From: an uncultured bacterium
Lineage (GTDB): Bacteria > Patescibacteriota > Gracilibacteria > Absconditabacterales > Absconditicoccaceae
Assembly (NCBI GenBank): GCA_946408385.1
Contig: CAMJSB010000006.1
Span: forward strand, 1 to 64,000
Reading direction: 5' to 3'
DNA: 64,000 nucleotides
Made by a program: the position numbers and the translations under genes. Below the pieces are notes generated by a model, which saw only the letters and a list, made by a program, of their open reading frames with translations, searched no databases and was not told the DNA's origin. The number at the start of each line of letters is the position of its first letter. The first letter of the stretch is position 1. Of this stretch, positions 1-64,000 are shown piece after piece.

Positions 1-65
1 TTTATTTTTATTTATTTTTATTTATTTTTATTTATTTTTATTTATTTTTATTTATTTTTATTTAT
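1..65. repeat. AT-rich decamer tandem repeat
   Basis: Six perfect head-to-tail copies of TTTATTTTTA followed by a partial seventh, at the very edge of the window. The unit length is close to one DNA helical turn. It lies downstream of the rplA terminator and is not coding in any frame. It may continue beyond the window; its function is unknown. Confidence 0.95.
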
Positions 66-136
66 ACCTACACCATTATTATAAATATAAAAAGTTAATA
101 GATTTTTTGTTAGTTCATATACGGGGAAATTTTAAC

Positions 137-169
137 AAAAAAGCTAGCCATTTCTGGTCAGCTTTTTAT
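137..169 (-). terminator. Rho-independent terminator after rplA
   Basis: On the minus strand, AAAAGCT pairs with AGCTTTT around an inner CC/GG pair and is followed by a run of T. It lies just after the rplA stop codon and closes the secE-nusG-rplKA cluster. Confidence 0.75.
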
Positions 170-185
170 TTTTTGTAATTAATTA

Positions 186-866
186 CTAGTATGCAATAAC
201 TACTGCAGGACTCATAGTTGTACTCAATACAACTTTCTTAACTAATTTACCTTTAACTCATGTTGGCTTATTTTCTTCGATAGCAGCAAGTAGAGCATTT
301 ACGTTTTCTACTAATTTAGCATCATCAAATGAAACCTTTCCAACTCCTGCATGAATGTTTCCCGTCTTATCAAGTCTGAATTCGATTTTTCACTTTTTTA
401 CTTCTTCTACAGCTTGAGGAATATTCATAGCAACAGTTCCAGCTTTTGGACTAGGCATCAAACCTTTAGGTCCAAGTTGTTTAGCAACTGGAGCTAAATC
501 TCTAATGTGTTCAGGAGTAGTAATCAAAACATCGAAATCCATTTTACCAGCTTTGATATCGTTTAATAATGTTTCAAATCCAGCAATATCTGCACCAGCT
601 TTTTTAGCTTCCTCAACTTTATCATCACTTACGAATACAGCAACTTTCTTAGTTTTACCTGTTCCGTGAGGAAGAATAGTTGTAGCTCTAAGCATCTGAT
701 CGTTGTACTTAGGATTTGCATTAGTTTTGATAGCAATGTTTACTGTTGCATCAAATTTTGCGTAGTTAGTTTGTTTAACTAATTTTACAGCTTCTTCAAC
801 GCTGTATTGTTTTTGACTGTCGATAGCTTTTTTAGCTTCAACATACTTTTTTCCGTGTGTTGGCAT
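186..866 (-). CDS. rplA: 50S ribosomal protein L1
   Basis: Large-subunit protein of the L1 stalk, 226 residues, normal for the family. It begins MPTHGKKYVEAKKAI; the conserved DVLITTPEHIRDLAPVAKQL and LGPKGLMPSPKAGT segments are clear, and it ends TTMSPAVVIAY. Two in-frame TGA codons fall at conserved glycines (KKGKI and PTGVKGK), so a standard-code reading cuts the protein short. The other 13 glycines are GGN, unlike most neighbouring genes. The start at 866 is chosen by family alignment; the frame stays open for about 18 further codons that give hydrophobic sequence not found in L1. It follows rplK, but 168 bases containing a dispersed repeat separate them. Confidence 0.97.
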
Positions 867-915
867 AATTACAATAATAATAAGAATAAAAGTGGTCCAT
901 AGCGAAAGTGACAAA

Positions 916-980
916 GTCATTTCGGACGTATGTTAGAAATCCATCTGTGCAATGGATTCTTCGCTACGCTCAGAATGACA
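916..980. repeat. Dispersed palindromic repeat, copy 1
   Basis: Intergenic element that begins GTCATTTCGGACG and ends GAATGAC, with an inner hairpin ATCCAT/ATGGAT. Its first half closely matches the element at 56833-56900 (shared GTCATTTCG.ACG.ATGT.AGAAATCCAT). It sits between rplK and rplA, which are normally adjacent. It resembles the REP or BIME class of intergenic repeats. Confidence 0.7.
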
Positions 981-1033
981 GCCCCTACTTTCTGCCACAG
1001 TAATATTTCATTTCTCCAAAGAGATTAGAAATC

Positions 1034-1477
1034 TTATTTTAAATCACAATCAACTCCCATATTTCTAGCAGTTCCAGCAATAATTCTGATTCCTTCTTCA
1101 ACGCTATTTGCATTTAAATCATCTTTCTTGATTTCATAGATTTCTTCCAAATCAGCTCTTGAAAGTTTTCCAACCTTGTTTTTATTTGGTTCTCCAGAAC
1201 CTTTAGCAAGATGTAACTTCCACTTAATTAATCCAGATGTAATAGGAGCTCAGATTTCTATTTGGAAAGTTCTATCTACAAATATAGTTAATTTACATTT
1301 AATTTTTACATCTGTAGGAGCGAACTTTTTCATATAATCTGCAGTTTTTTCGTTGAATTCTTTTGTGAATTGTCCGATATTTACACCGTTTGCTCAAAGC
1401 ATAGGTCCAAGAGGAGGAGCTGGTTGAGCTTTTCCAGCAGGAATCTCAAGATTGAGAATGTTTTGCACTTTTGCCAT
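1034..1477 (-). CDS. rplK: 50S ribosomal protein L11
   Basis: Ribosomal GTPase-centre protein of 147 residues. It starts [20 protein letters not shown] with the typical PPLGPMLGANGVNI segment, and ends [15 protein letters not shown] with the family GTARNMG signature. Of 13 glycines only two are TGA (LGAN and IGAP). The preceding 168 bases carry two stem-loops that could be an autoregulatory leader. Upstream on the same strand are two envelope genes and then nusG, an unusual interruption of the usual nusG-rplK-rplA order. Confidence 0.97.
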
Positions 1478-1525
1478 TTTTCAAGCTTAATAATCAAATA
1501 AATGTTTAAATTTCCATTTTGGACA

Positions 1526-1583
1526 GTCTAACAAATGTTTTCACATCCGTAGAAGCTTAGACATTCTGAGGTAGAAGACTCAG
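1526..1583 (-). promoter_or_regulatory. Structured leader of rplK (candidate L1 binding region)
   Basis: Two inverted repeats lie ahead of rplK: GTCTAA at 1526-1531 with TTAGAC at 1557-1562, and CTGAG at 1566-1570 with CTCAG at 1579-1583. In many bacteria L1 represses rplKA translation by binding a leader stem-loop. The position fits, but I could not match the L1 recognition loop, so the role is inferred. Confidence 0.3.
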
Positions 1584-1645
1584 GCCAATTAGGAACTTTG
1601 AGTATTTGAGATAATTACTCAACTTCATTAAATTTTCAGATTTCT

Positions 1646-2485
1646 TTACTCTTCTAATAATCATCAAAGTAGATCTCATATTCATGATTCTTCACCTTCA
1701 TTTTCTTCTATTTCAACTTCTTCAATACCTTCATCAACTTCCTCATCTCACTTATATTCAGGGATACATCTTCTACAAGGATCAGTTAATCATCTTTCAT
1801 AAGCATCTCTAACTGTACCTTCAAAGACTGTTTCACTATTTGAGAAGGCAGGACAATCTTTATCTACATGATATTTTTTACTATGAGTGGCCCAATATAC
1901 AGTTCATGATGGACTAACTTGCAATACCTCTTGTTCAGCTCTTTCTAGTCATTCCATTGAAACAGGATTCCAATCATAACTTGAAAGTCCTGCAATTGCT
2001 AGAGCGATGATAGCAATAGTTCCAACTATACCTTTAGATTTTTTATCTAAATCTTTGTCTGTAAATATTAATATGATAATTGGTAGGAATGCTATCACAG
2101 AAAGAATTGTTCATAAATTATTCCATAACCAGAATTTTGTCTTATTCTTTTCTGAAGCAGGATCGATATGATTTGCTTTTTTCCATAATAATGAACCAAT
2201 TATTACAAAGACTAAATCTAATATGATACAAATTATCAAGAACCGTGTTATATCTAATCCACTGAACCAGTTGATTATATCTGAGAGTTTTAATATTCCG
2301 ATTACTTCGAAGGCTATTGCAATAACCCGGCATACAATGGCCCAAATTCTTTTGGTAGTAGCCCTTTCATGTGGATCTCAAGTTTGTTCGATTTTTATAA
2401 TTCTTCCGTGACTGTCTTTCCCATAAACTTCTTTACTTTCTGTTTCTTCACTTTGAACTTTAACATACTTTTTTTCTTTTGTCAT
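1646..2485 (-). CDS. Membrane protein with C-terminal Cys/His cluster, unknown function
   Basis: 279 residues, family not recognised. A charged N-terminus of about 45 residues (MTKEKKYVKVQSEE) is followed by four hydrophobic segments at roughly 47-65, 78-98, 118-138 and 150-168. A soluble tail carries HVDKDCPAFSNS and CRRC, a Cys/His arrangement that could bind a metal, and the protein ends in a very acidic, glycine-containing stretch. Several glycines are TGA. It lies between the envelope gene at 2497 and rplK, all on the minus strand, so it is probably transcribed with the secE-nusG cluster. Function is unknown. Confidence 0.85.
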
Positions 2486-2496
2486 GTTTAGTTTAA

Positions 2497-3207
2497 TTAG
2501 TGAATAAATAATGATTTGAGATAATCCTTGCTATAATGATACTTGTCAGCAGGTATCTGTAATAACCATACGTTACCATCAATTTTAACCACCATTATAA
2601 CCCAGACATCTTTGAACATAGATAGGTTTATATAACTTACTCTATCTCCAAATAATTGATTCTGAAGAATTTCGGCTTCAGTTACCATTTCATACACATT
2701 CCCTCCTAGTGTCTCAACAGTATCAATAAATTCCAAACGATCTCCATAGTAAGCAAAATAATTTCATTTAGAATCCTGTAGCGTATATTTTGGATTTTCT
2801 CAAAGAATATTTACTATATCCAAAGTCCCAAAATATTCTGTTGTGCCTGGAAGTGTCTTTATATCCGCAGAAGTTAAACTTACAGAATTAGAATTTTCAT
2901 AAACATCAAATGTTTGAGTATTTGAGCTAATTATTCAATTCTGCTGTATATCTCATAAAGAAACCGAACTAGAAGGATTAACATTTTTTAAATTACTGTT
3001 ATCACCCAAGTTATCATTAATAGAATCCTGCGTAATTAATCATAAATTCTGGTTTGTAATTCATGTCTTATTAATAACTTCGTTTCATTCTTGCATTGAG
3101 GTCTTAAAGAGAGATTCCTTTTTGTGATAAGTTAGCGAATATACAATCGACAAACTTAGAAACAGAATTATTAATGATCGAGTAATTACTTTTTTGTTTT
3201 CCATCAT
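2497..3207 (-). CDS. Predicted exported or membrane-anchored protein, unknown function
   Basis: 236 residues. The N-terminus MMENKKVITRSLIILFLSLS followed by IVYSLTYHKK is a basic stretch then one hydrophobic segment, fitting a signal anchor or uncleaved signal peptide. The middle is rich in Asn and Ser and low in complexity (about residues 40-115); the C-terminal half (about 125-236) looks globular. There is no lipobox cysteine. The start is one of two adjacent ATG codons. It begins 24 bases after nusG stops. I do not recognise the family. Confidence 0.8.
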
Positions 3208-3231
3208 GATGCGAATATTGCTTGATAAAAG

Positions 3232-3813
3232 TTATTGAGCAATTTCCACAGCATCCATTCAAATTGTCGTTGGTGTAAGTTGTCAAAGCCATTCAACACT
3301 TACAGTTACCAATCATTTTTCTGAATCAACTGAAATCACAGTTCACTTAGTTCATTTTAAGTCTCATGATTTAATAAGTACCAAATCTCATTTTTTAAAA
3401 GGCACCTTAACGTTTAACGAATCTTCAGAAGCTTGAATCTGCTGCATCATCTGATTAAACTCATCATCAGTAAGTGGAACTGGATGAGTATCTGCTCATA
3501 CAATTAGTCTTACTCATGGAGTATTTCTGATCACATACCAGATTTTATCGTTCATTCTGGATTTAAAGAACAGATATCATGGATATAATCTTTTTTGTTT
3601 AATCACTTTTTCTCACTTTTTACTAACAGAAACCTCATTTACCTTTGGATTCAATAATTCGATTACATCTTCCTGAAGTCACTGTCTCACAACTCTTTCT
3701 TTTAGATTTTCAAGGACAAGATCCTCTTGACCGGAGTTAACACTCAGTACATATCGTCTAAATGTACGGTCCTCAATCTGTTTTTTAATTTCTACTGTAT
3801 TTGTTTCTTGCAT
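3232..3813 (-). CDS. nusG: Transcription termination/antitermination protein NusG
   Basis: 193 residues. The N-terminal NGN domain starts around residue 18 (RRYVLSVNSGQEDLVLENL) and continues with LYPGYLFFKSR and VRNTPGV-like sequence (VIRNTPGVRLIVG). A C-terminal KOW motif (FKKGDLVLIKSGDLKGTKG) lies near residues 138-156. NusG binds RNA polymerase and links it to Rho or the ribosome. Twelve of its 13 glycines are TGA, so a standard-code reading destroys the gene. It lies 50 bases after secE, the universal secE-nusG pairing. Confidence 0.97.
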
Positions 3814-3863
3814 GATATTTAGTGAAGAAAATAAAACATTTTACCGCTTTTTAATTTGAGATA

Positions 3864-4055
3864 TTAAAGAGCTCCAGTCATGGATTGGTAAAAAATTTGG
3901 TATCCTTCGCTGAAGATATAATCAGCAAGTACAAAATATAAACCAGTTACAATAACTACACCAAAAATAGCAGCAGTCAATGTAATGTACATTTTACTGT
4001 CTGGATGTTTTAGACTTTTCACTGTATCCAAACTGTCATAAATAAAGTCAAGCAT
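3864..4055 (-). CDS. secE: Preprotein translocase subunit SecE
   Basis: 63 residues, the short single-span form. It has the amphipathic helix MLDFIYDSLDTVKSLKHPDS, then a transmembrane segment at about residues 24-45 (YITLTAAIFGVVIVTGLYFV), then a short tail. It forms the SecYEG core with SecY and SecG. It is the first gene of the secE-nusG cluster and has a promoter about 45 bases upstream. Identification rests on size, topology and the position before nusG. Confidence 0.9.
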   Translation of the reverse strand: MLDFIYDSLDTVKSLKHPDSKMYITLTAAIFGVVIVTGLYFVLADYIFSEGYQIFYQSMTGAL

Positions 4056-4098
4056 TCCATTATTTACAATAATAAAAAACGAAAGTTTACAACAAATA

Positions 4099-4126
4099 CT
4101 TATAAAAATTTCGATAAAAAATGCAA
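4099..4126 (-). promoter_or_regulatory. Promoter of the secE-nusG cluster
   Basis: On the minus strand, -35 TTGCAT (complement at 4121-4126) and -10 TATAAG (4099-4104) are separated by 16 bases, about 45 bases ahead of the secE start. Confidence 0.55.
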
Positions 4127-4170
4127 GAGAAATCTGATTTTATTTTGTGTTTTAGAACAAATTTTTAGAA

Positions 4171-4202
4171 CAAAAAATGCAGTAGAATATATCCACTGCA
4201 TT
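4171..4202 (-). terminator. Rho-independent terminator
   Basis: Minus-strand AATGCAGT pairs perfectly with ACTGCATT, followed by TTTTTTG. It closes the small gene that ends at 4210. Confidence 0.8.
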
Positions 4203-4209
4203 AAGTTGT

Positions 4210-4473
4210 TTAGATTGGTAACCCAGGAATATATCCCTCAGGTACTTCAATTGAGAATCCATCTGGTATTCTCTTGCATTTGAAGTACTTTTTCCACTCT
4301 CTGTGGCTCTGTGTTTCCATAATCTGGAAGTGACTACATGTTATAGAAATTGAGCGGTTAAATACCGTTATCCTCTCAACATTACTTGCTTTAAAAGCGA
4401 GCTTGATGTCGTTAATGGAGCTTCTTCCTTCGGAAATCAAAGCTGTCTTTAATTTGAATAAACTTTCTTTCAT
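4210..4473 (-). CDS. Small conserved-looking orphan protein
   Basis: 87 residues starting MKESLFKLKTALISEG and ending VPEGYIPGLPI. No signal peptide or membrane segment is visible. It contains no internal TGA; its few glycines are GGN. It has its own strong promoter (4533-4560) and terminator (4171-4202), so it is a monocistronic unit. I do not recognise the family. It resembles the other short, TGA-free, self-contained genes of this window. Confidence 0.75.
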   Translation of the reverse strand: MKESLFKLKTALISEGRSSINDIKLAFKASNVERITVFNRSISITCSHFQIMETQSHREWKKYFKCKRIPDGFSIEVPEGYIPGLPI

Positions 4474-4532
4474 TTAAAAAATTTTTTAATTAGATTATGT
4501 TTTTTGATATGATTTCGTTTAATTAGATTGAT

Positions 4533-4560
4533 ATTATATATTTTTTACATATAAAGTCAA
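4533..4560 (-). promoter_or_regulatory. Promoter of the 87-residue orphan
   Basis: Minus-strand -35 TTGACT (complement 4555-4560), 16-base spacer, perfect -10 TATAAT (complement 4533-4538), about 60 bases ahead of the start codon. Confidence 0.75.
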
Positions 4561-4662
4561 GTATTTTTAGTTTTACTTGAAACTTACAAAAAAAATCCTA
4601 CACTAGGCACAAGTGAGAATAATTATCTTTCTCAGTTTTTGGCGGATTTTGAAAAAATATTT

Positions 4663-6282
4663 ATGGCGGAAAAGCAATTTGGAATAGAAGAAACCCAGAA
4701 AAGAAAGAGAAAAATGCCTCCAGTGCAGTTTTTTATATATTCTTTATTGTTTTTAATATTCTTCCGAGCATTTAGTCTATACGCAAATATTACAAATATA
4801 CTTTTTGGGTGATCAACATTAGACATTTTTACGAATGATTTGCAGACATTATCTATCTATTTTCTTCCAATCGATAAAGAGGTTTCACATGAATTATACA
4901 CATTAGACACTATTGTTCAGTCATACAAAAAATGAGAGAATATATTCAAAACAAAAAAACCTGAAATAGAGGAAGTTCGGTACTATATTATAAATAACCA
5001 AAACTACCTTTCATCAGTGTGATTTCAACGTTATGAATCTTTAATGTGATTCTTGTCAGATATGTATGATCATCGTGAAGAAGTTTATGAACTTTTGTGA
5101 GAAAATCATGCTTATAATTATTTAATTCCACTACAAAATGGAAATGAAAAACGTCCAAATGGATGATTTTTTGGTTCATTTGCTTTTGTAACTTTAAGCT
5201 GATGACATATCGAGAATTTGGAAGTTATTGACTCATATTTGGCAGATTATATTGCTCCTAAATCTAGAATGCGTTTACCTGCACGATATTCTCAATATTT
5301 CGGAGAATATCAACTTTGATTTGTAGCATGAAATAAATTCTGATTTACGGATATGGATGGAAAGAATTTGAAAATATTGTATGAAAAAGCATTCAATGAA
5401 GACTATGAAATGGATAAAGTGAAAGAGATGTATAGTGGAAATCAGCGAAAATTATTACACAATAAATATATAAAATGAGTAATTTTTCTTGATTCAAACT
5501 TACTTGAGGAGCTATTGCCATGATTTAGTGATAAAATGAGAGAATGGCAGTTTGTAAATGCTTCAATAGATATAATACGTGGAGAGGATCGTGGAAATAA
5601 AAAAGAAGTTTATATTGCAGAAGTGCTTGATTATTTCTTTAAGAATTCCACAACCATCGCAAAGAATCTGATAAATAATCGAGATGAAGTGTTAAACAAA
5701 AGATACATTCAGATTTATCTTTCTGATATGTTTGTAAGTCAGGAATTTAGAGATATGATAGCCAAAAATAATTTGAATACGAGATTTGAATGATGAAAAA
5801 TTTATGCTCGAGATGTGAATATTGCAAATAATAAGTCTGATGATTTTCTTACGAAATGGATTAAACTATATTCATCTACATGAGAATTGATTACATCGCA
5901 GCAGAATGAAATTCTTTCACTTGCAGATTTGCCAGTAGGGGAGTATCAGCTCGTGATTGATTATTATTTCTTTGTTCCTGAGAGCTATAAGAATTTTATC
6001 CATTGATTGGAGAAAAAATATCAAATAGGAATTACTCCAAGAGAGGAAGGAATTTTAGTCCTCAGTCCAGTGAATCATTATGACTGAAAACCTGAACGTA
6101 TGTGGCGAGAAAAATGAATGGTTTACTATCCACGAAATATGGAAATTACATCAGTCGAATGAGATGTAGAGAATATAAATTATTTTCAGTCTGATTTCGC
6201 ACAATGATTGAATTACACTTTACGTACGGTAAAGACTGAAGACCAAAAGCAAGCTGTAATTAATTTTAGGATTAATTCATAA
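4663..6282 (+). CDS. DUF4012-type membrane protein
   Basis: 539 residues. One transmembrane segment near residues 20-42 (FFIYSLLFLIFFRAFSLYA) follows a basic N-terminus, so most of the protein is probably extracytoplasmic. Residues about 165-195 contain LIPLQNGNEKRPNGGFFGSF and then VTLSGGHIENLEVID. This is the signature of DUF4012, a family often found near polysaccharide genes (as I recall it: QN..E.RP.GGF.GS). Many glycines are TGA. Its molecular function is not established. The gene stands alone, divergent from the 87-residue orphan and convergent with the giant gene. Confidence 0.85.
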
Positions 6283-6360
6283 AAATAGCATTAACATAAA
6301 AATCAATCATCATCCAATAGTAGCAATACCATTAATGTGAAATTAATAAATTCAGAAAAT

Positions 6361-6392
6361 AAAAAAAACTCATTTGAGGTCTTTTTTTATTA
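6361..6392. terminator. Weak bidirectional hairpin between convergent genes
   Basis: An A-run, CTC, a short loop, GAG and a T-run lie between the convergent genes ending at 6282 and 6399. The stem has only three G:C pairs plus A:T pairs with a bulge, so the call is tentative. Confidence 0.4.
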
Positions 6393-6398
6393 AATATT

Positions 6399-9300
6399 TT
6401 ATGCGACATTTGATCGATTGATTCTAGTTTCTATATCTGATGAAGTATCTTGAGTTATTACCCTATATGAACTTGAAGGTAAACGATTTTTAAATGATTT
6501 TTCAATTTGTGCAATGTCATGATTAATGAAACGTCATGATTGAAATGCTCTTTTTTGAGCTTTTCTACGTTTTTTTCAATCTTTAAACTCATCTGCATTA
6601 TCTCATATTTCTGTATTGTCATATTCATATTCTCAGTCCCCAGCAAAGACATCTTTGTATACATTACGTGATCATAGTAGCATAGGTTCAGTTTTTATTC
6701 AATCGGATTTAAAAGCTTCTTTTATTACAAGAGAATTATTTAGAGTTCCTTTTTCAAAGGCTTCTTCAAAAAAAGTTTGGAATGATTTTAAAGCATTTTC
6801 CATTTCTGGTGGTAATTTACGAGAAGAGAAACAATCTTTTCGAACAGTTCATTGAAAAGTGTACCACAAAATATCTTTTATTTCCTCTCAAGAAATGTTT
6901 CACATATCTAAATATTGTCATTTCCCATTGTAGTTATATGTGTAAGGTTGTCATATCCTATTTCTCCAGTAATATGCAGTATGTATTCGTTTATACGCTT
7001 TTTGTCTGTCAGCTTCAGAGTTTAAACCGAATCGGCTAAAATATTGTTTTAATACAAGACTTACACTTTCAGGAGACTTCGCATCCATATTTCAAACTTC
7101 TCTTGTAATTTGTTTCCAGAACTCTGCTCTATTGTTTCTTTCATCTGGATCTTTTCAGTCAAATGAACCATCTCTAATTGCCATTCTATCACGTACAACA
7201 TTAGCATTTGACAATAATCATCAACTATTTGCTACTACAGGGTTATCAAGTAGTGAGTTGTCTATATTCTCCATTCCAGAGTCCAAAGCATCTGATTGTA
7301 ATTTTTTCAAAATTGAATTTTCAGGGAATGTCTTTGCAGGGAATCTAGATTTAGAGTACTTTTCAAAAGCGTTCATCTTATCCACATCCCATCGCGAGTC
7401 TAATTCTCATATTAGTTTATCAATATTTAATTTTCAATTTTTTAAATCTCATTCATGGAAATATGATTTAACACTGTCTGAAAATTTTCATAAATGTTCT
7501 TCTTCGCAAAAATCATCTAGTAAAGCTACGACTTTTGGAGAATGACTTGTCTCTTTAGCCAACATGCCAGGTAAAAATCACATGGTTTTAGCCCATTGAT
7601 AAGTTTGTTTTCTTAGATCTTTTTTACCATTTACATCTAATACTCCACTCAACATATATAGCAGAAAACATTTTTGATACTCTGATTTTTGTTCAGGGTT
7701 TTTTGCTAACATAAACATTTTTTTAAGATTACCGATTGCTCACGAAAATCTAGAAGATTTGATAAGTCTTTTGAAATCTTCACTTGCCAACTTGAAGTCA
7801 TTATGAGAGATTTTCCCAAAAGCATCTTCGACAGATGATTTATTAAACCATCATTGATATGAGCTTTTCAATTCATTTGCAAACTTTTCCGATAATAGTC
7901 TTTTAGAAGGATTCGGTACATAATTAGTTCATTCTTTTCATGGGATTCATCTTCACTCATGAGATCCAAAAAATTCGAGTTTTCAGTTGGCTCAAGTAAC
8001 ATTATTTATAATATAATCCATTTCACAGGTAGCTAAAACATCCTGTATCTGATCCTTTTCTTTTCATGCATTTTTTAATTTATTTATACATTTTTGTTTG
8101 TCTCTTAAAAATTGTTCATAATGTGCGTCTCCAAGAATAACCTTGATCCAAAGTCAAGAATTTTCTTGTCCAGAGAGGCCACGATATGGAGATCCTCATT
8201 TTTGTATGTTTGCTAAAAGTAGAGCAGCAGCTTTACGACTTTCTACTTTAGAAGGATTTCATTTATCAAATAAATCTGTAATAAATTTTTTGTATGATTT
8301 TCCATATAGAGTCTGTACATGATCAGGTACTTGATCAAAAGTATCTGCAAATTGTCCATCACTTTGAAGAGCTTTTAAATATTCTTCAATTTCTGTCCAA
8401 GCTCCATTGAGTTCTTCGTTGTATATTTCTTGTTGACGTTTTCAGATAGCACTTTTTATAGATGGAGGTAATAATGGGATGGCAGAAAGTTTTTTTAATA
8501 AATTTTTTTCAACCATTCACTTAAATAATTCTGTTTGAGCTTTGTCGTAGTCTCATATTTTTTTCTTTAAAGCTCAGAAAATGTCTTTAAGTCAGTTTTT
8601 AACGTTATTAAAACTAAACCAATTTAATTTCCACTTTCATCCATTTACCATCTTAAATTCTTGATCTTGTCTCTGAAGTGCACTATTTGATTCTGCTTCA
8701 GTTTGTGGCACCAATCATTTCTGTGAAAAGAAAATCAAAAAATTATTCCAATCCATATCACGTTTATATGAAAAGCGCTTTTTTTCAGTTTTTCAGTCTT
8801 TTCATTTTTCATCTCAGTTAAAACTTGATGAAACGGTAAATGTTTTTCTAATTGGATTGTATTCCACTTTATAAGTTGATTTATCATCGGCAGATGCTCA
8901 AAAGTATTTCACTTCTACGTCTTTTTCTTTTCAGTCTTCATCTATAATTTTTTGCATAAATTTATTACCTGTCCAAGTTGTTCATGATGGAGGGAAGTCT
9001 AATTCTCCGGTTCATAGCTTACCACCCAATTTATCTCTAAAAGAATTAAAGTCTGAGCTATCAGGATTTGGCAAAAGCCAAATTTTATTAGAATCTTTGG
9101 ATAAACTATTGAACTCTTCTATTGTTTTTTTGCTCATCTTAAATTCTCTAGTTTTTCACTCGAGTTTGCTATTAAATTTTAGCTCTCATCAGTATACAGT
9201 TCATTTAAATGTTCATTTTGTCATATTCACATCACTAATTTTGACTTTCATCCATTGATATCATCATCAAGGTAGTTCACTTTCTCACATAGGTAGCCAG

Positions 9301-10976
9301 ATTTCTGATCCATTTTCAAACTTTCATTGTCAAAGTTGCTCAAGCTCATATTTAAATTTTGCTGGTAAATATTCTTCTTTTGCAAGATTCTCTTTTTCAT
9401 TTTCTCATTCTTTATGCTCGACATTTTTTGCTTGTCAGAAGCACTTTTCGACCTCCTTTTGTTTATTTGGATCGAGTTTTGTGATAGGAAGTTTACTATT
9501 TATTATAAAAAATAGATAAATTAAATTTCAAATATTTTCTCATTTTATTTCATATCTATCTCATTGGTCGAATCTTGCTAAAAAATTTAAAAGTTTCGTT
9601 TTATCTTCAATAGCAATATTTAACCCATCTATATCTGACTTGTTGATTGTAAATTCCATTGGAAAAGCATCATGGGATTTTTCAGCATTTTTTCAAAATT
9701 CATCAATATCTTTTAGCCAGTTATTTGGTCATTCTTTAATTTTTTTATGAATCGGTAAAAATATGTCTCATGTTAGTGGAGCGGGGGGTGTGGCTCATGG
9801 GATATTAACATCGGACAATCTTAGATTAACTATAGGATTGGATGTATCAGTCAGCTCTTTGTAAAATTCTTTAAATTCATCATAATTTCACCAGTTTAAA
9901 CTTAGAAATTCATTTATTCATTCATCATTCAGCATTTTTAAGCGAATATCTGCCACCTTATCAAAATAATCTTTTAGTACATTCGAATCAATTTTAGAAT
10001 AGTCAAAATCATTATTATAAAGTTGCTCTAAGGCATTTCAGATTTTTGAATTTTTTGTCTTTAAGTATTGCAGATAAAATTCTCGTTTTAGAGCTTTTAT
10101 TTGAGAGGCTTTTTCGACTTCACTTAAATTGGTGTCGTCATTTATTGCTTGTTTTCTCGTTTGATATTCAGGATATTTCTCTGATATTCTATCTTCACTA
10201 TATTTATATTCATCGCTTTCTCATACTATTGTATTTATTGCAGGAATACTGTTTGTTAGCAATCACTGAAAAGTTTTTGAAAAGTCCTTAGCGATACTTA
10301 CTGTACGATCTGCCTCTTTTCATATTTCAAATGCGAGTAGAGTATCAAAGTCTTGCTTAGTACTGGCCGGAATAGTAGGATTTGTTAGGTTAACTCATGC
10401 AGGAATTTGTATCCCAACGGGGAGATTATTATTCAGATCTTCATTTGTGATATTTACTTCTTTTAATATTTCTATCGCTTTCTTTGCTCCAGTAGATCAT
10501 TCTTTCGATTCTAGATAAATTAGAACTTCCTGAATATATCTAACGACATTAGTATCTAATGGAATTGCACATTCGGTATCAAAATCACTATAAGGAGCAG
10601 TAGGAGCTCAAATTTGAGAGCGAACTTTATCATAAATTTCATTCATAAAAGCCTGTTTGATTCTAATATTGCCAATTCTATCCATGCAATCCTTAAAATC
10701 CCACATCCACTTATTATATACTAAAGTGGCAAGATTTATTTGTTCCTTTCCTATATCATCAAATTTAATATTGGGGTCTATCCCAGTTAATTTATCGATT
10801 AGGCTTTCTTCACCTCTAAAATATGTCTGATCAAAAAATCTATTTATTAGTTCAGCGTTTCTTTGTTCTCATGCCTCAAAATTATTGTACAAATCATTTA
10901 CAGTCTTTTCTAGAGCTGCTCATTTTACGATATTTGTTGGCGGATCTTCTCTCAGATTCATTGATACAACGACCAT
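6399..10976 (-). CDS. Giant protein of unknown function, 1525 residues
   Basis: The longest gene here, open for 4.6 kb only if UGA is glycine. It starts MVVVSMNLREDPPTNIVKGA and ends DIETRINRSNVA. No signal peptide or clear transmembrane segment is visible. It is rich in Lys, Asn, Asp and Glu, with helical N-terminal third and a central region of short beta-like stretches (about 540-800, e.g. KISDVNMTKGTFKGTVYGG). The C-terminal half is charged and helical, and the tail is basic (KDGKKRRKAQKRAFQSGRF). Its promoter is at 11114-11141. I recognise no enzymatic motif. The style resembles the coiled-coil/GH19 protein at 36040. Its size and lack of export signal leave effector, scaffold or structural roles all open. 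Confidence 0.85.
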
Positions 10977-11113
10977 AGTTTTAAGTCATATTTTACGAAT
11001 AAATAACACATGTTAATTATATTCACAATGCAAAAATAGTCAAAATTTCACTAATAATTCTCTTCATCTCTTGTTCCGTTTTTGTATTTTTGATATATAG
11101 TATGTATAAATAC

Positions 11114-11141
11114 AGTCTAACACTTTTTACATAAATGTCAA
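11114..11141 (-). promoter_or_regulatory. Promoter of the giant gene
   Basis: Minus-strand -35 TTGACA (complement 11136-11141), 16-base spacer, -10 TAGACT (complement 11114-11119), about 140 bases ahead of the start codon. Confidence 0.55.
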
Positions 11142-11219
11142 GTTTATTTTAATCTCAATATCTTCTTTTTTATATAGAAAACTGTATAAGAATAACTATT
11201 ATCTTATAACTTCGAAATT

Positions 11220-12422
11220 ATGCCATATAAAGTTTTTGGATGTAAAGTGAATAAATATTTTCTCAATCAACGATTGGATTATTTTCATCAAAATGGAAAT
11301 AATCTGGAAGATACTCTTTTAATTGCCACATGTGTGGTAACAGATAGAGCAAAAAATAAACGAGTAAGGGAAGTGAAACATGCAATTCAGAATTGATTAA
11401 AAGTGGTAATTACATGATGTTGAACGTTTTCTCGTTGAAATCTAGCAACAGAGTCAGAATTTTATTCAACTTATCCAGAATTAAAGCAATATTCTGACAA
11501 AATTACGTTGTTACCAGAAAGTCCATCAAAGAATTGATTTGAATATAAAATTTGAGGAAAATCTTCCGTATACACAAAACATTTCCTTATAGTTCAGAAT
11601 GGATGTGATAATCACTGTTCGTTTTGTCTTACAGTTGCAAAAAGATGACCCCATATTAGTAGGCCATTGGATGAAATTATTCAGGAAATTCATGAGATTG
11701 AATCTCAGTGATGAAAAGAAATTGTAATAACATGAATAAATTTAGCTGCTCGATGATGCTCAAATTCTACCAAACCAGAAGAAACAAAATTTCCATATTT
11801 ACTCCGTGAAATATTGAAACAAACAACTATTCCAAGAATCAGAATCTCAAGCATGTGACCTGAATATGCAAATGATGAATTTTTTGAAGTCATAAGTGAT
11901 GAGAGAATATTACCACATTTTCATTATTCAATCCAAAGCTTTTCTGATAATGTTCTCAAAAATATGTGAAGACATTATTCATCAGAAGAATTAAAAACAG
12001 TTCTAAAAAAGACAAGAGATTTAAAAAAGAAAAATTTGATTTCAATTTGAGCAGATATTATAGTTTGATTTCCATGAGAAACTGAATCAGATTTCTTAGA
12101 TACATATAATTGAATTGAAGAATTTTGAATTACAAAATTACATGCTTTTCCCTTTTCAGATCATACTCAAAGAGAAAGAATTCCTGCATCATTTCTACCA
12201 AATCAGATAGATCAAAAAATCAAGAAGGAGAGAGAAATCAGACTTATTTCCAAGTGAGATGAAATTAGAGAAAAATTTATTCAATCAAATAAATGAACGT
12301 CTCATAAAATTTTGATTGAAGAAAGGAGAGATTGAAAATGGAGATGATGGACAGAAAACTATATCCAAGTTGAACTGGAAAGGGATTATAATAGGGGGGA
12401 GATTATAGATTATATAATGTAA
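11220..12422 (+). CDS. mtaB: tRNA methylthiotransferase, MtaB-like radical SAM enzyme
   Basis: 400 residues. The N-terminal UPF0004 domain has its three cluster cysteines at C8 (FGCKVN), C38 and C67. The radical-SAM motif CDNHCSFC spans residues 129-136, and a C-terminal TRAM-like region (KILIEERRDG) follows. The family adds a methylthio group to a modified adenosine at tRNA position 37. The GCKVN form favours MtaB (substrate t6A) over MiaB. Several conserved glycines are TGA. It ends at a shared terminator. Confidence 0.9.
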
Positions 12423-12430
12423 ATAACTAA

Positions 12431-12452
12431 AAAAACCGCAATTTGCGGTTTT
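12431..12452. terminator. Bidirectional terminator
   Basis: AAAACCGCAA pairs with TTGCGGTTTT, with A and T runs on both sides. It serves the convergent genes ending at 12422 and 12468. Confidence 0.85.
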
Positions 12453-12467
12453 GTCAAAGATAAGAGA

Positions 12468-12671
12468 TTATTCTTGGAACTTCTTTTTACGAATCAGAGA
12501 ATTTTCGTATTTATCTAATTGAGGAGAAATCTGATTTGGAGCAAGTTTTTTAGCTTTATCATCAGAGATTGCATCAGCAACATCAGATTTTTTTGTAGCT
12601 TCTGCCAGTGGATTTTTCATTGCTTTAGAGAGGGCAGAATCTGTTCCTTTTTCCTTTAAATCTGTAGTCAT
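12468..12671 (-). CDS. Small lysine-rich hydrophilic protein
   Basis: 67 residues (starts MTTDLKEKGTDSALSKAMKN). It is highly charged, with no hydrophobic segment and no cysteine. It begins 30 bases after the penicillin-binding protein gene stops and ends at a terminator, so it is probably co-transcribed with it. The only glycine is GGA. The family is not recognised and the protein may be largely disordered. Confidence 0.7.
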   Translation of the reverse strand: MTTDLKEKGTDSALSKAMKNPLAEATKKSDVADAISDDKAKKLAPNQISPQLDKYENSLIRKKKFQE

Positions 12672-12701
12672 TATGACAAAATCTTTAACAAATAAAGCTA
12701 C

Positions 12702-15700
12702 TTACAAATCAGCTATATCAATACTTTTATTTAATACATTTCAATAGCTATCTTTCACTTCTACATCAAATACTTCAGCCGAAGTAGTAAACGTTACCAA
12801 TCTTCCATAGAATGTTGTGATTAGAGTTCAATTAGAACTAACACTACCTCAAGGAATTCATGATAAATGATCATCAAATACAAGAGTTATTTTAAGGGTT
12901 CAATCACCATTATCTTGTTTCTTTGATTGTTCTACAACTAAATATGGAGGTTCTTTATCGTCAGCCTCCAAAACATCAGAAATGCTTGCACTATTCATCT
13001 TTCACATTACATCCATTGCTTGAACAGTAATTGTATGAGTTCATGGTTCAAAATTAGACAAATCAATATCCGCTGTTGCAATATCCTCGTACTGTCTTTT
13101 GTAATTCTTTGAGTATACAACAGTTCAATCTACATTAATTGTTAGAGTTTTTAGAGCAGCACTACTTTTAATAGAATACATAATAGACGGTTTTGCTGAT
13201 ATTCTCTGATTTGTTTCTGGATCTATTATAGATACATTAATTTCATCACTTACTGAAGGCTCTCTATTTTCACAATATCATTCTGGAATCTCAGTTAGGA
13301 TACTAAATCCTCATCATCATTCTCATCCAGCAGGAATCTTTGCTCTAGCTTCCCACCATCCTTTTATGCTTTCTAAATCATCATTATTAGGCATAAAAGA
13401 AGTCAATTTCATATAATATCATTTTTTAACTTCTTCAGCAGGCGTCAAAGGACTAACAAGTTTTCCGCAGGCAACATCATATTCATACATAGTTACACCA
13501 CCATCAGATTCCTTTGGTAAATTATTTACATATCAAATAGTAGAAGTAATTAATTCTCATGGAGTTGTGTCAGATGGTAATTTTCATGTAATTTTTGAAA
13601 TTGATAAAGTGGAAGTTTCAACATTTGTCATTTCTCTATTTGTAATGTATCATCATTTAAGCAATCATCATAAGAAATCTTTTAATGGCTGCGCATGAAT
13701 TGTTCATCAAAAAGCGTTTGTAAACATTGGAGATGCGTCAGTATTTCCAGCCCACATTAATATTAAATTATCAGGAGTATAAGCCGCTACCAAACCATCT
13801 CTAGGAAGATTTCATTTTTCAGATTTCATATTGGATGTTCATGTCTTTAATGCATAAGTCAATCATGAAACATTGAATTTATTAACCCAACCTGCTAATC
13901 TGTTATTAGGATCTGAAAGGATTTTCCATATTAGATATTTTATTCAAGCAGGAATCTTATCTTCTTTTTCAACAACCTCTTTTTTATATAAAACTGATCA
14001 ATCAGCAGCAGTAATTTCCAAAATAGGATTTATTTCAGCTGGAGTTTCAGTCGTTAAATATGAATATGCACTAGCAAATTCTAAAAGACTGATTTCTGCA
14101 GCTCAAATTGCTAGAGGATATCAGTAATTAATATCATCACTTAGAGGTAATCAGAGAGACTGAAGGAACGGTTTCACTACTCATTCTCATCATTCAGCAA
14201 TAAACATCTTTATGGCAGGAATATTTCTACTATGTCACAAAGCAGCCTTTAAAGTCATCATTCAATCAAATTTATTATCAGCATTGTTTGGTTTATCAGG
14301 TCCAACTTGATATTCAATGTCAAAAATAGGAGTATCTAAAGTTAAAGGTAATTTCATAAATCAAAGAGCATAAATCAAAGGTTTAATCGAAGATCATGAC
14401 TGACGACGACTTTTTACCATATCCACTTGTCATTGAATTTCTTCTAGGAAGTAATTTAAAGATCCGACATAAGCGAGCACATCTCAATTATCTGTGTTTA
14501 CATATAATAAAGATGAATTATTTGCTCCATTGGCTGTTAACGTTTTTATGTTATTCGTAAACGCTTCTTCAGCCATTTGTTGAATATTATAATCCAATGA
14601 AGTTTTTACAACTAATCATCATTCTAACACAGCATCCTCTCCATATTGTTCTTCAAGTAATTCTTTAATCCAGAATACAAAATGTGGAGCTTTAATAGCA
14701 AAAGATGCTGACTTAAATTCTACAGTTAGAGATTCAATTTCAGCTTTTTTATACTCTTCTTCTGTAATATAATCATCTTCAAACATCCTACTCAATACCA
14801 CATCTTTTCTTCAATTGTAGAACGTAACATAATACTCTTTACCTTCTTGTACCAAAGTAAAAGATCCTAATCACTGTAAAAGATTAACAGAAGAATTTCA
14901 GCTTTTTTTATTTGAAAAATCAGCAGTTTGTATTGCATTAGAAAACTTTGAAATAATTTCTTGTTTCAACGATCCTTCAAAAGGATATTCGGTTCAAGCG
15001 ACATCAGTAATTTTAAAGTATCACATTAATGCTTTTCTTCCAGAATCAGTGAGAGGAGAGTACTGTCAAGGTCATTTAGGTAATGATGCCAAAATGGCAG
15101 ATTGAGCAACCGTTAAATCTTTAGCAGATACTCCGAAAAAAGATTTAGCTGCTGCTTCTACTCCAAATGAATTATTTCCGAATTCGATATAGTTCAAATA
15201 CAATTCCAATACTTTTCTCTTCATTTCTCTTTTAGCTTCATCGTTAGAAAGGTTTGGATTTTCAGCTTTTACTTGTTTTTGTAGGGTTGAATTCAATCTT
15301 TTTGCAAGGACAATCTGACGCAATTTATAGGCAACCTTGTCCATCAGGTATCAGATTTTACTTTTGTTTTTACTAGTTAATCAAGCCTTTAATTTGAAAA
15401 CGTTAGTCATCAATTGTTGAGGGAGAGTAGATGCTCATCCTTTTCCTTTTACAGCGGCACGGAAAATTCCCCATGGATCAAGTCATTCGTGTTCTCGATA
15501 ATTTTGATCTTCTATTGCAACGATAGCATTTATCATGTTATCAGAAATTTTATCTATATCTACATATTCACGATTTTCATCAAAAAGTTTATAGAGCTCT
15601 ACACCATTTCTATCCTGAATAATAGTAGCCTGTGAGAAAACCATATCTTTTACCTGGCTAACATCCGGTAAATTTCTAAATACATTTAACTGTAGCCATA

Positions 15701-15866
15701 TAGATACGACTCCTATCCCAATAATTAAAAGAATCAATAAAATTATACCAAGTTTCTTCCAAAATCAGAATCTTTTGTGTCACGAAATTTTATGCGCTCA
15801 TTCTGACCAATTTTTAGAATTTGCATTTAGTTGCTTATAAGCAAAAAGAGTACGAGGCGTAGCCAT
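12702..15866 (-). CDS. Class A penicillin-binding protein (bifunctional transglycosylase/transpeptidase)
   Basis: 1054 residues. One transmembrane segment lies at about 40-60. The GT51 glycosyltransferase domain carries AIEDQNYREHEG at 117-128 (catalytic Glu) and GASTLPQQL at 144-152. The transpeptidase domain has the SxxK motif SSIK at 492-495 within SGSSIKP, SRN at 546-548 and KTG at 674-676. A C-terminal extension of about 250 residues contains a glycine run (IPAGGGGGGF) and beta-rich Ig-like sequence. It polymerises and cross-links peptidoglycan outside the membrane. All three transpeptidase motifs are intact. The ATG at 15866 gives a normal cytoplasmic tail. Confidence 0.95.
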
Positions 15867-15994
15867 AATTCTACTGTAAAAAAAATAAATCAGACAATTT
15901 CTGAACAAACCTATATTATCTATTCAAATAATAAAAACAAATGATTTTACATTTAAAAAATACATATAATTTAAAATCTGATTAATCTAAATAA

Positions 15995-16023
15995 CAAAAA
16001 AGCCAATCGAAAGATTGGCATTT
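15995..16023 (-). terminator. Terminator after secD
   Basis: GCCAATC at 16002-16008 pairs with GATTGGC at 16013-16019 across a GAAA loop (TTTC on the minus strand), with a T-run on the minus strand. Confidence 0.85.
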
Positions 16024-16042
16024 CTGTGAAATATATTTTAAC

Positions 16043-17788
16043 TTACTTTTTTCTGTAAAAAATGTGTAACAATTCCTTAATGACAGGGGTATTAATCAAT
16101 AATGTTAAGAATACTCATATTACAAGCATAGTTCAGAATCACTTAAATATATTGATTCACATAAGCATTAATAGTAATCCAATCATTCATGTAGAGATTT
16201 GTCAATCACGAATAGCATTCCAACTTCTATCATAAGCTATATTAATAGCATCAGAGTCAGATTTTTTATTTTCTTTCTCTTCTCTCATTCTTTCAAAAAT
16301 AAGTACATTAGCATCTACAGCCATTCAAATAGAAAGAATTACAGCAGCAATTCCACTTAGAGATAAGGCATAATCAATAACTTTTACAACAGCAAACAAT
16401 ATTAACGTATATATAGTTAGTGAAACTAAACTAACAAGTCATTTTTTCCATCCATAAGTGAAAGACATATATAGCCATATAGCAATAAATCATATAGCCA
16501 TAGCAATTAATGCTCAATTTAATGCATTTTCTCATAGTGTAGGGCTAACTTTTTCTTCTTGCATTAAGATCAATGGAGCAGGTAATGCTCAATCATTCAA
16601 TTGATTAGCCAATTCTTTTGCAGATTCAGCAGTAAAGTTTCCATCAATCTGAGCAGAACCATCACAAATCTTAGTTTGAATAACAGGACTAGTAATTAAT
16701 TCTCATCAAATGAATATAGCCATTTGTTTTCCAACATTATTAGTTGTAACACTACAGAAGATATTACCTCATTTAGAGTCAAAAGTAATACTAACTACAG
16801 GTTGTCATAATTCAGAAGTTTTAACTTCAGCATATTTGAAATTACCTCAGTTTAAGATTTCTCAATTTTCAGATTGAGCATTTTTCCATAACAATCTATC
16901 TTGCACAAATACTTCCTCTAAAGAATACAACGTTTGAGTTGTTGGTGTTTCATTAAGTCCAGTTCAATTATCTCAGCTTAAATTTACACCAGTAACAGCT
17001 CATTGCTCTTTAGCAATCATACGGAAAAAAGTATAACCATTGATATCAATCTTTTGCATATTTCCACTTAAATCGGGTTGTTCATCAGATAAATACACAC
17101 CTTCCATCAATGGTGAAATTTTTCACTCTTGAGTTTCATCCAATACATTAGAGTTCTCTTGATATATAGTAGGTAATTCAGAAAGAGGAACCTTATCATA
17201 TACTATATGAAAAACATTTTCAGATTGTTTAGATCCAGCGATAGCTTCAAATTTATCAGGATTTTTAAGTAAATCATCATATAAATTTTGGGCGAGAGTA
17301 GCTCTTTCAGCTTTTTCTTTTTCAGATCAAACGGAATCATTAGGTAACTTAAACTCAAGTTCTACTGTCTTTCAAACTGATTCCTTGGCTTGATCAAGGT
17401 CGGCTACTCATCAAAGTTCCACTACAATCTGAGTTTCGTTATCTAATTGTTGAGTATATGATTTATAATCACTCACTCATAATTTTGAAATTCTACGATC
17501 AATTTTTTCAGTGATAACTCCTTCTACTGTGTTCCTAATATCAGCTAATGCTTGAGAGTTTCCAGAATAAGCTTGTTCATATGCATCATAAGCGATTCTA
17601 TATGTAAGCCTAGTACCTCCAGATACATCTAATCATTTCCTAAATTTAGTAACCCCATCCCAAGAAAGAGAAGGCTTATTCTTTGCTGTTTCAGCATCAA
17701 ATATCCTTCAAAAGAAGAATACAATAATAACAGAAAGAAAAATTAAGCATCCATAAATTTTTCTACGTTTATTCCAGAATGATCTCAT
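16043..17788 (-). CDS. secD: Protein translocase subunit SecD
   Basis: 581 residues. The first membrane span is at about 10-27. The P1 domain begins with FRKGLDVSGGTRLTYRI near residue 50, matching the SecD motif GLDLxGG. Five spans fill about 410-575, including the signature AAVILSIGMAVDANVLIFER. SecD with SecF uses the proton-motive force to help release exported proteins. No secF follows in this window; downstream on the minus strand is the divergent 18006 region and then the PBP gene. Many glycines are TGA. Confidence 0.93.
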
Positions 17789-18005
17789 GAAAATTTACAC
17801 AAAAAAATAAAATAAAAATCTATTCATAGATAATTTGACTATATATTTTTTTTGATAAAAAACAAGTAGAACAACAATTTATAAAACACAAGAAAACAGG
17901 TGTAGTATTTTTTACATAAAATATTTAAAAAATAGATTGACATTTAAAAAGATTTCATTAAGTTTTAATAGCTTTAAAGCAAGAACCCTTAAATTAGTTA
18001 AATTT

Positions 18006-18521
18006 ATGAAGGAAGAAAGTATTCACGGTCCTGAAATTAAATTCAGTTCTATTTCTCCGCTAGAGCTGTGGAGAAAATTCGGTCTAGCTCAGCCAAATGA
18101 CGAGCTTGTGAGTGGTGAAATTTTCTCTTTGGATTTTATGGATGATGAAAGCCGAAAAGCATTTGAGGCTTTTAGACATGATTGTCCTTGTCCAGTTTAT
18201 GAATCTGAAGAAGAAAGTGGAGTTCGAATCGTGCCTAATCAGTGTGGGCTTGTACTGTACTCCCTTATGTACCTTAATGGTCATAGGGGGAAGAAGAAAA
18301 AGCTGTCCTCCACAAATCACATCTTCAAAGATGAATTGTGGTCTCGGGTAAGAAAAGAAGGGAAAAAATTTCAGATCCCTATTGAAGAGCAGGATCTCGA
18401 TGATATCGCCTCTTTTCTCCAAGATGAAGGACTAGTTCGTACCGCAAAAGGTGCAATTCGGATCACCCAGCACTTTGCTGAAAGATTCCACCATGCTTAT
18501 CATGGTTGGCTGACTTTCTAA
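18006..18521 (+). CDS. TGA-free orphan protein, possible DNA-binding fold
   Basis: 171 residues from ATG 18006 (MKEESIHGPEIKFSSISPLE). The frame is also open back to a TTG at 17937, but that extra stretch has AT-rich codon use and looks like leader. All glycines are GGN, none TGA. The gene is richer in G and C than its neighbours. The middle has a DCPCPVYESEEE segment. The C-terminal helical part (LDDIASFLQDEGLVRTAKGA then IRITQHF) resembles a winged-helix layout, which is only an impression. It has its own terminator (18544-18576). The family is not recognised. Confidence 0.75.
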   Translation: MKEESIHGPEIKFSSISPLELWRKFGLAQPNDELVSGEIFSLDFMDDESRKAFEAFRHDCPCPVYESEEESGVRIVPNQCGLVLYSLMYLNGHRGKKKKLSSTNHIFKDELWSRVRKEGKKFQIPIEEQDLDDIASFLQDEGLVRTAKGAIRITQHFAERFHHAYHGWLTF

Positions 18522-18543
18522 GAGGGTTTCTAACTATTATTTA

Positions 18544-18576
18544 AAAAATCGGAGGAGTATCATCTTCCGATTTTTA
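18544..18576. terminator. Bidirectional terminator
   Basis: AAAAATCGGA pairs with TCCGATTTTT. The hairpin serves the plus-strand orphan and overlaps the stop codon of the minus-strand DNA alkylation repair gene at 18574. Confidence 0.85.
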
Positions 18577-19287
18577 TTTTAAACTCAAATAATATTTTCT
18601 TTCATTTTCATTTAATTGTTCAATTGCATATCTTAACATAGTTCTAGGCATTTTACTAGAATATTTATCCAAAAAATCTCTCAATACTTTCTCATCTTTT
18701 TTTCAAACTTCTCTCAGTAGCCATCATACAGCTTTATGGATTAAATCGTGTTCATGAGTTAAAAGCATTTCAGAGATTTTTAGAGTATCATCAAATTCTC
18801 AATTTTTTACAAAAGCCATAGTTGAAACAATCGCAACTCTCTGCTTTCGCATATTCTTATCTTTAGCTAATTTGTACAATATTTGTCTGTCTTTATCCAA
18901 AAGATAATTTCACAAAATCTTATAACAAACCAAATCTACTAAATCTCGATTATTACAATATTCCAAATGTGATAAGTAAAAATCTACAATCTTTTTTTGT
19001 TCATCGTATAATTTTTTCTTCGTTACAAATTCATATTTATAGCACAAAATCAAGAGAGCAGTCATACGAACTTCATGATATTCAGATTTTAATAAATTTT
19101 CTATATCATCCAGATTACATTTCTCAAAATATTTTTTAGCAACAGTTCTTTCATCTGGAACAGGTATTCATAGAAATTTATCTCATTCTCAATATTCTCA
19201 TTTTCAAGTTTTGAAAAATCTGGATAAAATTTTAGCTTTATCAGGATTTCTTAAATTTTCTAAATCTTCAACGACTTCTTTATACAT
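18574..19287 (-). CDS. DNA alkylation repair protein (AlkD-like HEAT repeat)
   Basis: 237 residues, all helical. It has the family motif GIPVPDERTVAKKY near residues 40-53, then HEVRMTALLILCYK and the hallmark AVGWLLREVGKKD near 190. AlkC/AlkD-type glycosylases remove bulky alkylated purines from DNA. It ends with YYLSLK, matching the family end. The start lies 2 bases after the metallophosphoesterase stop, so the two form an operon. Confidence 0.9.
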
Positions 19288-19289
19288 AA

Positions 19290-20339
19290 TTATTTTTTCT
19301 TTAAATTTATTATCACCATTTCACTTTGAGTTCAAAGTCTGAATGGTAATCACCATGTTCAGATTCACTGAGTTACGAATGCGGTCTTATCTCATAGCTT
19401 GTATTCTCAATATGCATAATCATTCATCCATTCTACCACTTTACGCATTCAGTAGAATTGTCCACGATGAGTATGTCATGCTACTTCTAAATCGATAGGG
19501 TAGTCCTGGAGTTTATCTAATCAAATTGGCTGATGAGTAACTAAGATATTAAATAAATCCTGATTATCATCAAATTCTACCTGATTCATTATTTGTTCTA
19601 CAGAATTTCACCACAAACTTTTATCAATAATTCAAATCACTTGGATTCAAGCGATTTTTACACTTTCATTATTCAATATTCTTATACCAGATTTATCTGG
19701 AATGCTTTGAACAATGGTAGTATTTCACATAACATCATGATTTCATTCTACAGCAAAAATCGGAGTATCTTTTACAGATTTAAATGGTTTCAAAAAGTCA
19801 ATATATCCATAATTTGGTTTATTCATCAAATCTCAGGCAATTATCACAAAATCAGGTTTTTCTTTTTCGATTGTTTTTATAATTTTCTTTACATGAAAAT
19901 CTTGAGTGATATTTTCTGTATGGATATCACTTACTAATAAAATCTTTACATCATTTTCAATTTTATCTGTTTCAATATTCAGATTTTTTATTTTTGTATG
20001 TAATGCAAAATAAGTTCATAATCAGAAAATAAACACAATTATTCATACGATAATTCGAGGATTGATTTTATACCAAATATGGATGATATTTTCGATAAAT
20101 AAGAAAATCATCAATAAAAATCCGAGCACAAAAATTCGTGAACCAATTGTTCATATTATGTCCATAATTTTACTATCTCATTGATACATGAAAGTTCACA
20201 TTACTAGAATGGCTAGAATTATTGAAATAATTAAAGGAATTAATTTAGAATCATTTCAAAAAATTACAAAAAATCTCCATATCACATAAAAAAACATACA
20301 TATACAGAATGGGATTAATACAAGTCAAAACATACGCAT
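19290..20339 (-). CDS. Membrane metallophosphoesterase (YkuE-like)
   Basis: 349 residues. Four hydrophobic segments occupy about residues 1-110. A calcineurin-like phosphoesterase domain then carries ILLVSDIHTE (metal ligands Asp and His), VIIAGDLMN, AVEGNHDV, VTHQP and AGHTHRGQ, the complete GDxH/GDLxD/GNHD/H/GHxH series with glycines largely coded TGA. It ends LGTQSEMVIINLKKK. Homologues act on UDP-diacylglucosamine or other phosphoesters; the substrate here is unknown. First of a two-gene operon with the DNA alkylation repair gene. Confidence 0.92.
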
Positions 20340-20359
20340 TAAAATAAGGAAATATAAAA

Positions 20360-20878
20360 TTAAATTTTGAGATTATGGTCTTTACAGAGTTTATCTATAA
20401 AACTAAATATACGATCTGGATATATTATATAATGAAATTCTACATTATTTAAATCCGTTCTTCTTTCAATTATGTGTGCAATAGTTACATCTCAAAGTAA
20501 TATTGCACTAAATTCATCATCAACAAAAGGATCTCAATCATGCATTTTCTCTCTAGTTGAGAGTACATAATCTTTTTTATTGTAATAAGCTAATCATAAG
20601 CGTCTAAAAATTTCTTCATCTCAAACTAAATTTTTAATAGAATTTAGAAAGGTTTCATAAAAATCAGAATGAAATTTTACAGAAACTTCAGAATCAAGAA
20701 ATAAACGACCAGAAAACTCAAGTACTTTACCAGATTTGGATAGTAAAAATTCATCAAACTGTTCATAATTCTCAAAGAATTTATCTATTTTCTCATTTCA
20801 TATTGCTTCAAAAACTTCATCTTCTTTTCAGACTTTTTTACCTTTTATCTTCCTATCAAGTTTTTCAAAATTTTCCAT
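20360..20878 (-). CDS. Hypothetical protein
   Basis: 172 residues starting MENFEKLDRKIKGKKVGKED; an upstream in-frame ATG at 20890 would add MFII. It is soluble, acidic and helical, with no signal peptide. The family is not recognised. It has a good promoter (20909-20936), and the metallophosphoesterase operon begins 20 bases downstream of its stop, so the three could be co-transcribed. Glycines are mostly TGA. Confidence 0.8.
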
Positions 20879-20908
20879 TATTATAAACATATACAAAAAA
20901 CGAATTAA

Positions 20909-20936
20909 TTATTAATAATTCGGCTATAAATGTCAA
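20909..20936 (-). promoter_or_regulatory. Promoter for the 20878 gene
   Basis: Minus-strand -35 TTGACA (complement 20931-20936), 16-base spacer, -10 TAATAA (complement 20909-20914), 30 bases ahead of the start. Confidence 0.6.
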
Positions 20937-20946
20937 GAAAGATACA

Positions 20947-21543
20947 TTACTCCAAGATAAATTTTCTCATTTCTTTTCTGATTTGTTTATAGTTTGGATA
21001 TAAACTTTCTACTACTTTCCAAAATTTATCTGAATGATTTTTTTGTACTAAATGAGCACATTCATGAGCAGCTACATATTGAATATATTTCTGAGGTAAA
21101 TGAATGAGCTGTAAATTTAAAACTATATCTTGTTTAGATGAGCATTGTCATCGGCGAGCTCTCATTTTTCTAATTCATAAAGATTTATAAGGTACTCATA
21201 ATTGATCTGAAAATTTATCAACCCATTCTTTGGAATATTCCAAAAGAATTTCTTTCAGCTTTTTTTCTTTGGTAGCTTTGGAATAAGATTTATCATTATC
21301 AAAAAAATCTGACCAAGAAAGATGTTCTCAAAAAATAAGAAGTTCATCATCTGTAGTGGACTTTAGTTTTTCTTTTTTGGAATATCTTTGATATAGTTTT
21401 TCACCTCTCTGTAAAAACTCAGTCATGAATTTTTCGTTATTTTTGAGCCTAGTCGGAATAGTAAAAACTACTATACCATCACGATTGATTTTAGCATAGG
21501 CATTACGAGTGTTTTTATAGATTATTTCGTGAGGAAAGTCCAT
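20947..21543 (-). CDS. YgjP-like M48-type metallopeptidase
   Basis: 198 residues. The zinc motif HECAH is at residues 160-164 with a third ligand region NHSDKFW at 169-175. The upstream GIRKMRARRGQCSSK matches the family signature (KxxWGSCSxxG type), here with Arg-Arg-Gly in place of Trp-Gly. YgjP/SprT-like DUF45 proteins are putative zinc proteases, often encoded near restriction systems, though none is seen here. TGA encodes the Gly of LGIRK and RGQ. Confidence 0.9.
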
Positions 21544-21609
21544 TCAAAAATCAGAATAAAATCTAAGATTAAAGTAAGATTTTATGGGAAAAATACAATA
21601 TTTATTCAA

Positions 21610-22128
21610 TTAAAATAAAAAGCCGACTTGAAAACAGCCGGCTCATTTATTAGTAGTTTTAAGAAATCCATTTGAATCCAAAGATGTTCATGCATTTATC
21701 GCTGGTAACACCCCAAGTTTTTTGAATAAAATAGTAGTATTTTTATCCAAATTTCCGCTTTTATTAGCATTTAATACGCATGATTTTACAGTGGAATCTT
21801 GTGAGGCACCAATAAGAATTGCGAGGGTTTCCTGCTGTGATGCATTCTTGTCAAAGAATCTTGACATAGTTTGTTCTGTGATGGAATACTCATGAAAGTC
21901 TACAATTTTCTTCGCATCGAGCTTAACCAGTTTTTGTGGGACAATACCCAATTTTCGAAGGATGATTTTAATTTCTCTGCATACTGGCAAGCTGCTCTCA
22001 TCTAAAGAGCTCAGTCCATACCGCAGGTCCAGCTCATCACTCTGAAGTGCTAGAGCTAATAGATCTACAGTTTCAACTTGTGTTAATTTTCCATCATGGA
22101 ATAATGCCAAAGTCATATCAGTATCCAT
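21610..22128 (-). CDS. Orphan protein, almost TGA-free, ambiguous C-terminus
   Basis: It starts MDTDMTLALFHDGKLTQVET. The first 146 codons contain no TGA and use GGN for glycine, and base composition is richer in G and C than the neighbours. At 21690 the frame meets TGA, then another at 21645, before TAA at 21612. Under code 25 the protein is 172 residues and its last codons lie inside the Rho-independent hairpin at 21612-21645. If UGA stopped here it would be 146 residues with the hairpin a normal 40 bases downstream. I keep code 25 for consistency. Own promoter at 22195-22222. The family is not recognised. Confidence 0.7.
21612..21645 (-). terminator. Terminator overlapping the end of the 22128 gene
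   Basis: Minus-strand AGCCGGCT pairs with AGTCGGCT through one mismatch around a TTTTC loop, followed by TTTTTATTTT. Under code 25 this hairpin is inside the coding frame. Confidence 0.8.
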
Positions 22129-22194
22129 AATTGTCTTTGTTCAGAAACCCTGTTCCCGGCTTTAATGATTATTAATTTTTATTTATATATAAAA

Positions 22195-22222
22195 TATATA
22201 TATATATTATACAAAATGTCAA
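22195..22222 (-). promoter_or_regulatory. Promoter of the 22128 gene
   Basis: Minus-strand -35 TTGACA (complement 22217-22222) and a TATATA-type -10 within an alternating TA tract (about 22195-22200), roughly 65 bases ahead of the start codon. Confidence 0.6.
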
Positions 22223-22248
22223 GCAATTTTTAATCTACATTTTCTAAC

Positions 22249-23988
22249 CTAAAACCCAGATTGTAAATCTAGCATTTTCTTATATTTTCAGTTCTTTCTA
22301 ATTAATGATTGATGAGTTCAATCTTCAATAACTTTTCAATCTTCAAATAATAGTATTCTGTCAGCTGATTTTACTGTCTGTAATCTGTGAGCAACAATAA
22401 TGACAGTTTTTCATTCAAAAAGATTATTCAAAGCTTGAGAAATTTCTTCTTCATTGAAACTATCCAATGCAGAAGTTGGCTCATCAAGAAGGATTATATC
22501 AGGATTTTTTAGCATAATTTTTGCGATAGCTAATCTTTGTTTTTGTCATCATGATAATCTAACTCATCTTTCTCAAATTTCTGTTTGAAGTCATTCTGCA
22601 AAATCGTAAATAAACTCACATTTTGCAGCTTTTATAACTTTTTTAAGTTTTGCATCTGTTGGTTGTTCTTTTAGAGCATAAACTAAATTATCATAAATAG
22701 TTCCATCAAAAACTGATGGATCTTGAGTTAAAAATCAGATATGAGAAAAATAATCATATACATTTACTTCGGAAATATTCTGTCCATCAACTAAGATTTC
22801 TCATTCATCTGGTGAAATATATCAAGCAATTAATTTAACCAATGTAGATTTTCACGAACCAGACTCTCACACGAGAGCAGTTTTTTTTCATCCATCAATG
22901 TTTAGAGAAAATTTGTCAAAAACATCAGATTTATTGTCGTAAGAAAATGATATATTATCGATTCTTATATCTCATTTCTTATATTTAAATGTTGATTCAG
23001 TGTATTTATTCTTCATATTAGGAATCTCATCAAAAGTATCCCAAAGTCTTTGTACAGCCGTAAATTCATTAGTAAACTCTTTATATAAGATAATTGAACT
23101 ATCAAGTACTTTCTGGAAAAGTGTAGCTGAAGCTAAAAGTCACACAAATAATGATAAATCTCCTCAATATTTTACAATAGTCCATCAATAATAAAGGATA
23201 AATATATTAAGCATGAGTGAGAAAAAATTTCAAGTTCGATAAAGGAACCATCAAACTGTATTGATATGTAAATCACAATTTTTTATATCCTGCAATATTT
23301 TATCATCTTTTTGTATTTCAGTATTTTCTTGATTATTTTGGACTATTTCCATTTTAGACATAATCATTTTAACAAATTGCCTTGAATGTTCTCCGTTAAT
23401 TATTTCTTTCTTTTTTCTCCATGATAATCATTTTTTGTTTAATGCTGTAACAATCAAAAATACAAATCAAAAGAGAAGGAAAAATATGACTATATATTTC
23501 CATCATCAGATTTGAAAAATTTGGTATAGAACAAAAAGCGAAAGAATTATCAAATCAGGTATCTTTTGAGTAAGCTTTTTAAATAATTCTCTCCAATTAG
23601 ACATTCCAGTATCCATCACTTGTTGAATCCTTCAAGTTCCTAACTTCTCGACACTTGTATTATCTAATTTAAAAAATACTGGAAATACTTTCTTTTGAAT
23701 CAGCCTTTTTGAATCGTGTCTTAAACTAGCCTCTGTTTGTCTGGTAAATCGGTTAAAAATAATAAACACAACTATTATAATGACATATATAATGATTAAG
23801 TTTTTTACTCATTCAGCATCATTATTTTGAATAAGAGTAGTAGCTCTTTTAAAGACTTCAACAGTCAGAATTGTAAAAAATGAGTAAAAACAACTCACAA
23901 AAACATTTTTTGTAAAAGTTCGAAGATTCCCTTTTAATGGAGAAAAAAATCTTTTAAATGTTCATTTAGTATTTTTTTCCTTTGCCAT
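22249..23988 (-). CDS. ABC exporter, fused permease and ATPase
   Basis: 579 residues. The N-terminal transmembrane domain (about 1-330) has hydrophobic segments near 33-50, 62-80, 145-160 and 255-310. The C-terminal nucleotide-binding domain has Walker [19 protein letters not shown]-loop (LTQDPSVF), signature [14 protein letters not shown], Walker [14 protein letters not shown] and switch VAHRL. Three glycines of these motifs are TGA. As a half-transporter it should homodimerise. The substrate cannot be told; lipid, peptide or drug export are typical for the type. It ends with TAG. Confidence 0.93.
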
Positions 23989-24079
23989 GTAGTGTAGAGA
24001 AATTTTAAACTAACTATAATTATAAAAATCACGCCAGTTTTTACAATTCTATTCTGAAAAATATGTCAAAAATGATTAG

Positions 24080-25177
24080 TTACACAGGTTTCTTCCAGTA
24101 AAACTCAACTTCATCAGCTCAATTATATAACTGCTTATGTGAGAAATATTTTGAATGAAACAACTTATTCATTCCTGGATAAGAAGAAATCACCCCACCA
24201 TAACATTCTTTTAGATAATCAGCTAATTTCTTATAGAGTGGGGTTAAATTATCATTTGCATTCAGCCTTTTTCAATATGGTGGGTTGGTGATTAGCCAAA
24301 AATCTCATTCAAAAAGCATCAAACCTGACTGAAAATCTTGATGTTCAAAACTGATGCAGTCGCTTACTCATGCATTTTCAGCATTAATCTTTGCATACCC
24401 CAAAACTTTTTCATCTATATCACGAGCGACTATTTGATAATTGTTGTTAAATTCAGAATTCTTTGCATCTAAAAAAATTTCATTCCATATATTAAAATCA
24501 AAATTTTTGAATTGCTGAAATGCGAAATTTCTATGTTTTCATGGAGCGATATTTCTTGCAAGTAGAGCAGCTTCAATTGCGATAGTTCCAGAACCGCAGA
24601 ATGGATCAATCAATGGTTTATTGAATTTCCATCATGAAAGCAGGATAATTGCAGCTGCTAAATTCTCTTTTAAAGGTGCTGGTCAAGTTTGAGTTCTCCA
24701 TCAGCGTTGATGTAGTGAAGCTCATGAAGTATTTATACAAACTTTCAAATTGTTTCATGACATGAATAGGAAGACTTCCTGTGATTTTTCTGGATCAGTT
24801 TTCGTATCTTCCAAAATATTCAGAGAAGTCAGAATTGCTTTATGTGCCACTGAAACCAAAGATTTTTCAGACATTATTTGAGAATTTTTGCATGTTGCAT
24901 GAAGAGAAAATTCAGAAGTCGGTACAAATAAAGTGTTCCAGTTTAAAGATAAAACAAAATCAAAAAGCTGATCAAAATTAGTGATACTTTCTTCTCACAT
25001 TACAGCATAAACTTTATTTGCTATTCTTGACCGTAAATTGATGCGATAGATATCTTTCCATGTTCATTCACTCAAAACTGCAGTTGGGTGCGATTCTATC
25101 AGGGGTAAATTCAGCCTTTTAAGTTCTTTAGTTAGTAATGATGCACATCAGAAAGGGCAAGTAATTAATATTTGCAT
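24080..25177 (-). CDS. THUMP-domain RNA methyltransferase (RlmL N-terminal/YpsC-like)
   Basis: 365 residues. The N-terminal THUMP-like region covers about 1-165. LHQRGWR and [11 protein letters not shown] precede the SAM-binding motif [17 protein letters not shown], and the catalytic NPPYGKRL follows. This layout matches 23S rRNA guanine-N2 methyltransferases of the RlmL/YpsC group. The exact base cannot be set from sequence. The glycines of NPPYG and several others are TGA. Confidence 0.92.
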
Positions 25178-25286
25178 GGTTGGTTATATGTGTGTAAATT
25201 TGAGATTCCAATTAGAAAGAGAAAAGCTTCTATGGAGAAAAGAAACTATTTTTACTTTATTAACTACTTCATAGAAATAGTATGAT

Positions 25287-26693
25287 TTACAACATTCATA
25301 AATATTGCCTTAATTTGAAGTCTATATTTCCCGCTGAATATACAACTATTACCGAATTTTTATCTAATTTTTCTATAATATTTTCTACTTCACTAAATTC
25401 TTTCAGATAAGTATTTCCACAATGTTTAGCAAAAGCATTTCCTAAATCTTCCACACTCTTTAAATGTAAATCTTTAAAAATCTCTTCATTTGCGAAATCC
25501 TCAATATTTTCTCTCGCTGCATAGATATCATAAATATAACTTTCATCATAGAGTTTCAAAGCATTAGGAAACTCATTCCATCCCACCAAAATTCTATGCA
25601 TCTGATGTGGCTGGAATATGCAAATCAATTTTTTATCAGGAAATTTCTCTTTCAAAGCTTTATATCATAGCTCGATACTAGAAGCCACATGTCCATAATC
25701 ACTAAAAATCTGAGCTCAATTCTCATGAATTTTCAAAAATTCCATTCTTCTCCAGATTCACTTAAAATCCCTCAAATATCCACGAATTTTGTCCTCTGCT
25801 ATTAATTCTTCCATTCATTCATTTTTCATTAATCATTTCAAAAGTTCACAAACTAATGATGCATTAGCTTGCTGATGTTCTCACCATACGAAATGCATAT
25901 CAAAAAGCTCTTTATTTACGATTTTTACTTTATTTTCATCCAGAATTTTTTTGCTATTCAAATCTCTCAAGCAGTAAACTTTATCTTTAGTTTTTGCGAT
26001 CATTTCTAAGAAAGCTGATTCGTAATCGTCCCAATCTTTGAAATAATCTGTGTGCTCTAATTCCAGGCTTGTGATTATGGCTTCATCCAGATTCAGATTC
26101 AAAAAGTGACGTTGATACTCACAAGATTCCAATAAGAAATAATATTTTTTCACAAGTGAGTAATCCAATTTTCTTCAGGTGAAAATATAGTTAAAAATAT
26201 TTTTCAATTCATCTTTGTGTTTCATATTTAGCATATAACTTTTTCCACCAAAATCAGGTACCAAAGCTCCAACTATTCAAATTCCAAAATTTGGCAGACA
26301 ATGTGATGCTACATGAATTCACATAGCACTTGAACTGGATTTACCATTTGTTCCTGTAAATCAAATACTCTTGAAATATTTAGTCATTTCTCAGAGGAAT
26401 TGGAAATAATCCCAAATTAGAAATGGTTTATGTTCAGTTTTTTTGAGTTCAAATGCTTTTAAAACTTCTGGACTTCATTTCGTCGCAGCAGAATAAATTA
26501 CAGCATCATCAGGTTTTAGTTGATATTTTCAATGTTTGAAAATCTGGACTCATTTCTCCTGTAGTTGCTGCGTGATTTGAGATTCTTGTTCGTCTATTCA
26601 TATTAAATTATGAAACCCTAAATCCCATAAAATTCACACTAAATTACTTAGTCATGATCCACCAGCTCACACGAAAACTATATTTCATTGCAT
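25287..26693 (-). CDS. murC: Mur ligase, MurC-type (UDP-N-acetylmuramate--alanine ligase)
   Basis: 468 residues. The N-terminal Rossmann region begins NIVFVGAGGSGLSNLVGIL. The ATP-binding loop is GFTGTNGKSSSS. The central motif ESCEYQRHFLNL and LELEHTDYF corresponds to the MurC E-x2-E and the DH.D region. The C-terminal motif is SDYGHVASSIE (DDYaHHP-like in canonical MurC). It adds L-Ala to UDP-MurNAc in peptidoglycan synthesis; the recycling ligase Mpl is the alternative. It is consistent with the MurE and PBP genes in the window. Confidence 0.87.
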
Positions 26694-26812
26694 ATTGTTT
26701 TTTGGTTAGTTCATAATATAAAATCTGATTTTAATTTATTTTTTCTATGTATTAAAGCAAGAGAGTTTTATTTATGATATTTTTCTTTCAAAAACATTTA
26801 CAAAAATAAATC

Positions 26813-26841
26813 TTGATTTTTAATATGCGTATCATTATAAT
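26813..26841 (+). promoter_or_regulatory. Promoter of the 60-residue orphan
   Basis: -35 TTGATT at 26813-26818, 17-base spacer, perfect -10 TATAAT at 26836-26841, about 45 bases ahead of the ATG. Confidence 0.8.
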
Positions 26842-26886
26842 TATATTGTGTTAAATAACATGTTAAACCCCCAAAATAACAAAATT

Positions 26887-27069
26887 ATGGCAAAAAAAAG
26901 AAAAACCAATGGAGAGCAGCAAAAGCCACTCTATGAATGGGCAGAAGAACATCTATTTGCTGATGATGTGTCCCAGTTCTTGGGCTTTTGTAAGCTGGAC
27001 ATGTATGAACCCACGGATGTGGTACCATATCATGAGTTCCTTGTACTCAAGGAGAAGTTTGAGGCCTAA
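26887..27069 (+). CDS. Small TGA-free orphan protein
   Basis: 60 residues (starts MAKKRKTNGEQQKPLYEWAE and ends HEFLVLKEKFEA). It is soluble, acidic after a basic start, with no membrane segment. Both glycines are GGN, and codons such as CTC, CTG and CCC are unlike the AT-rich neighbours. The ATG at 26887 is preferred over an upstream TTG because it lies closer to the promoter spacing and begins a typical basic N-terminus. It has its own promoter and terminator. The family is not recognised. Confidence 0.8.
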   Translation: MAKKRKTNGEQQKPLYEWAEEHLFADDVSQFLGFCKLDMYEPTDVVPYHEFLVLKEKFEA

Positions 27070-27082
27070 TTCAGACCAATCA

Positions 27083-27117
27083 AAAGCTGGCATAGGATCT
27101 ATGCTGGCTTTTTTTAT
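27083..27117 (+). terminator. Terminator of the 60-residue orphan
   Basis: AAGCTGGCATAG pairs with CTATGCTGGCTT through two central mismatches, followed by a run of seven T. Confidence 0.75.
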
Positions 27118-27192
27118 TTTGCAGATTTTTAATATTTTTTGATAAAATGTGATAACTATATGCTATCGTTATTTTATTTATTTTGACTTGAA

Positions 27193-27212
27193 ATAGACAA
27201 ATCTTTGTCTAT
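27193..27212. promoter_or_regulatory. Palindromic operator-like site
   Basis: ATAGACAAA and TTTGTCTAT form a perfect 9-base inverted repeat with a 2-base centre, 61 bases ahead of the gene at 27274. A third copy of the half-site ATAGACAAA lies at 27263-27271, ending two bases before that ATG. The arrangement suggests a dimeric repressor site plus a half-site over the ribosome-binding region; the regulator is unknown. Confidence 0.5.
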
Positions 27213-27273
27213 AAGGAATATCAGTCCAAAATACGAAATTTGGCTTAAGTTTTACATAAGTTATAGACAAAAC

Positions 27274-28668
27274 ATGACAAATTGACTCAAATTTTTCTTA
27301 GCATTCTATATTTTAGTTGGCCAACCTGCTCTACTTGGATGAATGTTAAGCAATACTAATTTATATAAGTTAGCATGATTAAATGCAGGAGTATTTATTA
27401 TTTCTTGGATAATCTCAGCATTATGTAAATCAAGCAAATCTAATGTGGAAGATAGTACACCAAAATTAGTAGAAACATCTGAAAAGAAAATCTCTAGAAT
27501 AGAAAATGATGATGGAGTGGTAGTTGCAGTAGAAAATAAAAAGGAGGTTGTACTTAAAAATTTAGATAATGAAAATCAGGCAAATCTTACAGAGTGATTA
27601 GTTAAAAATATTGAAGAATCTATGGGAGATGAAGCTGATGAAAAAGCAGATAAACCTATGAGAGAAAGTGTAAGTATCCCAAAGATAGTCCAACCAATTT
27701 CATGACATCAAACTTCTACAAAGAAAAAAAGTAAGGAACTAAAACGATGACAGCGATTAATATTATTAATTACTCTTGGAGTAGTTGCATTGGTTGCTTG
27801 AACTTTGGAAGAGTTTTTATGATGCCGATGATTTTCAATAGCATTATTTCTAGGATGGATGCTGTATTTGGTTACAGGAAAATTATTCGATGTAAACGGA
27901 TTTTATAATGCAAAGAAATTAGTTACAAATCGAATATATATAATATTAATATTAGCATGAATCGGTTATGGAGTTTATTCAACACAAAATAACAATAATT
28001 CAATCTTGCCACCAGATTTTTCAGAAAAAGTTTCTTCTTATGTAAATGGTCTATTTAAATCTGATGATTCTGAAGATGAAAAATTAGATTATGTATTTGA
28101 ATGAACAGGAGAGGTAATCCAAGATACTTGACTAGAAGATACATGAACAATAGAAAATGAATCATGAAACTTAGTAGATACAGCATGAGTAGTTGAAACA
28201 AATTCTTGAATTGCAGAAAATGTTGGATCAGAATCTGTTGTACAGCCTGAAGTTGCTGTTCAGGAAGAAAAAGTTTCACAGACAGAAGTTGAAGAACAAC
28301 AGGCATTAGCACCCACTGTAGATGATCCTGAAAGAGAAGCTACTTGGTGAGAAGCCATAAAACATTTGCTTCAGTGATATAAATTATCCACAAAAACAGA
28401 TAAATCTTTCACATATGTCGCTAAATCAAATGAGCTCTATCCATATTTCAAAACTGCACAAGAAAAAGCAATGATTTGAACAGATGTAAATCCAAATAAA
28501 AGAATTTCTTGTGAAACATACATGTCATTAAAATGAATATTAGAGTGATGGAGCGTAAATATATATGACAGAAGTCAGACTAGAGTTATTTATTGGAACA
28601 AAGCAAACGAACTTGGTAAAACAAATTGATGTGGAAGGTGAGGATTTGTTAAAGTAAAAAATTTATAA
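27274..28668 (+). CDS. Multi-span membrane protein with acidic linker and C-terminal soluble domain
   Basis: 464 residues. Two hydrophobic segments lie near 6-50 and about three more near 165-245. A long acidic, Glu/Val/Thr-rich linker (about 265-350) follows, with EGTGEVIQDTGLEDTGTIEN-like low-complexity sequence. A C-terminal domain of about 100 residues contains EAIKHLLQGYKLSTKTDKSF and an ISCETYMSLKGILEG segment. It ends NGCGRGGFVKVKNL. The family is not recognised. A palindromic operator-like site precedes it and a terminator follows, so it is probably a single-gene unit under specific control. Confidence 0.8.
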
Positions 28669-28689
28669 GAATAAATATTTAGAAAATAC

Positions 28690-28722
28690 TAAAAAATCCT
28701 CCATAGCGGAGGATTTTTTTAT
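28690..28722. terminator. Bidirectional terminator
   Basis: AAATCCTCC and GGAGGATTT flank a short loop, with A and T runs. It lies between the convergent genes ending at 28668 and 28719. Confidence 0.85.
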
Positions 28723-29648
28723 TTTGAAAGTTTTTCGATTTCCTTTTTTTGTCACCAAATCCTGAAAATATTTCCAAGTAAACTTGCAACTGTCATTGGT
28801 CACACTCATCATGGAACGGGAGTAATTGCATAAACTTTATCTTTCACTTTTTCAAAATCTATATCACCAGTAGATTTTCCATCCAAAAATCAATATCATA
28901 CATCAATTAAAATCTGATTTTTATCTTTATTTACAAATCTATCATCGATTAAATGTAAAGCTCATGTACATGAAATGATTACATCAGATTTTTTAGTTTG
29001 ATCTATTATTTCATTTAGAGTATTTTTGATATCAAAAGTGTGCACTTCTGCTCATTTCAGATCCAAATATCTACTAATCGGACGTCAAACTATATCACTT
29101 TGTCATATTACAGATATTACTTTTCATCCAAAATCTCATAAATCATAGGTATTCCATAGTGAAATTACAGCTTGTGGGGTCGCTGGCAAAAACTCAATCT
29201 CTCATTTAAAAGCTCGTTCTTGTAGTTTATCTCAGAGTCAATCCATATCTTTTAGGGGAGTGATTGAGTTACAAATTTCTCTTTGATAAGGTTTTAATTC
29301 TTCAGTCAAAGGCAATTGGCAAATTATTCCCACACAACGTTCATCATCGTTCAAAATTTCCACTAATCCAATTACTTCATCTTTATTTGAATATTCTTTT
29401 TTTTGAAATTTTACTAAATCTGGATATTCTTCTTCAAATCAAACTTCTCATTGACCAAAAATTAAGCAATCAAATCAAATTTCTTGTGCATATTTTTTCT
29501 TAAGATTTACATAAACCTGAGATGGATTACTTTTACCAAAAAATAGTACAGCTACAAATTTTTTTTCATCTCAAAAATATTGAGTTCTTAGTTCTCTATA
29601 TGTATCTTTTAATAGTTCAGATTTTTCTTTTCATTTAACAAGCAACAT
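28719..29648 (-). CDS. folD: Bifunctional methylene-THF dehydrogenase/cyclohydrolase FolD
   Basis: 309 residues. It has the conserved YVNLKKKYAQEIGF (catalytic Lys region, YxxxK), QLPLTEEL, ITPLKDMDGL, TPQAVISL, the NADP loop GQSDIVGRPISRYL and the C-terminal TPVPGGVGPMTVA. It interconverts 5,10-methylene- and 10-formyl-tetrahydrofolate in the cytoplasm. Most of the motif glycines are TGA (PVPGGVGP reads TGA TGA GTG TGA). A frequent survivor among CPR metabolic genes. Confidence 0.96.
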
Positions 29649-29728
29649 GCATCTATAATTTATTTTTAAACAATTACCAGAAAACAAGTATAAAAAAAAT
29701 TCAATTTAAAGCAATAAAAATTCTGAAA

Positions 29729-29753
29729 TAAAAAACTCCACATTGTGGAGTTA
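29729..29753 (-). terminator. Terminator after the TraC-like gene
   Basis: Minus-strand ACTCCAC pairs with GTGGAGT and is followed by a run of T. Confidence 0.85.
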
Positions 29754-29773
29754 CATCATAAATTTTCACAATA

Positions 29774-30478
29774 TTATTCTACAAATCTCGCTTGAGAACT
29801 ATCTAGTAGAGGATTATACATGCGGAATAATAATGATACAACATCGGCAGTATCTAAACGTTCAGCAGACATTCATAAATCATTTAGTCATGCAATCAGT
29901 ACATTTTCTCTAGTCTGAATATTTTGTTCACATTTAATAAATGTTCTATATCTTTCTACGATTGTTTCCACATTATCTTTCGCATTTAGTATGTTCAAAA
30001 ATTTATCCCATCGAGATCTATTGATTTGTTCAGCATCTCTCTCATCCCAGTAGTAAGGAATTACAACATAAAATTCTTTCACATAAATTAATCATTGTTG
30101 ATTGTCTATTCATTCAAGAAAAGTCACATAGTTGTTTCATTGATTTTTAAGAGCAGGATTATCTATTTCTTTTAAATTATTTTTAAGGTATCATAAATAT
30201 TCAGTTAAATCCAAATAAGTGTTACGAATTAAAATCTGTATAGGAAAAGATAGTCAGTTTAAAAATCTCTTATATTGTTCTAAAATTATTTGTTGCTCAT
30301 CGTAATTCTTTAGGTCTAAATTTAATCATTCTACCTTTAGAATAGAACGTAAACCTCCATCTTTAAGAATAACAATTCCGTTTTTTACTTCAGAAATTGG
30401 GAGCATGGTTTCCGTATTGAACAGATTGTCTGTTTTTCACTTTTTCACTTTTGATTTGTCAAAATCTAATATCCCCAT
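29774..30478 (-). CDS. VirB4/TraC N-terminal-like protein without ATPase domain
   Basis: 234 residues. The segment ISEVKNGIVILKDGGLRSIL through KVEGLNLDLKNYDEQQIILE and FLNGLSFPIQILIRN matches the N-terminal domain of TraC/VirB4 proteins of type IV secretion, which CPR genomes often encode as a separate gene. No Walker motif is present and folD follows downstream, so the ATPase half, if it exists, is elsewhere. It starts 5 bases after the preceding gene's stop; the two membrane proteins upstream share its operon. Confidence 0.7.
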
Positions 30479-30483
30479 TGTGA

Positions 30484-31065
30484 TTAAATAGTAAAATAAA
30501 TCTGATTATCTATTTGATCGTTTAAAATTGAAACATTCATGTTCGGTATTTCATTTTCTTTATCTTTCCATAAACTTTGATATAATCGGAATATAAAGCT
30601 TACAATAAGCCAAGCTAATCAAATAACAACTAAAGCAATGAAAATTCCAACCAATTTTCATTTTGCTTTTTTAATCATTTCATCATTTCCAGAGAATATA
30701 GCCATATAACATGTATAAATTAATATAACTAATGCAATGAAAGATGTTAAACTTAATGCCATATTTAATATAGCTTTTGCATAGTCCATAAATTTTAAAT
30801 CCTTATTTGTATCGGTGTCCAAACCAAATACACCTAAAAGTCTTCTAATTATTGTTTGTTCTCATCATTTTTCTTTATCTTCTTTCACACTTGTACAATT
30901 TCATAAATCTGTATTTTCATCACAAGTTAACGAATCAACGGCTTCATTTCCATATGGAAAATCACTCTCTAATAGGCCAATTTTTCACTGTCATAAACAA
31001 AAAGAATTAAACAAAATGCTAGCTAGAAGAGTAAATATCGTAAATCTTGAAATTTTTTTTGCCAT
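30484..31065 (-). CDS. VirB2/TrbC-like membrane protein 1
   Basis: 193 residues. A signal peptide (MAKKISRFTIFTLLASILF then NSFCLG) is followed by a Cys-containing periplasmic loop (SLTCDENTDLGNCTSVKED). Two transmembrane segments lie near 100-125 and 138-165, separated by a short basic loop (GNDEMIKKAKGKLVG). The two-helix hairpin with KKAKxKLVG between helices is the layout of VirB2/TrbC pilins and related CPR pilin-like proteins. Middle gene of the 31599-29774 operon. Confidence 0.72.
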
Positions 31066-31089
31066 GTTATCCTCTATCAAATAAAATTT

Positions 31090-31599
31090 TTATTTAGCTC
31101 AAGTAATGTTATTTATAAACCAAATCATCGCACTGATTATCATCCAAGATAAACCAATTCATGCGATAGCAATAGCAGCTGTCTTAATTCAACTTTTGCC
31201 TTTCGATGTGTTTTTGTCATCTGATCAAGCCGATAATATCAAAAATCCACAGTATAATACATAAATTAAAACAACAAACATCAACATTCCCAATGTCCAG
31301 TTTATGATAACTTGTATCAATGCCAAAGTATATCATAATCTAGTTTCATAATTAGTAGCTTGAGGAAAGTGTAGTATTCAAATACTCTTGTTTCATATAT
31401 TTGTACTTCACTGTCATATAGAATCATCGTTAGAAATATCATCTCTACCCATTTTTGGATTAGATGATCTTTCTTGATTTAAAGATGATGGCTGACCGGG
31501 TGTAGCAAGTCATGCTTGTAAATAAAACGAAGGAATAATACTAAAACTTATGAAAATCCCGAGTAAAAATAATCACATCTTTCTAATAAATTTTTGCAT
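31090..31599 (-). CDS. VirB2/TrbC-like membrane protein 2
   Basis: 169 residues. The signal sequence MQKFIRKMGLFLLGIFISFS is followed by a polar Ser/Asn-rich stretch. Two helices near 95-118 and 135-160 flank the basic loop SDDKNTSKGKSGIKTAA. This matches the pilin-like pattern G-hydrophobic-A/S-G-charged-K-G-I-hydrophobic. First gene of the operon with the TraC-like protein. Sequence conservation alone cannot show that it is the pilus subunit. Confidence 0.72.
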
Positions 31600-31751
31600 T
31601 GAGTTGTGTTTATACATAAAACAACATAACTAATTATATACAGAATAAATTTAAATGCAAATTTTAGTCAGTAAATTTTAGTGATAAATTTTTGCCTTGA
31701 AAGTTAGATTTTTTTCTCTATTCTTAAAATACTTTACTTCATTCTCCGATT

Positions 31752-34004
31752 ATGGAAGATTTAAAGAGCTTTCAGGAATTCTTTGACTATAAACCATGTA
31801 ATGAGGAGAATCCAATTGATATTTTGGATAATATTTTACGTAAAGCTAGAAAATATCTCAAACCTGAAGAAATTGATGAAATAATTAGAACTTATGAATT
31901 CACTCGTGAAGCTCATAAATGAGTTTATCGTAAATCATGAGAACCATATATAATTCATCCACTTAGAGCGACAGAATTTCTGATGGAGATTAATCCAGAT
32001 GTAGTTTCTATTCAATCTTGTATTTTGCATGATGTTATCGAAGATACAGATTATACTTATGAAGATATAGAGAAATTGTTCTGAAAGGAAATTGCAGATA
32101 TCTGTGAATGATTGGTGAAAGTGTCTAAAGTTAGATATAAATGAGAAGAGCGTGATTTGGAAACTATCAAAAAAACGTTTCTTGCAATGGCCAAAGATTT
32201 ACGTGTAATATTTGTGAAATTTGCAGATCGTATTCACAATATTCAGACTTTGCAGTATCATCCAGAAGAATCAAAAAGAGTGAAAATTGCTACAGAAACT
32301 CTTAAGATTTATGCACCTCTTGCTAAAAGACTTTGACTATATAATTATCAATTATACCTTGAAAATGGATCATTTCGTGTGCTCTATCCAGACAAATTTG
32401 AAGAAATTATGTGATACCTTACTAAGCAATTTCAAGATGGTTCAAAATTCTTAAATAAATGAATAAAAAATCTAACTGAGATTCTCAAAAAAGAGTGAAT
32501 TGAAGATTTTAAAGTACTTTGAAGAATTAAAAGTCCATTCAGAATTTTTGAGAAAATGGACAAAAAATATCATACGGAAGATGTAAGTAGGATTATGGAT
32601 TTGCTTGCATTTCGTGTAGTGACAGAAACAGTGACAGATTGTTATATGATTCTCTGAATTATTCATAAATATTATACTCCACTCATCAAAAAAATTAAAG
32701 ATTATATTGCTATTCCAAAATTTAACTGATATAAAAGTATTCATACTACAATACTTTGAATGTTTCGTTTTCCAGTGGAGATACAAATCAGGACAAAAAA
32801 AATGGATGAAGTAGCAGAATATTGAGTGGCTGCTCATTTTGCTTATGCAGAAAGTAATGCAAGCGTAGTTGCTTCATCTCAGCAATGACAATGGATTCAG
32901 CGTTTACAGCAAATCGTTTCAGACTACCAATTGTCAGATGATAAGGAGAAGTTTAAAGATTCTTTGAATATAGAAATTCTCGATAAAACAATTTTTGTTT
33001 ATACACCAAAATGAGATATTAAAGAATTACCAGCATGATCTTCAGTATTAGATTTTGCGTTTAGTGTCCATTCAGATATTTGACTTAGATTCAAAAATGC
33101 CATAGTTAACGGTCAGATAAGGCCTCTTTCATATATTGTTAGGACTTGAGATATTATCAAAATTAATACATTCAAAAATCGTTATTCTGCAGTAAAGCAT
33201 TGGATTGATTATTTACACACACCATCTGCACGTGGACAGTTGATAAAATATGTTCGTACGCAGGAGAGGGAGGCTCGTTTGGATGAAGCTATTGATGGGT
33301 TGAATCAATATCTCAAAAATTTATGATTGCCATTGTTTCGTTCAGATTCGGATTTAATTCAAAAATTATGAGAACCACTTGAAGTGGAGAGAAGATTATT
33401 ACAAGTTTTGGACAAACAGGAAACTTATGGATGATTAGTTCGTGCCGCATATCCAGATTTGAAAAAAGAAACACAATGAAAAACTCTGATTACAGATGCG
33501 ACAGTTTTGCAAAGAGAATTGAAGTCAGAAATTACTTCAGCGATTTCATGAGATGTAAAATCTTCGGATGTGATAGTCGATAATGATAAATTACTTCATT
33601 GTGTGTTTTGCCCTGAATGTAAACCATCTCTTTGAAATAAGATTATTGCAAAATCCGGTCGTGAATGAATAAAAATTCATACACTGAGATGTAAAGCATT
33701 GAAAACGTTATCTTATTCATCATTATTAGAAGCTCATCGAAAGGAGAGTGAAAAGCCTACAAATTACACATTACATATCAAACTAAAGTTTTCGCAAAAG
33801 AAAATGAGTATTATCGATATAATTGCTCTATTCTCTACATTTTCTATCCCAATTTTTAAGTTTGAACTTGAAAAACTTGAGTGAAAAATGACAATGGCGA
33901 CTATTGAATGAGATATTTCAAATCCAGCAAAAATCTGATTTCTATTGGAAGGAATTCGTCAAAATAATTCATGAATTGAAATCGTAAGTAAAGATTTGAA
34001 ATAA
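31752..34004 (+). CDS. relA: (p)ppGpp synthetase/hydrolase, RelA/SpoT homologue
   Basis: 750 residues, full-length Rel. The HD hydrolase domain has ILHDVIEDT at 91-99 with HDxxED intact, and HP at 69-70. The synthetase domain has GRIKSPFRIFEKM, DLLAFRVV, NGYKSIHTTI and EIQIRTKKMDEVAEYGVAAH. A TGS domain (TIFVYTPKGDIKELPAGSSV, then LDFAF) follows, then a Cys-containing region (HCVFCPECKPS, HTLRCKAL) and a C-terminal ACT-like stretch. It makes and degrades the alarmone of the stringent response. Both catalytic halves look active. TGA glycines occur throughout. Confidence 0.95.
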
Positions 34005-34072
34005 ACTTAACTTGAATATTCTGTGAGAAAACCTATAATATCTTCAGATTTATATTCTTAATTTTTAAAATT

Positions 34073-34438
34073 ATGGTAAGCTTGAAAGATCTCTGACAGT
34101 ACAAAGAAATGTTTACGAAATATAAGCAGTTAGATAAAAAATTAAAAAGTTTGATTATTAGAGCTAAAGAATGAAAATACATGGAAGATTGAGAAGAAAA
34201 AGATCAAGTAGTTATCGATATTTCATGAGAGATGAAATTGAAAGATTTACATATTAATGATGAATCTTTACTTAATCCTGATAGAAAATCAGATTTAGAA
34301 AATTTATTAATTGCAGCTATTCAAAAAGCTCAAACTAAAGCTCAGGAAGTAGTGGCAGAACAAACTAAAGAAATTCTTTGAGTAGATACAAACGACTTAG
34401 CTGGAATGATGAGTGGATGACTGCCAGGACTATGATAA
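34073..34438 (+). CDS. ebfC: YbaB/EbfC family nucleoid-associated protein
   Basis: 121 residues. It matches the family pattern: an N-terminal helix (MFTKYKQLDKKLKSLIIRAK), a beta segment (DQVVIDISGEMKLKDLHIND) and a C-terminal helix with AIQKAQTKAQEVVAEQTKEI, ending LAGMMSGGLPGLG. EbfC proteins form DNA-binding dimers, often next to recombination or replication genes. It follows relA by 68 bases on the same strand and converges with tsaE. Confidence 0.85.
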
Positions 34439-34457
34439 GATAGAAAATTTATATTAA

Positions 34458-34853
34458 TTATATTAGTTCGACATCTCTTTCTTTATCTCATGATTTTTTG
34501 ATATAAAGAGTTTTTGTTCATTCAAGATTTAATTTTTCAGCCCACTTTGGCCATTCTATCAAAACATATTCATATTCATTAATCAAATCCATAATTCATT
34601 TTTCTATCAAATCTTCAAATGTTTCAAGTCTATACATATCAATATGTAATAATTTATCATCATATACATTTACATAAGTATAGGTAGGAGACTGAACTTT
34701 TTTAGGATCAATTCAAAGTCATTCAGCAAATCATTTTGTGAAAGTAGTTTTTCCACTTCATAAATTTCCAACTAAAAAAAGAACAGATTCTGATTTAGAT
34801 AATTCTATTCATAATTGATGCATCTCGGCAGGAGAGTGAATTACTTTTTTCAT
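34458..34853 (-). CDS. tsaE: tRNA threonylcarbamoyladenosine biosynthesis ATPase TsaE
   Basis: 131 residues, typical length. The Walker A loop is LVGNLGSGKTTFTKGFAEGL, followed by VQSPTYTYVNVY and LLHIDMYRL, then VLIEWPKWAEKL (Walker B-like). With TsaB and TsaD it makes t6A37 on tRNAs. Most motif glycines are TGA. Convergent with ebfC. Confidence 0.93.
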
Positions 34854-34984
34854 ATCACTTTAACAATAAAAGATACCAATACATAATTATAAAAAAGAAG
34901 CATTAAAATTCAAATAAAAAATCACTAGAATTTAAAAATCTTTATTATATATTTTACTCAGATTTAAATTTTAAAATTCTATAT

Positions 34985-35929
34985 ATGAAAGAAGTGGAAA
35001 ATGTAGTTATAATATGATGATGACCAGCAGGGCATACTGCTGCAATTTATACAGCTAGAGCATGACTAAATCCTGTAATGTATGAATGATTTATGGCGTG
35101 ATGAATGCCTCCGGGAGGGCAGTTAACTACAACTACAACTGTAGAAAATTTTCCATGATTCCCTAATGGGATATGATGATTAGAACTGATGACTCAAATG
35201 AAACAGCAGAGTGAAAAACAATGAGCAAAAATTCTGATGAAAACAGTCGAACGTGTAGATCTTTCTTCTCAGCCATTCAAATTGTATACATGAGATGAAG
35301 AAATATTGGCAAAGACTGTGATTATAGCTACTTGAGCGACTGCGAAAAGACTCAGGATCCCATGAGAAAATCAGTTCCGACAGCGTGGAATTTCTGCTTG
35401 TGCAGTTTGTGATGGAGGATTGCCAATTTATCGTAATCAAAGAATCGTTGTGATCGGATGATGAGATGTAGCATGTGAAGAAGCTATTTACTTAACTAAT
35501 TTTGCCAGTGAAGTAATTATGTTAGTTAGAAGAGATGTACTTCGTGCTAGCAAAGCTATGCAAGAAAAAGTTTTCAAGAATGATAAAATCAAAATAATGT
35601 GGCATACTGAGGCTGTTTCATGTCATTGAGATAAAAATCTGGAATGACTTACAGTGGTTAATAATCAATCCAAAGAAGAATCAGAAATTGAATGTCGTGG
35701 ACTTTTTTATGCGATAGGACACCAGCCAAATACAGAATTCTTAAATTGACAATTAGATATGGATGAGACTTGATATATTATCACGCATGACTGAGTAAAA
35801 ACATCAGTCCCATGAGTATTTGTAGCAGGAGATGTACAAGATAAAGTTTATCGTCAAGCAATTACTTCAGCATGAACATGATGTATGGCAGCATTAGAAG
35901 CTGAAAGATTTATCAACGATATGGAATAA
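34985..35929 (+). CDS. trxB: Thioredoxin reductase
   Basis: 314 residues. FAD-binding GGGPAGHTAA at residues 11-20 (the first three glycines are consecutive TGA codons), [17 protein letters not shown] at 44-60, redox-active disulfide CAVC at 139-142, NADP-binding VVIGGGDVACEEA and the C-terminal [20 protein letters not shown]. It reduces thioredoxin with NADPH in the cytoplasm. The best single gene here for showing UGA=Gly. Confidence 0.97.
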
Positions 35930-35953
35930 ATTAATACTTATTCCAAATATGAC

Positions 35954-35982
35954 AAAAAAGCTGATTTCGGTCAGTTTTTTTT
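35954..35982 (+). terminator. Terminator after trxB
   Basis: AAAAAAGCTGA pairs with TCAG followed by eight T across a TTTCGG loop. The T-run merges with the next gene's -35. Confidence 0.75.
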
Positions 35983-36009
35983 GCATTTTTTTAGGTTTTT
36001 GAGTATAAT
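35981..36009 (+). promoter_or_regulatory. Promoter of the coiled-coil/GH19 gene
   Basis: -35 TTGCAT at 35981-35986, 17-base spacer, perfect -10 TATAAT at 36004-36009, 30 bases ahead of ATG. Confidence 0.8.
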
Positions 36010-36039
36010 TGTAACAGGTTTTACATTATTATATCATCA

Positions 36040-38505
36040 ATGACACCAGAACAGAGAAAATTGGAAGAAGAACAAATTAAAAACAATTTTTCTGAATTAC
36101 AAAAAAAATTAGAAGATTTAAGAAATGAGGTTCAAACAGAAACAGATAATTCAAAAAAACAAGAAAAAGGTGATGAAATCCAAAAACTAGAAAAAGAATT
36201 ATCTGAAATGAAGTCATTGATAGATACACTATCTTCACTACAAGAAGAAGATTTGCAATCTCTAAAAACAAAACTCGAATCTACTAAAAAAGCATATCAG
36301 GAATATAGATGAGAAGTCGCAGATTTACAAAACGAAAAGGCATCAACACCTACTACATGTGAATTATTAAAAAATTCTGAAACTTACAACAGATTATTAA
36401 ATATCATTTCATCAAATTCAGATAAATTTAAAAATTTGCCGTGAGAAACGGCCGAAAAGAAATTAGAGTATATTTTTGAAAAAGCTCGTAGCAACATAGT
36501 TCTATTTATGAAAAATAAACTATGAAAATCAGAAAATATAGAAAAAGTGATAAATAATACAATTGTTCCAGCATTTGAGTGGAGTTTAATGGAGATGCTC
36601 CGCGATCAATGAAATGAAACAAATATTAGTATGTTGAAATGAATAGATAAAATTTCTTGGGAAGGCAAAAGTCCATTGAAAAGTTTTAATAATTTACTTG
36701 AATGAGTATGAAATTTTGCAAAAAATACTACATGATCTTATAATAAATTTAGTCAGTGGATTAATGCTGTAGATTATTTATCGGTGCATAACGGAATTCT
36801 TCATAATCCAAATAAATCACAAGTTCTGAGTAACCCTTTGGAATTTCAAAAATATATGAATGATGCAAGGTTTGCAGCCGAATGATATTCTCCATATGCA
36901 ACTATATCTGACAATATATTTAGAATAAATGAAAATCAGACTTTTGATTTTGGTGTGTCTTTACAAGAAAAACAAGAAGTTTTACAAAAGATTTGAAATA
37001 TTCAAGTGGCAGACAATCCAAAAACTACAGCATTAATTGCTAAGATATTGGATAAACCTGAGAAACTTTTACAAAAAACAGAAGATTTGCAAAAAACGGC
37101 AAATGGTTTGCTAAATTGAGTTAATACAATAAACTCAGTTACAAAAATGTTTTGAATAGATCTTTTGTGAGAGTCTTCTAAAGCACCAGAAGAGAGGTGA
37201 TTGTTATATAAGATAATGGATTTTGTGTGTAAATTTATATGAATTACATGATGATTAGAATGAGTAGTAAAAAAATGGCGTTTGGATAGACTTAACTTCA
37301 CGGATGAAAAAAATGAAAATATACGTCATATCTTAAAAAAATACCAGGAATTAGCCTGAAATTGAACTAATGTGTCGATTTGAGATGTTAATTCATGTAT
37401 TGCAACTTTGGCAGATTTTGCTGTTACAGATTTAGATAAAAGTTCTGCAACTAAATGAGATCAGCTACGTGATGTAATGGCAGATAGCCTTGATATTAAT
37501 CTTATTTCTCCTCAGGTAGTTCAGCAAACTTTATGAAATGAGTATCTAAAGAAGGAGATTGTTACGGAAAATGGAAGTCAACAGGAAAAAATATTTGTTG
37601 ATGCAGATAAAATTAAGTATGAGCATAAAGAAAAAGAATTAACACATAAACATATTCAAAATATGAAAACTCATCTAGAAAGTAATTTTGATAATTTAAA
37701 AGATTTTTATGCTAATATTAAGAGTACAGATGATATCGTTTTATGCATTACGGCATCGCTATACGCAGATAAAGATGATATAATTGAATGAGTGAAAGCA
37801 AAAGTGTTTTTACCAGAAAATTATGGTGTAGTTTATTGATTAGCATCAAATTGATGATGAAATAGCTGATTAGATAGGAGAGATAATTCATGAGATAATT
37901 CATGAAAAGAAAATTTAGATTCAGTTGAATCTTCAGATAAACAAAAAGTTTCTGAACAATGGATTTATAATAAAGCTATAGAATATGGAATTACAAATAA
38001 GTCTCAAATTGCTTATGTCCTTTCTACTATAAAATGAGAAAGCTGATTTAAAAATCAAAAAGAAATTTGATGAGAAAACAAAAAATATTGAAAAGTTGAT
38101 TCATCTACATGAAAAGCATACTATGGTAGATGATTTATTCAAATTACGCATAAAGCAAACTATCAAAAATATACTCAAATAATTCAATCCTCATGAAAAG
38201 ATTTTAAAGATAATAATTGAAATACTATTAAGTGAAATGAAATTGATTTAGTAAAGAACCCAGATATAATATTAGAAAGTAATGATTTGGCTGTTTTTAT
38301 TGCAATGGATTGGATGAAAAATTGATGACCAAATCGTCAAGAAAGTAAAAAATTAGATCATTATATTAATGACAACAAACAAGATTTTTATAATGCTAGA
38401 AGTATTATTAATTGAATGTCGAGTAATCCTAAATGATACGAAGAGATGGCTAAATCATATCTAAATAAATTATGAAACAATACAATTAAGGACGAAATAG
38501 CATAG
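36040..38505 (+). CDS. Coiled-coil protein with C-terminal GH19-like lytic domain
   Basis: 821 residues. Residues about 1-105 are a heptad-like, Lys/Glu-rich coiled coil (KLEEEQIKNNFSELQKKLED). A long helical middle follows, then a Gly/Ser/Asn-rich linker near 605-635 (LASNGGGNSG, RRDNSGDNSG). The C-terminal domain (about 645-815) has AYVLSTIKGESGFKNQKEIG and AYYGRGFIQITHKANYQKYT, the catalytic Glu and GRG-Q-T-NY signature of GH19 chitinase/phage-endolysin domains that cleave peptidoglycan or chitin. No classical signal peptide is visible, so export, if any, would be by another route. TGA glycines are frequent. Confidence 0.88.
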
Positions 38506-38533
38506 ATTAAAAACAAAAATATAAATAAAAAAT

Positions 38534-38561
38534 AAAAAACTGATTTTTACAACCAGTTTTT
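38534..38561. terminator. Bidirectional terminator
   Basis: AAAAACTG and CAGTTTTT flank a loop between convergent genes ending at 38505 and 38586; T-runs on both strands. Confidence 0.75.
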
Positions 38562-38585
38562 ATAAAAAACAGTTTAGTTTAAATA

Positions 38586-38954
38586 TTAAGCGAATAATTT
38601 TACGGCTAGATTTACAATGATATAGGCTAGCAAGCAAATAACAATTCATATTATAGATCATTTTAGTCAATTCATAGCTTTTCCTGATTGCTGTTTATCA
38701 CCTTGAGCTGTAATTAACTGAAATCCATTATAAACCATAAATAAAAAACAACATAATCATACAATAAACCATAAATATTCATTTACCAAAGATATTATGT
38801 CCAAAATTGAACGATTACCTTCAACCTGAGTCCAGCTATGATTAGCAGTATCTTTAGTCCTCTTAAATGTTCGTGTAGTTACTGCATAAACGTTGGGTAT
38901 ACACCCAATTATTGAAATTATTCAAACACTTATTATTCTTTTAATTTTGGACAT
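38586..38954 (-). CDS. VirB2/TrbC-like membrane protein 3
   Basis: 122 residues. A signal peptide (MSKIKRIISVGIISIIGCIP then NVYA) precedes a short polar loop. Two transmembrane helices near 52-78 and 92-120 flank the basic loop TAQGDKQQSGKAMNG. Clear pilin-like two-helix layout. Its start overlaps the end of the upstream gene by 14 bases, indicating translational coupling. Last gene of the pilT operon. Confidence 0.75.
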
Positions 38955-39735
38955 TATTATATTGATCTATAGATAAAGAATCTTGTGTTCAGTCAGGGAA
39001 TTCACATTTATATGTTATTATTCATATACTACTAATATCTTTGATGTAGTTTCATGACATTGCTTCACAATTTTTTTTCATTTCTTCCTCAATAGTATCG
39101 TTTGCTTGTGCATTATCCTCTGTATCTTTATCATTTGGATGCCTTAAATCGTGCCATTCTTTATGTATCTCACTTCGCACCTCATGTCGTGCCATTTTCT
39201 TTCATTTAAGAATATTGTTGTCAGTTTCATTATCAGAATTTTCAATCAATTCTTTATCGATAGTAGTCGGTATAGACTGAATTAGATTGATTATAACTAC
39301 GCTAAACAATGATACTAATATTCAAACAATAACCAATAATACATTTTTCATCAGATTCTTCCCATCTTCTCATTTTCAAGTTTTTATAATATATGATAAT
39401 CCATTGTACAATATCATAGTTACCGATAAAGCAATTGTTAATATCAGTAGTAATTTAGTTACTCTTACAATTATTGATGGAGATCTCTGAAGTCATCTAT
39501 CTGATCAACCAATGCTAGCTTCATATCATCACTTTATCACTTTATTTCATACAGATTGAGCATTTTCCCCTAAGTCAATTATAGTACTATTGTCACCATT
39601 GTCAGTTGGATTAAAAATTTGTCTTAGTAAATCACTAGCCGCGTATGATCTTCATCAAAACAAGAACAATAATAACAAAAACAATCACGATAAATATAAA
39701 ATTCAAAATTTTATTTTAACAAACCGAGTTGTCAT
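38941..39735 (-). CDS. VirB2/TrbC-like membrane protein 4, extended
   Basis: 264 residues. The signal sequence (KFGILYLSGLFLLLLFLFGG) ends SYAAS. A polar region follows, then two hydrophobic helices near 92-115 and 128-152 around ILYNGLSYIIKTGKGEDGKN. The same two-helix core as the other pilin-like proteins carries a charged C-terminal tail of about 105 residues (MARHEVRSEIHKEWHDLRHP). It starts 4 bases after the coiled-coil gene stops. Function is inferred from topology and neighbours only. Confidence 0.72.
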
Positions 39736-39739
39736 ATGA

Positions 39740-40150
39740 CTAAATCTGATCAAGTAAAGCATCTGCTTCTACTTCTTCTTGTTGACGAGAAGCTGATTCA
39801 GTATCTCTAATCTTATCCTGTTGTTGCTGATATGCTCCAGAAGCATAGGTTTCTTCGTACTTTTTTCTAATTTCATCTTGTTTTGCTTGATATTTGGCTT
39901 CAATCTCAGCGAGTTTTTCTTTCTCTCTAGTTAAAATATCTCTTAGCTTATCAATTTGTTCTTGATTCATTAGGGAATACAAATCAAACCAACTTTGTTT
40001 TTCTTTTTGTTCGCTAATAGATTTACTTTCCAGTACGAGTACTACCAAATCTGAATTGAATTCAAGCATATCAGCAGGGATATCAAAATTTGGAGCGATT
40101 CCCCATAAACGTTCTGGTAAAAATTCTTTAATATTTTCTTCAGTTACCAT
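39740..40150 (-). CDS. Coiled-coil protein in the pilT operon
   Basis: 136 residues. The N-terminus is acidic (MVTEENIKEFLPERLWGIAP). Residues about 60-120 are a Lys/Glu/Gln coiled coil (KEKLAEIEAKYQAKQDEIRK), and the end is glutamine-rich (AYQQQQDKIRDTESASRQQ). No signal peptide or membrane segment. It lies between a small basic gene and the pilin-like gene, with gaps of 49 and 4 bases. The family is not recognised; a structural or adaptor role is possible. Confidence 0.8.
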   Translation of the reverse strand: MVTEENIKEFLPERLWGIAPNFDIPADMLEFNSDLVVLVLESKSISEQKEKQSWFDLYSLMNQEQIDKLRDILTREKEKLAEIEAKYQAKQDEIRKKYEETYASGAYQQQQDKIRDTESASRQQEEVEADALLDQI

Positions 40151-40199
40151 GTTTTATAAAGTATATAAATAAAATTTATTTTTTTTATTTGCTAGAGTT

Positions 40200-40367
40200 C
40201 TATAACTTTTTTAATATATCATCAGCTTCTATTTCTTCCTTTTTATGATATTTATTAGATTTTTCATTAACAATTCACGTCTTTTTCATATTTTTTATCA
40301 TTTCTTCTATTTGTCTTTTTGTCATTTTTTTGGGTCTTCATCATCACCCATGATATCATTCTCGCAT
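40200..40367 (-). CDS. Small basic protein in the pilT operon
   Basis: 55 residues, readable only with UGA=Gly: MREGYHGGGRPKKMTKRQIE followed by helical, Lys-rich sequence and the end DDILKKL. It starts 20 bases after pilT stops and lies within the same operon. The ADDIL end resembles the EADALLDQI end of the next gene, perhaps a shared docking tail. It is short and unrecognised, so the call rests on frame, spacing and context. Confidence 0.6.
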
Positions 40368-40387
40368 CGTATAAATGTGTTATAGAT

Positions 40388-41470
40388 TTAAACTTGAGGA
40401 GTTGCTTTGCTATTTAATAGCCGTTCTACATCTTCCTGATTTATAATATCTCTTTCTAGTAATTTTTTAGCATACTGTCTCATTGAAATCATTCCATTTT
40501 GCGTTGAAGTTTCTATAATATTTTGCATTTGATCGACTTCTCTTTTCTTAAGATTATTCTTTACTGCATTACTATTCAACATAAGTTCAAACACTCAAAT
40601 TCTTCATTGTCCATCTTTTGTTTTCACTAAAGTTTGAGACATGATTCCCACCAAACAGTCGGCCATTCTTTCCAATATTGAATTTTGCATATCGCTAGGA
40701 TAGAAAGATAGATATCTATTTATTGTATGAGTGGCAGAATTTGTATGCAATGTTGAGAATACAAGATGTCCTGTTTCTGCAAGATTTAAAACAGCCTCAG
40801 CAGTTTCACTATTCCTAATTTCTCATACAAAGATAACATCAGGATCTTCTCTGAGAGTAGAAGTAATAGCAGCTCAAAATGATCGTGTATCATGACCAAT
40901 TTCTCTTTGGGATACTAGAGACTTTTGGGGCTTGAATACATATTCAATTGGATCTTCAATTGTTATGATTTTATAAGGTTTTTCTTTATTCAAAATTTCA
41001 AGCATTGCAACAATTGATGTAGATTTTCATCATCAAGTAGGTCCAGTAACAAGGAATAGTCATTTAGGAGAAGTTAATACATTCTTTTTGATGGAGTCAG
41101 ATATGTTTTGAAACATAATTCATTCCAGCTGTCTAGGAGTACTATTAATTTTTCTCATAACAACATTAATCCTTCATGTGCTTAGATATGCATTAACTCT
41201 ATATGCAGTATCATCTTTTGCAACATATGCAAAATCAGCTTCTTTATCTACCAGAAATTTATCATATCTCTGAGGATTGTTTTTGAAGAGTTGCTTAAGT
41301 AAAATCTCCATGTTTTCATCTCAGATTTTTCATAAATCTTCTTTTCTAACAATTTCACCATTCAATCTATAGGCAATACATTCACCTGCAGAAAGATGTA
41401 AATCTGAAATGTTTTGATTGTTTGCAATGAGCTTTAAAATTGACTCAATGTCTAATCAAATTCCTTGCAT
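40388..41470 (-). CDS. pilT: PilT-type retraction ATPase
   Basis: 360 residues. It starts near SDLHLSAGE (SDLH motif). Walker A is VTGPTGGGKSTSIVAMLE, followed by ITIEDPIEYVF (Asp box), REDPDVIFVGEIR (Walker B region) and TGHLVFSTLHTNSA (His box). This matches type IV pilus retraction ATPases. Both glycines of TGGGK beyond the GGN positions are TGA. It leads an operon with a basic peptide, a coiled-coil protein and two pilin-like membrane proteins instead of classical type IV pilus genes. Confidence 0.94.
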
Positions 41471-41718
41471 GATTACTGAAATAATGAATAAATCGTGAAA
41501 TAATCACTTACCTTATTATATTCAAAAATTTTTCTCTGTCAAAATTTTTGGGACTTTTTTTAATGGAATTTTTAAAATTAATATTATCTACAAAATTTAT
41601 TGAATTTAGAATAAAAACTTTTATACTGAACAATACACAGAAAATATGCAGAACAAAGAGCTATTGAAATAATCAGAGGATATAATTACATTTTATAATG
41701 TAAGATTTGATAAATCTT

Positions 41719-44253
41719 ATGATATTTAAGAAGATTAATAAAAAAATAAAATCTATATTCTTATGAATTAAAAATAAAATAAAAAATAGTCCGTTATATT
41801 GAAGAACGTTGATTATACTTTTGTTGTTGGCGTTAATAATAAAATGAGTTATAATATATTTTTCTTATGAAAATTTAAATCCACGAGAAAATGTAATATC
41901 TTATTTAGCAAGTGATATTCCAATAATATTCCTTTCACATTTATTGATAATAATCAATTATTGGATAAAAAGTCGTGTATTTAGATTGATAAACGATACT
42001 ATCGTTTTTGCTGTTCTATTGCTGTATATAATAGATATGTTTACTATATTAACATTTCACAGTAGAGTGGCATTAGTCGACATATTTATGTTGTGAAGTA
42101 GTGGATCTTCGTGATTTGATTGAATAATAGGGAAATGGTTACTCATTTTTATAACCGTATCTTTTTTTACATTCTTTTTGGTGCAATCTAAAACGAAAAT
42201 TTTCAAAAAATCAGGCAAGAATATGATTGTATCATTTTCTATCTTCACTTTTATTTATGCCTTATTCTATGCAGTAATTTTTATTTCAAATATTGATTTA
42301 AATTATGTAAAAGATATTATTTCACTGAATATTCAAAATTTTCAACATGATGATATGGAGTCGAACGATGCAGAAGAGATAAATAGTGATGATAATTGAT
42401 ATAAAGTTGAAAAAATACGTGGTGAGTGAAAAGATTTAAACATTATATTAGTTTTTGCAGAATCAATTTCTGCCATAGATTCGGCGAATGCTGGTTGAAA
42501 TAATAAAATGCCACGGTTTGATAGGATTCAAGATGAATGAATTAATTTCACACAATTTATTACAAATTGAACCACATCAGATACTGCTCATATATCTACG
42601 TTATTGTGAGTTATGCCTTTGAGAAATATAAGAGTAGGGAATAGTCCGTATAGTGGTTATAAATTAAAAATGAAAGCTTTGCCAGATTATCTTAATTCTC
42701 AGTGATATATGACTACATTCATTAGTACGGCAAGTTTAAATTTTTTGAAGCAAAGAGATTTTCTTTCATGAGCATGATTTCAAAAAATAATTTGAGAAGA
42801 AGAATTTGCGGGTAGTGAAATATATACTTTTGATTCCGCTCCAGATAGAGATTTATATGATAGAGTTTTGCAAGAGGTACAGATTCAAACATGAAAATAT
42901 TTTATTGGATTGCAGACAATATCATTTCATAAGCCATATAATACTCCACTGTGAAAGACGGAAGATCTTGCGTTGAGATATTCTGATGAAGAATTGTTTA
43001 GATTTTATCAATGACTTCAAAAAATCTGATTTTTTGATAATTGAATATTAGTTATTGTATGAGATCATAGGAAGATGAATGCTGTAGAAGAGTGAGAATC
43101 AGAAAGATTTGGCCCTAATCGATATACAAGAGCCGTTGCAACAGTGGTGTGATCTTGAATTGTCCCATGAACGGTAAATTCTAATATAATTCAGCATACA
43201 GATTTTTATAATTCTCTAAAAAGACTAGTTTGAAATGGATATGTTGATGTAGATAGTGTATATAATGATATTTTTACTCAACAAACAAATAGGAATCGAT
43301 GAATTACAAATTCTTCGGTTTATGTAGAGAATTGATATACGATTTCTACTCTTAGTTGAGATGCTTTATTATTTAAGAACTTATCTAATTTACCGGTGAA
43401 TAATGATCCAATGTATGGTTATTTTTCATCGTATGCATCATTTGAATTTTGAGATGAAGAAGGGGTAACGAATCCAAATCCTATGAAATTTATATGACAT
43501 AGATGAGCTATTGAGAATTCACCAGAAAACACACTAGAATCATTTTTAGCGGCAAAAGAATTATGAGCAGATTGAATAGAGTTTGATGTGTCTTACACAA
43601 AAGATCATAAAAATGTCGTGGTTCATTGAGAAACTCTTTATGCATCAAATTGTAAGAATAGAAAAATTTGAAATTTAAAGCTTGATCGAATTCAAAAGAA
43701 TTGTACAATCAAAAATTGAGAAAAATATAAGGAATTACAAAAGATGTTAGAAGTTATTGATTGATTGTTTGATTATTATTTTCTTGAAATAAAAGTTTAC
43801 GATGAAAAACTATGAGCAGAGCAAGCTTTAGATGCAATTCAGACTGTGAAAGACTTAAATATGCAAGATAGAGTAATATTTATCAGCTATTCAGATGCTG
43901 CAAGAGAAGTGCTAAATTCTGATCCGGATATAATATTTTGATGGGATACTTTTGATGTAAATGATTTAGATTTTATATGAGAAAATAATAGCAAATATTT
44001 CTTAGCTCCATATGAATCTCTTACTCCAGAGGTAGTTCAAAGAGCTAAAAGCTTATGAAAAGAAGTAGTAACATATACTGTAAATGACACATGAGATTTT
44101 CAAGCAATGAAAGATTTATGAGTTCATATTATAATGTCAGATAGGGTAGATCAAATTAAAGAATATAATAGTATTAGGCATTACCCAGTTCCACACAATT
44201 TTGAAAAACTAAATCTAAAAAAATCCTCAAAAATAGATTTTGAGGATTTATAA
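41719..44253 (+). CDS. LtaS-like membrane sulfatase-fold protein fused to glycerophosphodiester phosphodiesterase
   Basis: 844 residues in one frame. About 1-190 hold five transmembrane segments. About 230-560 form the sulfatase/phosphoglycerol-transferase domain: NIILVFAESISAID (metal-binding Glu), TNGTTSDTAHISTLLGV near 280-296 (the Thr nucleophile position of LtaS), FIGLQTISFHKPY and LVIVGDHRKMN. From about 591 a second complete domain begins with FIGHRGAIENSPENTLESFL, then GADGIEFDVSYTKD and VVVHGETLY, the GDPD active-site series. LtaS makes and GDPD degrades polyglycerolphosphate-type polymers or their precursors, so the fusion may synthesise and edit one substrate. A terminator hairpin lies inside the last codons. 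Confidence 0.9.
44218..44250 (+). terminator. Terminator inside the end of the LtaS-GDPD gene
   Basis: AAATCCTCAAAA pairs perfectly over 12 bases with TTTTGAGGATTT. The hairpin encodes the last ten or so residues, and the stop codon directly follows it. The downstream T-run is short, so termination strength is uncertain. Confidence 0.65.
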
Positions 44254-44268
44254 ATTAATAAATTCAAA

Positions 44269-45621
44269 TTATTTTACAATCTTTCTAGCTTCTAGATAAT
44301 ATCTTTTTTCATCAGCTTCTCACATTGAGAAAGTTTTTCTAGGTAGAGCTCAATCCACTACTACAGTTTTGAAGAAATCTGATTTATTCATAATGGGGAA
44401 TAATATTCCAAAATTTCCATCTTCTTTTCAGAGTCTTTCTACTACATCATCTCCATGTATATAATCAATTCTTGAATCAGTATGATCTTTTAGATATTGA
44501 TCCAAAAATGCTTGCATATTTCCAACCTCCAAATTTAATTTTGGATTTACGATTCCAAGTAGATAATAACTAGATTTTGACATTCATCGACAGTAATGTG
44601 TATTTCAATCAGATTTTTTCATATTCTGCATTAATTCTTCTTTACTCGAATATTCTTCCACTTTCAAATCAGAACCAATACTTCTGAAAAATCTTCACAT
44701 TTCATCTACGAAACTATTTTCTTCTACGTTAAATAATACACGATGAATAGGCTCAAAAATAATTCACTCATCATGTACATTATTTATTTCAACCAGAGCA
44801 AATCTAGCAGGATCGTTTAGTTGCTCTTCAGGAGTAAGAGTTTTTTTCTTTTCTTCCCAGATAGCTTTAGCAGTAGCAAAAGAGTGATTTCCATCTCACA
44901 TTGCGAAAAGTAAAACTCATAAATTTTCAGTTAATCCATATTTTTCTTTGAAACTTTCAGGATTATTTAATCTTTTTAATCAATTTACAATCTGCATAAT
45001 TGTTTCTTCATCAGAAATTTTCCATCATTTTATATGACCACCATTCATCATCAAATCAAAATCATAAAGTAGATTTTCATCTTTTACATTAGTTTTTAAT
45101 GGTTCAATTACTTGTTTATCCGGGTCATCAATTAATACCATAATATGAGGCAATTCAAATATTGCATTTTTTCTAATCTCTACACGAGGAGGAATCCTTT
45201 CAATGATAGTTCATTCTGTAGCTCTGATTAGAGTTTGTGAACCTTTGCTAAAATTGTATTTCTCCAAATCCAAAGCTAAAATTAATCATTTTCTTACAGG
45301 CACATGGGCAGTTTGTCTTTCAATATAAACAAATCCTAGTCATTGATTCTCTAAAATTCCATTTTCATCGTATTCATGCATAGTTTTTACTATATTATCA
45401 ATTATTTCAGCTTTATGTCATCCATCCAAATAAATTTCAGGAAATGTAATCTTTAAAGTAGAAGGGTAGTCTCAAACGATATTTTTTACCTCATTCCGAT
45501 ATTCTGGCTGAGAAGTGTATTGGTCACAAGCAACCACAGCCCACTTAGATAAATCTGTTCAATCCTTGGGTAAATAAATTTCAGGCACTTTTACTCAAAT
45601 TTCATCAAAAAAGTCTTGCAT
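44269..45621 (-). CDS. DUF1015 family protein
   Basis: 450 residues. It begins with DLSKWAVVACDQYTSQPEYR, then the family motif RKGLILALDLEKYNFSKGS and RATEGTIIERIPPRVEIRK. AMGDGNHSFATAKAIWEE matches the DUF1015 GDGNHR/HS motif. The family is widespread and cytoplasmic, with no firmly established reaction. It converges with the LtaS-GDPD gene and is probably monocistronic. TGA glycines are distributed through the gene. Confidence 0.87.
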
Positions 45622-45732
45622 AGTTTAAAATTCATAAAAAAATAAAACCTAAAAATTAACCACAAAATATGATATTATTTTAATTCATTATTTCAAATGA
45701 AAGAAAAATTTATGAAAAAAGTCTAATTTTTT

Positions 45733-45761
45733 TTGCATTTTATAGTGTTTCTGATTATAAT
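45733..45761 (+). promoter_or_regulatory. Promoter of the 45788-49682 gene group
   Basis: -35 TTGCAT at 45733-45738, 17-base spacer, perfect -10 TATAAT at 45756-45761, 26 bases ahead of the ATG. Confidence 0.8.
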
Positions 45762-45787
45762 TAAGTGTTTATATTTTATGTATAAAT

Positions 45788-46264
45788 ATGAAAAAACTTT
45801 TTTATATGCTGTTAATTGCGATTTTTGCAATTTTGCCGGTGCTTAGGATAAATGCTGAACGAAATTTTCAGAATAGTCCAGTTGGTATTGTCGATGAAGT
45901 TAAGACAAAAGCAAATAAAAAAACATCAACAGAGATTCAAAATACAGATTTAGATGCAGTTACATCAAAAACTGATAAATGTGATATTTCCGTAGATTCT
46001 AGGTTTACTTTAACTAGAACTCTATGTTATATTCAGGAAAATATAAAAGATTACCTACAATATATTATGTGGCTTGGACTTACAGCAGCAACCATTATAT
46101 TGATACGAAATTGATTTAAAATTGTCACGGCTACAGATAGAGAAAAACAGATTTCTACATTTAAAAATAGTTTATTATACATTACAATATGAGTAGTTTT
46201 GTTGATATGATTCTATTATATCATAGAACTATTTGTTTCAGTGGTGAATGTCGTGACAGAATAA
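45788..46264 (+). CDS. VirB2/TrbC-like membrane protein 5
   Basis: 158 residues. A signal peptide (MKKLFYMLLIAIFAILPVLR then INA) is followed by a polar region with cysteines at about 73 and 88 (KCDISVDS, TLCYIQ). Two transmembrane helices near 95-108 and 130-152 are separated by GFKIVTATDREKQISTFKNS. Same pilin-like layout as the genes at 30484-31599 and 38586-39735. First gene after a strong promoter, 29 bases ahead of the next membrane protein. Confidence 0.75.
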
Positions 46265-46293
46265 AAAATTATTTATAAAATAAAAAATATAAA

Positions 46294-47322
46294 ATGATAT
46301 CATTTGTAAAAAAGGGGCTATGATTATTTATTTTAGGGCTATTAGCAGTTGTATGATTTTCTCTGGTCTCTCCAAATTATGCTGAAGCTGTACCTCCAAA
46401 GTATGATCAGGATTTTACTTCAGAATTAGATGATTATGTCATAAAGCCATCTAAATTTAATGTAGATTCCAATAAGACACTTCGTAATAACATCATTGAA
46501 TTATTTTATCCTTCAGAGCAGTGAAATAATCATATATACAAATTAATAAGAAATATTTCATTATGAGTTATGGTAATTTTCATTGTTATTGCATGAGCTT
46601 CTTTATTGCTTAATAAGAAGCCAGATGAAAGTAAACAACATCTATATAGCCTATTATATATTATGTTATGAGGAGTGCTTATTTACATGGCAAATCGATT
46701 GTTCTGAAGCGTATTTCATTTTAATAATGATCAATTCACAGCATGAAATGAGGGTCTAGAATGATTTACAAATTCTATGATATGAGAATGATCGGTGTTT
46801 TTTGTAATCCTATCTGCGATTAAAGCATTTGCATTTTTCTTGGCTATTATCATGATAGTCGTAACTTGATTCAAAGTCATTGCAGCAGGGGATGGAGATA
46901 AATGAAAAAAACTTTTTAAATGATTGATTAATGTGGTAGTAGCATTATTAGTTATAAAATGAGTAGATTTCATATACTACATTGCAGCAGATAGTTGAAC
47001 ATTCGTTAAAAATGCTTCAGATTTTATTATAAATATTGCAAAAGTATTCTGATATATTTATTGAGCAGTTATCGTTCTCATGGTGATAATTGCTTGATAT
47101 CTATACATTACGGATGGAGGAAGTGGAGCTAATTTCAAAAAAGCAAGTACTGTGTTAGTAAATATATTGTTGTCGGCATTGGTCTTATTTGCATTTTTGT
47201 TGATTACATATCAGATTTTTGCAGAATTCCAAAAATGATGAGATGCTCTCGAAATTACAAATGAGGAAGCTATATCTTGAGAACAGGCCTTTCTTATTAC
47301 AGATAATATGAAATATATATAG
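46294..47322 (+). CDS. Multi-span membrane protein, tandem pilin-like or VirB6-like
   Basis: 342 residues. The signal-like N-terminus (GLGLFILGLLAVVGFSLVSP then NYAEA) is followed by about six hydrophobic helices in three pairs. Each pair is joined by a basic or Lys-containing loop (NKKPDESKQHL, AAGDGDKGKKLFKG, DGGSGANFKKAS). This looks like three fused VirB2-type hairpins, or a VirB6/TrbL-like channel component. It follows the small pilin-like gene and precedes ftsK. Many glycines are TGA. No enzyme motif is visible. Confidence 0.75.
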
Positions 47323-47453
47323 TCTACATTTTTTTGAAAAATAGAAATGTATTATATAATTTTTCAATACAACTTTTATCCAAATTTCAATTGAAAAATA
47401 GAATAGGAATCGTATTCTAAATATATGATTCTTTATTTCTCAAATAATATATT

Positions 47454-49682
47454 TTGGCTAGAAGGAGAAGGAGGTCATCCAGATCAACATTCAAAATCAA
47501 TAAATATCATATAGGAATTGGATTTATATTACTTGGAGTAATATTCTTTTTTGTCAAATTTATCGCTCCAGATGCACCAATTCTGTGATGGCTATCAACA
47601 GCGACAAGTTATGCGTTTGGAGAAATGTGACTTCGAGTATTTTTTGTATTATGTGTTTTAGTATGAATTCTCATTCTTTTAAAAGGTTATTTAATGAGAA
47701 CTTTAATCAAACAGTTTGTTTGCTTAATGTTCCTCGCATCTGCAATGTTTAATTTTCAGGTGATAGAAGAGTGATGAAATACATTGGTAAATTGGTCTAA
47801 ATCTATTGGACATGGAGGATATTGTTCATGGCCAATTTATTGGGTCCTAGAATCAATATTTGGACAATCAAAAATGGCAATCCAGATCTTGATTGTTTTG
47901 ATGCTGCTTTGAGTTTTAGCACGAGTTTTTTATGTGTTAAATGTAAAACTTCCAAAATTGCCAAAAATTAATATTGAAAAGGAATCTGCTCCTGCACCTG
48001 AAAGGAAACCAGCAAAAACACCATATGTTACAAAAGAATCTCAAACTTCTTCTGATTTATTTGAAAAACTTGATAAAGCAACATGAAAGAAATCTGCACA
48101 AGTTTGAGCATGAGCTACGGCAAATTGAACTTCCAATTCAGGTTCTTTACTCAAAGATGGATTCAGCTCTTTATTCAAGCAAAAGGTTGAACAAAAGATA
48201 CAAGAGAAAAAAGAAGAGAAACCCCGTCCACAGATTCATTTTTCATGAGATAAACCAACTTTCTCTACATCACTTCTCGCTTCAAATCTTTCAGAAGCTC
48301 AGCAGGTAGATGAAAAAGCCATCGTAGAAAAAGCACAAGCACTACAAAACAAACTTTCAGAATTCTGAATTTATATTTCTATCGAATGATTTGATATCTG
48401 ACCATCAGTAGTCCAAATCAGAATAAAATTAGCAGAATGAATCAAAATTTCAGCAATTACAAATTTGATGGATAATATCAAACTATCACTCCGTACGAAA
48501 TCAGTCAGAATGGTCGCACCAATTCCAGGAACTGATTGTATTGGAATCCAAATCCCAAATCCAAAACCAAAAACAGTTTGTCTATGAGATATATTATCAT
48601 CCACAGAATTTCAAAAATGAATGCAAAAATCTGAAACAACTCTCGCACTTTGAAAAGGAATCGATGGGGCAATAGCTATTTCACAACTTGATTCAATGCC
48701 ACACTTACTCGTAGCATGAGCTACATGAAGCTGAAAATCGGTTGGAATCAATAACTTCATCCTTTCATTGATGTATCAGAATTCGCCTTCAGAATTAAAA
48801 TTCTTGATGGTGGATCCAAAACAAGTAGAACTATGAATGTATAGTTGACTCCCATATTTACTTGCTCCTATCGTTTATGATTCATGAAAGGCAGTTAAAC
48901 TGCTTCAGTGGACAGTAGAGGAGATGGAAAGAAGATATTCATTATTATCACAGAGAAAATTAAAACAACTTTCAGAATTCAATGCTGCATATCCAGATGA
49001 AAAGATGTATCGTATAGTATTCATTATCGATGAAATGGCTGATATGATGATGTCTTCTGCTGCAAATAGAAAAGAAGCTGAAACTTGTATCAACCGTATC
49101 GCAGCTAAAGCCCGTGCAGTTTGAATTCATTTGATTCTTGCTACACAGAGGCCATCTGTAAATGTAATTACATGACTTATCAAAGCAAATATTCCAGCCA
49201 GAATAGCTTTCAGTGTGGTTTCTGATGTGGATTCTAGGACGATTCTATGACATAAATGAGCAGAAGAATTAGTATGAAAATGAGATATGCTTTATATGGA
49301 TACCAAGATTACAGACCTTAGAATTCAGTGAGCATTTGTAGATACCAAAGAAATTGACGCAGTAGTGGACCACTTGAAACAGAAATATATGGTCGGATTG
49401 ACTGAAGATGATGTTTACAATCAAGAAATTATCAATGCACTAGAATCAAAATCTGAAAGTTCATGAGCGTTTAGCTGATGATGAAGCGGAAATGGAGACG
49501 ATGAAGATTTAATCAATCAAGCTATTCAAATCATATCAGAAACTAGAAAAGCTTCTACGACTATGATTCAGAGAAAACTATGAATATGATTTGCTAGAGC
49601 GGCTAGAATTATGGATACATTAGAGGAGAGGGGAATAGTTTGACCACAGGATTGAGCTAGATGAAGAGATATATTTATTTAG
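47454..49682 (+). CDS. ftsK: DNA translocase FtsK/SpoIIIE
   Basis: 742 residues from a TTG start ([20 protein letters not shown]); the frame upstream is closed by TAA and no ATG fits. Four membrane segments lie at about 22-175. A Lys/Ser/Glu-rich linker follows, then the motor with Walker [17 protein letters not shown], Walker [16 protein letters not shown] and [20 protein letters not shown]. The C-terminal gamma winged helix is complete ([20 protein letters not shown]), as in FtsK proteins that move chromosomes at division. It could also be relevant to the adjacent secretion-like genes, but the gamma domain favours FtsK proper. It ends with TAG. Confidence 0.93.
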
Positions 49683-49692
49683 AATAAGTACG

Positions 49693-49727
49693 GCAATATG
49701 TGATTTAAAAAACATATTGCTTTTTTT
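49693..49727 (+). terminator. Terminator after ftsK
   Basis: GCAATATGT pairs with ACATATTGC over nine bases and is followed by seven T; the T-run overlaps the next gene's -35 element. Confidence 0.85.
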
Positions 49728-49744
49728 GTATAAACATTTATAAT
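49717..49744 (+). promoter_or_regulatory. Promoter of the pentapeptide-repeat gene
   Basis: -35 TTGCTT at 49717-49722, 16-base spacer, perfect -10 TATAAT at 49739-49744. It leaves an untranslated leader of about 100 bases. Confidence 0.7.
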
Positions 49745-49856
49745 ACACTCATAAAAACAAAAATATAAATAATACGGGGGAGATAAATTATCTTTCTTAA
49801 TCTAACACGAGAAATATGTGAGTTGTAATCGAATACTAATTATTAATTGAAACATT

Positions 49857-50471
49857 ATGAAAATTATTAAAATTAAAGTGCGTGAGAATCTCAAAAGAAC
49901 ATTAGAGATGAAGGATTTCCGATTTGCAGATTTAAGAGGTAAAGATTTTAGTGACTCTGACCTTAGAGATGCAGATTTGTCTTTTGCAAATTTGGAAGGA
50001 GCTAATCTGAGTTATGCGAACTTGACTGGTGCAAATTTGGAGGGAGCTAATCTTTCATATGCGGATTTGAGGGATGCATGTTTAGATGGTGCTAATTTAT
50101 CGTTTGCAAGCTTAGTTCGAGCTAAGTTGTCGCTGGATTATGCAGCTGATATTCAAACCGAGGAGGACTGGGAAACTGCAGAAGGTGCAGATTTAAGTCA
50201 TGCAAATCTATTCCGTGCAGACCTTAGAGATGCAGATTTAAGTCATGCAAATCTTTCATATGCAGATTTGTCTTTTGCAAATTTATCAGATGCGGATTTG
50301 GAAGGAGCTAATCTTTCAGATGCGGATTTGCAAGGGGCTAATTTGATGGGAGCAAACTTAACAGAAGCTAATCTGTCGAGGAGTGAGTTGCGTGGAGCCT
50401 TCTTTTGGGGAACAAATGTAACAGGAGCTCGTTTCTACAATTCGAATCTTGATGAAGCGGTAGGATTTTAA
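49857..50471 (+). CDS. Pentapeptide-repeat protein
   Basis: 204 residues. After a 20-residue lead (MKIIKIKVRENLKRTLEMKD), nearly the whole protein is A(D/N)Lxx repeats, such as ADLSFANLEGANLSYANL, which fold as a quadrilateral beta-helix. A break near residues 83-103 (LSLDYAADIQTEEDWETAEG) interrupts the coil. Some pentapeptide proteins mimic DNA and protect gyrase, but most are of unknown role. All glycines are GGN, none TGA, in sharp contrast to neighbours. Own promoter, long leader and terminator. Near-identical repeat units inside the gene suggest recent internal duplication. Confidence 0.92.
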   Translation: MKIIKIKVRENLKRTLEMKDFRFADLRGKDFSDSDLRDADLSFANLEGANLSYANLTGANLEGANLSYADLRDACLDGANLSFASLVRAKLSLDYAADIQTEEDWETAEGADLSHANLFRADLRDADLSHANLSYADLSFANLSDADLEGANLSDADLQGANLMGANLTEANLSRSELRGAFFWGTNVTGARFYNSNLDEAVGF

Positions 50472-50488
50472 TCTGGGTTAAAATGATG

Positions 50489-50523
50489 AAAATCAGGCTT
50501 AGTTTCTTAAGTCTGATTTTTTG
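50489..50523 (+). terminator. Terminator of the pentapeptide gene
   Basis: AAAATCAGGCTTA pairs with TAAGTCTGATTTT through one mismatch, followed by T residues. Confidence 0.8.
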
Positions 50524-50537
50524 TAAGAAGATAGCAT

Positions 50538-50562
50538 AAAAAAGAGGGTAGCTCCCTCTTTT
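50538..50562 (-). terminator. Terminator after ackA
   Basis: AAAGAGGG and CCCTCTTT flank a 5-base loop between the convergent pentapeptide and ackA genes. Confidence 0.85.
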
Positions 50563-50590
50563 CATATTTAAAGATTTTAGCTATAGCGAT

Positions 50591-51823
50591 TTAGTTATGA
50601 AAGAAACCAAAATCTCCAGAATTACTTCAAGACTCCTTTACTATTTCATAAGTATCTTGTGCAATCATTAGTTCTTCATTTGTAGGAATTACATATACAG
50701 GAATTTTTGAGTCGCTTGCAGAAATTTCTCTGAACTCTCACCTAAAATTATTCTTTTCTTCATCAATTTTTATTCCGAGGGATGTTGTTTTTTCACATAT
50801 CATTTTACGTGTATTGATGCTATTTTCTCCTACTCATGCTGTCATAACTATTACATCAGCTCAATTTAGCATATTGTTATACATAGCAATGTAATTTGCA
50901 ATTTTTTGAACATACATATTTTGAGTTAATTTTGCTCTCTCATTTCATTCTTTAATTGCATCTTCAATATCTCTCGAATCTGAAGAAATTCCACTGATTC
51001 CAAGTAATCCACTATTTTTATTTAATTCCTTAGTTGCTTCACTAATTGTGATTCATTTTTTATTACAAATATACTCCAAAATACTAGGATCAATATCTCA
51101 TGAGCGAGATCCCATCATGATCCCTGGTAATGGAGTAAATCACATTGAAGTCTCAATTACTTTTCATGCATCGATAGCTGTAATACTTCCACCATTCCCA
51201 ATGTGGCAAGTAATGACTTTTAATTTATCATTATTTAGGTGTTTACAGATTTCCTGATAAACATATTTATGGCTAGTTCCATGGAAACCATATCTTCTCA
51301 CTCCATATTTTTCATACCATTCATATGGAACTGGATATAGGAAATGTTCTGGATCCATTGATTGATGAAAAGCAGTATCAAAGACCACTACATTTGGTAC
51401 ATTTGGCAAAACTTGTTGAACAGCTTCAATTCCTGTAATATTTGCAGGATTATGTAGTGGGGCGAGTGGAATTAAATCTTTTAAAGTCTGCATAATCTCA
51501 GCATTTACAAGAGCTGATTCATGAAATTTTTCTCATCCGTGCACCATCCTATGTCCAACGACACCAATTTCTTCTAATGATTTAATAGCTCCGTTTTCAG
51601 GAGATACAAGAATGTCCAATATTTTCTTCAAAGCTTCTCAATGGTTGGCTAAATCCCTAGGAAATTCAGATTTATTTCAATTTTTATCTTTATGTGTAAT
51701 GATTGATCACTCGATACCGATTCTTTCTGCTAATCATTTAGCTTCAACTGAAAAATTATTATCAACATCGAAAAGCTGATATTTCAACGAAGAACTTCCA
51801 GCGTTTAATACGAGAATTTTCAT
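50591..51823 (-). CDS. ackA: Acetate kinase
   Basis: 410 residues. It begins [19 protein letters not shown] (signature 1: [10 protein letters not shown]). [36 protein letters not shown] (signature 2), [12 protein letters not shown] and [16 protein letters not shown] follow. It interconverts acetate plus ATP with acetyl phosphate, the usual substrate-level phosphorylation step in fermenting CPR bacteria. No phosphotransacetylase gene lies in the window. It ends with a 13-residue tail after KES that only exists with UGA=Gly. Confidence 0.96.
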
Positions 51824-51886
51824 GATTTATTTTTTAAATAAAATAAAAAATCAGATTTATTACTTATCTTAAGTATAAAAAAAATG

Positions 51887-52435
51887 CTAGCAATTTCAAT
51901 GGATTTGCTCTGTGTTAACCATCATCTGATATCTTTGCAAAACTTTTAATGTCGCACGGGTATCTCACATAGCTCTATGGGCTCTTTCATTAGTAATTCA
52001 AAAATATTCACAAATTGTTCAAAGTTTTTTATTTGGTAGTTGAGGGAGCAATCTTCTAGCGATTTTTAGAGTACAAATAGTTTTATTTTCAAGATAACTT
52101 CACATACACTGATAATGATAGTAATTCAAAAATCTGAAATCAAAACTTACGTTATGTCAGATTATTATAGCATTTCCCAAAAATTCAGAAAAAATGGGCA
52201 TTATTTCTCCAATAGTTGGAGCATCGGCAACCATTTCATTTGTAATTCAGGTCAATTTAACTATTCAGTTTGGAATATGTCTTTCTGGATTTACTAGAGC
52301 TTGGAATTCGTCTACTATTTCTCAGTCCCTGCATTTAATAGCCGCAATTTCTGTAATTCATTCTCTGTATGGAATCAATCATGTAGTTTCTAAGTCAAGT
52401 ACTACATATTCTGAATTTTTTAAGATTTCCAACAT
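51887..52435 (-). CDS. DnaQ-like 3'-5' exonuclease
   Basis: 182 residues. Exo I is VVLDLETTGLIP, Exo II is IIIGHNVSFDFRFLN, and Exo III is HRAMGDTRATLKVL, the DEDDh set of the DNA polymerase III epsilon family. No other domain is present, so it may be the polymerase III proofreading subunit or a stand-alone exonuclease. It starts 19 bases after murE stops on the same strand. Ends with TAG. Confidence 0.9.
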
Positions 52436-52454
52436 TTTTGATAAATATTTAAAC

Positions 52455-53963
52455 TTAATCTATATTTTTAAACATTCAAGTGCGAGTTGATGTAGGTGAA
52501 ATTGTTTGTGTTTCTTGAGATCCTTGATTAGCCGATATCTGAGTTGTCGCATAATATTGGTTCGTAGTTATAGAGTTTGCACTTTTCTCGATTCTGAGAT
52601 TTTGTAAATAAGCTTTCCTAATTTCATCTGAATTCAATATAGTTTTGTGCTGAATCTCTAGTATTTTAGTTAATAGCTTTTTATCATTCCATTTACGTTT
52701 TCAGAAATTTGTCAGTTGAATTTGTTCATGTCATTTTCAACAAGAAACGACAACATCTCATTTCTTTGCAATTTCAGCAGCAAATTGTAATGCATATCTT
52801 CTTTCTGGAATTATGTATACTTTTTTTCTTGCAGGATATCATTTTTCTTGAATAGATTTTGATAACTGATTTAGAATACTAAGTCTGTTCTCAGTATCTG
52901 GATCATCATCTGTAAAAATTATTACATCTGAATATTTTACAGCAATTTCTCACATAATTGGACGTTTTTCTTTGTCACGATTTCATGGGGCTCCACATAT
53001 TGTAATTAATCTTCATTCTCATTTCCTTGATGAGGCAAAACTTAGAGTTTTTTCTAGTCCATCTGGAGTATGAGCAAAATCTACAAAGAATTTAGCATCT
53101 TGTGTGTATATTGGCTCCATCCTTCAAGCAACTCAAGGGAATCATTCTATAGATTTTAGTATAGGTTCAATTTCCAGTCATAAGGCTACAGCTACAGAAA
53201 TCGCTCACATTATATTACATATATTGTACGATCATACTAATTGAGTTGTTCATGAATATTTTTGTCACAAATATGAAAATTCAAAATATGTTCATTCAAA
53301 TCATTCTTCAATTTTTGTAGCTTTAATTACAGCGGAATTATATATACTGTACGATATTTTTTGATCAAAGGCCATTTCTTCAAACCATTTTTTTCCAATT
53401 TTATCATCACTACAAAATGCTGCATATTTTTTATCTTTTCAATTAGTTAATACATATTTAAATAACTTTTTCTTAGCATCAGCATATCTATCCATTGTTT
53501 TATGGTAATCCAGATGGTCCATTGTAATGTTTGTCAAAACAGCGAAATCGAACTTAATTCATTCAAATCTATATTGATCCAATCATTGAGAGCTGGTTTC
53601 TAAAACTGCAACTCTACATCATGATGCTTTAGCTGTAGCTAAAGTTTCCTGTAAATCAAAACAATCTAAAGATGTCATTTTCTTCGTGTTTTCCATAACT
53701 TCATTTCAGATTTTTATGTTTGCTGTGCTGATAGCAACAGTTGGAGCTAAGTTTTCATTTAATATTTTATGCAACAAGTTTACGACTGTGGTTTTTCAAT
53801 TAGTTCAAGTCACTCATATAACGAAAAAATTTTTTGATGGATAACTATATACTTCATTAGCTATTTTTGCACGAGTTTTCTTGTAGGCTTGATAAAAAAA
53901 ACTATCCTTCAACGTCGAATATATTTTATCGTAGCAAATAAGCTTTTTTATAAATTTTTTCAT
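52455..53963 (-). CDS. murE: Mur ligase, MurE-type
   Basis: 502 residues. It has the ATP loop [30 protein letters not shown], the DH motif [48 protein letters not shown] (split here as GRMEPI and [13 protein letters not shown]), [19 protein letters not shown] and the C-terminal VVSCGKGHEQIQ. MurE adds the third amino acid (Lys or diaminopimelate) to the peptidoglycan stem. The canonical DNPR substrate motif region here reads [14 protein letters not shown], so the DxP element is kept but the arginine is absent and the amino acid is uncertain. A Ser/Thr/Gln-rich tail of about 50 residues is unusual. Confidence 0.92.
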
Positions 53964-53988
53964 TATATGGTATATAATAATAAACTAA

Positions 53989-55425
53989 TTATTTCATGTA
54001 ATCTGTGATTTCTGAGATTTTTATTCTCTTTTGTTCCATTGAGTCTCTATTTCTAATCGTAACAGTTTCTCAATCCTCACAGCTTTGTTGGTCAACAGTA
54101 ATACAGAAAGGAGTTCAGATTTCATCTTGTCTTCTGTATCTTTTCCCGATAGCTCCATTATCATCGTATTCACAGAAGTAATTTTTTGATAAGTCATGAA
54201 AAATCTTTTCAGCGATTTCTACCTGTTTTTCATCTTTTTTTACTAAAGGCAAAATGGCAAATTTGATTGGAGCAATATTTTTGTGGAAATGAGCGACAGT
54301 TCTAGTTTCTTTTTCTCAGTTTCCATTTGTATATTCTTCTTCATCATAAGCATCAATCATAGCTGTGAGTACAGCTCTAGTAAGTCCCCAAGATGGTTCT
54401 ACACAGTGAGGAACGTATCTGGCTCCAGTCATTGGATCGGTATATTGCATGTCTCTTCCACTGAATTTCATGTGTTGCTGTAAATCGTAATCTGTTCTAT
54501 ATGCGATTCACTGTAATTCTCACCATCCCCAAGGGAATAAATATTCAACATCCCAAGTTCATTTTGAATAGAAAGCCAATTCTTTTGGATCGTGTTCACG
54601 AAAACGTAATTTGTCTTTATTAATTCAAATCTTTTCAATCCACCATTCTTCACAAGTTTCTTTCCAATTTTGTAGCCATTCTAATCATTTCTTCTCATCA
54701 TTTTCACAGAAAAATTCAATCTCCATTTGTTCAAATTCACGTACACGAAATAGGAAGTTTCCTGGAGTAATTTCGTTTCTAAATGATTTTCCTACTTGAG
54801 CTACTCAGAAAGGAATTCTCATTCTAGTAGTATCTAAGATATTTTTGAAGTTTACAAAAATTCACTGAGCTGTTTCAGGGCGAAGATAGATATCTTTTCA
54901 TTCTCAGTCAATTACTCATTGCTGAGTTTTGAACATTAGGTTGAATTTTTTTGGTTCAGTCCAGTCACAGCTTCCACATTTAGGACATTTTACTTTAAAC
55001 TCAGACAAAAAGGCTGTCTGCTGATCAAAAGTCCAAGCTTCAGGTGTAAGTGAATCAGCTCAGATTTTTGATTGAATTTTATCTAATGTGAGTTTATTTT
55101 TGGCGATATGGTCTTCGATAAGTTTATCGGCTCTATCTCTATATTTACATTTACGACAATCCACAAGAGGGTCAGAGAATGAAGATACATGTCCAGAAGC
55201 TTCCCAAACTTTAGGGTTCATAAGGATTGAAGCATCTAGCCCTACCATATCTTGACGTTCCTGAACGAAATGTTTCCACCATGCATCTAAAATATTTTTG
55301 CGTAATTGTGCACCATAAGGTCCTAAATCCCAAGCGTTTGCTAGTCATCCATAAATATCAGATCCAGGAAACGCAAAAGCTCTTCTTTTTGCCCAGGCAA
55401 CGATAGAGTCTAAAGAATAAGTCAT
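53989..55425 (-). CDS. glyS: Glycyl-tRNA synthetase, dimeric class II type
   Basis: 478 residues. It begins [20 protein letters not shown] then [20 protein letters not shown], typical of the alpha2 enzyme. Class II motif 2 is [20 protein letters not shown] and motif 3 is [10 protein letters not shown]. Cysteine pairs CRKC and CPKCGSC suggest zinc binding. This enzyme must charge both the normal glycine tRNAs and the tRNA that reads UGA; in SR1 and Gracilibacteria a tRNA-Gly(UCA) is known. That tRNA is not in this window. The gene itself uses few TGA codons for its glycines. Confidence 0.95.
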
Positions 55426-55460
55426 AATTATTATTTGAAATTATTAAAAATCTGCCTTAA

Positions 55461-55488
55461 ATTATAAGATTTGATTTATTAAAGTAAA
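55461..55488 (-). promoter_or_regulatory. Promoter of glyS
   Basis: Minus-strand -35 TTTACT (complement 55483-55488), 16-base spacer, perfect -10 TATAAT (complement 55461-55466), about 40 bases ahead of the start. Confidence 0.65.
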
Positions 55489-55613
55489 GAGAAAGTGAGT
55501 AAATTGTTTGCTTAAAAATTATGATGATTTTTATTTTTTTTAATATATTTTTTTATTAAAAAATTGGATAGTAATCGCTTTTATGTGAGAAATTTATGTC
55601 TAGGCAGCCTTTT

Positions 55614-56081
55614 TTAATTTCATGAACTTAATCCTTTTTTTGTTGTGGATTTTTTCTCAGATTTTTTCTTTGTTGTTTTTTTGTTATCATTTTCTGAATC
55701 ATCATCTCTTAATGAATTTATAGTATCTTTTCATGATAATAGGGCAGTTCTTAATGCTCATTTCGTAGTGTGAAATCATCATTTACCGATATTTATGATT
55801 CAATTTCAAATATTATTTATGGCTTTTTTTGTTTGATTGGCATGGTGTTTTCTGATTGATTTTCTGCTTTCTCTTATTTCAGGTTTTTTGCTTCATAGTT
55901 TTTCTGAAACAAATGAAGCTCAAGTCATAGTTGCTTCGTATGTAGCGGCTAGTGTGTTGAATAAGGTATCTGTGGTTCATTTAACTATCCTGGAAAATCA
56001 ATTTCATAGCTCTTCTAGTCAACTTTGTTTTTCTTTGTTTTGTGCATATTTATCTGCTTTATTATTTACTTGATTTTTCAT
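55614..56081 (-). CDS. Basic amphipathic protein with Lys-rich tail, unknown function
   Basis: 155 residues, intact only with UGA=Gly. It starts MKNQVNNKADKYAQNKEKQS. The middle (about 25-120) is a series of Gly/Thr/Ala-rich amphipathic stretches such as TLAATYEATMTGASFVSEKL and NGIINIGKGGFHTTKGALRT. The tail is almost all Lys, Thr and Ser (NKKTTKKKSEKKSTTKKG). No signal peptide. The shape recalls nucleoid-binding or LEA-like proteins, but no family is recognised. It has a consensus promoter and converges with nothing. A plus-strand frame over the same bases is a non-coding shadow. Confidence 0.8.
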
Positions 56082-56115
56082 TGTAATATTATCTTTTAAT
56101 TAAAATATATTTATT

Positions 56116-56143
56116 ATTATAATAAAAAAAATAATTTTGTCAA
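56116..56143 (-). promoter_or_regulatory. Promoter of the 56081 gene
   Basis: Minus-strand -35 TTGACA (complement 56138-56143), 16-base spacer, -10 TATAAT (complement 56116-56121), about 35 bases ahead of the start. Confidence 0.75.
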
Positions 56144-56170
56144 AAATTTAAAGACTATTTTAATCAAACA

Positions 56171-56202
56171 AAAAACCTCAGCTACAAAGCCGAGGTTTTT
56201 TA
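56171..56202 (-). terminator. Terminator after rubrerythrin
   Basis: AAAACCTC and GAGGTTTT with an inner GC/GC pair flank a short loop; a run of T follows on the minus strand. Confidence 0.85.
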
Positions 56203-56215
56203 AATATTTTAACCT

Positions 56216-56800
56216 TTAGAAATCTTCATTCATTTTTATATAATAACCTTGCTCGTGTCCACACAATGGGCAAACCTTTGGAGGCTCTTTACCTTTCCAA
56301 ACATATCCACATTTAGTACATGTCCAGTAAATTTCTTCATCTCTCTTGAAAAATAAGTCATCTTTTACTAGATCGTGAAGCTTCTTATATCTTTCTTCAT
56401 GATGTTTCTCTGCTACCATAATAGCTTTAATTCTGGCTGCAAATTGAGGATATCATTCCTCTTCTGCTACTTTTGCAAATTCAGGATACATATCAGCCCA
56501 TTCTTCGTATTCACCAGCAATAGCTGTTTCTAGGTTCATTTTAGTATCTCCAAATTTAATCATTGTAGTAGTTTCAATATCAATGTACGGCATTTCTACT
56601 CATTCTTTGGCTACAAATTCTTGCATCATTTTGAATAGCCATTCGGCATGTTCTTTTTCTTGTTCTGCAGTCTCTAAGAATACATTTGCAATTTGTAAAT
56701 ATCCAGCTTTTTTTGCTACACTTGCATAAATTGTATAACGATTTCTAGCTTGAGATTCTCATGCGAAAGCTCTAGCTAAGTTTGCTAATGTCTGTTTCAT
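56216..56800 (-). CDS. Rubrerythrin
   Basis: 194 residues. The N-terminal ferritin-like di-iron domain shows FAGESQARNRYTIYA, TAEQEKEHAEWLF, AIAGEYEEWADMYPEFAKVA and KHHEERYKKL (the Glu/His ligands). The C-terminal rubredoxin knot has CTKCGYVWKG and CPLCGH. It reduces hydrogen peroxide in anaerobes. Glycines are mostly GGN, as in the ribosomal proteins, fitting high expression. Confidence 0.96.
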
Positions 56801-56832
56801 GAATTGATTTGGTGAAAAGATAAAATATATTC

Positions 56833-56900
56833 GTCATTTCGAACGAATGTGAGAAATCCATAAGTTTTAGTAGATTTCTCGGCAAAGGCTTCGAAATGAC
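56833..56900. repeat. Dispersed palindromic repeat, copy 2
   Basis: It begins GTCATTTCGAACGAATGTGA and ends TTCGAAATGAC, so its ends are inverted repeats. Its first half matches the element at 916-980. It lies between yidC and rubrerythrin. Confidence 0.7.
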
Positions 56901-56906
56901 AGTAAA

Positions 56907-57746
56907 TTATTTACTTGGTTCAATTATTGTAGGTTTGTTTTTATAAAATTTTTCATTCCATTTAGCTTTGAGAATAGCTCTATATCTTCGAGAGAATTGG
57001 CAAATACTGAATAAACATGAAGTTAAAAGATAAAGTCCAACTGCTGAATTAAATTTTAATACGATAGTTCCCATCATTATACTCATAAAAATATTCATAA
57101 ATCACATCATTTTTGACATATCAGGCATAGTCGCCCCTGGAACTTTTGGTATAGACTTTTTATTTTGAGCAAGCTGTGTCAATCGCATCTGTAAGAAATA
57201 TAAAACAGTAACGATTATGGTTAATGGTCGATTTCATGGTTCATATAGGTTGATGCCAAAGAAGTAAGGATTTATATTTGACACATCCAAGAACCTTTCA
57301 CCAAAAGAATAAAAAAAACTATACAATCGACCGGATACTTCCTCAAGAGCGTTGTCATGGAGGATTACATCAGTAGATCACATGTTGGCGATTTGTATAA
57401 TAACATGATATAGTCAGATGAAAATAGGTATTTGAACAAGCATAGTTAAACAACCTTTGAATGGTGCTTTTCATTCATTTTTAAACAATTTCATAGTTTC
57501 CTCACTGAGTTTCTGAGGATCATCTGCATATTTTTTTTGTAATTCTTCGACTTTTGGTTGAATATTACTCATTCATTGAGTCATATTGTTGGATGCAGCT
57601 GAAGATTTGTACATCAATCATCTTACAAGAAGAGTAAGCAATACAATTGCTATTCGTAGCCTTCAACCGAATATTGCTAAAAATATTACCAATATATTGA
57701 ATACAGGACGACAAAGAATCTGACTAACAAATACATTTTTCCACAT
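56907..57746 (-). CDS. yidC: Membrane protein insertase YidC/Oxa1
   Basis: 279 residues, the short form. Five hydrophobic segments are present. The cytoplasmic loop MSNIQPKVEELQKKYADDPQ with KLSEETMKLFKNEGKAPFKG and LTMLVQIPIFIGLYHVI is diagnostic. Later MMGFMNIFMSIMMGTIVLKF and SAVGLYLLTS complete the core, including the arginine within VRGLMYKSSAA in the first span region. It inserts and folds membrane proteins with or without SecYEG. It precedes rubrerythrin on the minus strand. Confidence 0.94.
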
Positions 57747-57778
57747 TATGTTGTTTTATAGAAATAAAATCTGATTTT

Positions 57779-58327
57779 TTAAACCTTTAAAACTTCTTCA
57801 CTTTTGGCTTTTACTATGTCATCGATTTTTGTATTCATTTTTTTAGTCAACTCATCGATATTTGCTTCATTTGCTTTATGTTCGTCTTCAGAAATTTCTT
57901 TAGCAGTAAATGATTTTTTGGTATCATTCATGGCATCTTGTCTAACTTTTCTAATGTTTCATTTGGTTTCTTCTCACATAGCTTTGATGTTTTTAGCGAT
58001 TTGTTCTCTTCTTTCCTGAGTAAGCTGAGGAACTTTTACCAAAATATGAGAACCTTGATTATCTACTCATACTCATAAATCTGCCTCATAAATTGCATTT
58101 GCAATGTGCTTTGCAGATGATTTATCCCACGGTTCGATTTTTATAGTTGAATGATCTAACGCTGTGATAAGAGCAATTCCATTCATTTTCATGGTTCCAT
58201 AGTCTGTTTCTACGTTTAGGTTTTCTACTAATCATGTTGTAGCTCTTCAGACTTGCATTCATTTAAATTCATTTTCTAAATAAGCAATAGCTTTTTCCAT
58301 TTGTTGTTGATATGCGTTTATGTCCAT
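57779..58327 (-). CDS. frr: Ribosome recycling factor
   Basis: 182 residues, family length. It has YLENEFKGMQVGRATTGLVE (family GR.T..LV), ALDHSTIKIEPWDKSSAKHI, NAIYEADLGVGVDNQGSHIL, VPQLTQERREQI and IRKVRQDAMND. It splits post-termination ribosomes with EF-G. It starts 87 bases after rarA stops and lies 32 bases ahead of yidC on the same strand. Confidence 0.97.
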
Positions 58328-58413
58328 AATCTTTTTGATAATATAAAAGATAGAAATTTGATTTCTCAATCAACTAATCTATAGGAAAAATCATTTCGTT
58401 TGCAATATTATTT

Positions 58414-59622
58414 TTAGAAATACTTTCTTCATTTTAACTCATCAGGAAAGTGCTGATTATTCATTTTGATAGTTCAATCGGCTTGACGATTTTCTGGATG
58501 ATCGTGTGCATATTCATATCATTTTCAGTATCATAATTCTCACATCAAGTTAGTTGGAGCATTACGAATCTGCATTGGAACTGGTAGATTTCAGTACTTT
58601 TCTACATCTTTCATAGTTTCTCTATCTATTCTATCACAAACGTTATTTTTAGGAGCTTTTCAGAGATATAGAGCTAACTGAAATAGAAAAACTCTACATT
58701 CAGGCATTCAGATTTTTTGAACTGCATCATAAACTTGATTGGCTAATAGTAATGCGTTATTATCTGCAGGTCAAATATCTTCACTAGCGAAACGTAGTAA
58801 ACGACGAGCAATATAGCGAGGATCTTCTCATCATATAAGCATCCTCTGAATCCAGTAACAAGCAGCATGTGGATCGCTATCACGGAGTGATTTATGGATA
58901 GCAGAAATTATATTATAATGTTCTTCTCCATCACGGTCGTAGTACATAGGTTTTCCAAATGCTTTCTGAATTATTTCATCATTAACTTTTCAATCTGTAG
59001 ATAGCATTATTGAAGATTCAAGTAAATTACAGGCATTTCTTAAATCTCAATTAGCTAAATTTGCGATAGTAGTCAGATTTTCTTCTGTGATTTCGATATT
59101 AGGATAACGAGAGTGAATTTTTTCTTGGCTATTATGAAAAAATGTAATAATATCTTCGGGTTTCAATGCTTCGAAAACGATAACTTTTGCACGAGAAAGT
59201 AGGGAATTATTGATAGTAAAGGATGGATTTTCAGTTGTAGCTCAAATTAGAGTAATTAAACCGCTTTCCACGAAAGGAAGTAAAGAGTCTTGCTGAGCTT
59301 TATTTCGACGATGGATTTCATCCAAAAATAGGAGAGTTTTCTTTCAGTATGCTTTATTTTTTTCTGCATGCTCAAGAATTGTATTTAAATCCTCCTTTTT
59401 ACTTTTTACTCATGAAAGTTCAAAAAAATCTGCCTGTAATTGGTGAGAAAGGACATTAGCGACTGTAGTTTTTCAGCATCCTGGAGTTCACCAAAAGATC
59501 ATAGAAGGAACTTGTCAGTTTTCTAGAAATTTTTGAATTGAGAGTTTGGTTTGCTCTTGTCAGACTACTTCATCGAGGGTAATTGGACGAAGGTAATATG
59601 CTAATGGTTCATTATTTATCAT
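58414..59622 (-). CDS. rarA: Replication-associated recombination ATPase RarA/MgsA
   Basis: 402 residues. It begins [20 protein letters not shown], with Walker [20 protein letters not shown], Walker [21 protein letters not shown], sensor 1 [19 protein letters not shown] (ENPSF is diagnostic) and the C-terminal [20 protein letters not shown]. The last residues LKGRKYF exist only if TGA is read through, matching the family end. It acts at stalled replication forks. All three Walker A glycines are TGA. Confidence 0.95.
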
Positions 59623-59726
59623 CAGATTTTAGAATCTATTAAACAGTAATATCAATATAATATTTTATTGACTAAATGCAAATTGTATATTTGGTTATCT
59701 ATTAAATAAAAAAAGTCTCCGAAAAT

Positions 59727-59755
59727 TTGACAAAATAACTTGGATGGAGTATACT
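59727..59755 (+). promoter_or_regulatory. Promoter of the BspA-like gene
   Basis: Consensus -35 TTGACA at 59727-59732, 17-base spacer, -10 TATACT at 59750-59755, 37 bases ahead of ATG. Confidence 0.8.
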
Positions 59756-59792
59756 TATGTAGGTAATATTTTAGTTTTTACAAAAATAACAG

Positions 59793-62700
59793 ATGAAAAA
59801 ATTGACTAGTAAGTTGACTTTATTTATGTTAGCGATTATGTGTATGTTTTCATTATTTACACACGCACAATGAAACAAAGAGGCTACCCTTTTGCCAGGA
59901 AGTGAATTCAATACAACATTGAAAGAGTTTATGGGGGGAGATCCAGAAAATAATATAAAGAGCATAGAAAAATCAGATGTAGCAGCACCATCATGAGTAA
60001 CAACAAGGATGATATCTATTGAAGGTTCAGAATATCCAGTATATGTTTGGAATGCATGAGAGTGACATATATACTATTATTCAGAAGCTGATAATGTATA
60101 TATGAATCCAAATTCTGCAAGGATGTTCGCTGATATGTGAGCTTTGACAAATTTGGATATAGGTGATTGGAATACTAGTAAGGTAACTGATATGAGTAAT
60201 ATGTTCGCCAATTGTAATAGTTTAACAGAATTAGATCTGAGTAATTTTAATACTTCAAATGTTACTAATATGGGAAGTATGTTTATATATTGCAGTAGTA
60301 TTACAGATTTAGATTTAGGAACCTTTGATACTTCAAAAGTTACAAATACAAGTGTTATGTTTGGTTATGATACAAATTTGAGAAAAATATATGTAAGCCC
60401 AAATTTTGTAACAACTAAAATAGAAAATTCTAATGGTATGTTTGCTGGCGATATAAATTTAGTCTGATGAAATGGTACAGAATATGATAATAATCATATT
60501 GAAGTAGAATATGCAAGAATAGATAAAGAATGACAACCTTGATATTTTACCGAAAAACTAGATTATACCATGCTTTTACCAGGGCAGAGTTTTGATGGGG
60601 TATTGAAAACAATATTAGGTAGATATTCAAATTGAGATGATTATAGCGCTACATACGCAACTGATACCGACTTTTGAAATTTAAGTATACAGAGGGTTGA
60701 TTTTATTCCAGCGTGAGCTAAAACATGAGTAATATCTGTTGCAGAATCAGAGTTTCCAGTAATAGCAGGATATAATGGTGGTAATATTATATACTATTAT
60801 ACGCAAGCAGACACAATCTATATGAATCCAGATAGTAGTTATATGTTTTGTACGTTTCCATTAGGAAATTATAGTGAAGATTGGGATACAAGTAAAGTGA
60901 CTAATATGAGTAATATGTTTTATTGATGTCTACGCTTAGAAAATTTAGATTTAAGTGGCTGGGATACGAGCAAAGTGACTGATATGAGCAATATGTTTAA
61001 CTCTCTATGAGCAGAATCGATAGATTTAAGTAGTTGGGATACGAGTAAAGTGACTGATATGAGCAATATGTTTACATATACACAATTGACAACAATATAT
61101 GTGAAGACATGATTTGTGACGAATCAAGTTACAAATTCTGACCTTATGTTTGAATGATCTGAAAATTTGGAATGATGAAATGGAACTAAATATGATTTGT
61201 CACATCAAGACAAAACATATGCAAGAATAGATAAAGAATGACAACCTTGATATTTTACTGAGAAATTGGATTATACTATGCTTTTACCAGGAAATTTATT
61301 TAATACAGAAATAAAGAAATTAGCAGGTAACGCTAGTGCAAATTATGATAGTGATGATATAAACATAATGAGAATAACTCAACGGACTTGAGATGCTATC
61401 CCATCATGAGTGACAACAGGAATTATATCTATGAAAGGTTCAGAATATCCAGTATATGCATGGTTTGAACATTGAACGATATATTACTACACACAGGCAG
61501 ACAAAGTTTATATGAACCCAAATTCTAGTTATATGTTTTTTAAACTAAAAAGATTAGGTTCAATTAATATAGATTTCGATACGAGTAAAGTGACTAACAT
61601 GAGAGGTATGTTTCAAAATGATATAAGCTTGAACAGTTTAGATTTGAGTGATTGGAATACTAGCAGAGTAACCAATATGCAGGAAGTATTTCAAATGAAT
61701 ACTGGTTTGGTGGAAGTGGATTTAAGTAGTTGGGAGACAAGCAAAGTTACAATAATGGGAAGAATGTTCGATAATTGTAAAAATTTAAGAACTATATATG
61801 TATCAGAATGATTTGTAACTAGTCAGCTTACTGGTATAGACAACCCAGATCAAGAGATGCTTAATAATGTTTCAAAAATAGTCTGATGAAATGGAACTAG
61901 ATATGATTCATGACATCAAGACAAAACATATGCAAAAATAGATAAAGCATGACAGTCTTGATATTTTACAGATAAAAATGCCATTACTGTAAAGTTTGTC
62001 AATACTTTAGATTGAAGAGAAACAAATATTACAACTAGTAAATGACATCAGATAGATAATATACCTAATGTTAAGTGATATACTGTGAAATGAGTATACT
62101 CAGATGAAGCGATGACAAAACCAATTGATTTGAGTAACGGAGTAAATTGATATACAAAAGTATATGTAAAATATGAACGCAATCAGTGATGAAATTCTGG
62201 AGGTTCTAGTTGAGGATGAGGAAGATGATCAAGCTCTAATAACTCATCAAACACAAAAAACAATGATACAAGTAATAACGAAATAAAGTGAAATGATAAA
62301 TCAAATAATGTATTATCATGAGCAGATGTAAAAAATGATATAGCAAAAAATGAAAAATCTGAAAATAAAGCTCAAATTAAATATAAAGATGCTAGAGAAG
62401 AATTGTTAGAAGCTTATTATTTTGCATTGATGAATTGAATTACTAATAAATCAAGTCCAGAAAATGCAAGATTGGATGGTGGGCTAACTAGAATTCAAAT
62501 GGCCAAAATGTTATCACAATTTGCGATTAATGTATTGTGACAAGAGCCTGATGTTTCAAGATGAGTTGCGAACTTTTCAGATGTTTCAAAAGAATTAGAT
62601 AAAAAATATAGTAATTGAGTAACTTTAGCATATCAGCTTGGAATAATGTGACAGAATATGAAAAAGAATAAATTTAGACCTTATGATGGAGTTACTAGAG

Positions 62701-62882
62701 CCGAATTCGCTACGGCATTATCAAGAATGCTTTATCATACACAAGATTGAACTTGAAAAATAAAATATTATGAACCACATATAGCAAAATTGTATAGTGA
62801 AGGAATATTAAATAGAGTAGATCCTAAGAGAAAGGAAAAGAGATGATATGTAATGATAATGTTATTAAGAAGTGTTAATTAA
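59793..62882 (+). CDS. BspA-like surface protein with three modules and SLH-like C-terminus
   Basis: 1029 residues. A signal peptide (MKKLTSKLTLFMLAIMCMFS then LFTHAQG) starts the protein. Three modules of about 240 residues each open with TLLPGSEF/MLLPG and carry BspA-type repeats (DUF285), e.g. WDTSKVTDMSNMF, 25 residues apart. An InlB-like beta repeat (ITVKFVNTLDGRETN, YTKVYVKYE) lies near 730-790, then a Gly/Ser/Asn linker. The last 170 residues look like SLH domains (ALMNGITNKSS, RLDGGLTRIQMAKMLSQFA, GVTRAEFATALSRML). Such proteins bind host cells or other bacteria. Strong promoter and terminator. Confidence 0.92.
60511..61968 (+). repeat. Long direct repeats within the BspA-like gene
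   Basis: The stretch ATGCAAGAATAGATAAAGAA and its following 20 bases is identical at 60511-60550 and 61219-61258, with a diverged third copy at 61929-61968; spacings are 708 and 710 bases. It marks the module joints (ARIDKEGQPGYFTEKLDYTM). Shorter 75-base tandem units occur at 60961 and 61036. The pattern shows module duplication and invites recombination. Confidence 0.85.
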
Positions 62883-62889
62883 AAATATA

Positions 62890-62913
62890 TAGCCTCCTTG
62901 AAGGAGGCTTTTA
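62890..62913 (+). terminator. Terminator of the BspA-like gene
   Basis: AGCCTCCTT pairs with AAGGAGGCT and is followed by TTT. Confidence 0.85.
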
Positions 62914-62934
62914 AAAAAATATATTAAAAAATAC

Positions 62935-62962
62935 ATTGATTTTTTTATACAAAAAAATCAAT
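62935..62962. repeat. Perfect AT-rich palindrome
   Basis: ATTGATTTTTTT and AAAAAAATCAAT form a 12-base perfect inverted repeat around ATAC, about 80 bases ahead of the glycosyltransferase gene. It could be a weak second terminator or an operator. Confidence 0.5.
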
Positions 62963-63043
62963 TTTCTATGAAATTCGCTTGAAAATATATTTAATAACAA
63001 TAATCAAAATAGTGTTATAGATATTTTAAATTTAAAATTCGTG

Positions 63044-63988
63044 ATGAAAATATCTGTGGTTTGCGGATCAAGAGCTAATAATCAGCAGCTTCTTTTGCAA
63101 TTTTTTCAGATGTTACAAAATCAGACATTTACAGATTTTGATGTGAATATCGTATGTGATAGAAAATTTCTTGAGAGTGAAGAGTCTGATTTTATTTCAT
63201 TTTTTGAAAAAAAAAAATTAGAAATTATCAATCGTACCAATTTTTTTTCAAATAACAATAGTGATTTTAATCCAAATCATGGATGATGAGCTAGTTATGT
63301 ACGTAATTTTGGGATTCAAAACGTGAAAGGGGAGTTTATTCAACTTTTTGATGATGATAATGAAGTTGCTCCAGATTTTTTGGAAAAATGTCTAAAAAAA
63401 CGAGAAGAAAAGACAATGGAAACTAAAACTGAGTGTGTAATTTTGCCTAGTTTATATTATAGGAATACAAATCAAATTCAGAATCAATGATTTTCATGTT
63501 TTGACTATTGGCAATCACGTCCGGTTCTTCATTTGCTTAACTGAAAAAATGAAGCTAAAATCCAAATGTTTAGTGGAAATTGAATTTTTAGTAAAGCTTC
63601 AACACTCAGAAAAGCGAAGTATGATGAACAAATAGCACGAATTAGTGAAGATTTAGATTATACTTTATCTTTGCATGAACAGTGAATTCAACTATGGGTA
63701 TTCGATGATTTGAAAGTGATTCATCATGAAAGAGATAAAACTAGGCTTGAGCAAGCACGAATTTGATCATATTCGCAGGCAAAACAAAAGGCTAGGAATT
63801 GGTTCTTGTTTACCAAAAAACATTGAAATAAAAAGCAGCTTTATCAATTTTATTTTTGTGGATTACCTTGATGTTTGCTTCGACTGAGTATAAAAGCAAT
63901 TTTGTTTTGAGGTAAAAATAGGTTTAAAATTATAAAGTGATTGTTCTCGTGAGTAAAAGAGTGATATAAACTTGCACATAAAAAATAA
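63044..63988 (+). CDS. Family 2 glycosyltransferase
   Basis: 314 residues. A GT-A fold begins MKISVVCGSRANNQQLLLQF and LQNQTFTDFDVNIVCDR. ASYVRNFGIQNVKGEFIQLF is followed by DDDNEVAPDF, the DxD-type metal site, and later RISEDLDYTLSLHEQG (ED/Y acceptor motif). The C-terminus is basic and hydrophobic (CGLPGCLLRLSIKAILFGG), suggesting membrane association. It adds a sugar to an envelope polymer or lipid; the substrate is unknown. A GTG three bases upstream could also start it. Complete just before the window end. Confidence 0.88.
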
Positions 63989-64000
63989 TTTTTTAAAATT

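Follow-up and report, generated by a model that had tools for sequence, protein, structure and literature searches.

One polypeptide of Absconditabacteria (SR1) joins an LtaS/OpgB-type domain to a GDPD domain

LtaS binds glycerol-phosphate through His347, Trp354 and Arg356 (PMC4973235), and in the Listeria enzyme a second glycerol-phosphate site formed by Ser486, Asn488 and His489 is required for LTA production (PMC4192460). The LTA made by LtaS is built of sn-glycerol-1-phosphate, whereas GlpQ cuts only sn-glycerol-3-phosphate ends and leaves intact LTA untouched (PMC7086022). The lipids of CPR bacteria are thought to derive from other bacteria (PMC7242380), and those of SR1 likewise (PMC8080830).

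Here we describe a gene that carries an LtaS/OpgB-type domain and a GDPD domain in one polypeptide. It lies in a window of 64,000 nucleotides (the whole stretch of DNA that was analysed) from an uncultured bacterium of an Absconditabacteria/SR1 family, a lineage of tiny bacteria that depend on a host. Both halves come from known superfamilies and the sequence records are already public; it is the joined protein that is new. No published description of the fusion was found in the open literature.

Reading frame, domains and predicted topology

TGA encodes glycine in SR1 and Gracilibacteria. Under this code (table 25), positions 41719-44253 form a single open frame of 844 aa that ends in TAA, with an alternative in-frame start at TTG 41707, and the glycines of catalytic sites are read correctly, as in GHRG and GDHRKM. 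The table 11 frame has 45 in-frame TGA codons and was dropped because of these stops. The protein has the following features.

41719-44253, + strand: fusion ORF, 844 aa in table 25 with a TAA stop (open frame; full-length relatives in 22 other genomes)
41797-42291, + strand: five transmembrane helices, residues 27-191 (hydropathy, loop charges, AlphaFold2 helices)
42439-43230, + strand: LtaS/OpgB-type domain of the alkaline-phosphatase/sulfatase superfamily, residues 241-504 (Pfam Sulfatase, E 4.1e-24)
42460-42462, + strand: Glu248, a metal ligand that matches Glu255 of S. aureus LtaS (23/23, alignment)
42568-42591, + strand: nucleophile loop G284-T-T286-S-D-T-A-H291, of the form GxT/S-S-D/E (alignment)
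42724-42753, + strand: pocket stretch STASLNFLKQ, residues 336-345 (alignment; roles from PMC4973235)
42928-42930, + strand: His404, equivalent to LtaS His416 (23/23, alignment)
43063-43077, + strand: D449-H450-R-K-M453 with the Asp-His metal ligands (alignment)
43351-43485, + strand: linker, residues 545-589, of varying length among relatives (model confidence low at 578-586)
43498-44151, + strand: complete GDPD (TIM-barrel) domain, residues 594-811 (Pfam GDPD, E 3.3e-28)
43498-43506, + strand: His594-Arg-Gly with the first catalytic His (His 23/23, alignment)
43579-43587, + strand: Glu621-x-Asp623, metal ligands (23/23, alignment)
43624-43629, + strand: His636-Gly637 with the second catalytic His (His 23/23, alignment)
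43651-43704, + strand: Cys645 and Cys662, a pair invariant in 21/21 canonical fused GDPDs
43786-43788, + strand: Glu690, the third acid of the GDPD site (alignment; Glu or Asp in 21/23)

A reading made earlier from the sequence alone (the sequence-only reading) had described one uninterrupted frame with five membrane spans, an LtaS/sulfatase-fold domain with a Thr nucleophile, and a complete GDPD with GHRG, ENTLESF and EFDVSYTKD. This description holds: the frame is unbroken under code 25, hydropathy recovers the five spans, alignment places the nucleophile at Thr286, and all three GDPD motifs are present. The domain search that it recommended puts both Sulfatase and GDPD far above their cut-offs. 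It had also considered that catalytic residues might prove to be lost, and on alignment they are retained in both domains. Its further concern was a sequencing error near 43480; 22 other genomes with the same unbroken arrangement at 28-76% identity rule this out for practical purposes. More generally, an annotation or assembly artefact that merged two genes has nothing in its favour except the unusual code, and we give it practically no chance. The joined gene occurs in 23 genomes, one of them a complete chromosome, each time as a single frame under code 25, and such an artefact is therefore already refuted.

Hydrophobic peaks fall at residues 30-48, 60-78, 95-113, 136-154 and 170-188, and the N-terminus and the loops between TM2 and TM3 and between TM4 and TM5 are rich in K/R. 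This charge distribution predicts an N-in/C-out orientation, which would place both catalytic domains outside. In the structure prediction proposed by the sequence-only reading, an AlphaFold2 model based on a 23-sequence alignment (mean pLDDT 78, pTM 0.50) is confident for most of both catalytic domains and not for the overall arrangement. Foldseek places VP1736 and LtaP at the top for the front part of this model, and for the rear part it returns GDPDs that include the phage K/phi812 spike GDPD, the T. tengcongensis GDPD and B. subtilis GlpQ. Three relatives from one genus (G015-G017; loci L020, L021 and L023) have about 125 extra residues between the membrane part and the catalytic domain. 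The insert spans about residues 225-360 and is helical-repeat-like in sequence; in L020 no Pfam match above cut-off was found for it.

The GDPD part matches Pfam GDPD over profile positions 1-243 of 244 (99.9 bits against a gathering score of 23.6), and a profile search with it returns GDPD chains as best matches, with 2pz0 matching by sequence and by fold. The full catalytic set is kept in 21 of the 23 members, although Arg595 is Q, A or G in some relatives. The second catalytic His is followed by Gly in 21/23, against the HD of the aligned solved GDPDs. Cys645 and Cys662 probably form a disulfide, as would suit an exported domain. In the two other members (G037 and G042, loci L022 and L024) the third GDPD acid was not located by alignment; their C-terminal 230 residues are GDPD-like and strongly diverged (branch 3.09), match no more than the N-terminal portion of the GDPD profile, and may be a replacement of the original domain.

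For the transferase side, the family was compared by alignment with LtaS-type proteins of Bacillaceae, with LtaP from L. innocua and with two VP1736-like proteins. The closest solved chains, in sequence and in fold, are VP1736 (3lxq) and LtaP (4uop). Thr286 corresponds to LtaS Thr300 and is Thr in 21/23 members and Ser in two. Asp449-His450, kept in 23/23 and followed by a family-specific [RH]KM, corresponds to Asp475-His476 of LtaS. The substrate pocket differs. From the LtaS set of His347, Asp349, Trp354, Arg356 and His416, solely the His416 equivalent is kept, as is that of Phe353 beside the Trp354 position; in the window protein His347 is replaced by Ser336, Trp354 by Leu343 and Arg356 by Gln345, and these three replacements are nearly invariant across the fusion family. 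Asp349 varies among the Bacillaceae LtaS-type proteins of the alignment. The second glycerol-phosphate site of LtaS is missing from the aligned family, which has DH-[RH]-K-M instead. The HGD..TFWNR pocket of the LtaS type is kept in a single LtaS-like protein from another CPR genome (G536); the altered pocket is thus a trait of the fusion family and not of CPR. Because pocket and second site are lost, we name the domain for the LtaS/OpgB superfamily and not for LtaS, and the changes at its counterparts of the glycerol-phosphate-binding LtaS residues mean that phosphatidylglycerol may not be its substrate.

These observations bear on the idea that the first domain builds a polyglycerolphosphate (LTA-like) surface chain that the GDPD then shortens. 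The LtaS-like topology and the TSD nucleophile loop fit this idea, as do the 8/23 members with a match to the LtaS model of NCBIfam (E 8e-9 at best). However, neither pocket nor chain-binding site is conserved, the window protein has no match to that model at E<=1 and does not reach its curated score, and no member is shown to reach the cut-off. CDP-glycerol teichoic acid polymerase genes (PF04464) are missing from 8/8 carriers tested, and the sn-1 ends of LTA-type chains resist the sn-3-specific GlpQ type of GDPD (PMC7086022). The polymerase named by the sequence-only reading is thus not supported, and the synthesise-and-trim role that it had raised meets this stereochemical objection; we consider such a role distinctly unlikely.

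Distribution and descent of the fusion

We surveyed 353 genomes of the class, 49 of which belong to this one Absconditabacteria/SR1 family. The full fusion occurs in 23 of the 49, including the complete chromosome RAAC1_SR1_1 (CP006913.1), and was not detected in the other 304, where matches are to one half only. A 380-genome sample of the phylum yielded no joined protein outside the family; separate LtaS-like genes and separate GDPD genes are present there in other CPR. A GTDB contig scan with two strict peptide patterns, which distant fusions could escape, returned 22 loci, all of them those of the SR1 family. The architecture had been suggested to be new for CPR, and the survey answers this in two parts: the separate genes already occur in other CPR, and the joined protein is new and, as far as searched, confined to 23 carriers in one SR1 family. 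This uniqueness is claimed within Patescibacteria, which the surveys sampled. No locus in plasmid and phage records covers 80% of the query. One of the records, NZ_CP030101.1, is a 2.9-Mb Listeria entry filed as a plasmid that is probably a chromosome.

The listed estimates put completeness at 90% or more for 16 of the 23 carriers. The fusion is patchy: about half of the family has no such protein, among them the single-contig genomes G002 and G003, and some of these genomes are both single-contig and at least 98% complete, so the fusion is not essential to the lineage. Pairwise distances for the LtaS-type part and the GDPD part are correlated (r=0.91 over 21 proteins). In the trees, the fused GDPDs group as a single clade (100/99), distinct from other GDPDs of CPR, and so do the LtaS-type parts (100/100), which stand apart from LtaS, LtaP and VP1736-like proteins; for the LtaS-type clade the program gave a long-branch warning. 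The simplest reading is a single fusion event, after which both parts would have been inherited together. The fusion is real and old.

The exceptions within the family, including the insert and the diverged GDPD-like parts described above (G015-G017 and G037/G042), are single cases and not statistics. One genome (G036:C24, locus L070, 1437-3239) has a second LtaS-type copy, from the same genus and without a GDPD, with Val for the nucleophile Thr (NGKVSSDAH against NGTTSDTAH); it looks like an inactive paralogue. In another (G049:C11, locus L071), a fragment of a second LtaS-type gene (1-732, + strand) lies tail-to-tail with a GDPD gene (735-1577, - strand). The fragment has lost its 5' end at the contig edge and ends before any GDPD. 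The separate GDPD falls in the fused-GDPD clade and has a leader ending in LLLLLAGC, which by eye is a lipobox-like (LLAGC) lipoprotein signal; this supports an extracytoplasmic location for the GDPD.

No conserved operon surrounds the fusion gene in the 4-kb flanks of 22 relatives. The genes met there (tRNA synthetase, U32 peptidase, FemAB, helicase, nuclease) change beyond the genus and thus give no functional hint. Within the window, the fusion gene is flanked by two T4SS-pilin/TrbC-type matches (38586-40150, - strand; 45788-47322, + strand) whose order is kept in the closest relatives. The gene at 36040-38505 (+ strand) encodes 821 aa, of which residues 682-716 weakly resemble chitinase/GH19 (below cut-off), and its product is possibly a wall-degrading enzyme. 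Farther along, 59793-62882 (+ strand) encodes a secreted-looking protein of 1029 aa in which repeated DTSKVTDMSNMF-type (BspA-like) units can be seen by eye in the translation.

Lipid supply and proposed function

CDP-alcohol phosphotransferase is needed for phosphatidylglycerol, and an LtaS-type enzyme normally needs phosphatidylglycerol. The phosphotransferase was not found in 22 of the 23 carriers by a search that gave matches in 14/14 control genomes and also in three code-25 relatives, whose genes contain 3-5 TGA codons. The sole match in a carrier (G037:C22, locus L066) is a gene without TGA in a code-25 genome, possibly on a stray contig of another organism. CdsA (CDP-DAG synthase) is missing from 6/6 carriers tested, and PlsY and DAG kinase each from 8/8. 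The window genome is 88.6% complete, and one carrier (G043) is a single contig. Since the carriers lack the known genes for making phosphatidylglycerol, any that is used would be scavenged, presumably from a host or neighbour. The use of host-derived lipid, which the sequence-only reading had raised, fits this absence in the carriers tested.

We tentatively propose, with somewhat less than even confidence, that the fusion is a bifunctional, membrane-anchored surface enzyme that would transfer phosphoglycerol from scavenged lipid and hydrolyse glycerophosphodiesters. Five helices would anchor the protein, with both catalytic domains predicted to lie outside. There, Glu248, Asp449 and His450 would hold a single metal ion, and with it Thr286 would attack the head group of a phospholipid. 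The likeliest such lipid is phosphatidylglycerol, and the missing genes suggest that it comes from a host or neighbour. By the mechanism of the superfamily, a phosphoglycerol-enzyme intermediate would form, leaving diacylglycerol behind, and phosphoglycerol would go on to water or to an acceptor molecule, for which a glycan or glycolipid of the surface is the probable candidate. In that outer space, the tethered GDPD would cleave glycerophosphodiesters and release glycerol phosphate; its targets may be surface phosphoglycerol groups or deacylated lipid head groups. The net role would be to redistribute phosphoglycerol among scavenged lipid, cell surface and medium. As the fusion has neither the LtaS-specific pocket nor the chain-binding site, single transfers seem likelier than a long polyglycerolphosphate chain. 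The data show the residues of both active sites, the predicted topology, the joint inheritance of the parts and the missing lipid genes; we infer the substrate, the acceptor and the cooperation between the halves. The two halves might not use each other's products: transfer from phosphatidylglycerol gives sn-glycerol-1-phosphate and a GlpQ-type enzyme needs sn-3, so unless the stereochemistry of this GDPD differs, the halves would act on different substrates, for example intact lipid and deacylated head groups.

The same domains could instead be turned against prey, stripping phospholipid head groups and glycerophosphodiesters (or teichoic acids) at the contact site, so that the prey envelope would be weakened and glycerol phosphate and diacylglycerol gained. 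Among SR1 relatives, the predator Vampirococcus is described as lacking phospholipid synthesis and as encoding a phospholipase with predicted secretion (PMC8080830), and phage tail spikes carry the same GDPD fold to the bacterial surface. However, a five-helix anchor in the cell's own membrane restricts reach, and the carriers have no PlsY or DAG kinase with which to recycle the products into lipids; we regard such feeding as unlikely. It is also conceivable that imported phospholipids are converted to diacylglycerol to suit a tiny and highly curved cell and that the GDPD disposes of the head groups. The carriers do lack lipid synthesis genes, and CPR-rich fractions are enriched in unusual (lyso) lipids (PMC7242380), but the chemistry yields diacylglycerol and not lysolipids, and we judge this remodelling improbable.

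A bolder and rather doubtful reading is that the fusion represents a lineage-specific class, in which a lipid-head-group transferase with a re-made pocket and its tethered phosphodiesterase work as one unit on foreign lipids. On that reading, doubtful to the same degree, the fusion would serve a lipid-auxotrophic epibiont as a device dedicated to reworking, at the cell's own surface, phospholipid stolen from another organism. The question bears on how CPR bacteria without lipid synthesis get and adapt their membranes. Because LtaS-type enzymes normally depend on phosphatidylglycerol, for which the carriers tested lack any known route, the fusion provides a testable handle on foreign-lipid use and on SR1 surface chemistry, and the joined GDPD lets one ask whether a single polypeptide both places and removes phosphoglycerol.

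Comparison with known systems

The lipoteichoic acid synthase LtaS and the primase LtaP of Bacillota share with the fusion the five helices and outer catalytic domain, the Thr nucleophile in a G-x-T-S-D loop, the Glu and Asp-His metal ligands and the His416 equivalent. Unlike them, the fusion lacks equivalents of His347, Trp354 and Arg356 as well as the Ser..Asn-His chain site, and it has a C-terminal GDPD; the window protein does not match the LtaS model. In Pseudomonadota, among phosphoglycerol transferase I (OpgB/MdoB) and proteins resembling VP1736, VP1736 itself is the nearest solved chain, and PRK12363 is the best NCBIfam match on the transferase side. However, the fusion falls far under the OpgB/MdoB model cut-offs (40 and 33 bits against 572 and 574), the aligned VP1736-like loop is GTRSxRG where the fusion has GxTSDxxH, and these proteins have no GDPD.

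The GDPD family (GlpQ, UgpQ, 2pz0) resembles the rear half in the full-length Pfam match, both His residues, the Glu-x-Asp and the third acid (21/23), whereas the HG (21/23), the Cys pair, the LtaS-type tether and a clade of its own set the fusion apart. The spike of Staphylococcus phage phi812/K (9eul, 9f5m) likewise has a GDPD on a protein that acts outside the bacterial cell, but the match is limited to the GDPD part and the remaining spike is unmatched. Finally, YejM/PbgA/LapC, among the Foldseek matches, has the same architecture of membrane part and sulfatase fold; PbgA is without a metal site (PMC4973235), whereas that of the fusion is intact.
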